Of a stretch of 64,000 bases of DNA, positions 1 through 64,000 are shown one piece after another. The DNA is from Paralichthys olivaceus (Eukaryota; Chordata; Actinopteri; Pleuronectiformes; Paralichthyidae), in the NCBI RefSeq assembly GCF_024713975.1, contig NC_091095.1, positions 3,818,001 to 3,882,000 of the forward strand, in the 5' to 3' direction. A program made the position numbers and the translations under genes. Position 1 is the first letter of the stretch. The number at the start of each line of letters is the position of its first letter. The notes below the pieces were generated by a model that saw nothing but the letters and a program-made list of their open reading frames with translations, was not told the DNA's origin and did not search any database.

Positions 1-48
1 ACGCCATAGCCACGTACCTCAACACTGAGAGCAAGTAAGTGCAACACA

Positions 49-94
<46 letters not shown>

Positions 95-1162
95 GCTGAG
101 CTCACATATATGTGTGTGATTTATGGTCATGAATGTGACAGACATAAATCTTAGCAGTCGCACATCCCTCACTACAATCCCTATTTATGTCCCTTGGTGG
201 GTTTTGGAAAGGAAGTGAAAGTAATCTGGTTCTGCTGTGTGCATGCACTGGGGGGGTGTGGTGGTGTGTGTGTGTTATGTTTGTGTGCATACATGTTTGT
301 GTTCATATATCTTGATGCACACACACATTTATTCTGAACTGTATGTCTTTCCTTTTTCTAAACAAAGTTGTAACTGAGCATCTTTTATTTAGCTCCAGCT
401 TCAAACTGGCTTTGGACGCTCTGCCGCAGTTACACAGCGGAGGCGATAAGAAGTAAGTCTAATACCTTTAAAACACAGTTACAGGGTGCGTAACAAGTTA
501 AATTGAAGAATCGAAGGCAAACAAACAAACAAAAGCAGTTTGAAAATCACACATTAGAGTTACAGATGAGAAAGGAGAAATATAATAAAACATTCTAAAT
601 TAAAATAGTCAGTAAGATCACAGCCAGGATAAAACAAAATTCTGAGAAATGTCTGGACTTCAGTGCATGTCTGAAAGTAGCTTGATAAAAATGTTTATGT
701 ATAGAAAGATTTACAAGAGGATAAAGAGCTCGTCAGTCAAATCTTCCCAAAAGTTTTTGGGGCCCTGACAGAAAAGGCCTGGTCTCCTTTGATCCTCAGC
801 CGGGACTGTGAATGAAGAGCAGGACTTTCGTTGAGGACCTCAGGTTCTGATCAGACAAATGGTATCAAAAGATCTGAAATATACAAGTAAAGTCCAGAAG
901 GAGCCTTAAAATTCAACAATAAAATCCTGAAATCAATTGTAAAATGTACGAGAGGCGGATGAAGAGAAGTTAACACGGTTACTAAAACAAGGGATTGTGA
1001 ACTTCTGATCTTGTCTTCATGGTGTAAAGTTTATTCCCCAGTGTTTCATTCATGTTTTTCCTCCTCAGGTTACTGGAGGAGCTGCTGAACAAGTTTAAGA
1101 GCAGCATGCAGCTGCAGCTCACCTGCTTCCAGCCCTCGTCTGTGCAGCCTGTTAAGAGATGA
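1..1162 (+). CDS. exoc2: exocyst complex component 2 (Sec5), last three coding exons
   Basis: This is the 3' end of a gene that starts left of the window. Coding exons are 1-34 (partial), 393-452 and 1069-1162, each bounded by GT donors and AG acceptors in phase. They encode AIATYLNTES, then NSSFKLALDALPQLHSGGDK, then a tail beginning KLLEELLNKFKSSM and ending QPVKR before TGA at 1160-1162. This resembles the C-terminus of EXOC2/Sec5, the exocyst subunit that binds Ral GTPases and tethers secretory vesicles at the plasma membrane. The call also rests on synteny: EXOC2 lies beside IRF4 and DUSP22 in other vertebrates, and irf4 follows here in the expected convergent orientation. The Ral-binding domain and most of the helical rod are outside the window. 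I recognised the tail without an alignment. Confidence 0.85.
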
Positions 1163-1514
1163 ACTCTCTTCACCTCTTATCTGAATCATCTAATGAACTT
1201 CTCTCTTATCACTTTGTCAGCTCATCTCCTCTCTTCTCAGAATCACTTTCACTTTCTGCTTCTTCTGATTGAACCTTAATGTCTGTTTGTGGAATCTTGA
1301 AGACACCGAATTAGTTGATTTCATTGTTACTGTACTGGACAGTCCCAGCTTTGTTAGTTATGCTAATGACGCTAATGTACGGCCTCTAAAACACGCTGCG
1401 TGAGTTCTGCCTCAGCGACGACACGCAAGTCACAACCAGAGTCTGGAGTTAAACTTCTGTCCTGAAGATTTAAAGAAGCCATTGATGTTTTGTCCTGTGA
1501 CTTTTCAGTCGCCC

Positions 1515-1520
1515 AATAAA
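1515..1520 (+). terminator. exoc2 polyadenylation signal
   Basis: A canonical AATAAA lies about 350 bases after the exoc2 stop codon on the same strand. The bases between are AT-rich with no splice sites needed, so this is the probable end of the transcript. Confidence 0.6.
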
Positions 1521-2349
1521 GTGAAACAAGTTAGAAGTTGTTATTACGTTTGTTTTCTCCACGTCGGATTTCACTTTTAATAACCTCAAGGTTCACGTAC
1601 TTTCTTGTTTCTGAGTTTTTTAGACATCATCACCAGGTCCTGGTTGAACTGCAGGTGTTTGAACTTTCCATTATCCTGAGCAGTGTTTGGGACGCATTGG
1701 TTGAGCCTGCTCGTCCTCGGTTGGTAAACCTCGACATCCCCGACAGGCTTTGAACAGGTTACGACAAGTGAATGTTCGGGTTCGGTCACGTTGGCAAAGT
1801 TATCTAGTGGTTTACACTGCATGTCTCTGTAATAGGGGAAAACATCAGGCTCGGGTTAAATCACAAAATACCTGTCGGGTTCAGGTCGTTTTCTTTCAGG
1901 CTCGAGTCCGAGCCGCCCTCTGCTCACATCATCATCATCTGATTCCAGACCTGCATTCAAAACCAAAGAAACAATCATCAGTGCGACAACAACTTAATCA
2001 AATGACAGAAAGTATTTATGGAAAAGAAATTATTTGACTTGTTCTTTGATTTTTTTTTTATTCTGTCCCTCTGCTAACATGGAGGAGGTGTGATTTGGGA
2101 GTTTATCTGCATTCACAATCTTTTGGACCATATTTTTGTTGTCATCTTTCACCGATTTGTTTCAAAAGTTAATCATCTGCAGAAATACTCCTGAGTAATG
2201 TTTTTACCAAGTTACACACACACACACACACACACACACTCTTCATGGGGACCATTTTGCATTTGTGCACAGTCAGTTAACAGACATTCATCTGTGGAGC
2301 TCCAGCTCTCCGGTTCACTCAGGCTGTCTGGCCTCATGCCGTTGCTGTG

Positions 2350-2410
2350 GAGGGTGTGGGCGGAGGGCGTGAACAGGGTGTGGGCTCAGGGCGTGTGCAG
2401 GGTGTGGACG
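2350..2410. repeat. 24-bp GC-rich minisatellite, about 2.5 units
   Basis: Three successive imperfect copies share the core AGGGTGTGGGC followed by GGAGGGCGTG or TCAGGGCGTG. The array is short and lies in the spacer, outside any recognised exon. Confidence 0.6.
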
Positions 2411-5263
2411 CTGCAGGCCGTTAGTCAGGGCAGAAAAGCGAAGAAGCTGCAGGTGAATCCCAGAAGAAAGTGTCACGATGGTCACAAAGTGGTTGTGTGG
2501 TTATGGTCGACCTAGAGTCGCTCAGGCGGAGGAGACGCCCACGCTCACATGAGGCAGTTTTCATGACACACTGGTTTACCTGAGGACAGTGTGGTCGTGG
2601 TGTCGTGTTGCTGACGCAGACACTCAGACTTCAAGCGACAGATCGGTTTTCTTCAGACTTTGTTATTGTCTGTGCTCTTCACTGTTTCCCATCTTCATGC
2701 AGGGGAAAGCCACGCTGAGCCGACAGGAGCTGTTTTGATTCTCACTGTTCTAAACTTAGCTCGTGGTCCTCCCACGGATTCATTCACGAAATAAGATCAA
2801 AGCCCCAAACTTCATCCGCTCTCCTCCAGCTCTCAGTTTACAGTAACAGACCTGAGAGGGAGTTTTCTAAAAAATCATTATTTAACTTTTACTCACCAGA
2901 ACTTTGTTCCATCAGCGACGGATGAGAAAGAACCTACGATGAACCTCCACCGTGATGTCATTTCTCTGCGTTAGTGAGCAACTGAAAGAACGAAGAAATC
3001 TGACACATCTAAGACGATGTGATCGTACTCGGTTCTCACAGATGTTGTCGTGCAGCTGGACACAAAGTTTCAGAAACTTTTTTTACTCCGGAGATTTGAG
3101 TCATTTGACCTTTTTTTTGACTCAAAAATAGTTTTTTTCTGGAGGTGACGGCTGAAAAACTGGGGTTTGACGATGATGTTTTAGGGAACTGGACTTAAAA
3201 CACTTGCCAATGTGCAAATGTACAACTTGACACCACGACCTGCACGACTGAGAAACTTCACACTTACAGTTACGTATATTAGTTTATTAGTATTTTGGGT
3301 CGCCTTCACTGTCCCATTGGATCAGGACGTTCACAAAAGCATCAACTCCACCAGTTGAAACTACAATACAATAAATTGAGATAATATTTGCGTCCACATG
3401 ATTCATGATGGCTCTGGAAACACTCATTGTATTCTAATGTCAGTGATATTCTTACATTTGTCTAATAATCTTCACGTCTCAGTTCTTCCTGTCGGTGTCG
3501 CTCTCCTGGAGAAGCCAAATTCTCTCAAATTCAAATTTTTTGTTTTTTCACAAGTGTTCCAGTAATTTCCTCAAACAACTTTACTTTAGTTTTTTTTACA
3601 AGTGTCTCTCAAACAGGAAGAATTTGTTTTGTGTCCGTTGGCAAATGAATCGATATTTGGTGAATATTTCTGGCTGCTGGAGTAAATGATAATGTGTTAA
3701 TGGTATAATTAGACAACAAAGGAGTTGATGCTTCGGGCTCAGGATGAATATTTATTGATCAATATATTGTTGCTCTTTATTTGTTGGCGATAAGAATTTC
3801 AAAACTCTTGGTTTTCCTCTGTTTTGTGTCGATTTTGATATTTCACAGTTTAAAGTAAAGTTTTATTCGTGTAAAACTATTCATGGTATGTGTTTATATT
3901 CTGTAACTAACGTAAATTTGCGAGCTATCACACTGGAAATAAAAGTTTGAACGATCAAACTTCATAACACTCATTAATTCTCATATTTTTCTAAAGTTCA
4001 ACTATTTTTACTTTTTGAAATATTAACCTTTTCTGACATTTCTAGTTTGCTATTTTTCTTCCATTTTGTTAATTTGATAAAAATCTATAATCAATAAAAA
4101 ATCATAAGCCTCAGCTCTAATGTAAACATCTGTCTGCTGTTCAATGGTCAGTGGTTTTCAGGGGAAGGGATTTCATCTTTCGTCGTCTTCTCGTGAATAA
4201 TTTCTCAGCAGCGACACCTGAATCTGCAGCCTTTCTGTTGTGATTGTTTTTCCATGGAAGTGGAAACAAGACTTTGATCAATGAGCAGAAACCAGGAAGC
4301 TTTTCTCTCCTCAGCGCGGCGTGGAAAGTGTCAACAGCCAACCTGTTCCTCTCGCCCTCCTCCCCTTGTGATGTCATCGTGGTGTTTATGATAACAAGTT
4401 GTTTGATTAACCAGCTTCATCCTGCAGCTGACGCACACTTCCTGCTCTCACACACACACACACACACACACTGACGTTACTCAACCCTCAGCGTGTTCAC
4501 CACAGCTCAGATCTTGTGTTCGATGCTGAAATTCTAGTGTTTGAGTTTCTCTATTAAACAACCAGGCACATTAATTAATTCATACAGTAATTTACTACAT
4601 GGTGGTGATAGTGTCGCCCATAGCAACAGATAAATCTAAATTATTCACGTGGAAAAGAAAGTTAAGGTTCATCAGTTTTGAAAAATATGTTGATAGAGGA
4701 GATTATTATCATTCCTGTTGACACGGTGAATATGAGGCTGGAGCCCGAGGCCTGTCAGCTGAGCTCAGCACAAAGACTGAAGCACAGTGACACAGCTTCG
4801 TGAAAATGAGTCTGATGTTTGAGTGTGAACGTGGAGAATGTTTCCTCTTTCAGTACCTGAACGTCTGTTCTATGTGAGAGTGAAGCTGAGCTGAAGACCA
4901 AGTTATTAAAAACCAGAGTTTATCTCCAATAAACTTTGAAAATATGAAGAATTCTGAACAGAGTTTGGTGGATTTGTTACAACCGCAGCTCTTCTGGTTC
5001 AAGAAGCCGGGGGTCATGGGTAATATCCACTGTTCAGTTGTCTAGACCAACAGAATCGATCACCACGCGTGGTTGCAGGGGAAGTTTAGTTTCGATTAAA
5101 CAAAACAAGTGTGAAGATGTTCACGAGGACAAAAACCGTCTGTAAAACACAGATTGTTCTTTTACACATCGTTATGTTAACGATGTGATCTGTTCGTGTT
5201 TCCAGTCGCCACCTCGGGCAAAGTTTTCATCAAACTCTCGGCAAGAAAGAGAATTATCAATTA

Positions 5264-5269
5264 TTTATT
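5264..5269 (-). terminator. possible irf4 polyadenylation signal
   Basis: TTTATT on the plus strand reads AATAAA on the minus strand about 310 bases after the irf4 stop. Between them lies a (CA/CG)n tract at about 5382-5467, which would be transcribed in the 3' UTR. Confidence 0.4.
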
Positions 5270-5381
5270 TAAGGCACAAAAATGTAAAGTACAGTTTTCT
5301 ATTTACAATCACCTGAGCTGTCATTTCTGTTCGGTTTAGAAAATTATATAAGAAATTAATAAAAATCCAGAAAAGATAAAA

Positions 5382-5467
5382 ACACACACACACACCCACC
5401 CACGCGCACACACACACACCCACGCGCACACACACACACCCACGCGCGCGCACACACACACACACAC
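5382..5467. repeat. (CA)n tract with CACGCG interruptions
   Basis: Alternating CA runs are broken by three CCCACGCGC-type blocks and sit in the irf4 3' UTR or flank. The Cys-Val-rich open frame over it is an artefact of the repeat. Confidence 0.85.
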
Positions 5468-5579
5468 GCATGCACACAGATCTCTAGGGGTCAAACAGTA
5501 ACTGTCACTAAATGTCCATCATCTCATGTGTCACACTGTCCAGGTTCGTCCTCTTGTCTCAGAGATTTTCCGTAGACGT

Positions 5580-8500
5580 TCACTCCTGCAGGCTGCTGCT
5601 GCTGCTGCTGCTGTGGTGGTGATGGTGTGTGACGACCCTCTGGAAGTCCTCCGAGGCGTTGAAGTGGTCCGTGACCCCCGGGAGGTCGTAGCTGCGGTAG
5701 TAGTGGCCGCCCGTCTGCTGGGCGTAGTACAGGAGCTGCCTGGCGAACAGTGGCTCCACCTGCAGGACAAAAAGCTGACTGGTCAGTGAATTAGCTCCAA
5801 TTTTTATTTTATCAAAACTCATATATGAAATCTTAAAGGCGCAATGTGTACGTTTGGCCTCTAGGGGTTTAGTTGTTGAATAAAAAGGGGATTTCTCTGG
5901 GTTTGAACATTGTTGGAAACAGTTCGGACGACAAGGTGATGTCGTTTCTAGACATTTAAATGATGAATTGTTTGATTTCATATCGTTAAAAAGTGAAAGT
6001 GGTTTTATAAGTTGGTTTGTAAAGTGAAGAATGGCTCTTGAAAGTGTCAACAAGAGCAGCAGTGCAAAGATTTAAATTCACTGGCAACTCAAACTCAACT
6101 CAAAGGTTCATTTGGTTCCTATTTCCAGACCTTTCAGCTGTGAATCATTGTTATAATGAATGTTTATCTTCTTCATTTTCACTCTAAATCCCTGAAGAAG
6201 AAGTGTCAGATGTGGAGAAGAAGTAATACTTGTGTTGATTCATCGATAGTTTCATCACCTGGACACTGAGCGTCCGTCTTTGTCTCTGCGGGTCCAGACA
6301 CTCATCTCCGAAACTCAGCAGCACCTGGAGTCGAGGCAGCGGTCGACCGTGGAGCCCGAAACTCTGGAGCTCTGGTCGAGAGGAAACAGACGAGAGTTTG
6401 ACATGTGAAGTAAAACTGAACATTTCTGATTCAAATGATTTCAGAAGAAATTTATTTGAAGTGCGTGACCTTTGGGGTGATTCGTCTGGAAAGTCCATGT
6501 CACATAATGGATGCAAATTATTTGTCAGACTTACAGCTGGAGCCGTAGCAGCGAGTGGGAGGAGACGATGTGACTGTGACAACATGAATTTCTAACTCTT
6601 CTATCGGAGCTGTTCAGTGCTGCTGGAGGTTATTTCTATTTAGTCCTGGTTTTCAATCATCTTAAGAGTTTTGCAGTAAATGAAAAATTTACCCAAATAA
6701 ACAAACACAGATTTGACTTTTTATGACTTTAAATCGTGGCCGCTCACATCTCTTAATTAATTAAAAAGAGTTTCTATTTGTTCTGTTTCCAGACTCACTT
6801 TACTCTACTTTTAGACTCACACTTTAATAAACTAGAACAAAGACATTTCCGTGTTTCTCATGCTGCAGCTCTAGAACTCGACTCAGTGCAGCCCAACAGT
6901 TCCCTTATGAAACCACATCTAAGTTCACTAGATCCAGATTTCTATTTGCACCAAATTCAAAATATCAAGTCCTCTAAACATTTTACTTGTCAAGATCCAA
7001 GAAATATTCTCTGAGAAATCAAACTAGAAAACGCTTCTCAATCTCAAACCAAAGTTTAACAGGTTGTTCCCTGGTTTGTTCCACATCCTCCCACCAAATA
7101 TCAAAAACATCCTGAAAGAATCTTCAGCCTTTAGATTTATCAAAAAACAGTTTCCACTGTTATTTACTTGCTGTGTATGTGCTAAAGATCAGAGGAAAAC
7201 TCGATTCCTGACGTTTTGTTTTTAGCTTCAATGAGGATGTTTATCAAATAGAAGCGATGTCACATAATGACAGGAGACGTGTGAAACGCCTTCACTCTGA
7301 TAAATCAAAAACACTTTCATGAATCAGTTGTTTATGATTTATCAAATCTCAAAAGTTCAGCTGCTGACTGTTGATCAGAAGAAGTTCACTTTGTGTAAAT
7401 GCAGACTTTTACACTTTTTATCACTTTTCTAATTATTTATTCGATGTCCTCCTCAGCTGCGGCTCCGTCCTGTCTCACCTGTGAGGTAATCCTGGCTGTG
7501 CAGGAGTTTACAGGTGACGTCTCTCTCCAGCTTGTTGAGCTTGTCTCCGTACGGGGACGGTCCTCCCTGCCAGTACACTCGGCTCTGACACAGCCTGCAG
7601 GCGTAGAGTCCGTCCGCACCCATCCACAATAACACCCCCCTCTCCAGGGTGGAGGGGGGGTTCGGGGAACACTCCTCCGCCCTCCTCTGGACCGACAGGT
7701 GGTCCACGGGCAGGGGGACCACATCGGGGCCTCCGGGCAGCAGACTGAGCTTCTCCTCTGGGGAGCAGGGGGTGATGTGGCAGCCCTTTGGACTGGAGGT
7801 GGTCACCTCCCTCACCAGATTGTCCCGCAAATACACGGACACGTGCAGACGGAAATCTGGACGGAGGAGAAGAGGAAGAGGTATTTAACATTTCACATTT
7901 ACATTCTGATGCTTTCATCTGTGGATGTTTTGTTTCTCATTTGTGGATTTATCTGTAATGTCTCACATTTCACTGGACTTCAAACATGTCATATCATCAA
8001 TTCATAGATTTTAAGGAAATAAACTTTAAAAAATAGATATAATCCTGAGTGCACACCTTTATGCAGAGTTTATTCAATAAGACAAAAGTTTTCATACCCA
8101 CAAACATAAACACTGATGTTTCGTCTCAATCTTCTCAGATCTTTGACTAAATCTTTGGTTTTGCTTCATAGAAATTCCATCTAATCCTCAGATAAGTAAA
8201 TCATCCAGACCCACAATCCTCCTCCCCCTGGTTTCATAGCCTTCAGAGAGAGACACAGTGAAATGAGAGTTGTTCTGTACCTGACAGAGCCTCAGCTGAT
8301 CTGATGCCTGCGTCCAGTGTGAAGGGCGGGGCCTGACTGTCAGCTGGACCGTAGGAGTAAATGGACGCTCTGAGCTGGTATCCTGTCGGAGGCACAGATT
8401 TCAAATAATGCTCAAACTGCCGTGGATGCTAACGTCAGTGTAAAGTGTGAGAATATGTGGCAGCGAACCGTTCTCCATGGACGGGCCCTGCCAGGACAGG

Positions 8501-11110
8501 CTGCGGGGGGGGCAGGGACACTGAGAGTAGGGCAGCTCCGGCAGGGGGGCCTGCTCCGGACAGAAATCTCTCCAGCTGCCGTCTGGTGTCGTCATGTACT
8601 GAGGCATCTACACACAGACACACACACACACATCATGTACTGAGGCATCTACACACAGACACACACACACACATCATGTACTGAGGCATCTACACACAGA
8701 TACTACTTACACTGTATAAAATAAATCGAACACAATCTGGCAGGTGAATTTGAAATTATCCAAATTTCGCTCAAAAAGTTAAAAACTCAGACATGAAACG
8801 TAAAAAACTTCAAAATCCTAAAAGTGTTTTTTTTTAAATTTCAGCTTTTAAAACCAGCATCTGCAGAAGTTTGGGGATTTCGAACCAATCAATAAAACAA
8901 AATCAATAATTATTGCAGCATAATTTTCCTCGATAGAAACAACACTAGACTGTGAATGAAGATGGACGACAGGTCTCCTCCCACTATCCAGAAATGAACC
9001 CGAAATATCCCGGAGGTGATACACACACTCGACCAATCGGGAGTCAGTCTCAGCTGTCAATCATGACGTCTCAGCCCGTTTTCATATCATTAAATACCAA
9101 ATTACAAACTTATCAGAAACATTTGAGCGTCTGTTTCCTAAAATAACACAAACCATCTTCTCTACGTCTACTTCGATTTACGGTGTGTGATTGTTTGGTC
9201 CATGTCCGTAATGCTAACATGGAGGAGGCTAGGGTTAGGACCTACACTGCAGCCAGCCACCAGGGGGCGATTTAGTTGGTTTGGCTTCACTTTCAGGGGG
9301 CTGTCTGTTTTTTTTACAGTATGAGTGAAATATATAATTGTTCTACCTCAGAAGAGTTTCACTCTCTGAGTGACGTGTTTCATGATAATTATAATATGAG
9401 GTTTTTTTTTCTTCAAACAAGTTTTGGTCACGTTATTTAATTTGAACCTTGTTTGTTACTTTTATACACTTTGGAAACTCAGTTTTAAAAAGTACAATTT
9501 AAATAAAGTGTATTATTATTATTATATCACCAGGCTCTAATTGTGATGCAGTTAATGAGCCTGTGAATCCTCATCACTCATCCTTCATCCTTCATCCTTC
9601 ATCCTCATCACTCATCCTCATCACTCATCCTTCATCCTCATCACTCATCCTCTCACCTGAGTCTGCAGAGCTGGGTAGGGGTGAACCTGGAAGCTCATGG
9701 GACTCACAGGACTGTCCTCCTGTCGAGGTCCTGCGTGTCAGACAGACAAAAGTTCACTTCAGAAATCAGACACCACTCATGTGGTGATGACAGCTCCTGA
9801 CCTTAAACTGGTGGTTTAGACGTTTGACTGTGAAAGGCTTATTAGACCCATGAGAGGTGCGTGACCTTTATCAGAGAGTTTCCAACTTTGATAAAATCAA
9901 ACAGTTCATCACGAATACAAATACTCAGAGTCAGGTGCATCATCGTGAAGTCTAGACAGCAGGTTGTTGGTGGCACTCACGTTTCTTGGCTCCCTCCGGG
10001 ATGATGCGGTAAACCTTGTAGGGGTCGGAGATGTCCAGCTGGCTCCTCTCCACCAGCTCCACGAAGTCGTTGCTCTTGTTGAGGGCGCAGCGCAGACGCG
10101 TCTTCCAGGTCGGCGGGTCCGGTTTGTCGATCCCCTCCCGAAACTTGCCCTTAAACAGCGCCCAGGCCTGCGGACAAGACCCCGGGAACAGGGTTAGACA
10201 TGCAACGGCCTCTGCCTGCAGAGAGCACCGGGTCAGGGCACAGCCAGATGTTAGCCTGCAGATGTGCGCCTCGCGTTTCTATGGATGAAGGTCCAATAGA
10301 GCTGCAGGTTTTTATATCAACTGAGAATCTGCAATAAAGTTTTTTTAAATTTTTTTTTAAATTTGAATGTGTGAAATGTTTGCAGCCTCTCACATGTGGA
10401 GATCTCATGTTTTCTGATGATCGTTTTAGGCCGAAACTAAATATAATACACACGTTTCAAATCAACGTGCTTTACATAAAATATGAATCATGATCAAATT
10501 GTAAAAGCAACATCAGATAACACACAAAAAAGAAGCATTTAAAAAGAAACTGCTGCATGGATTGGCACGGTGAATAAAATAAGAAATAAAAGGTGTGTGA
10601 CACATTAATCATTTTCGGACAAATTCATTTTCTCTGGCTGTTTTAAAGCGTTTAAGTTTTAAAAACGATATATTTTCTGGCACGAATCGATAAGTTACAG
10701 CCGCTGCACACTCCATGCGTAAAGTTCTTCACGTTGGTTTAACACATAAACGTATTAAATGCAAAAACACAGGATGAGTGACTGATGAACTCCATGTGAA
10801 AAGCAGATTTCTCATTTTCTCCATTTACATCGCGTTTAATCATTTTCTCGTTTTCCACTGCTGTTAGTCTACCAGTCACGTGTCTTTACGCACGAGGACG
10901 CGTGGCTCGTACCTTGAAAAGCGCGGCATCCTCGTCCCGGTTGTAGTCCTGTTTCCCGGCGTGTTTCCACGGGATCCTGAAGATGCTCTTCTCGTCGTTC
11001 TCCCACACCAGCCCCGGATACTTCCCACAGTCCACCTGCTCGATGAGCCACTGGCGCAGCTTCCCGTTCCCGCCGCTCCCGGAGCCTCCGTAATCCAGCT
11101 CAGGGTTCAT
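5580..11110 (-). CDS. irf4: interferon regulatory factor 4, complete, 8 coding exons
   Basis: Coding exons in transcript order are 11110-10913, 10167-9981, 9730-9657, 8607-8469, 8382-8281, 7856-7479, 6371-6259 and 5759-5580. They sum to 1371 nt, giving 456 aa (human IRF4 is about 451). The IRF DNA-binding domain occupies about residues 15-125 and shows the five family tryptophans at 21, 36, 48, 68 and 87 (LRQWL, GLVWEN, RIPWKH, AWALFK, PTWKTR). The IRF-association domain runs from about residue 234 (FRLHVSVYLRD) through LERGVLLWMGADGLYACRL and LPRLQVLLSFGDE to VEPLFARQLLYYAQQ. IRF4 is a nuclear factor that acts on ISRE and ETS/AP-1 composite sites in lymphoid and pigment cells. The start is the ATG that opens MNPELDYG, just before the conserved domain; an upstream in-frame ATG sits in the leader. 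The protein ends in an unusual His5-Ser7 run. I did not decide between the teleost a and b paralogues. Confidence 0.96.
5833..5960 (+). mobile_element. possible TTAA-flanked short element (irf4 last intron)
   Basis: It begins TTAAAGGCGCAATGTGTACG, close to the end of element B (TTAAAGGTCCAGTGTGTAAG), then has GGCCTCTAGGGGTTTAG. The right end could not be fixed. It may be a related but distinct family. Confidence 0.35.
8593..8700. repeat. 41-bp tandem repeat covering the irf4 exon 5 acceptor
   Basis: The block CATGTACTGAGGCATCTACA plus a following CA run repeats at 8593, 8634 and 8675, an exact 41-base period, with the third copy partial. On the minus strand each unit contains TGTGTAG followed by ATGCCTCAGTACATG, which is the intron end and exon 5 start of irf4. 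There are therefore three near-identical candidate acceptors at exon boundaries 8607, 8648 and 8689. Only 8607 joins in frame. Confidence 0.9.
8943..9324 (+). mobile_element. dispersed inverted-repeat element A, copy 1 (irf4 intron)
   Basis: The left end reads TAGACTGTGAATGAAGATGG and the right end finishes TTTTTACAGTATG after GTTTGGCTTCACTTTCAGGG. The interior carries GCTAACATGGAGGAGGCTAG and CAGCCAGCCACCAGGGGGCG. The same landmarks recur in the same order at 29441-29766 and 31466-31793. It lacks any coding capacity, so it fits a nonautonomous DNA transposon (MITE-like). Confidence 0.65.
9570..9655. repeat. CATCCTT / CATCCTCATCACT minisatellite
   Basis: Short imperfect tandem units of ATCCTTC and ATCCTCATCACTC run up to the splice donor of irf4 exon 4, which begins at 9657. 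On the minus strand the repeat starts immediately inside the intron. Confidence 0.8.
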
Positions 11111-11285
11111 GTCTGTCCACACACGCGCACGGAACAAGTCTGCTATCAGGGGCTGTGATGTGTGTATGCGTGTGTGTGTGTGTGTGTGTCCAAGTTAACC
11201 CTTATATCTAACACCCACCACCTCGTTCCACAACTCCTCTCGCTGATATACCCGTGCGCCCTATGTGCGCCCTGACGCGTCTTAC

Positions 11286-11490
11286 CTGTGGAACTCGAAA
11301 CCCGAGAAACTTCAGAAATCACTCAAAGTGTGAGAAAGTCAGAAAGTCCTCATCATTACCGCGGAGCCGCTTAAATCCTCCAACTCGAAGCGGGAAAGGC
11401 GGAGACACGGAGCCGGAGGACGCACCTGCTATTGCCGGGGACCCGCCTCCATCCATCAGTGCGCACACTGAGGTAACTCACCCGGGGGAG
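11286..11490 (-). promoter_or_regulatory. irf4: irf4 noncoding exon 1 and promoter-proximal region
   Basis: On the minus strand a good donor (CCACAG then GTAAG, with the junction at 11286/11285) ends a GC-rich leader, and the acceptor for coding exon 2 lies at 11140-11141. This matches the known IRF4 layout of a noncoding first exon. A TATA-like ATTTAAG lies near 11370. The 5' end of the exon is a guess from base composition. Confidence 0.5.
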
Positions 11491-13329
11491 GAGAGGGGAG
11501 GAGAGAGGTGGGGAAACCCTGCCGGTGTAAGTTAGAAGTGACACAAGCGCGCGTGTGGAAAGTTATGGTGAGGAGACAAAAACAATTCTCTGAAATGATA
11601 AAGTTTGAGCAAAGAAGCTTGAGGTGATGCGGACCAAATAAAATGTTCCCTCTGGAAGATTAAAGAGAAAAACTGCGATGAACCCACAGAGAGAGGAGAG
11701 ATTATTATTATCATCACTCGTGTGTCATCAGGAAGCTCATTTACTGACATACTATCAGAAGAGTTTGACACAGTTTATAGATTTTAATCAGAAAATAAAA
11801 GGAATCTGGAGCAATTTCTGAAGTTAAAAAGGTAAAAGCTGAACAATAATATATTTAAAAATATTCAATTTCCATAGTCCATATTTTAAACTTTTCCTTA
11901 AGTCAAAGTACCACAAGATAAAACTGCATTAAATCTGCAGTTTTAAGTATCAAAGTATTCAAGGCTCTTCATCATTATGGATAAATTATCTTTATTATCC
12001 CAGACAGAAAAAAAGATTCACACAATTCACACAGCACAGAAAATAAATAAGATAAAAGTATCATCAGCCTGATTCCATGTGATGATCATCACTGATGTTA
12101 AAATAATTAATTTAAATTAAATCTGAGCAGTATTTTACTTAAGATGATCGAGGTGAAACTAAACAATCTATTGATCATATTTTATAATGTCAGATGTTAT
12201 CAGGGGAATGTAATGGATTAACACTGACAAGTAAAGATGTAATACCAGTTTTATATTTATCTCAAGTATCTGAGTTAAATAGTATGAAAACTGTTTTATA
12301 AAGCACAACACCCCCATGTTGGGTATTTTATTATTTTATTATCATTACGAGTGATAAGCAGCAGTTAGATGTTGTATTTGTTGCATTTGTGATTCACTTT
12401 AATGGTTTTATATTCGTTGGACTAAATACAAACAAAACAAGGTAAAAGGAGTTTTCAGGTTGAACTGGTCACAAAACATTAAAGTTAATAAGTAAATGTT
12501 GGTAAAATTATCAAAACCACATAAAAAAATACTCCAGAAGTCCTGATTTCCAGTAATTCACTTAAAAATATTCAAAATAATGATCTCAATAATATATATT
12601 TATTTCCTTGTTTCCCCTCCAGATCTTAATTATAGTACAGTATGTTCTTTAGGGAACCGTCGCTGCTGGAATATTCAGTTTTTAAATAAAATCTCATGTT
12701 AATTTATGATTAAAAACAAATGTAAATGTTTAAATAAAGTTTCCTGGAGCAGAAATGTTCATGTGAATAATTGATATTAGAACTTTTACAGTGAGATCTG
12801 GTTTTTATTGCATTTATTCAGTGTTTATAGATCAATGCCAACAAAACCTCAACCCTCTGTTACTGTGAGACTCAGTGTTCCTCAGCTGTCACAGAAACTA
12901 ATACTCATATTTCAAGTCGCAGACACAGCATAACAAAACTGAAGGGGGGGGGGGGGGTGTACGCCGCTGAGCTTGTGTTCACACTGTGTACTGTATGTTT
13001 CCTCGTTGTCCTGCTTGACTGCCCGAGCGTGTGATTTTGACAGTTAGTGGCGAGGACATGATGAAGGGGGACAAGAGATGAGGACATTAAAGAAAAATCC
13101 CCTCATCACATGAATGCAGAGTGTTTCTGTAAAAATATGATTCAACACAACTCGAGACTGAATTTTCTCAGAGTGGAGTATCTCTGCGGTTGTTTCTGTC
13201 TGCAGGAGCAATCATGAAGCGCGGAAACAGCCGCTCCGGTCTCAGCGAGGTCAAAGGTCCGTGCAGAGGCCCGCGATCCTCGGCTGCTTTCAGCTGACGT
13301 CAGACGAGGCATCCGGAAGATGTTTGTTC
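11491..13329. other. spacer between irf4 promoter and dusp22 3' end
   Basis: AT-rich DNA. Its right part (about 12800-13329) is the likely dusp22 3' UTR. It contains an uninterrupted G run of about 14 near 12943-12957. I saw no other exon here. Confidence 0.5.
12804..12818 (-). terminator. dusp22 polyadenylation signals
   Basis: Two TTTATT hexamers at 12804 and 12813 read AATAAA on the minus strand, roughly 510-525 bases past the dusp22 stop. They are the nearest good candidates. Confidence 0.5.
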
Positions 13330-16300
13330 TCAGGTTCTACTTGTGGCCGCTGCAGGAGTGATGCTGGTTGTTATGGCTTTGCTGCTGCAGGTGGATTTCC
13401 GAGTTAAAAGAGCTTTGACCTCCTCGTCGTCGTTGAACGTGTGCGTCCCGTACCGCTCCTTCCACGTCGCTCGATACTGGAGGTGGAAAGAAAGTGTTCA
13501 AGTGCCAAAATAACATCAAATCAAAGGCCCATCGTGTTCAGCTGAGGTTAGAGGAGGGAGGTTCTGGTGACATCTGGAGTGTAACCAGATGTTCACTTCA
13601 GCAGGAAACAACAACAAACTACAAATCTGAGAGCCAGACGAGCATTTCCACTTCACACTGTGTTGTTTGAATATACAGATGAATCCAAATTCAACCGTAC
13701 ATTCAGGTTAGAGTCAAACCTGAACGATCCAACACGTTCTGATAGCAGAACTAGGATAAAAAGAAGTGGTGTGATAATCTGAATGACTGATTTGTCATTA
13801 AATTTAGTTCTAAACTGTGAGAAATCAAGATCTGTGTATTATTCCCTGAAACATACAGCCGATCATGGATCTGCTCTTTAATCACATGATGTAACGAGTC
13901 ACTCCCAGGCTCCTTCACTTCACAGAGTTTGGTGGAAACAGGTTCTGTAGTTTTTAGAATCCTGCAGAAAGATAACAAACAAACAAACAAACAAACAAAC
14001 AAGCAAACAAACAAACAGACAGACAAACAAACAAACAAACAAACAAACAAGCAAACAAACAAACAGACAGACAAACAAACAAACAAACAAACAAACAAAC
14101 AAACAAACAAACAGACAGACAGACAGACAGACAAACAAACAAACAAACAGACGTGTCCGGAGTTCAGTTGTATTTCAGTGAGACCAGGCGGTCAGAGCTC
14201 CACGTGTGGCTGCAGGGGGCGCTGTTCCTCAGTAAACCTACACAGTGTTGCTTTAACCTGCAGCAGCGGGGGAGGGATCTGAAGTCCGTCATATTTTTTT
14301 TAAACATTTCTTCTCATGCATAAATTCATCTGAATTGTGTTGTCAGAGATATTTGACAGTTAGCAAATCGTCGTACATGAGAATCAGCGTTGAACGTTAA
14401 CATGACCGCAGCACGACCACGGGCCGGGATCACCCGTAACCTTTGACCTCCGCCTGCTGGGTGTCACTCACTTCTGTCAGGTCTGTGTTTTCAAACTCCT
14501 CCAGTTGCCGCAGGAAGCCCAGGTTGGGCCCCGCACACGGCCGGGCCGCCCTCACCGCCGCCAGAGACTCCACCCAGCCGCGGCCCGTCACCGTCATGAT
14601 GTAGGCCACCACCAGGGTCACGCTGCGGGACACTCCTGCCACACTGAGGGCACACAGCTCCAGGTTTGTTGTGATAATCAAAAGATTTTGTTTCTGAGAT
14701 TCTCATTTCTAGTGAACTAAGAAGTGAAACCAGCTTTTTTTCCCTCAAGCTGTGGTTAAATGTCAGATTTTGGTCATTTGATACCAGAGAAAATGACAGA
14801 TGATGAAATTAACGATGAGAGCATGAAGTTATTGACAGGCAGGTTTTGTTGTGGTTGAAAATGAAAACGTACTTTAAAGAAATATGACAACCTCCATCAG
14901 TTTTCATCTCAAGACAAATTTTCACAGTTGTAAACAAATGTCACTGTAATTTAAGATGTTTCAGGATTTTATGTCCATTTTTTATTAATAACGTAGAAAT
15001 TAGTGGTTTAAACTTTAAATATCGAAGGGAAATTTATTTTCCAAAAAGAAGTGAGTAAAAAAAAAAAAACCTTCAGAAATATCCTCTCATTTTTAACCAG
15101 AGAAATATTACTTGCAGCATCATGTGATTTTGTGTATTTATACTTTATAATAATGAACCGACCGATTGTAAATGGATTTATTTTCACTCACCAGTGAACG
15201 AGGCAGCCTTCTCCCTTCAGTCGAGACTCGTGGATGAACGTGATGCTGTCTCTGAAGTGCTGAGTTCTTAATGGAAGAAAAACATTAAACCCTTTTGGCC
15301 ATAAACTAAATTTAAAAACAAGAAACCTGTTTGTGATGTTTTCACTCGTTTTTATTCCATTAATTAACCTGGAACCTTCAAACAGAGCACATCGTAGATT
15401 TTATGATTTATTTTGCTTTCAAATTAAAACCAAACTGAGACATGAACATACATGAGCGTGATGAGAACGTGTATTTAATTTGTTCCGTGTCCCATCTGCT
15501 AACATGGAGGAGGCAGGGTTTATGACCACCAGGGGGCGATCAGTATGTGATTGATAGAAATTATAAAAATTATAATAGGACTCTTGTTGATGGTTTATTT
15601 TGATTTAAACTCCACCCGTTGATACTGATATTGAAGAAGTTAAAAGTATTTGCGGACTTCGTACAGTACGTTCGGTTGACATACATATACACGTGTGTAA
15701 GTAGAATGAAGTACTCACAGGTTTTGCTTGGAGTGATCAGCAGCAGATATACAGAGGTAGCTCATGTCCTGGTGAGGGACGGACAAGTTTAGACTCAAAC
15801 ATCACCAGAATATTTCACCGGAGACAAACCAGTTGTCTTTTACTGCACAACAACGCACGACAGTTCAGAGGGTTGTTGGTTTAAATCCCGACTCTCTCTC
15901 ACTTCTTGATTCTGGGGCAACGGGACGGCCCCTGAAAGCGTGGCCCCTCTGACCCCGCTGTGAAGAGCCGGACTGGTACAGGCCGTGACATAGAGATGTT
16001 GGCCTGCGTGTGTCTACATGTGTGTATATAACTTTTTGTGTTATATTTTTGTTCTGTGCACCTGGCAGCTGACAGTATGTGCACAGTGGACAGAAACTGT
16101 AGCTTGTCCGTTATGACTGCACCGCTGCAAAAACCCCAGAGCTCCTCTGGGACACACCGAGCTCTGGAAGTGCTGCAGACTGGTCAGGTCGCTCTCACAC
16201 AAACCCCCGACCACAAAGTACTGATGCAACACAACGCAACACACGATCACATACACTTTAACACACTTTAACACTGTGATAAACATGGAAATGAAGGATT

Positions 16301-16571
16301 ATCAGGAACATCACTCTTGCATTACAATGTGTTATGTTGTGTCCTGATCTGATGATATTGTGATATTGATTATTCCCGTGTTTATTTGTCATGTAAAGTT
16401 TGCTGAGGTGTCCAGTAAGGTGGCGTGAAATTATTATTATTATTGCTTTTGTTTTGTAATCGCTGACAGGAAGAGTCATCTGCGGTATTTCCAATCAAAT
16501 ACAGAGAAATCTTTGCATAGTCAGTTTTAAAAACTCAACCATGACTCAGTGAAAAATCAAAAACCTTGACA

Positions 16572-16624
<53 letters not shown>

Positions 16625-16763
16625 GATACACCCTCTAAGAAATACACGTATTGAAGAAGAATGTCAGAGTAATTGTAATCGCAGGAGAAATATTGAACAG
16701 AACTCAATTCTTTGTTCATTATTCATAATTTAGTCATTCATCAAAACTCACCATGACTCTGTG

Positions 16764-16860
<97 letters not shown>

Positions 16861-19800
16861 CTCGTATACACACATTGTTACAGAACACAGAAATGTTCGG
16901 CAGACACTCAGACGACTGCTCCATGAGTCTGGAGTTTTATTTTTGCAGCTTGTTTATCAGGTCTCTTTGGTGAGTGGGACGTCCGACCTCAGAGATTTTC
17001 TGGTTGCAAATTTCTACTTTCCTCTGTCAGAAAACCTTCAAGCTGTTTTCCCAGAAATCAATCAGTCAGCACTTTGACAGTTGGTTATGCAAATCCGCCA
17101 TCTGACCCCACCTGAGTCACTACTGAGGCACACAACTCAAATAAGCTGTTAAGTTACTTTAAAAACATTAAAAGTGAATTTTTACAGGAGCTGCTGAATG
17201 AACGTGACAACATTTGTTGTTGAGACAAACAATTTCAGATCGAATCCCTTTTAAAAGGTTTTGGTGGTTGACCAGTTTGAGTAGTGATACTGTCGTACAA
17301 GTTGCTGTTTCTCTTAAGTTTTCGATGAAAGACACGAGCAAAGTAGGAGAAAGTGCACAGACACAGAAATCTCTGGATTCTTTTTCATGTTCGCTTTCAA
17401 CAAGAAAAGATGAAAGTTGTGAAAGTCCACACTGAAGGTCTCGAGATTTTCAAACACACGGACAGACGAGGGAAAAGTTCATGGTGCAGTGTTTTAAAAT
17501 CATCTGAGTAAAATTCAAAGGAAAACTAATAATAATAAAATAAATTGAGAGAATAAAGTCACAGAAGGTTAAATTTAATATTTACAATATAATTGTATGA
17601 GAAGTAAATTAAAAATGTTGCAGATCAGAAGTAACATAAGCAAAAAAACATATTTTCTTTAATGCAGTTCAGCTTTTACTAATTTCAAGCTGTGTTTATT
17701 CCATTTGTTCCATATTACAGCTGCGTCGAGTGAAAGAACTTACTTACTAAATCAGATAAAAACTGCTAATTATTACGTGAAACTCTCTAAATTCCAGGTC
17801 TTGATGATTCAAATTAAAATAAGAACATTACTGTTTAATGAGCTGCACTGGTTTAATAAAAAGTTAATAATCAGCTGGTTCTATATTTAAATGTGTGATA
17901 GTTGTTGTGTCTGGACCTAATTAATCAATGATTTGACAGAGATGTTTAGGTGCAGCAGGAAGATGTTATGTCCTGAGGACGACTCAGTATTTTGATGTCA
18001 GGAGGAGGCTGTGGGTTAATGTCGGGGGTCACACAGGACGACATCGCACACACAGAGACGACCTCACCTCCAGGACGGGGGCGGCCGTATCGTGGATCGA
18101 CAAGATGTGTGTGATGTTGTGCTGCGCCAACAGCTCCTTGTCTTGAGCATCTGCGGACAGAAAACCAAGAAATTGCAAATTCTCCGTCCATCCAATCACA
18201 AACGATCTCATGTAGACTCAAACCTAAATTAAGCATTTTCTGCCCACCAACCAACCCCCTCCCCTCAAATGTGTCCCAAGCAAATGTGGCCTTCAGAGTT
18301 TTGCTCTGGTTTTGAACTGAAAGAAAAACCGGAAAACCAATGTTTCTAAAACAGTGCAGCAGCTTGGCCCAAAAGCAAGAAACAGTAACAGTTCTAATCA
18401 AATTTTGTTCTTTAAAAGGAAGCCAAATGTTCTCCACCTTGGACAGATGTGTCTTCACCTCTGTGTTCTCATGCTTTGCAAGTTTGCAGGATGCAGGAAG
18501 ATGCCACCTTTAGCTGCAGTGAACCCTCCTGACAGCTACATGACTCAGACTAAATCCTCGAGTGATCATGTTGCACATTTTATCTGTAGATAAACTGTGA
18601 GACAGAAATAACAGCTGACAGCAACAAAAAAAAAAAAGTAAAGAAAACATCTGTGAGGCTGAAAGGCTCAACAGCTTCAAGGGCAGAAAGTGACCACGTG
18701 TGTGTGTGTCATGAAATAAATATTTTTATGGGCTGTCAGGAAGCTGATATCACATTGAAGTCAAAGACAAACAAAGGCCTGTCACATCATATGTGTCCAA
18801 ATTTAAGTTTTACACATGTGACCTTTATTATATATGATAGTAAAGAGGATTTATTTGTCATTGTACAGGATACAACAACATTTCTGAATTTATTATTTCT
18901 GCAGGAACAAGATTAAAACACCTGTAGTTCAGAGCAAAATATAAAAAACCTTTGCAATCTGATCTATGAAGTTTCTCTGTCATCCGGGTCATGAGTTCTA
19001 CATGTTCACATATTCAAGTCCAGTTTCCTTTGTCCAACAACGTGCAACTCCTGAAAAAACATTGCAATTTAAAAAAAGTCCAGAGGACAATTTAAAAACC
19101 ATGAAGTCAACCAGATTAAATCTCAAATTACGAGGTGTGGAAGTCGCAAAAATACCAAAGTTTGTCCATTAAATTATCATTTTGAAATTCTTCTGGCTAT
19201 TTTGCAGATGAATGTGCAAAGTTTTATGAAATCTAAAATAAATAAAGAGGAACAGCAGGGAAATAAATAAACTCACATGTCGATTCCACATAATAAAATG
19301 AGGCGGTGAATCTCAACTGACTTTTTAAATCGAGTTGGTTACACGTGGTTAAATCACAGATTTAGGTCGACAACATTTTAAATGACTTTATCAAATGTTA
19401 TTATTTCTTTTTTGAGGTGAAACTAATCTGCATTACATCACAATCTTTTTGTCTTTTAACGACGATGCAGTTTGCTGCTCGTAACCTCCACCTCCTCCGA
19501 GTTTCCCATGAGACCATAAGTTCCTGAACGAATCATGTTTACAAAAAATCATCCAAATATATATATTTTTTTCTTTATCATTTCCTGTGCTGTCACCTTC
19601 AAACGTGTGCCCAGATTAAAAAAATGCACGTATCATTACATGTGCTGGATGCAGTTCACAGCGGGGACACCCCGACACTGCGGGGCACCCCCTCCGACAG
19701 TGACCCTTGTGAACTCACATGATTCTCTCAGAAATAGTTTCCTTCAGCTGCTGAAAAACATTTTTTCATTAAAATGCTCTCTATCATCTCCACTCTATTG

Positions 19801-20042
19801 AAACTGAGCTCAGTGTAGCATCTCACCACACGAGGAACTGAAACACTCGATCATGTTATCCTGAAAATGAGTAAATCCTTCACTCACCTTTAATATTTCC
19901 CAGATAAAGATTAGGCAGGACCTACGGAAACATTAACATCCAGTTAAATCGAGAATGCAGAAGCTGTTTTAAGTTTTTTTTAAAGTTTTTATCGAGTTAA
20001 TCCGACTTCACGATACTGCACCTTGTTTATTCCATTACCCAT
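13330..20042 (-). CDS. dusp22: dual-specificity phosphatase 22 (JSP1 type), complete, 7 coding exons
   Basis: Exons in transcript order are 20042-20022, 19921-19888, 18150-18068, 15768-15719, 15266-15192, 14643-14472 and 13476-13330, total 582 nt, 193 aa. Exon 1 encodes only MGNGINK, with Gly2 in an N-myristoylation context as in DUSP22 and DUSP15. The catalytic loop is HCVAGVSRS, giving Cys88 and Arg94, with the general acid Asp57 in SAADHS; these positions equal those of human DUSP22. The enzyme removes phosphate from tyrosine, serine or threonine on signalling proteins, and the family tunes JNK and T-cell receptor signalling at membranes. The downstream helix region reads GWVESLAAVRAARPCAGPN. 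The C-terminal exon (YRATWKERYGTHTFNDDEEV onward) diverges from mammals and ends in a Ser/Thr/Ala tail. DUSP15 is the main alternative; gene order beside irf4 and exoc2 favours dusp22. Confidence 0.93.
13974..14153. repeat. (CAAA)n / (CAGA)n compound tetranucleotide array
   Basis: About 180 bases of CAAA units with CAGA and CAAG interruptions lie in the last dusp22 intron. It creates long Lys-Gln-Thr and Val-Cys-Leu open frames in several registers, which are not genes. Confidence 0.95.
14200..14262 (+). mobile_element. fragment of a dispersed repeat ending in TGCTTTAA
   Basis: The stretch GTGGCTGCAGGGGGCGCTGT followed by CCTACACAGTGTTGCTTTAA looks like the end of a common fish interspersed element. 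Only this end is seen, so the family is not assigned. Confidence 0.3.
15479..15553 (+). mobile_element. element A, partial copy (dusp22 intron)
   Basis: It carries the element A interior GTCCCATCTGCTAACATGGA, then GGAGGCAGGGTTTATGACC and ACCAGGGGGCGATCAG. Both ends are missing and the middle is shortened. Confidence 0.5.
16573..16620. repeat. (CA)n microsatellite, dusp22 intron
   Basis: An uninterrupted CA run of about 24 units. It is preceded by AACTCAACCATGACTCAGTG, a flank that also precedes the CA run at 16766. Confidence 0.95.
16766..16858. repeat. (CA)n microsatellite, dusp22 intron
   Basis: An uninterrupted CA run of about 46 units, preceded by AACTCACCATGACTCTGTGA, a close copy of the flank of the 16573 array. 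Confidence 0.95.
16859..18067. other. dusp22 intron interior, no further feature seen
   Basis: AT-rich intronic DNA between the CA array and the exon at 18068. I see no exon, structured RNA or clear repeat in it. Confidence 0.5.
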
Positions 20043-21263
20043 CTCTGCCAAATGTCTCAGGAAACAGACACAACATGAGAGTTTTGCTTCTGGAGGTCAC
20101 TGGAACAACATCATCCCGGGCTGCAGCAGCTTTTATCTCCCATCAAACCCCTTCAACTAGAAGATAATGAGTCACGAGCTGCCGCTGTGTCACATCATTT
20201 GACGACTTCTGTGTGTGAGCCCGGAGATCATAAAGCCTTCCACGCCTCGGAGCCAACTCATCGAGAATTTGTTGCTCCGCGTGACGTAACGTGACCTTCG
20301 AAGTGGGATACTCTGCCTGGATGATTATATTTAGACCAGGAGCAGGTCATGGGACATGGATAGGCACATACCAACGAGACAAAGATGGTTGCAGGCCAGA
20401 GGGTCACGCCTTGCTATCACTATCTGCTGAGGTGTTATAATGTAAACGTCTTAATGAGGCTCAGTAAACATGCGTCTCCTGCAGCAGATCCTAATTCAAA
20501 GCAGACACATTATGTTTTTCAGGTTTTTCTTTCCTCTCGTGTGATTAAAGACGTTTGAAAGTCTGTGGGAAACAAAACACTGAAGCTCCTGAACGTGACG
20601 TCGTGATGCCACAGATGAACACGAGTCGGGCATAGATCCTTTTTTACAAACCCACAAAAGCTCCATGCAGAATGTGGCCCGTTACCCACAATGGTGTCCA
20701 GGTCAAATCTGGACCTGCCCGAACGCGTTGACTCGAAACCGTCACATATGATCAAACACACATTTGCAGATACTCACATGAAATGACTGAGTTGTAAGTT
20801 GCTACTAGGGAAACCACAAACGTTTATATTCAATTTCATGCATTGCATCCTGTAAATGTTGAGATATCTCAGTCTGGGCCTAAATATTTATATTATACCA
20901 TACTGTACTATATTATGATATCATATAATAAAATATAATATAATATAATGTTTCGGACTGATGGACAGACAGAATATCTTTAATTAATATTGTTAATCCA
21001 AAGATCTAGCAGATTTAAATAAGGTTTCATAAGGAGACTGTTGGGGGAGGTCTTTTCTCTCGACTGTTATGACTCTTAAAAACCCGATTGTTTATTAGAC
21101 TTGAAGATTACAAAAGAATTCTCCTGTTTATTTTAAACTGTGTTGATGTGCAGTGATGATCCAGTGGAATCTGCATCAGTCGCTGCATTTCCAGTAAATT
21201 CTGCTGCGCCTCCGACACGTCGCTCTGAGGCGACGATGGTATTTATAGCTTTTGTCTTGTGTT

Positions 21264-21265
<2 letters not shown>

Positions 21266-21327
<62 letters not shown>
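21266..21327. repeat. (TG)n microsatellite
   Basis: About 31 uninterrupted TG units, followed by GGGGTGAGAGTGAG and a shorter TG run. Confidence 0.95.
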
Positions 21328-21329
<2 letters not shown>

Positions 21330-21480
21330 GTGAGAGTGAGTGTGTGTGTGTGGCTCAGACGCTCTGACAGGCAGAGCAGAGTGGAGGCGTTTACAAAAAA
21401 CCCAGAGAGTGAGTCTGACAGCTCATCACAGAGCTGCAGGTCAGAGATAGAGAAACAGGAACATCACACGAATCAACATC

Positions 21481-21483
<3 letters not shown>

Positions 21484-21571
<88 letters not shown>
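21484..21571. repeat. (TG)n microsatellite
   Basis: About 44 uninterrupted TG units. The Cys-Val open frame across it is an artefact. Confidence 0.95.
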
Positions 21572-21573
<2 letters not shown>

Positions 21574-22072
21574 ATGTGTGTGTGTGTGGGTGGGGGAGGG
21601 ACATGCATCAAATTTTAAAAAAATAAAAACACACTTTAAATACATGTTCCGATGACATGTGCTGTAGTTTAAGATCCTGTTGAAGTTTCTGATAACTTTG
21701 TTTTTGAGGTGTTCGCTCTAGATGACGTCACCGGCCACAAAATGTCGGCGTCCTTGATATTTCCGTCCAGTGGGAGTCAGTGGACCCTCGTCGTGTGTCT
21801 ATGGACGTACTTCTTCTTCACAGTTATTTTTTTATTGCTTTATCAACTATCAGGGAATAATGAAAACTGGCCACGGCAATTTTCTAAACTGTCCAAAAAA
21901 AAAAAAATGTTAAAAATATATATATATTTTTTTTTAAATTGCAATAACTCTACTAATATTAAACAAATTATCAAGAAGCTTCCTTCAAATATTATCGATC
22001 CATCAAGAATAAATGATGACAAACTATAGAAAAGAGAAACTATGACGACACAAGCAAACACATCACAGAGTT

Positions 22073-22075
<3 letters not shown>

Positions 22076-22133
<58 letters not shown>
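22076..22133. repeat. (GA)n microsatellite
   Basis: About 29 uninterrupted GA units in the dusp22-bphl spacer. Confidence 0.95.
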
Positions 22134-22134
<1 letters not shown>

Positions 22135-23043
22135 AGGGGCCTGACGTGTGTGGGGTTTAGTGGCATCTAGCGGCGAGTTCGAATACAGCAGCCAACATTA
22201 CACCCCTCACCTCACCTGCCCCCCCTCAGCTGAGTCAGAGAAAATAATGAAAAGTTCAAACTGTGAAAGATCATTAGAGTGATCTCTGCACATTTTTATT
22301 TTTAATTAATCAAGTCACTGAAGTTAATGAAAAACAAATCCGACCAAGAGCTCTGGTTTTATTAGAAAACCTTATTTCATGTTTTAAATCTCTCAATAAA
22401 TAGTGTTCATTCAACATTATAGACACGAGATACCAGTGTTGTTCATTTTCTACATTAAAAAAATATCTTTGTCGTTAAATGCATCATTGCTGTAACACAA
22501 TTAAAACATAACCACTTGTTTTATTTTTCCAAATTAAATAAAAATATCATCCATCTGCTGAACTTCTTAATCAAGTTTTTTCTATTTGCTGCTGCATTTT
22601 ATCAAGATAAATATTTTTCTTCATTGTCATTTTTCATTTTGATATTTTATCTTTGTAGTATTGTCTATAACCTGACATGACGTCACATAAACATATTGTT
22701 GGTGATGAATCAAAGCTACGTGGACATTTGGATTTTTCGGTTTGTAGAAAGAGGAGATTTTATTCACAAAGATTTTTTTCCTAAAATGAAATAAATTCGT
22801 TTTCAAAGGAGCATTTTCTTCAAGGAAACTCCTCCAGGTGGATCATCATTCTACTGATGAAATAAAAAGCAGCTGATCTGAAGGAATCTGATGCAAACAC
22901 AGACATTTTGTTCGATGTGCAACTTTATGTGAATTTTATTTGTCCCTCGGTCAATTTTGATACTTTCACTTTAAATTTTATCACCAACTAAGATGACGTG
23001 AATGTCTCCAGCTTCCTGAACGTCTCCTGTCAGAGGTGGCCAA

Positions 23044-23093
23044 AGTTCACTCCCCCTGTGTGTGTGTGTGTGTGTGTGTGTGTTTCCACAACC

Positions 23094-23128
<35 letters not shown>

Positions 23129-23130
23129 AG
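23044..23130. repeat. (TG)n, C-run and (CT)n tract before bphl exon 1
   Basis: A TG run, a run of about 14 C, then a CT run ending CAG two bases before the bphl ATG. A similar (CA)n-(CT)n tract precedes the exon copy at 23513. Confidence 0.85.
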
Positions 23131-23132
23131 TC

Positions 23133-25839
23133 ATGGCTCAGTTTTTGCTCTGTGGACGCTTCTGGAATCTCAGACCTGAAGTGAACAGAGTCCTGACAGC
23201 AGCTCCAACTTACTGGTAAATATTCTGTTGGTTTGTTTCTTTAACTCAAAATGTGCAGAGTTTTCTGTTCTGCACGATTCGTTCAGGGAGTGAACTTTAA
23301 CCTGCTGTGAGAGAGAGAGAGAGAGAGAGAGAGATAGGTGCACACAGGGAGAGAGAGAGAGAGAGAGAGAGATAGGTGCATACATGGAGAGAGAGAGATG
23401 GGTGCACACAGGGGGAGAGAGAGAGAGAAACAGAGAAATACACACATACAGGGAGAGAGAGAGGAACACACACACACACACACACACACCTCTCTCTCTC
23501 TCTCTCTCTCTCATGGCTCAGTGTTTTCTCTGTGGACGCTTCTTGAATCTCAGACCTGACATGACGGAGTCCTGACAGCAGCTCAGACTCACTGAGAAAC
23601 ATCCTGTTGGTTTGTTTTTAAAGTTTTCTGTTTTGCTGGACTCTTTCAGAGTTTTCAGAACTTTAACCTCTGAAATTCCTGCTCTGCATTCCACCGTTCC
23701 ATCAGCTGCTGTGAAACATTTGAATGTTGAATTGACAGTGGTGTCCAATATAAAGATTTGATGTTATTGTCAGCATCATTATCAGTATTTTAGCTGCTGT
23801 TATCAGTCTTTAAATTTAAATATTACATGTGTATTAGACTTGCCATTATTATTATTATCATAAATAATAATAAATCAAATAAATCTACTGGTCATTACAA
23901 ATGAAGATTTTCAATTACAACATTAAGTCTTCACCGAAAACCTTCAAATAAACCACATCTACGATTTTAAGGTTTAACGTTCATCAAAGAAAGAACTGAT
24001 AATCAATCATTTTGTTGATTTTTCCTTTTAAGACATTATTTTATATTTTATATTAATCCTGTTTTCCTGCAGCTCGTCTGCAGTGGCCTCGGGTCGGCAG
24101 CGTGTTAATGGCGTGGATCTGTTCTACGAGCAGACGGGTCGAGGGCAACACGCCGTGCTGCTGCTTCCTGGAGCTCTGGGTAAATACGACAACATCCATG
24201 TAACGTGGCAGTTTGTAAAAAACATACAATCACTTCCTCGTGTCATACAAGTGTAACATGTTTTTGGTCTTTTCCACCACAGGAAGCACGAGGACAGATT
24301 TCGGGCCTCAGCTCAAGTCTCTCAACAAGGAACGCTTCACTGTGATTGGCTGGGATCCTCGTGGTTACGGACGATCGCGTCCCCCGGACAGAGACTTTCC
24401 CGCCGACTTCTACGAGCGAGATGCAGCGGATGCAGTGGATCTGATGAAGGTACGTCGGTAGAATAAATCGGAGTTATAAAACTATAAAATTATATTTTCT
24501 ACTCACAGATTGATAAAATAAAATATTGAGGGAACCTTTAAAATAAGAATGCTGCAATATGTAGCTGGAATAATGAAATTAAATCATAAGTTAAACAGTT
24601 AAACAATTTTAAAAAACCTTTGCAGGTAAACTTTTCAATGACTTTATTTTATTTAGTGAGTGGGACTACAGTCACTTCTCTTCACTCAGAAGTTTTGAGA
24701 CAGTAGAAATCTAGTTTTGGTCGTAGCCGCCATTTTCCCATTGACATTGTCAACGAACGTCTCCTGTAATTTATGTTTGCAGGAAATACGGTGCCGCTTG
24801 TTTGTGATTTAAAGCGTTTGTCATTTCTTTGGCAGACTCTGGGTTTCTGCAAATTCTCTCTGTTGGGGTGGAGCGACGGAGGCATCAGCGCTCTGATCGC
24901 AGCAGCCAAGAGCCCTGACCTGATCGACAAGGTGGTGGCATGGGGATCCAACGCCTTCATCACCCAGCATGACCTGGACCTTTACAATGGTACTGACTGT
25001 CGATGAGCTTTCCTTTCAGACTGTCCATAATCTAATGCAATAATCTGCATTATCTTTTCTTTCGTGCGATCGCTCAGCGGTCCGGGACGTCTCCAAGTGG
25101 AGTGTGAAGATGAGGCAGCCTTTGGAGGAAGTGTACGGAGCGGAACTCTTTGCTAAAACCTGGGCAGCCTGGGTGGACGGAGTCACGCAGTTCATCAAAA
25201 GACCAGAAGGTACTGACGTCAAACCCCACTTGTTGTTTCTATAGAAGTTTATGAGACAATTACTCGACTTCTCAGTTGATTTAAAGCATCAAGTGAAGAG
25301 ACTGAGATGTTAAATCAGTGTAATAATTTATTCTTTAACCTCATAATGTTGAAGTTATTCCTTCCGACATTTTGGTTGTAAGATTTTAAGTTATCTTTCT
25401 CAGGAGACTGAAATTTTGCAATCATTATTCTGGGGGGTTTATACAAACGTGGAGGTGTCTGGACAAAAAGTACTTTCACACTGGGAGTAAAATGTTTTTC
25501 ACTTTGACGTCCTCTGGTTAGGGAGCGTCTGCATGGAGTGTCTGCCCCTCATCACCTGTCCAACCCTCATTGTCCACGGAGAGAAAGACCCCATGGTTCC
25601 CATCTCCCACGCTCAGTATCTCCACAAACACGTCAAAGGATCACGGTGAGAACATCTACACATTTAAAAAAACCTCCAAACTACATCAAAATAAAATAAA
25701 CACGTATTTAACATGTGAAAAACATTTTTATTTCTGTCCTAAATCTAGTTTACATCTGTTGCCAGAGGGTAAACACAATCTGCACCTGAGGTTCCCTGAG
25801 GAATTCAACAAACTGGTGGAAGACTTTTTGGTAGAATGA
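23133..25839 (+). CDS. bphl: biphenyl hydrolase-like serine hydrolase (valacyclovirase), complete, 7 exons
   Basis: Exons are 23133-23215, 24073-24179, 24283-24449, 24836-24989, 25078-25209, 25522-25645 and 25749-25839, total 858 nt, 285 aa. It is an alpha/beta hydrolase: LLLPGALG forms the oxyanion region, the nucleophile is Ser132 in LLGWSDGG, the acid is Asp237 in HGEKDP, and the base is His265 in EGKHNLH. Each is ten residues after the human triad (Ser122, Asp227, His255). Asp133, the residue that binds the amino group of substrates, is kept. The family hydrolyses alpha-amino-acid esters, including valacyclovir, and homocysteine thiolactone, and is reported in mitochondria. The first ~40 residues (MAQFLLCGRFWNLRPEV onward) are Arg-containing with one acidic residue, compatible with a targeting peptide. 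The chosen ATG follows a CT tract; an in-frame ATG at 22998 would translate the microsatellite and is unlikely. Confidence 0.95.
23310..23512. repeat. GA/CA/CT compound microsatellite in bphl intron 1
   Basis: GAGA blocks separated by TAGGTGCACACAGGG-type spacers, followed by a CA run and a CT run. The block lies between exon 1 and its duplicate and repeats the same simple-sequence themes as the tract at 23044. Confidence 0.85.
23513..23594 (+). pseudogene. decayed tandem duplicate of bphl exon 1
   Basis: ATGGCTCAGTGTTTTCTCTG and the following bases match exon 1 (23133-23215) closely, including TGTGGACGCTTCT and AATCTCAGACCTGA, and both copies are followed by CTGTTGGTTTGTTT. The copy is one base shorter, which brings a TGA into frame after MAQCFLCGRF and 11 more residues. 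Its donor site is ACTGAGAAA where the working copy has ACTGGTAAA, so the GT is lost. It cannot serve as exon 1 and probably stays intronic. Confidence 0.85.
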
Positions 25840-26075
25840 TTTAAACAGTGAGTTAATCACATCTAACAGGAAACCGGTCACTGCAAATAATCCTATTAAA
25901 GATCTAATTTAGTCATTTATTCGATACCCTGCTTATTTCCAAAACACTCTTACTGTGAATCTGAATCTCCATTTTTAAAAATCATTTCTAAAGAAAGTTG
26001 GTATCTTGTTTGTTGTGCTATGTTACTCAGTATTTGAACTTGTGGCTGTTACACATACAAGGGAGAAGATTGGTC

Positions 26076-26081
26076 AATAAA
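26076..26081 (+). terminator. bphl polyadenylation signal
   Basis: AATAAA about 240 bases after the bphl stop, in AT-rich 3' UTR. Confidence 0.6.
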
Positions 26082-26214
26082 TGGATCTTCAGCTCGTCTG
26101 ACGATTGAGAAAGTGGTCTGTGTTATTTTTCAAGCAAAGATGTCAAATGTTCTTTTCTTCCTTTGCTCGATTCTATTGAAAAAAATCTGCTGCTTTTCCT
26201 TGATTCATGAGAAC

Positions 26215-26393
26215 TTAACTTTGTTTCACTTTATTGAATTTATTTTAATTTAACTTAGTTTCACTTTACTTTATTGAATTTATTTTAATTTAACTTAGTT
26301 TCACTTTACTTTACTTTATTGAATGTATTATTAATTTAACTTAGTTTCACTTTACTTTATTGAATTTATTTTAATTTAATTTAACTTTATTTA
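26215..26393. repeat. AT-rich minisatellite between bphl and psmg4
   Basis: Four imperfect units share the core TAGTTTCACTTTACTTTATT then GAATTTATTTTAATTTAACT, with a period of about 50-60 bases. It runs directly into the TTTTC array. Confidence 0.75.
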
Positions 26394-26486
26394 ATTTTCT
26401 TTTCTTTTCTTTTCTTTTCTTTTCTTTTCTTTTCTTTTCTTTTCTTTTCTTTTCTTTTCTTTTCTTTTCTTTTCTTTTCTTTTCTT
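26394..26486. repeat. (TTTTC)n pentanucleotide array
   Basis: About 18 near-perfect TTTTC units end about 150 bases before the psmg4 ATG. The Lys-Arg-Glu open frame on the minus strand is an artefact. Confidence 0.95.
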
Positions 26487-26564
26487 GCAGTAGATCGATT
26501 GTGCTGCGCTCTGTGTGTCTCTCTCTCTCTCTGCTCGTTGATCGATTCGTTCGGTCTGATGAAC

Positions 26565-26572
26565 CCGGAAGT
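26565..26572 (+). promoter_or_regulatory. ETS/GABP-type site in the psmg4 promoter
   Basis: CCGGAAGT lies 66 bases before the psmg4 ATG. This motif is typical of TATA-less housekeeping promoters, and no TATA box is visible. Its activity is inferred from the motif alone. Confidence 0.4.
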
Positions 26573-26637
26573 GTGTGTGTGTGTTTCTGTGTCGCTCTTC
26601 TCGCTGAAACGTTCGATTCCCGGTGAAACACGTGAAC

Positions 26638-28992
26638 ATGTCTGAAGCGGTGAACGGGTCGGAGACTGTTTCTCTCCACAATTTCTCGGAGAAGATTCTG
26701 GAGCAGCTCGTTCACTTCCACGTGATGAAGCTCAGCGGAGGGTTTTTCCTGTGGGTCGGTTCTGCTCCGGTTCTGTCCAACATGGCGATGTCGATGAGCA
26801 GCAAGTTTGTGAGTGAAACTGCAGGAATATCAACAACAAGCGAATGAAACTTGTCACGGATCGAACTTTAACATGAGCTCTTTATATTTAACATCTGTAA
26901 AGTGAAACTTGTAAACCCGCTGCTGTGGGATCCAGTTAAAGGTTCAATCAAGACTCAAGACTTTATTCATCATGTGCACAACATTTACATTCAGGAGTCT
27001 GTGGCAGTGAAACGCTTGAGTCAATATAAAGATTAAATATATATATAAAGATTAAAATTAAATATGTAGAATCAAATTAAAGGTCCAGTGTGTAAGATTT
27101 AGGTGAAAGGGAACTATTGGCAGACATTTAATGTAGAATAATCCTCATGATGTTTTCACTAGTTCATTTCGTCTGTATTTTATTAATTGTAGTTTTCTTT
27201 ACACCAGAAAAGTCTGTTTATATTTAAACACTTTATATTTACATGGAGGGGACCCTCTCTACGGAGGCCGCCATGTTTTTGACATTAGTCCAGACTGCAC
27301 AAACTAAACACCTTTGAGTTTTTATGAAAACTGAAGCTGCCACAGGTTCTTTTTCATGTTTGGAAGGAGAGGGTGACGGGTGTTCAGCTGCAACATCACA
27401 CCTCAACACTAGATATCACAAAGTTATACACACTGCACCTTTAACTATTAAACATACACCTAAATATTCATTTTGAAACTAAACAAAATGTATATTACTA
27501 CTGAGTAGACAATCATGGCTCCACAGCTCAGTGTGTTCCTCATATGAAACTTGTTTTTTGTATCAGGACAGTCGTGGTTTTATATCAAGGTCGGTGGTTT
27601 GTGGAAGTATAAAAGTAAAAATGTGGAAGAGTATTCAGATATTACAAACACTAGAAAAAGAGTTGTGCAAAACATAACAATAGATATTTAAAATGTGATG
27701 TATGTACATTATGACTGAGTGTGTCACAGTCACAGGTGAGGACACTAAACAATCTGCATTATCTTTAGAATTATAAGACCTGGTCGAAACCAAAGATGTC
27801 TTTTTTACTGAGACTTGTTATTCTAACCATAAACTGCATAATATTACAAATAAATAGAAAACACAAATATAAATAAATATATATAGAACTTGAATTAAGA
27901 AAATAAATGTAAGCCAAGAAAGAACTTACTGAATTTCGTGGCGTTACCAGGAATTTCTCTCGTTCTCTAACATTGTGAGATGTTTTTCAAAGTTTTCATC
28001 GATTCATTCATGGATGAAAACAAATCTGACATAGTTAGAGAACTGATATTAATCTAACAATATAATAATATTTATTTGTCTGTTTATTTTTGCAGAACCC
28101 CCCTAACAACTGCTGTTGTTGTTTTTCTGTCTCTAGGACTCGATGCCTTTATCCACGTTAGTCATGGGGGACCCGTCGAACACTGCTCCAACTTCTCTGT
28201 CACTGAGATTAGGTAAAGAATGATGATAAATGCATCGAGTGTATAATTCAGTTCATATAGGCCGTTAAATTCTCTTTCAAGCTCCCATTCAATATTTTCT
28301 GGATTTATAAATAACCGTATTAATGTTTGTGTGTGTTTCTCCCAAAATCACCTCATATGTTTGACAACACTTCTAGAAATCCTGAAAACCATTTCAAGTC
28401 TTTACATTTATGTTTTTACCAGTTTTCATGGCAGCAAACAGCCTCCATTCATTTAAACCAACGTAAAAGTGAATGAACAGAGACGTGAAAGCTTGAGTTT
28501 GTTTGTCCCTCACAGGATCAGACATGTTGACAGAATGTGCCTATTTATTTTTCGCATAACTGAGAGATTAAATAGTTGACTGTGATTAAAATCTCAGATT
28601 TAGAAATTAAAACAAGCTGCTGCATGTGGTGTGTGAAAAACACCAACATGGTACATCACAACAGGGCAGCTATAATTGTTAAGCACTATTTAAGCAAGAA
28701 AATTACATTTTACGTTTAATATTTGTATATTTGACCTAAACAGAGTAAAGTTTAAATTAGTCAATCAATTATTTGATGCTGTCATAACTTCCAAGACAGA
28801 TGATTTTAGTTTGAAAAATCAAAAAAAGAATGTGTCTCCAAATTAAAGTGAAATAATTTCTGTTTTGCAGCGAAAAGAACCAACAAGCAAGTTTTTGTGA
28901 GTTACAGTCTTCCAATGACGGACTCCAACCTCAGTCTGTTGGTGGAGAACAGGATCAAAAAGGAGCTGGAGCTTCACCCTGAACATTTCTGA
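26638..28992 (+). CDS. psmg4: proteasome assembly chaperone 4 (PAC4), complete, 3 exons
   Basis: Exons are 26638-26808, 28137-28212 and 28871-28992, total 369 nt, 122 aa (human about 123). Landmarks shared with PSMG4 are VSLHNFSEKILEQLVHFHVM, FFLWVG, DSMPLSTLVMGD, then RTNKQVFVSYSLPMTDSNLS and LLVENRIKKELE. The protein pairs with PAC3 (PSMG3) and helps build the alpha ring of the 20S proteasome, acting early and leaving before maturation. It is soluble with no signal peptide. The start is the ATG of MSEAVNGSE; the only upstream in-frame alternative is a GTG. The gene lies downstream of bphl on the same strand and points at slc22a23, as in human. Confidence 0.96.
27077..27444 (+). mobile_element. 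element B copy 1, TTAA-flanked inverted-repeat element (psmg4 intron 1)
   Basis: It runs from TTAAAGGTCCAGTGTGTAAG to ATACACACTGCACCTTTAA, so the ends are inverted repeats of about 15 bases with TTAA at both edges. The interior has ATTTAGGTGAAAGGGAACTA and GAGGGGACCCTCTCTACGGA. A shorter copy lies at 53870-54139. It has no coding capacity, so it fits a nonautonomous DNA element. Confidence 0.75.
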
Positions 28993-29135
28993 TCCTTCAC
29001 GGAACTTCTTTTATACGAAACTGACGATATTCAGGATGGAAAGAAAACACGGCAGGTCCGACTCAATCCGAAACTATAATTCTGCTCCAAAACAAGAACC
29101 ACACACAGTCACACCATGTGTTCTTTTATTGACAT

Positions 29136-29141
29136 AATAAA
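29136..29141 (+). terminator. psmg4 polyadenylation signal
   Basis: AATAAA about 145 bases after the psmg4 stop. A TTTATT at about 29124 gives an AATAAA on the opposite strand, so the two convergent transcripts could end close together. Confidence 0.6.
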
Positions 29142-29440
29142 TTAAGTGGTTCATTATCAAAACATTTAGGCCTATGGCTTTTTGTACAAATGCATCATAT
29201 TAAAAAAATAACACTTAGAAAACATTAGTGGTTGACTTCTGTATTTCTTCCTCCAAATGTTTCGTTGTTGAAAACATATAAACTACGGAACCGAACCGTT
29301 GTGGTTGAAAATACGTGCTTTGTCTTAAACATCACTTTAATCACAGAGAATGATCTGTTTGATCTGTGGATCTGGACAAACTGGTTCTTCTATTCAATGT
29401 GCTTATATCCTCTAAAAGTAAGTTTGACGGTCCAGAGCAC

Positions 29441-29766
29441 AAACTGTGAATAAAGATGGACGATGCGTCTCCACTTCTCTCACTCTTCAGAAATGAAGCC
29501 AAAAATATTCTGCATACAAACGCTGCAATCTGTGCAGTAAAAGTTTTGAGTCAGCCTCGGCTTTCATCATCAAACCAATCTTATCAGATGAATTATATCT
29601 TAATTTGTATTTTAATTGTTTAATTTGGTCCATGTCCCACCCATTTGCATGGAGGAGGCAGGGATTTAAGAGCTGTACTGCAGCCAGCCACCAGGGGCTG
29701 GTTCAGATGCTTTGGCTTCACTTTTAAGAAGGTGTCATGGCGTCCATCTTTTGAAACAGTCTATGA
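29441..29766 (+). mobile_element. element A copy 2 (psmg4-slc22a23 spacer)
   Basis: The left end is AAACTGTGAATAAAGATGGA and the right end is GGCGTCCATCTTTTGAAACA then GTCTATG. The two ends are inverted repeats built on AGACTGT...AAGATGGACG. The interior has CCATTTGCATGGAGGAGGCA and CTGCAGCCAGCCACCAGGGG. A 145-codon open frame beginning in it is chance. Confidence 0.7.
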
Positions 29767-29769
29767 TCC

Positions 29770-30954
29770 ATACATAATGAATGAATGGCACATGTATACA
29801 TACCTTACATCTTTATGCAGTACTAAAGGATACTTACATAGTAAAGTGTATAAATGTACACTAATCACAACTAGGCCAGTTTTACGGCTGCTCTACTCTA
29901 ATCTTCACAAACGTTTATTTCAAAAAACTGTAAAATATTGTGCTTTCTGGCTAAAGTTACATGTCCCAGGAGCAGGTTTACGACATTACCACATTACAGG
30001 GGACACGGAGTGGGAGGCGGAGTGGAAATTAAGGAGGTATTTCAAACAACAAAACTTTGCCCTTGGCAGCGTGACAAAATAAATACTGGTTTTCATAAAT
30101 TACATTCTCTGTTTTTGTTAAAATAACAGAGCCATCGCGATAAAGCCATTTAAATGCTGAGACGCATCATAAGACATACCACAGTACACCGACCGGTCCG
30201 TTCAACTCTCAGATTTGTTAGCACGGTCTCCATAAGCTACAAACACAGCGTCTGCCAAGGTCTCCGGCTGTTCGTCGCATCAGGACAACCATCATACACC
30301 CACAACAACAGCAGTAATGTTCGTTTAAAAAATCAGCGCCAACGCTGACCGTCCTCGTCTGAAGATAAAGTGCCGCATCGGACTTCTCGTAGAGGGACCA
30401 CAAATAGAGAACAGGGACCGTGTAAAACCATTTGTGCCCTATCATGCAAAAAAGAGTGGTAGTGGTTGAGCCAATCCCTGGATCTCCAAAATTGGCCGAA
30501 AATCACAAACACCTGATTGTGTCTCTGACGTTTAGTGCAAATTAACTTATAAAGAATTACAAGATGTAGTGAAATCCTCTTTCAACGAGTCACAGCCACA
30601 AACAGAAAACTCACAGAGCGCACATTATTCAGAGCTCGTCCGCTTCACTCGCCCGTTCATTGTTTTCGGAAGAGCAGACGCCAGAGCAAGAAAATCACCA
30701 CTCGAGACCTTCGTACTATTTAACACACTGACTCCAGGTAAACGTGGTCCAGGACAAAAGTTTTTTTGGCAACTCCTGAATGAATCATAATCACTACAAA
30801 CTACACAAAATCACTATCGTCACAGTCTCAAACATCACAAGAGTTCATGGGAACATTTCCTTCAAAAGTCTATTGGGGGTTTTTTCAAGGGATTTTTCAG
30901 TCAGGTTAATGCTTGAGCGATTAATAGCACAGCAGTGGAGTATTGCTATGACGC
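29770..30954 (-). other. probable long slc22a23 3' UTR
   Basis: This 1.2 kb follows the slc22a23 stop on the minus strand with no recognisable exon on either strand. It is less microsatellite-rich than the surrounding spacers. Candidate AATAAA signals on the minus strand lie near 29908 and 29124. Calling it UTR is an inference from position. Confidence 0.4.
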
Positions 30955-33900
30955 TCACACCCCATTGGCTATGGCACGATTTCCAATCACCTCCCCACCA
31001 GTCGCCAGGGCATACGAGGCCGGTACCGCTGCCAGAGCGGTGGCTACTGCCACTGTAGCGCCCCCAGTGGCCGAGAGGTGTAAGGGTGTGTCATGGACAC
31101 GGGAGTAGTCCCTGTCGCTCTTAGCGAGAAGGAGGTGCTGCTCCCCGGGATGGAGCAGGGTCTGACGGGTGAAGGTCTCTCCGTCGGCCAGGCTCTCTGG
31201 CAGGGGCTGGCCCCTCGGCTCCGGCAGCAGCAGCAGGCAGATGATGCACAGCAGCGTGCAGCAGGCGAAGATCACGTGATGCAGGAAGTAGCCCTTCTGG
31301 TTGTGGAGCTCCATGATGGGAGCGGTGAGCATGCCGAAGCCAGCGCTGGCCAGGACCAGGCCGAGCCCTCCACCCCTGCAGAGGGAGAGAAGCCGCAGCA
31401 GAGTCATGGCAGAGGCAGTGACACAAAAAAAACTAACAACAGGAGCTTGTGAGGCAGCAGCATGTGTCAAAGATGGACGACACGTCTCAGGCTGTGTTTT
31501 GCACTTTTGATGTCATTTGGAGCCAGAGACTGTGCAGTAGTGTTTATGGGATGGAGCCACAATAGCAATAGAATAATTAAAACTAAACCTATCAGACACA
31601 TGAACACTGAAGAATAAACCAAAGGGACCGAAACCATCTTTAGAAAAAAGTTATTTGACTTTTTGGTTTTGTTGCTGTCCCAAGTGCTAACACGGAGGAG
31701 GCTCGGTTTGTGTCCTATCCTGCAGCCAGCCACCAGTGGGCGATCCACATGATTTGGCTTCACTTTTGTCACCCATCGTTATTGACAGTTTGAAGCATCG
31801 TGTTGCTTTAATGAGCATCAAGTCTGCGCTCAGCTGCTGATCAACGTTCCACCACAAGATGGAGCCAATGAGCTGTCAGAGGACTCTGCACTGTGTCTTT
31901 GATAATTCATGATAATAGTAAAATAGAACCCGTGTAGTTAGAAAAAAAGAGTGCACAAGAATTTCAAAGTGATTTAAAAGATGTCAGATTCCCTTTCCAA
32001 CATTTTTCAGGGAGACAATGCACAGAGCAAATGTTACACTTAAAGTGGCGCGTAGTAAATAAGAGCACTGAAGGCAGCGGGCAGGGAGTGATTCCAGACG
32101 GCAGAGTTCTCCCCTGCTGTGTTTCCTCAGCCGCTGTATTCATGTGTGTAATGAAAAGTCAGACGGCTCCCCTGCGTGTCGTGTGACAGGTTTATGAGCG
32201 GCCACGCTCACCTGATGACTGTCGGAGTGATTTCAGCACAAAAGAAAATGCTGAGAGTGCTGACGGCGTGCGAGGAGAACATCCCGATGATGGAGAACGC
32301 CACCGAGAATTTCCTGTTCAGGGTGTCTCTCAGAACTGTCAAGAAGAAGAGAGCGACGAGGAGGTGAGCACACGGACGACACACAATTTACAGCGATTCA
32401 ACTAATGTGAAGCGACCTTGAAATTGAATTTGCTGTTTGAATGAATCGTGTCACGTCAAACATCGTCATCCTGTGTTTGTACCTGTGTCGTGGCGGAGGC
32501 TGTACTTCCCGATTACTGGATCCAATCAGTGAGCGTGGGGAGAGAAGAGAGGAGAACATGTCATTAGTCAGCACAAAGGACGGAACAGTGCTGACTCAAA
32601 ACAAGCAGAATTAAAAAAAAAGCCTTTAGGACCAGAGTGAACTGCTGAGGCCTGAAATAATGAAGCAGAATTAGGTCAAACCGGGAGGAATCAGCAGAGG
32701 CTTCCGTCAGACTGAGAGTTAAACTGCAGGATGCACTGATTTAATGACATATGCGTCATGCGTAGTTTAAAACAAATCTCCAGATCCTATGATAAAGATT
32801 ATAGACACCGTCGTAAGTTTATACAGATCGAAAAAATGTATAATCACATGACAGCAATGATCATGAAGTTGATCATATAATGTGATACTAAATTAACAGA
32901 GACACCATCTACATTTTATTTTTATTTCTGTACTTCACCGTGTGATTACTGTGGATTGTTTTGATGCAGTTCAGTGAGAACTCACAGTTGAGTAACCCGA
33001 GCTGTAGCAGTGATGCCAGGGCTGTTATGATCATGAAGGTGAGAAGCCCTCCGCGACGTCCCATCAACCCCACAGCGGGGCAGACCGCCAGGCAGGTTGC
33101 CACCGCGATGCCAGCCATGGTGTAGTAGTCTGCGTGGCACAAAGCAGTCGGCTGCGCCTCCGGGTCCATCATGCTGCGGGCGAAGCAGTGGTGGATCCCG
33201 TAACCTGTCAAGCTGCACAGAAAACACACAGAGTAACAACGTGAAATCAGACAGGAAGGTGGGAGCGTGAGACACGCGTCTGCCACGGGGCGAGTCACGC
33301 TTACACTCACGTCTTCATTTCTCTCTGGAGGACGAGCTCATGCGTAATTCATGCTCACAACACAACGGACGTTGGCTTTGATTAGCAAAGGAACTGTACG
33401 AGCTCAGCCACAAAGGCAACACACTTACGAGTTGACACACAGCACCACAATGTTTTTCCACAGGTTCCTGGTGCTCATCATCTTGACGATGCAGGTCCTC
33501 TGGGGTTTCTTGTGCAGCTCCTGCTCCAGCTCTGGTAGGAAAAATGAAACGCACACCTTGAGACCTTTTCTTTCAGGAGGTAATTGGAGACCGGCCGCTA
33601 AGGGACCTTTGGCACGGACAAGCTAATGTGCTGTGGGGCCTGAAGATGGATATGGGACCTCCACGCTCATCATCTATCTGTCTGCTCGACCACTGAGAGA
33701 GGCAGGAACAATGAGTCAGACACAGAGGCAGGGGAGGAAGATGTGTCGGTGGCAGACAGAGGACAGATGTACTGTTTCTAAGAGCACAACGGCTCGGAAA
33801 CTGTTTTCATTCTAAATTAAGGGATTTTTTCCATTTGTAAAAGTTTCTATATTGCTAAGTTGAACTATGGTTATTTCTCATTAGCTCATAGGGTTTTACA

Positions 33901-36900
33901 ATTAAACACTGATTCCTTTAAGTGACATATTAATTGCTAGAAAAAAGAGACGTCCCACTTTATAGCAGATGCATGTGAATATACAAAATGTTAAGCTGCA
34001 GGGAAAGATCTTTGGGTCTGGAAACATTTCAACGATCCCCTTTATGCAGGTGACTTTGTGTGGAGGGGAAAAAGAGGCGGACCATATTGAGAGAATATTT
34101 AATTTGTTTGTACTGAGATGCAAACAGCTGTTCAGAGAGATCAGCAAGATGCCCTCTGGACCTCAAACACCTACAAAAGGTATCACTGTGTTTCATGTGG
34201 TGAAACATTTGACTCGTACGACGAACAGAGGACGGAGTCTTGGCCCTAACCACTGTCTTCATCGGAAGCCACAAAATAGTGGAGGCTAATTCTGCATCAA
34301 ACAGTTGGGTTCTGAGATTAAACTTTATTGATCTTCCAGTGGAACAAATGCTTTTGAACGTTCATGTTCAAAGGAGACATGTTTCTTGTTGCAGTTGAAT
34401 TTCATCATATGAAAATGCTCGGAACTGCATGAACATGTGTGCACACGTGAAGGGGGGGGGGGGTGCCTTGTATGTGAGTCAGTGTCTTTGTGTGTTCATT
34501 GCATGTTCATGTCATCACACGCCGACAAGCGGCTCTAAGAAAACACGCAGGAAGAATTAAAATAATTGGCGAAATGAGGCGAGTAGAGCAGCGGGAAGTT
34601 TAAAGCCCAGACCGAGACGGATTGTTGGATTGTTTGTCGACTTGTTTGTTGTCCCTCCTGAAATCGTTCCTCACCTGTGAGAACCCCGCTGGGCTCGGTT
34701 GTCATGTCAACCTGGTTCTTCCTGGCGATGTGAAGCATCATGGCTTTGGACCTCCTGTAGTGCTGGGTGGCCAGCAACCAGCGCAATGACTCTGGAAAAA
34801 TCCTGCGGCGAGGGAAAGATTGATGAGAACAGAATGTGTTGTAAAAACAAGGGACAGAGAGCGAGGGGAAGAAAAACAAGAGGAGAAAGAGAGTATTGTT
34901 TGTTAGTCAAAGCAGAGTGCGCTCAGTGTTGTGTAGTGCAGTGTGTACTGTACAAGCTGTCGCCTGGTTCAACGTTACAAGAATCTGCCTCCCCCCATTT
35001 CCCAGCCGCCCCGGCGTGGCTTCCCTCGGAGGGCGGGACTCACCAGACGTAGGGCAGCATCAGAACGAAAGGGCTGATGATGACTATCTGCAGCACCTGC
35101 CAGTCATCCCGACCCGGCCAACTGCGGCACAGAGCGGCCACCCCTGGCATCAGTAGCTGCCCGCCCACCATCAGAAAACTGGCCACCATCGTCATGGAGA
35201 ACCGCCAACCTGGCAAACAGAGCTCGATCCCTAAAGTGAGAGAAGAGACAGAGGAAGATTTAGTTTCACTGAAAATACAGACTGTTGCAGTGTTGGTGAA
35301 CCAGAGGAGACTCGTTTAAATTATTTATGAGCTGTACGTGTGTGGACGTTTCCGTGGATGTGATTACCATCATAAACTAAGCTGCAGCCTAAACGGCCTG
35401 GCAGAGTGTGATGTGTGTGTTTGTTTAATGGTGGAGCCAGTATTGAGTTCCCTCTCTGAATTATTGAGGACTGGTTTTACTGATCCGTCCCTTGAGAACA
35501 AGCACTTTAACACCAGACCTCTTTATAAACTCAGGATGGAGTCAGAGCTTTTCAGAGGCTTCAGCTGCTCGATGAGCGTCAGTGCTGTAACTGTCCCTTA
35601 ATTTCCCCTCCCCCCTCGGCTCCCATTTCCTCCCCTATACTGCCTGTAACATGGTACAATCCAGATGGCTCGGTCCATATGGCAAGGTCTTTTTGAAGGT
35701 GACCATTGTTGGTGGGTGAGGACGAAGGTGGGGGGGCTGGCTAACCTGGCATCATGTACTGTCACTTCTTATTGTAGAGACGAGGAGGACGACGGGGAGG
35801 GAATGGGGGAGTAGGAGGGAGAGAATAAAGTAGGAGGAGAAGAGGTAGAATACAAATTACTCCCCCCCCGCCCATTCATCGGTGGAATCGCAGCAGGAAT
35901 GATAATAAAGCCGAAAGAGGGAGAGAGAGACGCACACGGAGAAAGGTGGAGGGACGGAGAGAATAACAAAGAGATGTGGAGACGGGAAAATAATTCAGTT
36001 AGAAGCAGTGGAGCTGATGAAAAAAGAATTACAAGTATTACAATAAATCCTTTTAATAAAAACATCTTCCCTTCTGCCGAAGACTTTTAGATTTTAGATT
36101 TAATGTCTCTAAAAACTTTCCCCACAGGAACAAAACAGGAAATTCCACTGACCCCTGTCAAAGGTGACGGGGCCCCAACTCTTACCAAATGGCTTTTACT
36201 TGATCGTTTCAGCCATTATTATGTTTCTTTAATCCTTTGTCTTTGCTAGTATTTGTCTTATTTTAAATAATATCATCATTGAGTTTAAATTCTATTGTAT
36301 TATTTTGCTTGTGGCCTTCGATGCCTTGTTTTCATTTAAAGAAGCTATTTGTAATGGCTGTTTTGAAAAGTGCTATTTGAATGAAGTTAACTATTTGGCA
36401 GATCTCTAGCTCAACAGCAGCAGAGAACTACTTTCAGCAAACTGGCTGTAATAAACCCCGTCAGGCACCAAACAGCAGATCAGGGACCAGCGCAGGAAGA
36501 AAGTTGCTGCAGAGTCCGATGTTTGTCTCAGGAGCTCAAAGGTAAGTGACTTCAATTCTTCAGGTGGACACAAACATGACTCCGAATCAATACTAATGTT
36601 ATTCCATGTCTGTTTTGTTAGTGTGAATAAGTAACTGCGTGGGACAACTTAACAAGGTTTCTATACTGAACGCCAATGTTGTGTTCTCTCCTTGTTTCAC
36701 TGCCCCCAAGTGGCCAGAAAAATCAATGAATGCAGCTTTTATCAGAACTATATTCTCACAAATCTTCTGTTTTTAAATGCTGAAGCAAGTGGTAGTATTT
36801 TTCATTCACAGTAATTATCTAACGATTCTTCATATTTTACTAGGTGATGAATATTTGTCTAAGGATTCATTTAGTCCTTCTGACATAAAATCCAATGAAG

Positions 36901-37222
36901 AACATCAGAAAATAGTTGTGGTAAAAAGTAGTGTAATGATATTGTAATAGTGATGAATTGTACTTCAGTGTCATTTCAGGACTGTGTGCATGTGGGGCCG
37001 TTGTTAGGTTCTTTCCATCTCGTCTGTGAGCCGACAAACAACTCAGCGCCGTGTCTCTGTGGTGCTCGTGTCCACAGCGGTCGATGAGAATGGATCAGAC
37101 AGAGCCACACACACACTAACTGAAGAAATTAACTGTACCTTTGCAAAGGAAAAACCAAGACAACCAAAAAACACTCCCCAACTCTCCGAGGGAGTTAAGT
37201 GTCTGATCCCGCTGATTCTGCT

Positions 37223-37253
<31 letters not shown>

Positions 37254-38307
37254 TGGTAAAGAGCTTTTGTTCCAGCTGAGCAGAGAATGATTCTCCTTGT
37301 GCTGATTATCTCACTGTTCCCCCTGTGGGCTGATCCTCCCTCACCACCACCACCACCACCCCCGCCTTGGCCACTCTTCCCTCTCGCTCATCTGGGCTGA
37401 AGTGGCTCTCTCACCCTCTTCGAAGCCCCCATCCCCCACCTCCACTCCTCACCCCCTCCCTCTCACTCCTCTCCTAAGCAGCTTCTCCTCCGTCTTTTAC
37501 ATCTGCAAGGGAAGAGTTGCAGCAGCTTTGCAAAACAAAAACTATAATGGAATAAAAGGAGCGTAAAGACAAAGGGGAGGCAACAAAAAGCCGCTGACCA
37601 AATGGTCAAAGGATCTCCAGTGATAAATGGCTGACAGCAACACACACACACTTTCAGTTGTCTGCTGCTCCCGTGCTAACCTTGCCTGCGGCATGACAAC
37701 AGTGGGGAGAGAGAATTGGTGACATGAAGAGAATGGCACTTTAGTTCCAAGTTTGAAGAGAGGGAGAAATGTAGTATTGACTTTATTGGTCAATTAATTA
37801 CATCAACCGTCAAACAGATAATGACAACAAAGCCACTAAAGCTGCTTTCAGTCGTAAACCGAAGTCCACACATGTTCCTGAAATTTTCTCGATGGGGCTG
37901 ATGTGAGAAGGCAAATGTCAGAGTCTGTTGCTACGAAGGTTTTTTTCAGAACGTTTCCTACCAGCCCCCTGGTACAATGTCTGAGCGAGGCCATGTGAGA
38001 ATACAGCAGGGCCCGAAGCCACTGTCGATGTGCTGTAAACAAAATCACGTGATTTCTGCAGCAGAATTTCGACATCGTGTCTCCACCCCTCACCTTAACA
38101 TCCACACAGACACATTTCTGTTGTCATGAGTCTGACCCGGACAATCTCCTGCTGCCTCTTTGTTTAGAAATGAAAATGAGATTTTGTTGCAGCCTTTGGT
38201 GAATGACTTCATAGGAAGGGAAGGATTGGAAACAGATAAAAGCCTCCACAAGGGCACAGCGCGACAGTTTCCCCCGCTGAGTCAGCAGTAGTCGTTCCCA
38301 CAGCTCA

Positions 38308-38379
<72 letters not shown>

Positions 38380-38640
38380 GTGTATCGCCTGTCTCTGTCA
38401 TAACCTAAAAATCTCAGAGGAGCAGAGAGGACAGGAAGAAGCAATGATATTGACCCCTTGTTCTCACAAGTGTAAAAGTAAGCTCTCCCTTGTGCCTTCA
38501 TGCAAACTGAGCTAATTCACTGAACAATTTATCCTTCAAATTCTAAATGTTCTCCCTCTGCAGGGCTGAAAAGTGGCGCAGCTGCTGTTCGTCAGCTCCA
38601 ATTCACAGCTTGTACAAATGTTTCTGACTGCTGACCAAGA

Positions 38641-38679
<39 letters not shown>

Positions 38680-41600
38680 TTCCAACAGTGATAGTGAATC
38701 TCACAGTGGGTGAGCTCTTCACCAAGTATTAAATGTAAGTATGTATCTCAAGGTGTAGCAATATTTTCATGAATACAATATATTCAATATTTTCCAGAAG
38801 AGCTTGGACATCCATGATGTCAAGATGGGATTAAAAACTGTCTTCGGCGCTAAAATGGAAAACGGATGAACAGGAGGAAAAGTCCATTCCAACAATTCCC
38901 AGGGGACGACCCAGAGGTAGATGCCAAATTACAAACAAATAAACCCATGCACAGAACTGGTGCACCTACCCAAATACACACACACGCACACACATTAACA
39001 CATTAACAGAGCAAACTGAAGCTGGAGTGGAGTTTATTATGGGCTGCGTGTTGCAGCGAGATAACCAGCAGATGAGAGATTTTAAATGAGCAAGTGAGGA
39101 TGTGATTGCTGGTGGTGTTACAATGGTACAGAGAGAGAGAAAGAGGGAGGGAGGGAGAGAGGGAGCAGGATTGGATGAATGGAGGAGAGGAGAGGAGAGA
39201 AAATGAAAATGGTCAGAGAGCTGCTGGATTTAAAAATAGAAATTCAGCTCTGCGTTTGCAGTGACAGAGGCTGAAATGAGGGGAACAGGCAGAGAGAGGA
39301 TTTCTGGAGGGAGATGGAGGAAAAAATACAGATGGAACAGTGCAACCACAGCAAATACACATGCACACGTACTGTACAACCATCCATCATGAACAATATG
39401 TGCACGCTACACGTTTTCTTCCTGCTGCAGCCATTGAGCACACGGCTGTTTGACAAACTCCGCAGTAATGTGCCTCCGTTGTTTTTACACATTACAGTGC
39501 AGTGAAATGTTTTCTATTATTGGCTCTGTGCCTCCACCTGTTTAATTTCAGATGAAACTGTGACTCTGGTGTTAAATTGCTGCTTTTCAGCTGTAAATTA
39601 AAATATAATAGGTTTAAACCTCTGGTCTCTTTTACACTCAGCAACAAGAGTCGAATCAACCAATGAGTGTGTTTATGATCGGAAGAGGAAGGTTAATCAC
39701 ATGACCTGATGATAATTTGTTTTGCCGGCTGAACAGCAACCTGAACGAAGTGAATCCGGCTAAAGTACAGGCCTGGAAAACAAATGTATAATCTCAAAGA
39801 ATTTGAAACCAGATACGGGAATATTCCAGTTTCAATATCAGAATATTGGTGTGCATGTAAACACGTCTGCTGTGCGAACCCCCCTAGAGTGGATGTGAAC
39901 TTAAAAACTGAAGGTCAGCACTTCAACCGCATCATTATTCTTTGATTTCAGATCCAAAGCACTGGAGCACTGCGCCAACACAACAAAACAAAGCGTCACT
40001 GCCAAAATACTGAGCGTCCGTGCTGTCTCTGTCCTGCAGCATGGAGACCAGACACTGTTGTACCTCTCTTGGCAAAACACGTATTGAAAAAATTCACACC
40101 CAGTGTCTGCTCTCCATCTGTTATAGTGGAATATTGAAGTCTCATTGCTCCGCAGCTCAAGTGTCAGTTCATCATGTATTCAGACTTCTAGGATGTTTAT
40201 TGGAAGCTTCCAATATCCTCATGATATTTTACTGTTAATGGGACGACGGCGTCTGTTCTCCGCTGTCGGTCATAGTGTGAGTCGTCCTGCAGCAGCACCG
40301 TTCCTCCCACTGAACTGCATCCACACCTCACACAACCGACTCACACCTCATGCAGACACCTACTGTTCTCTCACACAAACACACACACACACAGTTACTC
40401 ATCCCATCATTGTCAGCACTGACAAAAGAAATATATATGGCTCCCATTAGAAGTATTTGTTTTGGGCAAATTGGCCGTAATAACAGAGGGACATGATCAA
40501 AGTGAGAGAGTGTGTGACAACGATGAGAGAACAGACCCAGATGGAGAGGAGGAAATATAATCATGTGAGGAACGTAAAAAGATAACAAACAAAAAAAAAC
40601 AGGTTTCAGGCAAAATTGGAGAAAACAAAACCTGATAAATCTCAATTGAGATTTAAATGTATTTATGTCATGTTGAATTTTTTTAAATTACTAAGCAAAT
40701 CAGATTGTCTTACACGTTATGCTGTATCGGACATGATGAAACAGACAAGGACTAAAATATTCTCACTATTCTAGAATCTAGAACATCAGCATATAAACAT
40801 AACTGTGGAATCTTAGCTGTGTTAAGAACTTCCCATTGTCTCCTGCAGCTATCTTTGTTTCTGTGATGGTAACCGACGTCAGTAAGACATTTTGCGATTA
40901 GCTGTAATGTTTTATTCTTTGTAACGACGCCGGTGATCAATGAAATTCGTTTTATTCTCATCTTATTGTCTTCGTCGTCCTTAAAACAAGACTTTGAGAA
41001 TGTTCCTCAAACATCACAGATTAAAGTCAGCTCTCACGAGTGTCCTGGCAGACGGCTCGGAGGCATGGGCTTACATTTAGTTAGTTTTTAGAAGCGGTTC
41101 GATAGAGACTTATCTGGGACCCCCCGCTGAGAGAGGACAAAACCCGCCCCATCACCAGAGCTCAGAGTCGGCCCCGGCTTCCAGCAAAATGTATGACTAA
41201 TCCCTGACTGGCATAAAAGAGAGAAGAGGCCTGGACAGGGTGAGGAGGAGGGGGGGTCGAGCAGGGGAAGGAATGCTTGTGGGGGGTGACACCAATTTAC
41301 AAACCTTAAGATTGAGAGCTTTAGTTTTTCTCTGTAATCACAGTATCCACTGACTAAAGTCCAAATATCACAGCCAGGATATTTAATGAGTTAAACAACA
41401 ATTAGCTCAGTATTCACAACTACAACTTATTTTAACTATTTTATTGGTGTTCTGTTTTTCAGAATACCTTAATATGAGAACAGCTTTATTGGCATTTGGT
41501 AGTTTTAAATACTCTATATGTGACCATATATATAAATTGGGTTTTGTCCCATTTCCCCACATCTGGAATATCTTCCTCTCCATCCCGCTGATTACATTTA

Positions 41601-44600
41601 ATAAACACAAAAGAGAAAAAGTCAAGGGAAATACAGGAGCGTAGAAGCAGAAAGAGAAAAGCTGACGAGGAGATGACATCGTGTACTTACTGAGCACGTA
41701 GAGGGAGAGAGCGAGGCCCGCCAAGCAGAAACCCTCAAAGAAGCGCAAGGTGCTGAACATGGTGACGTTCACAGAGAAGGCAACACTCAGACCAAACACC
41801 AGCATGAAAAGCACCGAGAGGATCAACACCGGGTGTCGACCAAACCTTAGAGACAGAGGCACAGATGGAGAGAGAGAAAGAAAGACGTAGAGAAGTGTTT
41901 AGAAACTGTCACAGACTGAAAGAAGAAGCTTTTGATGTGCAGTCGAGTGAAAGGGATCATTCCTCTCATTGTTTCCTTCAGACTGTGCCCACTTCCTGGT
42001 TTATGGGGGGGGGGGTCAGTAGACCAGTGGGTCAGGTCAGAGCTGAGGCGTCACTGCCCTGCACATTTCTTTACATAGTTTCCATGGTTACTTATCTCAA
42101 ACACAATGTGGGGACTATTTTTCCCACGATGCAGCTCAGGTGGCTCACACGCTCCACAATGAATTCAAGGAACAGCAGCGAGGGTTAAAGAGTCAATTCA
42201 CCAAATGACAAAAGATAATTTATCACTTTGCCCTGCAGATAGTTTCAGTCTTAATTCACTTTAAACTGAGATTTTTGACGGATGAATGATATTTTTCTTT
42301 AGTTTAAATAATTTGAAAATAATCCTCTGTTTACTTTTGAAAACCCACAGGCTGAAAAAATTCTGAATAAACTGTCTGTAATAAAACCAAAGACAGTAAC
42401 AGCGACCATTGTTTATTAAATGGAGGGACAGGGACATTTCTTCATTTAAATTTTAGCCATGAGGCTCCGTGGACGTCAACATTGTCCTGTAGGGTCAGTG
42501 GATTAAATACTTATGTCAGATATTCATAGGGTGAATCCTAACGGCTCCTCTGTCCATATCCTGACATTTAAACTGTTCAAAGCTCCGACATCTTATGAAA
42601 TACTTCTGATATTTGAGTAATAACTTTATCGTTTGCTCTTTCTTTTCTCTTCCAGATGTGATTGAGTGTCCTGTATGTTTTCAGCCTGTCGGATCTTCTG
42701 ACTGCTTGTGTTTCTCTGCAAGATCTCTGCAACGGATTCAGTGAGTACATGACGCTGGAATAACAAATAGTAAAAATGTTGGATTCGTAGGCTGCAAGTC
42801 GTATAAATCCGCATAACTTTGCCTCAAACTTGTCTTTTAAAACAGATCATTTTGACCAAAAGTTAAGAAAAGAATTATCTTCCATTCAGAGTGGAGGGTT
42901 TTTAATTTCTTCATGCTCGTCTTTGCCAAAAGATAACGGGAAAATGTCCCGACTCTGCCAGACTGAAGATGAAATATTAGTTTCATTATACTCTGCGTGG
43001 TTTGTCTGTTTCTGGTTCAGTCTACGCGTTAAACTAAGCTGTGTATTTCCATTGCAAGTTTAAAAGGTCTTTAAAGTTTTAAAGTTAAGTAGTTTATAGC
43101 TGTAAACACCCTGATTAAATAGGACGGCACTTTACTTAATGTCTATGGTTATACTGTGGATCATTTATTAGCTTTTTATTTGTAAAAGTAGCTTCGGGCT
43201 TTCATTCTTTGATTCTCATCCATTCCGGTAATACACTGGCCCCTGTTTGTTTCAAGTATGAGTTGGAAAGTTGGACAGTTCTTCCATGTTGCCCCTTTAA
43301 GGATGAGACATTAAAACACTTAAGAGAGACACCAAACAGAAACGAAGGAGGCAGCGTACCAGTCAGCCATGACACCCATCACTAGATAGCCAAATATGGA
43401 GCCCACCAGCAGAGAGAACTTGGCGATGTGCACCTTCCAGGCCGAGTCACAAACCAGGTTCCACTGAAACAGAGAAAAAGACAGAAGAACATCAGTCAAC
43501 TTTACAACTTAACAAGGAGAAATAACAGCAACATTAGAAGGGAAGTGAAAAATGAAGCCGTCGGATTTTTATCTGATATCTTGTCATCTGTCCAACTCGT
43601 TCAGCTCTGTGACTCACTGTGTTTATAATTCATGAAGGCTGAAGAGTGCAAACACGCTGCTGACACTTTTGAAATATTCAAATGTCCATGTTGAAACACA
43701 CGCATGTGCATGTGTCAGAGAGAGAGAGAGAGAGCCTGCACGTGTGTGTGCCTACAATATGAGAAATCGATAGTTTTCCACTTTTTCCGTGAAGGTCATG
43801 GGTCACCACGCACACACACACACACACACAAACACGCACACACACACACAGCTGCAGCTCTCAGCATCTGAAGCCAAGGACACGTGGAAGCACAATTTGT
43901 ACAATGTTTGTTTGTGAACCTGAAGTAAGCAGAGCGACTCAGCCGAGCGTGAAAATAGCGTTGGTGTTTTAAAATGATTTACAGAGCTCCCCGCTGAGAG
44001 AGGGGGGGGCTATTAGCACCAGTGTTAACTTAACGAACATGACACAAGTACAGAGCTGGGGGAACATTTTAAATCATTTTGTAATCCTATCATGATACTG
44101 TGTTCATGCCATGTTATTGTCTTTGCTCTCATTAGATTCTCTGCGAATTCCAATTGAAGACGAGCAGAAAATAAACGTGTTTTTCTGCATCTTCACTGCT
44201 GGACCCTGAGTTTAATGAACAGTTCACATCGATGGACGATCTGATTCTGCTGTGATCCAGAGGTGGATTTGTAGCTGCACCACTGGATGTAGGTCAATGT
44301 GACAAACTCACAATGTCTTCATCAAAGTTTTTGTCATTTACCTTCCTTCAGTCAGCCACTGAGTCAGATTTCAGCATCACCACGTTTAATTTCACGTTAA
44401 AATCAGATGTTTCGACGTGAGTCGCCCGTCGGCAGACGTGAGACATCAGCATCAACCTCAGGAGGGAGAGGGGTCTTTGATCCCCTTTGATATTGAGTGA
44501 TTTCTGCATCACATGTGGTGATGTATAAATAAATAAGTAGACTTATATGTATAATATATATTAATATCGTGGTAGTGTTGTATCTACCAGTCCTGACACA

Positions 44601-44902
44601 CACTGTAACTACAGTATTGTATAACTCCAGTTATCAGCCGCTGCCTTCTCTGAGCTCCACACACACACACACACACACTTGTCTCTCTACAGTTGTGAGG
44701 ACACTCATTGTACAAATACACACTTCTACTTCTATCCTGTTCACATACTGTGTTCACTATAACATTATTAATTATTCTTACTCTACAACCCTAAAACAAA
44801 TCTTAATCTTCAATCTGCCCTTCGAAGGTATAAGAGTCCTGGACAAAATGTCCTCATTGTGTGAGATCCAAGAGTCAAAGGGGTCCTCACAAAGACAGGA
44901 GT

Positions 44903-44974
<72 letters not shown>

Positions 44975-45507
44975 CTTCATATTGAGGTCAGTGGGTGACT
45001 TGTTCGTCAGCTGTGTCGGTGCTGGGGTCAATCTGATGAAGATGATGAAGATGATAAATCAATCTGCTGCTCTCTCGTTACCTTGGTGACCACATTCTGA
45101 CTGAGTCCCGTCTCCAGCTCCAGCCTCCACTCCTTACAGGCGCACATATCGTCCCCCTGTCCCTCCCCATAGCCGTCCCCGGTGCCGTTGCCTCTGGGCA
45201 GCAGCGCCGGTGCTCCCCCGGTGACCGGCGGGGACGCTACGGTCCAGTTGCTCTCGTTGGCGAGGGGCTGCAAACACGTGCCATTGGGTTGCGCCAGAAG
45301 GAAATAATCCGAAAACTGGCTAAAGCCGATGAACAATGCCGGTATCCAGGTCAGGACCACGAGCTGCTTCTGGTGCTTCCCAAAGCCCCCCAGAGACGGC
45401 AGGACCGAGCCGTCGATGTGCGGCAGCAGCCGGGGCACCGGGTGCTCCAGCGGAGTGAAGCCGTTCTCAGGCGGGTGGTCCTGCGCCTCGGGGCGGCCGG
45501 GTGCCAT
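30955..45507 (-). CDS. slc22a23: solute carrier family 22 member 23, complete, 10 coding exons
   Basis: Exons in transcript order are 45507-45082, 43463-43360, 41845-41691, 35230-35044, 34802-34675, 33531-33429, 33212-32986, 32515-32483, 32335-32212 and 31375-30955, total 1908 nt, 635 aa. It is a major-facilitator transporter of the organic-ion SLC22 family. TM1 is about residues 49-67 (LVVLTWIPALFIGFSQFSD), followed by a large extracellular loop with NGT, NES and NWT glycosylation sequons. Later landmarks are WNLVCDSAWKVHIAKFSLLV, STLRFFEGFCLAGLALSLYV, NLWKNIVVLCVNSLTGYGIH, HHCFARSMM, FFCAEITPTVIRGGGLGLVL and APIMELHNQKGYFLHHVIFA, all close to human SLC22A23. Human SLC22A23 is an orphan transporter. 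The start ATG gives MAPGRPEAQD. Introns 2 and 3 are long, and exon 8 is only 33 nt. The last ~40 residues are unlike the human tail. Confidence 0.96.
31466..31793 (+). mobile_element. element A copy 3 (slc22a23 last intron)
   Basis: It starts with AAAGATGGACGACACGTCTC, has GCTAACACGGAGGAGGCTCG and CAGCCAGCCACCAGTGGGCG, then TTTGGCTTCACTTTTGTCAC, in the same order as the copies at 8943 and 29441. The terminal bases are degraded. Confidence 0.6.
32483..32515 (-). CDS. slc22a23: slc22a23 coding exon 8, a 33-nt microexon
   Basis: On the minus strand GGATCCAG is followed by TAATCGGGAAGTACAGCCTC and ends CGACACAG before GTAC. Spliced between the exons at 32986 and 32335 it gives GLLNLIGKYSLRHDTVLRDT, which restores the LIGKYS motif of human SLC22A23. 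Without it the frame still holds but LIGKYS is missing. Eleven codons, phase 1 on both sides. Confidence 0.88.
38308..38377. repeat. (CA)n microsatellite, slc22a23 intron 3
   Basis: About 35 uninterrupted CA units. Confidence 0.95.
38642..38681. repeat. (TA)n microsatellite, slc22a23 intron 3
   Basis: AT dinucleotides with one AAAT interruption, about 40 bases. Confidence 0.9.
41846..43359 (-). other. slc22a23 intron 2
   Basis: About 1.5 kb of AT-rich intron with a G run near 42005. No exon or clear repeat seen. Confidence 0.45.
43464..45081 (-). other. slc22a23 intron 1
   Basis: About 1.6 kb with GA and CA tracts at about 43718-43850, a short CA run near 44660, and a long CA array at 44905-44972. 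No exon seen. Confidence 0.5.
44905..44972. repeat. (CA)n microsatellite, slc22a23 intron 1
   Basis: About 34 uninterrupted CA units, about 110 bases from the exon 1 donor. Confidence 0.95.
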
Positions 45508-46300
45508 CACGGCCCGGCCACAAAGACAGCAGCTGCGCGCAACAGCGGGTGAAGCGGAGCCCCCGCTCTGCTGCCGTGCGCACTGTGCGTTAAGCCCTGT
45601 GACACAAAGAAAAACCCCTCAGCGCAGATAAATCCTCTGCAACACAAGCCCGAGCCAAAAAAAACAAAACACAGGGTGTCCGGTCCGATCACGCGCGCAC
45701 AGGCACCGGATTACCGAGCAGTCGCCCTCATGGCGAGGGGGGCTCGAAGCGACCAGGGGATGTCCGAGTGGAGGAGAGAAGGCTCCCGGAGAGGAGAGGA
45801 GGCATGCTCGTGTGCACGGGCTTCATATTCCATAAGCACAGCTCCTGCAGCGGGATCCATCCATGTGGGGCTGAAGCGGTTCCAGGCCTGCTGGGTGTGT
45901 GGAGGTGGGCTGCGGCGCTACATCCAGAGGGGGATCCACCAAACATCTGCTGGACCTTCATCCACGCGCGCCACAGGTCTCATACCTGTCCGGACCGTGA
46001 CCTCCTGCAGGTGCGCATCGCTCAGCTCCTCGGGTCCATGACAGCCGAGCTCCCGGTCATCACCTGGTCCGTGGAGTGGTCGTGGTGGGGGGACACGCTG
46101 CTCGGTTGGTCGCCGTCTCGTCAATGGGACACGGTGCCAGATCTGGAGGAGGGGAGGAGGTGGGAGGGGGGGGTGCAGACCCCGCCCTCCGTCGGTCGCG
46201 CTATGCGCTGCGATTGGAGAAGCTTCAGGGGACGAGCTGCACCACTGACGAGCATCTGCAGGAAACAAGCGGCTCCTTTGTGCAGCTTCCACCTTCTCCT
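45082..46300 (-). promoter_or_regulatory. slc22a23: CpG-rich first exon and promoter region of slc22a23
   Basis: Exon 1 and the ~800 bases upstream are visibly GC- and CpG-rich compared with the AT-rich DNA on both sides, as expected of a CpG-island promoter. The transcription start was not located. Several long open frames here come from high GC content, and none resembles a known protein. Confidence 0.55.
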
Positions 46301-46560
46301 CCGCTCAGACAGCTCGTTAGAACCATGTCCCGCTCTCCATCCTCAGCACGAGAGCCACAGCTCGAGTCATCGCAGGTGCTTTGTGTCTGTGTGTTTGCTG
46401 AACGTCCCACTGAGGCGGTTTTGCGTCATGGGATTTTTTTTTTTTTACGAACGTCACATAAACAGGCAGAGACAATAGCAGCGTGTCAGGGATGATGTGC
46501 TGCCTGTCAGCCGCGAGGGGGCGTCACACCATCACAGTACACGACCTTGTCATCGATTTG

Positions 46561-46594
<34 letters not shown>

Positions 46595-46689
46595 TATTAT
46601 TTATTACACAACATTGAAGAGAGATGGGTTTTGTTAAAGGTGCAATAAAGTCAGTAAATGGATCAATGAGAACAAATGTTGCAGCTGCT

Positions 46690-46692
<3 letters not shown>

Positions 46693-46762
<70 letters not shown>
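46693..46762. repeat. (TG)n microsatellite
   Basis: About 35 uninterrupted TG units. Confidence 0.95.
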
Positions 46763-46765
<3 letters not shown>

Positions 46766-47584
46766 ACCTTGAGAGATTCCTGTGAGTGACAGATTTTTCC
46801 CTCTGCAGCCAAGATTATGTCATAGTGTGTGTGTGTGTGTGTGTGTGTGATAGCAAACACTTTTATATCTAATGTGTCTAATAGCATGGAGCTGGTGTTC
46901 GGGGCTGACAGTGTAACAGAGAGGTGACAACTTGTGCTCAGCTCTCACTCATCTCTCACCTCTTTCCTCTCCTTCCTCACCCCACCTTCCTCCTCCTCCT
47001 TCTCGGGGCATAAAACGGACGAAGAGGAGGATGGACTGAAGAGGCTCTCTCCCTCTCTCTCTCTCTCTCTCCCTCCCTCTCGCTGTGTGTCATCTGTTAC
47101 AGTTTGCCAACCACACCCATAATATAGCACATACCAGAGCTGTCTCAGACGGTCCTGGGGCCCTAAACAGAATGTGACCCCCCCTACACACGTCAGTAAT
47201 GAAAGAAATAGTCTGAACCATGACCATATTTATAATAATCATTTCATTATGTAATGTTACACACGGTAATGATTTATCGATGTGTAGTTGATACACAAAA
47301 CTGACATTTTAGGAAATATTCTTTCCAGACGATGGATGACAAGTTTATGTGCCGTGTTTAACTTCAAAGGTGATTTATAATTTTACATAAATAGCATCTG
47401 CATTAATAGCGGCTCATGCTAGAGTTATATCGTTGTTATTACCATTTCTCCTTAATAATTTATGTTCAAGCCGAACATAAACGTATATTGATCAAATCAT
47501 AGAGTCAAAGCTCATGTCAAATAATCACCGTGCAGACTCCAACTGCGATTGACTTTAAAAGTGCAAGATGGCGGCGGACGTATC

Positions 47585-47653
47585 CTGGATATTGTGGCTT
47601 CATTTCCCGATGGTGGGAGTGGAGACATGTCAGCCATCTTTGTTTACGGTCTA
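47585..47653 (-). mobile_element. element A, reversed partial copy
   Basis: CTGGATATTGTGGCTTCATT, GGTGGGAGTGGAGACATGTC and AGCCATCTTTGTTTACGGTC are the reverse complement of the left part of the copy at 8943. Only one end is present. Confidence 0.5.
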
Positions 47654-49600
47654 CGTGTTGGGTTGTGCTTCAGTGCCACCTCTCTTGTTGTTTGTGCTGC
47701 TAACTAAGTTAAACAATATTAGAGTAAGTCTTTAAATATAATTCTTTGCTACTTATAAAGCCATCATTTTTAAGGAAACAAAATATAACAGATGATCGGA
47801 GGAGGACGTAACTACAGAGAGAGAAAGAGAGAAGCATGTTCACTGTGATAACTGTCTCGAACAAACAGCAACATGTTCCTTTGAGTCTTTCAGATAAAGT
47901 CACACACGAGCTCTGTCGGGCCTGGAGTGAAAGAATTCCTGTAGTTGTGAGGAGGTGGAGCGGCATCATTCGTCTCCCTGAGACCAGTGACCCACTTTGG
48001 TTCAGGTGTAATGTGACAGCTCCCCGACGGCCCCCCCCCCCCCCCCCTCCCATCGTCCCCCTCCCTGGCTCTGCGTTCTAACCCCCAGGAGGCATATCCA
48101 TGTCACGCTGCTGCACAGGTACTCCTCTGTCACAGGATCAGTGAGCTGCAACCTGCTCACTCTGCTTTTCCCACATTAAACCCGACAGATGCACATATTC
48201 ATATCACCTGTTAGTTTACAGCACCGTTATGTAAACTGTTCGTTTGTGCATCTCAACTCTATATATAAATAACTTTATATAAACTTAAACAGAAACCTGT
48301 GGAGATGCAGGCAGCCATGTTGAAACTGAGCTCACCGTTTCTCTGCACAGTCTCTCTCACCTTTAGTGCAAACGCCCTTAGGCAACGACTGAGTGTTGTC
48401 TTATCGTCTCTTATACACACACACACACACACACATACACCTGCACAGGTAAAAAACTCCCAACAAGAATAAAAAAGAGTCCCTTAGTTCAGTTTGCAGC
48501 ATTAATAATTTACAGCGGGACGGGTAGGGACTTTCAGTCACAGAATGAAAGTCCCGACTCTTCCCTTTGCATGGTACTGTGTGTGTTTGTGTGTGTGTTT
48601 GTGTGTGTGTTTGTGTGTCTTTTGGTGTCTGGTTGCAGCTCCACCCTCATCTTCACCACAGTCTGTCTCTGAACATTAATGTCTCTTTAAACAAATCAAA
48701 TCTAAATTCACGAGTTCTTAAAAAATAATAAATCATAAAGGACGTTTTCAGTCTCTCTCACCAGTCCACCAGTGGACGGGACAGAATGTCTTTTTTAGCA
48801 GCAGGAGTTTTTCCATGCATCTTTTTCATTTATACAAAGCAACGTTAGCATTTTGCATGTGTCTTTAAATCAGATGTAAACTGTGTCCCAGACAGGTTGT
48901 GAACCCAGACACTTTTTTTGGGATCTGGCTTTTAGTTGATATTTATTAAGATAAAGAAAGTATAAAGAAAAATCAACTTCTATTTTTAGAATTGGAAAGG
49001 CAGGTTGACATGGCAACAAAATTAACCAATGAATGTTGATGAATGTTAATGGATGTATTCACTCCACTGCGAGTCGTCCCAGTTCACGTAAAAATGTGTT
49101 GGTGTGTCACAAGTGCAAGTCCCTGTTTAATATTTAGTTCCTGTGGTCGATACCTGACTGACTTCCCCTTTTCTGATAATAAATGTATAAACATTTGAAC
49201 TTTAACTCAGTTAAAGAAGAGAAACTGTTGTTTTTATGTTCTCATATCTTATCTTATCTTATCTTATATTACTAACCTGTCTTCTCTGCAGCATCTGCTC
49301 ATTCAGGTGCAGAAAAAGAAAACTGTGTCACATGTGTTTCTTTTTTATCGTAGAGGACTGCAGGTCGACAATATTTATGGTTATTCATTTCAGTGGAGGT
49401 CAGTTGTTGTTTGCGCCGTCTCCATTATGTGGATGTTAACCTCGACCCGTCATCAACCTTGAGGCCGCTGAGCAGAGCAGACACCTCAGGGCCACACCCA
49501 AGCGTGAGAGCTTAACCTGTTCTGCTCTCTGCTCCATATGGGAACTATTTCATCCACAGTGTAGAAAGAAGCTTGAAAGAGGTTTGATGATAATTTAGCT

Positions 49601-49643
<43 letters not shown>

Positions 49644-50171
49644 AATCACAGCCAAGCCAAACTTATGACGTCTCAAACTTTAATGTGACGCTGAGCAGAA
49701 CAAGAAGCTGCATTTAGATGCAAATAGAAAGATGTTGAAATGAAATTTAAAATCGGGTTAATAGGTGAAGTTTTAATATAAATTTAGTTGCATGCACTAA
49801 TTTAACTGATTCAGTGTGTTTCAGTGTGTTTCAGTGTGTAATCAGCCCTGACAGTTTTTATCACAACCTTAATTTCCAGTAATATTAAGAGCAAAAACAA
49901 TGCCAGACGATTAGCCACACCCTGACCACCAGCAATTATCCTCATTACTCATCAGCACTTTTAATCCTTTTGCTAAATGAAAAACTTTCCTTTGAGCTGC
50001 AGACACACACACTGCGCATTGTCGGGGACGTTAAACAGAAGGTGCCAAGTATCAAACAAGATGAGACATCGCTTCAGACAGTTCAGACGCTTCTCCTCTT
50101 TCAAAGGCCTCTCAGATGAGCTGTCTGTACACGCCGTGCAGAGGTTTGAGTCAGAAATGCAACATGAAGAG

Positions 50172-50209
<38 letters not shown>

Positions 50210-52214
50210 GATCAGGGGATTTTAATTCAGGTCGGGTTAATAAACGGCATTCCTCCCTTGATTCCAGCCACTCACGCAGGTGTGTCAGTGGGTGTGGTGC
50301 CTGCATTCGCCCAGGAGGCTCCATCAGTTCGAGGGCAAGTCAGAAATGATCAGAGGGCGTTAAATATATTCATATTATTTGAAAGGTTATAACGGCTCCA
50401 GTCAAGCAGGCCAACAGGTGCAGTCTCCCGGCTGTGGTATTTTTTAATAAGACTATGTTGGTTTTGAATTTTCAGAATCTGTTTGCTCTTTGTAGCATCG
50501 TAATAAAAAAAAGTTATTTATACAAATTCAAAAAGCGACATCAGGGTGAGGGTCTCGATTATTGTTAATCTGAAAACTAAATCTCTTGTAAACACGGCCT
50601 CACATTTTATCAGGTTCTAAGAAACAAACCCACCAAGTTTGAATGGAAAACTATAAATACAGAAACACTTATAAAGCAAAAATTACAACGTTAAAAAAGA
50701 ACACCTGATACATTTCTTTACCGTCTAACGTCAAAATCGGTGACATTTAGCATCATTAGCAGTTTTTTGAGAAGTTTTGGCGTCCACACATTTTTTTTAG
50801 CTCTGGTTGCGTCTCCACCCACCTCTGAGACAAACATCTGTCTCGAGGTGATTCATCATCTCCTCATCGACTTCGTCTGGCTGCTGCACAAAAGGATAAG
50901 AACAGTCATGATAAAAGCAGCTAATCTCCAGTGAAACCAAAACTATGAGTTACTATGAGTTAAGAGGTTTAAAGTCTCTGTAGAGCTGCAGCACTGAGGA
51001 TAGGTCAGTGTGGAGTCGTTTATTTGTTTGGTTATCAACTTTTTAATTCAATATACAAAAGGGAAAGTTCCTTATTTGTGGTGCAGCTGCATTGGAAGCT
51101 CTGGTATGTTTATGCAGGACTTTTCAGGGATTTTAATTCAGCTCTAACTGAGAAGCAGTGAAGACACAACAACAGGTCTCTGCAGCGTTCAGGGACCATG
51201 AGTGAAACCAAACAATAGAAAGTAGATGAAGCGTAAAAGTTATTATAACAAACAACTTTCTCATATCTGAAAGTTATCCAGATTTGAATGTAATTTAATC
51301 TTAATTTGAATTGAAGCGCTCGATCAAACTCCCCTTCAAGATTTTTAACGTTGATTCTCCTTCATGTTTTCATTTCCTGCCCCTGAGCCTTACAAATAAA
51401 AGAGCTTCTACACACAATCTCTACAATACCACAGAAACCATTGCAGCGTGCAAGCCGTATCCTGTCTGCAGTGATGAGGAATGAAAGGAGGTGGCTGAGG
51501 ATGGGAACACTAAGACTACGCCTCGGATACACGCCCTGGACTGATTTAACTCATTGAACCAGAGGGGGAAAAAATGTTCTTTTGCAGTTCTGAAGGATTT
51601 CTGTGCAGCAGTTCATGTATGTTACCCTCACAACCTTGTTTTCATTTTGACCTGCAGTCAAAGGTCCCGCACTAAATCATTGTCATGTAGACTCAAGAGT
51701 TCAAGTTCAACTGCACAGCTGCTGCAGATGAGAACTCTAAGTACAGCTTTTTAAAAATGTTGTTTTGGCAAAAGGTGCATATCTGCGAGTTTAAGAACAA
51801 GAAAAGGCGTGTTCTTGTAATGTGCCACGGGCAATAACACTATGCCAAGGTGGAACCTTTGCTCCATGAGAAAATATATTTGGGCAGTTTATTACCTGAG
51901 TGAATTACTCACAGAAAGACAAGCAGACACCAGCTCCAAGACAAATACAAGAGCAGAATCTCTCTCTCTGTTGTGTTCATCGTCATGTGAAGTATGAAGG
52001 GCAAAGGATTTCCCTGCACACAATGACCCTGCTCCAAGTCTGCACTTACAGGCCTGATGGAAAACAACTGTTTGCAAGAAATCATAAATCAAACAAACTC
52101 CATCATCAACTAGTTTGCAATCCTCTCTCTCGTATTTTCCCTCGTGCATGCTCACACAAATGACTCGCAAACACACACACACACGCTACATTCCTCAATA
52201 GCTGCAGAGTTTAA

Positions 52215-52265
52215 TGGGTGACAGGGTGGTGCAGGGACTCTGCCCACGAACTGCAGGTTCTGGGC
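52215..52265 (+). mobile_element. possible tRNA-derived SINE fragment
   Basis: GGTGGTGCAGGGACTCTGCC followed by CTGCAGGTTCTGGGCTCAAG recalls the promoter boxes of tRNA-derived SINEs. It is too short and degraded to be a tRNA gene. Confidence 0.25.
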
Positions 52266-53097
52266 TCAAGCTCTAAGCAGACACACGTTATTATTTTTTT
52301 TATCATCCTCATGATTTATGCCTCGACCTAAAAATATGCTTGTAAAGTGTGAGACCAGCAAAAACATGCTTCACCGTCAGAATTTCATTTTTATGATCTT
52401 TAAGTTTGGATTTTCTTTCTTCCTGATGCCTCTTCTCCTCCTCTCACTATCCAGAAATGAAGGAGGAGGTGAGAGACACAAAAGCAGAAAACTCCACCTT
52501 GATTCAAAAACAATTACAGAAACATTTGATTGTATAACCCATGATTTTTGCAGAAATTGCACATAATGAAAACAGATTCATTGCTGCTCTTGGTTTGGAG
52601 AAAAATGTCACCGCGGCATCACGATGTGGAAATTGTTGCCATTCATCATTTCATTGTGGTTTTGAATTTTGGTATTCAAATTGTTCGGGGCACTTCACTG
52701 TGTGTGCATTCTCCCAGTAAACATGTTTATTTATTTTATTCCATACTGCACTCATGATGCAATTATTTAAGTGTAAGAGAAAAAGAAAAATTCACCTTGC
52801 ACACAGTAAACCAGCTGCAAAGAACACATCAAAACTCTGTTGTTACTGTGACACAACATGAAAATCATTTAACAAAAAATGTGTTTAAACAGCAGAAGTT
52901 GAACTTGTCTTAACAACTTTTTTAACTCATTCAGTTTGAACCGTCCTCAATATGTGTGACTCCTGTCATAGTGAGCGATATTAATTTTCTCCTGGAGTCG
53001 GTGTCATTCAAAAGCAGCTGTCAAACTTGTTTTTCCTGCGAGTCACACCCATGAGCTGCAGGCGAGTGTTTAAGTAGTGTGTGTGTACATGTGCGCG

Positions 53098-53131
<34 letters not shown>

Positions 53132-53409
53132 TGGATGAGCAGGGTGTGTAGCCCAGGGAGAGAGCAAAGGTTTGATAAGTCCTGCAGACAACAGTGATGC
53201 AGCGCGTTGTTGGTTCTCTTTGAGATTCCACAGCGTGCATCACCTGCTCAGGTGCTCATCACCTGTGTGACAGTTTGCCTCAAGCTCCATTACAGCTGTC
53301 GTTTAGAGAGATAATCTGCTCAACACTGGAAACGTTAAGAGACCTTTCAACAAATCTAAACATGTATTTCAAGTTATATGACGATTGAATGTTCACACGT
53401 ATTTGTCTT

Positions 53410-54370
53410 TATGCACTTTATGTTGCAAAATGTCCTCAATTCCCTGTAAAATGTTCCAGAAACTCCATAATTCACTTGTATCGCAGCAGTTTGTCCCACC
53501 ACGGTTTCATGGTGAACCCAAAATACTTTTCTCTAAACTTTTCCAATAGACGCTTTCAAATAGTTCTCACCCTTGAAAAATGTCCAAACTTTGAAGAAGT
53601 CCAAAGACTAAACTTTGCCTCAAATGTCCAAATAGTCCTCTATCTCCAAAAATGTTCCAAATTATTCTAACTTTTATTTAATGTCAGAATGAACAAATTG
53701 TTCTCGCTCTCCAAAATGTCCACGATTTCAAGAAAGGACATAACTTTACACAGACTAACGCTTTTCAAGAAATTCTCACCATCTTGTCCTGCACAAAAAA
53801 AATCCACAATATCTTAACTTTTCAAGAAATGTCCTTAAACTTTATCAAAATGTCCTCACTTAAAGGTCCAGTGTGTAAGATTTAGGTGAAAGGGAACTAT
53901 TGGCAGAAATCTAAATTGTATGAATTGTAGTTTTCTTCACCCCAGAAAAGGTCCTTTATATTTAAATACTTTATATTTACATCGAGGGGACCCTCTCTAC
54001 GGAGGCCGCCATGTCTCAACTAAAGGCTGCAACAGGTTCTTTCTCATGTTTGGAAGGAGAGGGGGAGGGGAGGGGTGTTCAGCTGCAACATGACACTTCA
54101 ACACTAGATATCACTTAATTCTACACACTGCACCTTTAACTGAAATGCCCATATATTTGATCAATTAAAAAAAGTCTGATCCCTCATGTGTGCAAATAGT
54201 TCACTCTCCAAATAAAACCTTCACCTTTCAAATTGTTCTCACTTTTTACAAACTTTTCCAAAACGTCTGAACATGTCTTAAACTTTATCAACTAAAATGC
54301 CCATATATATTTAAAATGTCCTAACTTTTTAAAAGTTCATCACCCTCACTTTTCTATATTGTCCAACAAC
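53410..54370. repeat. degenerate AAATGTCC tandem array upstream of dsp
   Basis: Variants of AAATGTCC, AAATGTTCC and AAATGCCC recur every few tens of bases, joined by TTCTCAC and CTTTTCAAGAAATGTCC-like linkers. The array spans about 1 kb and is interrupted by element B at 53870-54139, on whose far side the same motifs continue. Units are too diverged for an exact period by eye. Confidence 0.6.
53870..54139 (+). mobile_element. element B copy 2, inserted in the AAATGTCC array
   Basis: The ends TTAAAGGTCCAGTGTGTAAG and CTACACACTGCACCTTTAA match the copy at 27077, again edged by TTAA. The interior matches over ATTTAGGTGAAAGGGAACTA and GAGGGGACCCTCTCTACGGA but is about 100 bases shorter. Confidence 0.75.
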
Positions 54371-54414
54371 TTTTACAACATTTGTAAAATGCACCAAACT
54401 TTTTCAAGTAGCAG

Positions 54415-54514
<100 letters not shown>

Positions 54515-54734
54515 GCTCCAGCTGATTTAGGAGGAGAACGTGGGGAGTGGTTTTTTGGCACAGACAGAGAGGTGTGGTCTCCAGCCTCCAAAACCGATCC
54601 GCCCCCCGCCGCAGCTCGCAGTCCGGCTCAGAGGGACCGAGGCACCAGGTGGAGAGACACACAGGAACCCGTCCTGCAGCGCCTCTCCTCCGCCTGCTCA
54701 CATCCACAGAGTCGCTGCCACCTCCACCGTCACG

Positions 54735-57700
54735 ATGAGTCATTACGGGTCCCAGCAGGGGCTCAGCATGAACCGCAGGGCCGGCTCCAAGAGCGACCTG
54801 TCCGGCCCGGGGACCTACAGTTACGCACGGAGCGAGGTGGTGCACGGAGGCGGTAATGGATACGACCCTTACATGGACGGATACAAAAGCCTTTCCTACT
54901 CGAAGACCACTAAAGCTGTCAGCGGGGGCGGCATGACGAGCGCGACCATGGGCGGTAGGGGAAGCGGCATGATGAGCGGCATGGGAGGCGGCATGATGAG
55001 CTGCACGGCAGGCGGCGTGATGAGCGGCATGGGAGGCGGCATGATGAGCGGCACGATGAGCGGCGTGGGAGGCGGCATGGTGTGCGGAATGAGGTATGAA
55101 TTCATTTTGTGAGACTTTTCTTTGTGCTTTCTTTTCTTCCACCTGTCGCTCTCACCCGTGCTGCAGGAGGAGTCACGTCACTGTGAGCAGCTGCTTGATA
55201 TGAAATATTTATCACGGACTTGTGTTTCTGTCCTGCAAACCCTGAGTCAAACCACCACGACACAAAGTTCTCAGCATTTGCATTCTAAACATTTAATTCA
55301 CCAAACCAATGCACGAGGGTGTTTGCAGGGAGGTCTGCAGGTTTTTTATTTTTTTATTTCTGCAGATTGCTCCAAGTAACTGTTTGATTGTTTGAGAGTG
55401 TTTCCTATTGTGCATTCATAATGTGTTTATTAAAGGCGGCACCACATCACCTTACCCCTGAATTACGCAACGGATTATTCGCCGTGATAATGAAACAGTG
55501 CTGCTTTGTAATTAATGCCCTAATGACTTTCATCTCGAGAATCATAAATCAGGTTGTTCTCTGCACAACAGCTCCTCTGTCTGATTTACAGCTCACATTC
55601 AGCTGCTGCAGCTCCACACCCACTCTTTATTCACTTCCAACAACAATCAGCACAGATTCTTAAATGTGACTGTGGTACTGAGGGGAGAGAGAGAGAAACT
55701 CCATCCAGGGTTGTTTGACATTAAAATAAATCATTTTGATCCAGGTGAGAAAAGAGAACGATAGAAGAGGAGGCAGATAAGTTCTTGGATCCAGTAGAAA
55801 CTTGTTTAGAGAAAAAGTCGACTCGTTGCTGAGGAGTTTCTGTTATTTTGCATCTATATGAAGCTGGATTGATAAATCGACAGGACCGATACAGTTGTTA
55901 GTGTTAAACAACATTCTCATCATCCTCTCATTGTGACCACAATATGTTTGATGCAAAATAAATAAGTTTATGGATGTTTTTACCCATTTTCCATTGATGT
56001 GTTTTGCATTAAAATCCCTGCATATCCACTTATCACTATCTATTAATTCTCAAATACTGAAAACCAGAGCAGGTTCATACTGTATGTACCAACTTTACTG
56101 TTCTATTAACTTTTTCAAGTGCAAGATGCCATAAATTATTGTAAACCAGGGCCAAATGCAGATACTAAAATAAACTACATTTTATTCCTGGATGTCAAAC
56201 AAAGCTTTTGCACATGAATCCCACAATACAACTCAAAATAAAAGCTCATTTGGACTTTTATAAATGACAGATAAACTCCTTGTTCTCATCCAGGGGTCAT
56301 GTAACCTAAATATTTTGTGGCAGGATCACAAGAAAAGTCATGTTTTCAGGCCAGCTGAAAATATTCACAGACAGAAACTGATCCCATCGGTTTGTTTTAC
56401 AGTGAAAAAGGTGATTGGTGATGATTCATGATGGTGATGAGTTTACTCTGCTGCCCCCTACAGTGGCTCCAACCTCAGTGCCATCCACCAGAGGGCCATG
56501 AACCTGCAGGTCCAGTGCCAGGAGTACCTGAAGAATGCCGAATACGCCCTTCAGTCTGTGAGTCAAGAACAATCCTGTAGCAACTTAAAAGCTCGTTCAG
56601 GTGGTTTTTATTTCACGATAAAGTTGTAAACAGCTGTGCGGCTTCTCCTCTGGTGCAGGAACCATGACCAGGACGTGGAGTGGTTCAGTGAAAGTGTGTG
56701 TGTGTGTGTGAGAATGAGAACATGTCACCAAAACCAGGCTGCTGATAAAATAATTTTGTTTATTTCTCTCTTGAATCTGAAACGTCCCAGAGCAGCATTT
56801 CAACTGTCAGTGATTGATTCATCGTGTCAGAGCGAGTTCTGCACAGATTGAAGTCGCAGCACACACAGAAACCTCCTTGGCTTCGTGTTGAGCAACATCT
56901 CGTGCAAATTATTTATCTCTGGTTTTATTCTTGGCAGAAGTGGGCGTGTGATTTATCGGCCTGTTGACTTGTAACGCTTAGATTTGACCTGATCTCCTCG
57001 CAACTGTGTGACTCTAGTTAATTGAAATGTGTGAAATTCTGAGGAGCGCCTTCATCTCATCCCTCTGACAGACATGGACTCATCAGGTTTCACGTCTTTG
57101 TCATGGAGTTTCTTATTTCTTTGAAAAAGTAAAAGCACTGCATTTGCTTAACTAAGCAAAGATAAGTTTCCCGACTGCACAAGGAAAAATGTCAACCATG
57201 CGTTTTTCACTTCTTCAATTTTAATTGCGTGGGAGAAAGTAAAACAAAAACTTGGAAGCAGTCAGTCAGTCTTCTTTATCGACTTTGAACTGAGCTGATG
57301 GACAAACAGTTCTATGAAATTGGATAAATGCCATCAACAGTGTGCAGGAATTTCTTATAAAACTTCTCGATATACTATAGACTGAAAACCAGATGTGCAC
57401 TTTGCTTTTCTCTCTCTCTCTCTCTCTGCACAGCAGTTTATGTGCAACTCTTTCTGTTGCTTTGGTTTGTGAAAAATGTCCTTTGATTATTTCAACATTT
57501 TCAATACAGGGACAAATAAAGAATCTATCTGTCAAGATGCAGGTTAATTCCTCTATTTTCTTAATTTTCCTTCACACGCTGTGTTTCGGTCCTGCAGGGC
57601 AACGCTCCGGGCGATGCAGAGGGATACATGATGATGGCCAAAGAGACGATCGAGCAGCTGAAGACCTGTGCGATGGACCTGAGACAAATGGGACAACCGA

Positions 57701-60700
57701 ACGACAACGTAGTGAGGAGGTAAGAATGGCTCATCGTCTCTGTCTTTTCTGATTTCGCTGTTTTTGTATCCCCTCTTGCCAAATGTCCCTTCTCTCTTCC
57801 CGTTGCGTAGCTTGGAGCAGTGTAAGGACCAGCTGAAGGGCGTCCACATGGTCATGGCCGGCTCCATGAAAAGGAGACGCAGCACCAGGGGGAGCTCCGG
57901 AGGCTGGGAGGAGCCCGGGAGGAGCTACCATGATGCTATCGCCTGGATCTCACAGCAGAAGGTGTGTGAGCGCTGACGCACAAACACAAAAACACAACTA
58001 CAACGTTACTCCAGCCAAGACATTCTCAAACTTTTGTCTCGCAGCTCCTCCTTCAGAAAAGGAAAAAAAAGTTGTCCCCCCCCCCCACTCCCCACAATTA
58101 ATTAAAATAAAGCTTAAAGTGACTCAGACTCAGTAAACCAGAGCACAGTGCACACAGAGTTTACACGGGAAGGAATTCCTCCTCAGACTTTGGATTAAAG
58201 TTGAGCCTGATATTAACAACAATGCATTTATTACACTTTGACAGTTACACAGTTAAAATTAACGCTACCAGGAGAAGAGCTGAATTTTAAATTAAGACTT
58301 GTTTTGAGTCTAAACCAGTTTCCTGAAATGTGGTGCAAAAAGAAGAATTCATGATGTGCCGTGTTTCTCTGCCTCCACCTGCTGGTGTAAGTCCTTTTAA
58401 TTGATGGTTATAAAACTGAAACCAGTAAAGAACTCCAACTTGAGGGTTGTTGTGAATCTGTTTTCTGCTGAATTCATTTATTCAACTTTTTTTTTTTGCG
58501 TCTGTTGTGTTTCAGCGTCTGATTGAAACTTCTCCTTGGGGAGACGACGCTGCCGCCATCGAGCAGCAGAAAGCGAATCACCAGAGGTTTCACAATTCCA
58601 TCCAGCGGAGCACCGAGGTGGACCGAGCCAGAGACGACCTGGTGGGTTTTTATTTTTGGGATAAATCAAAGAACAACTGATCATGTTTTAATGGATTTTT
58701 GTGCCTCAGCTTTTTCTATATTTATCTCACTACATCGATGCTGTTCTCCTCCCACAGCTTAAAAAAGGAGATAAAGGAAATCTTCACGCTCTGGAGCAGG
58801 AGTGGGACAGTCTCCAGGTGAATGGCGCAAAATACTCATCGCTCCCTGCTCTGTATCTCCAGATAAACTGTCGCCTCTTTATTTAAACTCTCGCTCTCTC
58901 CTCCAGCAAGTGTCGTTTGGTCGGACGCAGCAGCTGCAAGATCTGCAGCAGATCATCCAGGAGATCTCCAAAGAGATCATGTGGGTGAACGACAGGGAGG
59001 AGGAGGAGCTGGTGTTTGACTGGGGAGACAAGAACATCGAACAGTACATCCCCAAGAAGCAGGAGAGCTACTCTGTGAGTAAAAAGAGTCCATGTTTTAA
59101 TTTCAGTCTTTCATTCAGGTCGATGAACGTTCTTGGGAATCCTCCAGGGCCTAAGTGACACTAATGCTTTTTTATGAGGTTAATCTGAATCTCATATGGG
59201 AGCAATCATGTGTGGTGGATTAGGTTTTGGCAGCTGCAGTCAGTCAGACGCCACAGAGCGTTCCTCCGGCTGCATCCCTGTAATTTTTTATATCCCCAAT
59301 GATGTCTGAACTTTCTCTTATATAACAGCAACTGATGAGCGCTCTGGAGGAAAAAGAAAAGTACCTGAATAAGCTGAAGGCCAAGGTGGACACACTCCTG
59401 AGTAACGACCACCCGGCCTCAGACAAGATCGAGGTGCGGACACATCAGTGAAGAAAACACAGTGTTTACATTCATTTAGAGGTGTGCCTGGTTTTTTTCT
59501 TATATATAAATGTAGTTTTCTTGCTTTTGTTTTCCAGGCGTACAAAGACACCCTGCAGACTCAGTGGAGTTGGCTCCTTCAGATCACTAAATGCATCGAT
59601 ACTCATCTGAAGGAAAATGCTGCTTACTGCCAGGTAACACGAGCGAAACACACAGCGGAACTACGTCGACTAGATTTTCATTTAATTGAGCCGCACAAAA
59701 TTATACACCCTCATAAATATAAGTCCCCTGAATATATCTTTCATCAAGATCCATGAATCCTGGGAAAATGGTGAAAATGTAGAAAAATCACAAAATTCCT
59801 AGATTCTCTGACTTCTACCAAGGGAGAACCTTTCAGTTGTTTTTGTGTATTCCTGCTCAAAAACGTACAATTATAAATATAAATGAAGGGACTCTGCTCT
59901 CTCCTTACAACCTAATGATCTCTTCTTATCCTATCAGCTGAGAAAACAACACATTATACAGCCCAGCACCTTCCACGGGTCCCTGCTGACCTGAACAATG
60001 TGTGTTTGTTGAACAGTTCTTTAAAGAGGCCAATGAGACGTACGCCGATCTGCAGAAGGATCATGAGAGTGTTCGGAAGAAGTTCACCTGTGACAAGAAG
60101 ACGTCTCTGGAGAACCTGCAGGAGCTCCTCGTGAGCCTGGAGGTGATGACAACACATCAGCTGGACTTTCTGAGCAGGACAGAGCAGGGAACTGAAGCGT
60201 GCACGAGACCTCCTGAGTGTAGAGAAACTGTAGAGCTGCTCCTCTAACTCCATGTCAACAGATCTCTGAGTTATTATTGAGACTTTTACTACATAATAGT
60301 TTATTCTATCTATCTTCATTCTATTGTGTCTGCTCAAGGTCACTGGCATATCATGTTTAATTTTTCTATTCAAGTATTCCTTACTGTACTTCTTTTTACT
60401 TCTGTTTTAATAAGCTACAGTTGGAAACGAACTTGTTTTTTTAAACCTGTCTCCAGAGGGAGAAGGAGAGGATCATGGAAAACAAGAGGCAGGTTCAACA
60501 TCTGGTCAGCAAGTCGAGGAGCATCGTGAGACTGAAACCCAGAAACCCAGAGGAGAAGAGCAGCGGCCAAGTCATTGTCAAGGCTCTGTGCGACTTCAAA
60601 CAAGACCAGGTCAGTTTCACATCATTTCACCGGCACAGATCCGATATTTGAAACCACTAGTTATCGTCTGGCCTCGAATGATAGATCCTCAAATGCATCA

Positions 60701-63700
60701 GATGCTTGTCACGTGCAGCCGGATTAAACTCTGTGTGTTTCTGTTATTTCTACAGAAGGTGATCCTTAAGGGCAATGAGGCCATTCTGAAGGACAACAGT
60801 CAGCGCAGCAAGTGGGAGGTGACTGGCCCAGGAGGACTGGACATGTTGGTGCCGTCCGTGTGTCTGATCATCCCCCCGCCCAATCCGCTCAGTGTCAGCC
60901 TCGCCAACAAGTTAGTAACACGGAGAAACAAATCCATGCATGAAAAGAAAAAGTGTGAGCAAAGGTTTAAATTGAATCTCTGTATCGTCTGAAGGAACGA
61001 GCAGTACTATGAGGCCATCCTGTCCATCTGGAACCAGCTGTTCATCAACGTGAAGAGTCTCCTCGCCTGGCAGTACTGTCTCCTGGATATCAGACGCATC
61101 AGCACCCTCAACATGTCCATTGTAAGTGACAATTAACGTCCCTGGAATCACTCTCTGTTTTCTCACGGGACAATTCTGCTTCACACAACACTCTAGTCTT
61201 ACCTCTGTGGGACTTATGATTCTCTTACGTTGTAAGTAAATCATAACGTGTGTCCATCTCCAGTTTTCCAAGATGCGTCCTGAGGAGTCTCGTCAAATGA
61301 TCAAGAGTCTGGAGACAAACTACGAGGAGTTCAAGAGATGCTGCCTCGGCTCGCAGATGTTTGCTGACGAGGACAAGAGGGAAATCGAGAACCAGTTCAC
61401 CGGAGCCCAGAACCGCTACGACCAGCTGGTGGTGCAGCTGCCTACTTACAGTCAGTATCACAACATGTACACTGTGCACAAATCCACAATGTTTTTAAAT
61501 TTAAGGTTCAGCAGCTGGTGAAGTTGCTGCAGAAGATTGAAAATTAAGGAAAAATCCTCAAATTCCAAATTCTTTAGTTTGAGCATATATCATACAGATT
61601 ATAATTTCATAATAGATAGTCAACTAGAATGTCATTCAGAGAGCGCCAAGGCCCAAAAGCTCCTTATGAAAACACTAGATGCACCAAATCAGACACCCAT
61701 AAATATCAGTCCCCGAAACATCTCAGATTTACTTCATTAAGATTCTGTAATTACTTCCTGAGAAATACATACAAATGTTGAAAAATGTCTTCCAACGAAA
61801 CGGAAACACACATTTCTGACATCAGACAATCTTTGTCACTTTTTGGAACCAATGATCCACACAAGGTCTAATTTGTCTCTGCTCAACCACTTTGGTCACT
61901 TTGAATTATCAGGTGTGAAACCAGTTCTGCAGTTGTATTATAATTTCTTTATTAGGCTCATCTTTGAGTGAGGCCACCTGGAACAGCTTTTAACACTTTT
62001 GTCTTTTAGCCTTATCGCTTCCTTTAGCTGTTTTTCCTCCAACATTTCCTGAAACATATCTTGTGTCTTCCTCAGTTGCTCATCAGGACCAAGAAGGCAT
62101 GCAGCAAGCAGCCGCTCAGCAAGCAGCCGCTCAGCAAGCAGCCGAGCAGCAAGCTGCGGCTGAAGCGGAGGCTCGGAGGCTCGAGGAAGAGGCTAGGAGG
62201 CTGGAAGAAGAACGAAGGAAAGCGGAGCTGAAAAAACAGTCGGAGAGAAAAACGGACGTGAAGAAAGTGGTTGTGAATAAAGAACATGTGATCAAGAAGG
62301 AGGTAGGGAAAGTGAACAAGGCAGAGGCGGGGAAGAAGAAGGTGGTGTCATCCTCCCGCAGCTTATCAGAGCTGCATGCGCTCAGACTGAGGCTGGAGGC
62401 CGCTGAGGGATCGCTGAGTCGGCACATTCATATTTGCCTCGGAGACGATGGGGAGCACGACTGTGGCCTCAGGATCACACAGTTAGAGGTAGATGCACAA
62501 ACCTAGAGCATCAGAACACGTTTTACACCAAACGTTCCTCATATTCATTTCAGTAACTGTATTTATGTGTTTGTCTTTTAGGCGGTGCAACGTGACATAG
62601 ACTCCATGCTTGAGGAGTATCTACGTCTGAAGGAGCACATCCTGAAAGAACTGGAGGGCATGAGTGATTCAGATAAAGCCCAGTTCCTCCGCAGCGAGAT
62701 AGGCATCATCAACCAGAGACTGGGGAGTCTGGAGAGCAGCTCTTCATCCTATCTACAGAGGTACTGAACAAAAACAACCTCATTCTGTGTTTGTTCAGGA
62801 AGTCTCAGACGTCAGCAGATCAAGATCAAGTGCTGAGTCATAAACCTTGTGGAACACCTTTAACATTTTAGTTGCTGTGCTGGAAGCAGATTTATGGAAA
62901 ACTACCTATCTAACAAACTGTAACCAGCCGTGTTGAAAGCAGAGCAATGAGAATATGCTCTTAACGTTGAAGCTCTACAACTTAAGAACTTAAATCTGGT
63001 CTTTCCCAATCATTTTAAATAAGCATGAAAGACATAATAATAATAATATAATAATATATTGCATTTTATCTTCCTATAACAGTTTCTTCCACCTCTCATT
63101 TATCTCTTCATCTTTATCAGGCTGCGGGCTCTAAGGGACATGCTGGAGAGTGTGGCTCGAGCTGAGGACATAGTGAAAGTTCATGAAGCGAGACTGACGG
63201 AGAAAGAGACCACTTCTCTGTCGCAGAGTGAAGTGGAGGATTATATATCGGACCTGAAGGTATTTTTCAAGACACTTAACTTTCATTTTCGCATCTAAGA
63301 AAAGCTCATTCCTCTGCCAAAAGATATTTAAAAATGCAAAGAATCACTTGTGAAAGCTGTCGCAGTCATTTCTGCCTCACCGCTCTGCTTCATGCCGGCA
63401 AGCTGCAGCATGGACTGGAATCCTGGAGCGTATTAGTGCACGACTTAGTGATCGTCCATCGGATTGAATTAGAAAAGCTGTTGTGAGACGTCCTCTGAGT
63501 TCTGTCCTGTTTTTGTGTTTGGCATCAGCATCTCATTCCTATGTTGACGAGTGTCTCCTGTGCTGTTGATGTGCAGAATATTAAAGTCGAGTTGGATCAG
63601 AAGCAGGATGTTCTGACAACCATGGAGGCGGAGCTGGCCAAGGCGAGCCACTGGAACGGACAGGTGGTCGGCCCCTACCAGAGGTGCGACCTGATGCTGT

Positions 63701-64000
63701 CAAAATACTCAGAGCAAGTGGGACTGCTTTCCGACCGCTGGAGACGGATCCAGGGACAGATCGACACCAGGTATCATAATCTTTTAAAATGAAGAAGTGA
63801 AGACTGTGTTGCCCAGTAAGTGATTTTAACAACAACCTGGAGACCTGCACCAACTTCCTGTAAACAAGGGCCGGGCGGTGCGTCATATTATTGTCTAATT
63901 TGTCAGGAGTTATTTACTCTGAGACTTTTAACACACATCTGGGACCAGTTTCACAAAAGCAATTTTCAAGCACCACTTACACACAGTGTCACATTTCAGG
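54735..64000 (+). CDS. dsp: desmoplakin, N-terminal 985 codons, 3' end outside the window
   Basis: Exons are 54735-55093, 56464-56557, 57598-57719, 57811-57961, 58516-58641, 58758-58817, 58907-59074, 59329-59433, 59538-59633, 60017-60142, 60457-60609, 60756-60910, 60995-61121, 61264-61450, 62076-62488, 62582-62760, 63121-63259, 63577-63770, and one that starts at 64000. All joins keep frame. Desmoplakin links desmosomal cadherins, through plakoglobin and plakophilin, to intermediate filaments. Seen here are the head and the spectrin-repeat plakin domain. Strong matches to human DSP include RQMGQP, EIMWVND then EEEELVFDW, HPASDKIEAY then DTLQTQWSW, ITKCIDTHLKENAAY, and the SH3-like region VTGPGGLDMLVPSV then LIIPPPNPL. 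The head has a Gly/Met repeat (about residues 76-119). After QLPTY there is an Ala/Gln then Arg/Glu insert (from about residue 680). The coiled-coil rod and plakin repeats lie to the right. Teleosts can have two copies; I did not assign a or b. Confidence 0.94.
54962..55093 (+). repeat. dsp: Gly/Met-rich coding tandem repeat in the desmoplakin head
   Basis: Within exon 1 the block GGCATGATGAGCGGCATGGG recurs with small changes, encoding units such as GGGMMSGMGGGMM and GGGMMSGT. It runs to the exon 1 donor. The reading frame is open throughout. Confidence 0.85.
55094..57597 (+). other. dsp: dsp introns 1 and 2
   Basis: Two introns surround the 94-nt exon 2 (56464-56557). Both are AT-rich with short GA, TG and CT runs. 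No additional exon or complete element was recognised. Confidence 0.45.
59640..59880. mobile_element. dispersed repeat C fragment, dsp intron 9
   Basis: Phrases such as CACCCTCATAAATATAAGTC then CCCTGAATAT and CATCAAGATCCATGAATCCT resemble the intron segment at 61615-61800 (CACCCATAAATATCAGTCCC then CATTAAGATTCTGTAATTAC). A more diverged relative is near 6900-7020 in irf4. The boundaries are uncertain. Confidence 0.4.
61615..61800. mobile_element. dispersed repeat C fragment, dsp intron 14
   Basis: CTCCTTATGAAAACACTAGA, GCACCAAATCAGACACCCAT and CTTCCTGAGAAATACATAC parallel phrases near 59700 and near 6900 (CCCTTATGAAACCAC, GCACCAAATTCAAAATATC, TCTCTGAGAAATC). No coding capacity is seen. Confidence 0.4.
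62097..62215 (+). repeat. dsp: coding repeat, Ala/Gln then Arg/Glu, in dsp exon 15
   Basis: A 15-base unit, CAGCAAGCAGCCGCT, repeats about three times and encodes QQAAA units. It is followed by GAGGCTCGGAGGCTCGAGGA-type units that encode EARRLEEEARRLEEE. The product should be a charged helix. Human desmoplakin has a different linker at this point, as far as I recall. Confidence 0.8.

Follow-up and report, generated by a model that had tools for sequence, protein, structure and literature searches.

A 41-bp unit, repeated 2.66 times with no mismatch (8592–8700, minus strand), lies across the acceptor between intron 4 and exon 5 of irf4 in Paralichthys olivaceus. The duplicated segment spans the intron–exon boundary and copies the acceptor with it, leaving several intact acceptors for one exon: an identical 27-base stretch with its TAG is present three times. 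We favour, with some confidence, the reading that a young minisatellite makes productive and nonproductive acceptors compete here, that it is tolerated rather than selected as a switch, and that the acceptor adjoining the exon body (exon start 8607) is used often enough alongside a real nonproductive fraction. Positions are those of the window, the whole 64,000-nucleotide stretch of contig NC_091095.1 that was analysed; the features under discussion are collected in Table 1.

The repeat array and its gene

An earlier note on this DNA had assigned the gene to irf4, and both domains of the protein bear this out. In the 456-aa spliced model Pfam identifies an IRF DNA-binding domain (PF00605, 2.5e-41) as well as an IRF-association domain (PF10401, 2e-47), and the top solved structures in the PDB are IRF4 for each (7o56 for the DNA-binding domain, 1.4e-75; 5bvi for the association domain, 1.9e-52). 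A frame that is open via 8607, together with both domains, fits a working gene. The label ‘exon 5’ presumes a noncoding exon 1, which we take over from human IRF4; the array adjoins the fourth coding exon. The intron that follows exon 5 is only 86 nt long. Scans of the protein against two viral and prokaryotic collections, which are uninformative on fish, gave 2 pattern matches in viral_contigs and 27 in genome_contigs, none of them confirmed.

Table 1. Coordinates of irf4, its repeat array and the candidate splicing signals around exon 5
Feature	Position	Strand	Description
irf4 coding region	5580..11110	-	8 coding exons; spliced model of 456 aa
irf4 coding exons	10913-11110, 9981-10167, 9657-9730, 8469-8607, 8281-8382, 7479-7856, 6259-6371, 5580-5759	-	
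irf4 exon 5 body	8469..8607	-	139 nt, phase 0 to phase 1; ends at weak donor ACG/GTTCGC
Exon 5 start via weak in-exon CAG (8599-8600)	8590..8598	-	9 nt shorter, in frame, drops MPQ, 453 aa
Repeat copy 1, adjoining exon body	8592..8632	-	First 16 bases of exon 5 (8592-8607), acceptor AG 8608-8609, 25 intron bases
Repeat copy 2, middle	8633..8673	-	41 of 41 bases equal to copy 1; acceptor AG 8649-8650 (+41 nt, frameshift)
Repeat copy 3, partial, first in transcript	8674..8700	-	27 bases; acceptor AG 8690-8691 (+82 nt, frameshift)
(TG)7 filler between copies 1 and 2	8619..8632	-	In the transcript, directly upstream of the shared 11-base intron end, for acceptor 8607
(TG)7 filler between copies 2 and 3	8660..8673	-	Upstream of acceptor 8648; none upstream of acceptor 8689
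Candidate branch-point A (ATGAT), copy junction	8633	-	26 nt from G of acceptor 8607
Candidate branch-point A (ATGAT), copy junction	8674	-	26 nt from G of acceptor 8648
Candidate branch-point A (TTTAT)	8717	-	28 nt from G of acceptor 8689; three AGs between, 6, 12 and 15 nt from the A
Upstream competitor CAG 8712-8713 with T-rich tract	8712..8722	-	Exon start 8711; top matrix score of nine candidates; stop two codons on

The triplication of the acceptor by a 41-bp tandem repeat, proposed in the same note, is confirmed by TRF (8592–8700, period 41, 2.7 copies, 100% matches, score 218) and by alignment of the copies, which start at 8592, 8633 and 8674 and leave 8607, 8648 and 8689 as possible starts of exon 5. 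The third copy is identical over its 27 bases. All three copies share 27 bp, the last 11 bases of the intron (TCTGTGTGTAG) followed by the first 16 of the exon (ATGCCTCAGTACATGA, both in transcript sense). The exon part of the unit, previously put at about 16 bases, is exactly 16 (8592–8607); of the extent given before, 8593 to 8700, the end stands and the start moves to 8592. The description of the acceptors as near-identical is right for these 11 intron and 16 exon bases and fails further upstream, where the copy earliest in the transcript differs. That copy is preceded by ...TTATACAGTGTAAGTAGTA without filler; a filler of 14 nt, which reads (TG)7 in transcript sense, is found between copies only, and the downstream pair of acceptors, 8648 and 8607, therefore has a UG-rich tract that the first acceptor, 8689, lacks. 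From 8701 onward the sequence does not extend the CA run. The confinement of the filler to the spaces between copies, and the end of the CA run after copy 3, suggest that a duplication with filler came first and that the entire unit was copied afterwards.

The array is exact and is not a product of chance. At lag 41 it matches itself exactly over 68 bases, against a longest run of 12 at periods 20–60 in 200 dinucleotide shuffles of 8301–8900. Searched with up to three mismatches, the 27-mer has three matches in the window, all exact and all within the array, where 100 shuffles give an expectation of 0. When the window is scanned for exact runs of at least 27 at periods 20–80, with low-complexity units removed by a distinct-4-mer cut-off, six rows are left, and the array at 8592–8700 has the longest run. 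Head-to-tail units of at least about 10 bp are the form of a minisatellite, which the array fits (41 bp, 2.7 copies, 100% matches).

Other repeats and reading frames occur in the window. The C terminus of Irf4 is a His5-Ser7 run (VVTHHHHHSSSSSSSLQE; 5580–5642), derived from a trinucleotide-like repeat in the last exon, and directly downstream of the stop codon lies a CA-rich array with CCCACGCG insertions (5382–5478), probably in the 3′ UTR. The plus strand of 1–1162 is the tail of a gene, putatively exoc2 from its position beside irf4, with last coding exons that read ...LLEELLNKFKSSMQLQLTCFQPSSVQPVKR. An array with periods of 12, 24, 36 and 48 (54927–55092) lies inside a putative open frame of 193 aa (54531–55112) that is rich in Met, Gly and Ser (MMSGMGGGMMSG...) and that we would guess to be a desmoplakin-like gene. 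A minus-strand open frame (41407–41898) matches the Major Facilitator Superfamily below threshold (PF07690, 23 bits where the cut-off is 33.4) and is perhaps an exon of an SLC22-type transporter. Four of the six stretches of the window scanned with Pfam had no match.

Frames, stops and predicted products

From acceptor 8607 the frame is open to the end of the 456-aa protein. Acceptors 8648 (+41) and 8689 (+82) lead to one identical product of 171 aa, ending ...MPQYMMCVCVSVCRCLST, because in both cases the shifted frame ends at the TGA contained in the ACATGA of the next copy. Pfam finds the DNA-binding domain alone in this product, so the earlier claim that either upstream acceptor shifts the frame and costs the IRF-association domain holds. 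The stop lies 126 or 167 nt ahead of the next junction and 719 or 760 nt ahead of the last. Under the usual 50-nt rule for NMD, transcripts spliced via 8648 or 8689 are expected to be NMD targets; the 171-aa product, should it escape decay, could compete for DNA sites.

Only two of the ten AG-defined starts from 8598 to 8736 (8607 and 8598) give 456 or 453 aa, and the other eight give 153–171 aa. An in-frame extension to 8736 (+129, a multiple of three) meets a stop and yields 162 aa. Skipping of exon 5 is not an escape route, because the loss of 139 nt also breaks the frame.

Proposed competition between the acceptors

Exon 5 is weakly marked at both ends. With an approximate 3′ splice-site matrix of the Shapiro–Senapathy type, which is not a trained predictor, its acceptor is the weakest of seven in irf4: 8607 and 8648 each score 3.53 and 8689 scores 3.07, against 6.54–13.19 for the other six acceptors of the gene. 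The sites equivalent to in-exon 8598, at 8639 and 8680, score 1.01. Two AGs upstream of the array outscore it on the same matrix (8711, 5.55; 8736, 4.54), and the matrix therefore cannot pick the true site; the CAG at 8712–8713 that defines the first of these precedes the first repeat acceptor by 22 nt. The donor of exon 5, ACG/GTTCGC (8459–8477), is likewise the weakest of seven, with 5 of 9 consensus matches compared with 6–8 in the others. Because acceptor and donor are both weak, leaky recognition of exon 5 is plausible.

It is plausible, too, that each copy has a weak branch point of its own, judged by a simple consensus count that is not a trained predictor and that lists 15 candidates between 8592 and 8800. 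Two studies describe the AG that first follows the branch point as preferred, and AGs within about 12–15 nt of the branch point as open to bypass (PMC1431707, PMC7317903), and the latter reports that linear scanning fails for nearly half of the AG-creating variants studied (PMC7317903). Under these rules, a branch point and an AG in every copy leave no clear winner among the acceptors. The earlier note had offered, as one of two alternatives, reliable choice of the copy nearest the exon body; that this copy is the natural default is a view that these sources do not sustain. Under the first-AG preference an upstream AG should win, except where the branch point in use lies within the repeat (PMC1431707, PMC7317903), and a human out-of-frame acceptor duplication kept the duplicated intron part in the mRNA (PMC11839443). 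Default use of the copy nearest the exon body is possible, but with the branch point at 8717 it is not the outcome to be expected from a first-AG preference.

We envisage the following course. A 41-bp minisatellite would have arisen recently across the boundary of intron 4 and exon 5 when 27 bp (11 from the intron end and 16 from the exon) were copied with a 14-nt (TG)7 filler; judging by the anatomy, the 41-bp unit may then have been copied once more via slippage or unequal exchange. The order of the duplication events is a guess. An intact TAG acceptor is present in every copy, and every copy junction forms a weak candidate branch-point A, 26 nt ahead of the AG that follows; 8689, 8648 and 8607 would therefore compete. 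Use of 8607 would give Irf4, whereas use of an upstream copy would add 41 or 82 nt and lead to the same product with a DNA-binding domain only, with NMD to be expected. The outcome should be a mixture, in which 8607 is chosen often enough for a working gene and a real fraction of transcripts is nonproductive. Copy number would be expected to vary between individuals, with the array tolerated and not selected as a switch.

The main rival, to which we give appreciably less weight and which we regard as unlikely, is a silent repeat: through exon definition and exon-body enhancers, 8607 would be the sole acceptor used, and the upstream copies would be dead sequence. The three acceptors have the same 27 bases, so the one next to the exon body could win by context; a branch-point-like A lies 26 nt before the AG at 8608, and irf4 is otherwise intact. 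Exonic enhancers, if strong in the exon body, could indeed make 8607 dominant and leave no nonproductive fraction. However, the upstream copies have an identical core and stand nearer to the candidate branch point at 8717, the preference for the first AG is documented (PMC1431707, PMC7317903), and in the human BRCA1 acceptor duplication the duplicated intron part was seen in cDNA (PMC11839443). RNA structure hiding the upstream acceptors is not claimed: the minus strand of 8560–8760 folds at −55.6 kcal/mol (z = −0.94), a stability equalled or exceeded by 31 of 200 shuffles.

We think it improbable that the array is an error of assembly or sequencing and that the true genome has one copy or some other number. 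The letter-perfect copies would fit such an error; against it stand the clean filler in the unit, the partial copy that closes the array, and a length of about 109 bases, which one read easily covers. With short repeats, moreover, the usual assembly error is collapse and not expansion.

A further rival is that the array is a regulated poison-acceptor switch, in which UG-binding factors of the TDP-43 type, acting on the two (UG)7 blocks, shift the balance between 8607 and nonproductive use, and repeat number tunes the level of Irf4. We hold this to be very unlikely. An uninterrupted (UG)7 precedes both 8648 and 8607, whereas before 8689 there is only (UG)3. In CFTR exon 9 a T run follows the polymorphic TG repeat; that layout is not matched in irf4, where no T run stands between UG repeat and AG and the shared intron end is TCTGTGTGTAG. 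The likeness to CFTR exon 9 lies in a UG repeat of at least six units directly upstream of a weak acceptor: high-affinity binding by TDP-43 needs at least six UG repeats, and such repeats let it silence that exon (PMC3985631). At least six repeats are found at 8648 and 8607 and not at 8689; here, unlike in CFTR, the UG run belongs to a larger unit whose duplication has multiplied the AG as well. The window has numerous CA/TG runs (many TRF rows), and two TG runs are accordingly weak evidence.

Known parallels and biological meaning

Tandem duplication across an intron–exon boundary is a kind of event already known, from a potato RdRp gene (PMC4974935) and from human BRCA1 (PMC11839443). In the potato gene PGSC0003DMG402000361 an intron was gained through tandem duplication (PMC4974935). 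There, as in irf4, the duplication spans the boundary, so the acceptor is doubled together with some of its tract and the exon start; the exon piece of the upstream copy may become intron. In potato a donor GTAAG in that piece yields a real new intron, supported by 106 RNA-Seq reads, and ten bases differ between the copies (PMC4974935). In irf4, by contrast, three identical copies are spaced at 41 bp, and eight GT positions, most of them of the form TGT/GTGTGT, would give a candidate new intron of 53–74 nt ending at 8608; microexons of 21 and 27 nt would keep the frame. It seems hardly more than conceivable that irf4 is midway through the gain of an intron or poison acceptor. On that account each copy would have its own branch point, UG tract and AG, repeat number would set the nonproductive share, and splicing first to 8689 and then to 8607, with a GT of the (TG) filler as donor, would add a 21-nt microexon in frame (MPQYMMC) and excise a nascent intron of 61 nt.

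The BRCA1 duplication, across intron 9 and exon 10, comprises 2,012 bp in two copies and comes from one patient; it is out of frame, and the cDNA retained the duplicated intron part and reached a premature stop (PMC11839443). The irf4 array differs in being 41 bp, in three copies, in a reference-type sequence. A third parallel is the NAGNAG acceptor, and human IRF4 has a NAGNAG choice of one residue (Gln), possibly at the same boundary. NAGNAG acceptors likewise set competing AGs at one exon start, possibly here at the same boundary of the same gene, but their AGs are 3 nt apart and keep the frame; those of the array are 41 and 82 nt apart and break it, and the irf4 acceptors do not belong to that class. 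A literature search for irf4 with NAGNAG found no paper, and searches on alternative splicing of irf4 in teleosts and on IRF4 splice variants gave none on this acceptor among the matches listed.

The array is more probably an accident of DNA copying than a designed switch. If the upstream acceptors are unused, it would be a harmless repeat in an awkward place. If the reading as nascent intron or poison acceptor were true, irf4 would carry a dial, variable in copy number, on a dose-sensitive regulator of lymphocytes. If the upstream acceptors are used, the locus would be a natural experiment with three identical-core acceptors at 41-nt spacing, two of them in the same local context, that asks directly what guides the choice made by the spliceosome: order, branch point or exon context. 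In that case a minisatellite would be able to lower the output of a dose-sensitive immune regulator while leaving its code untouched.
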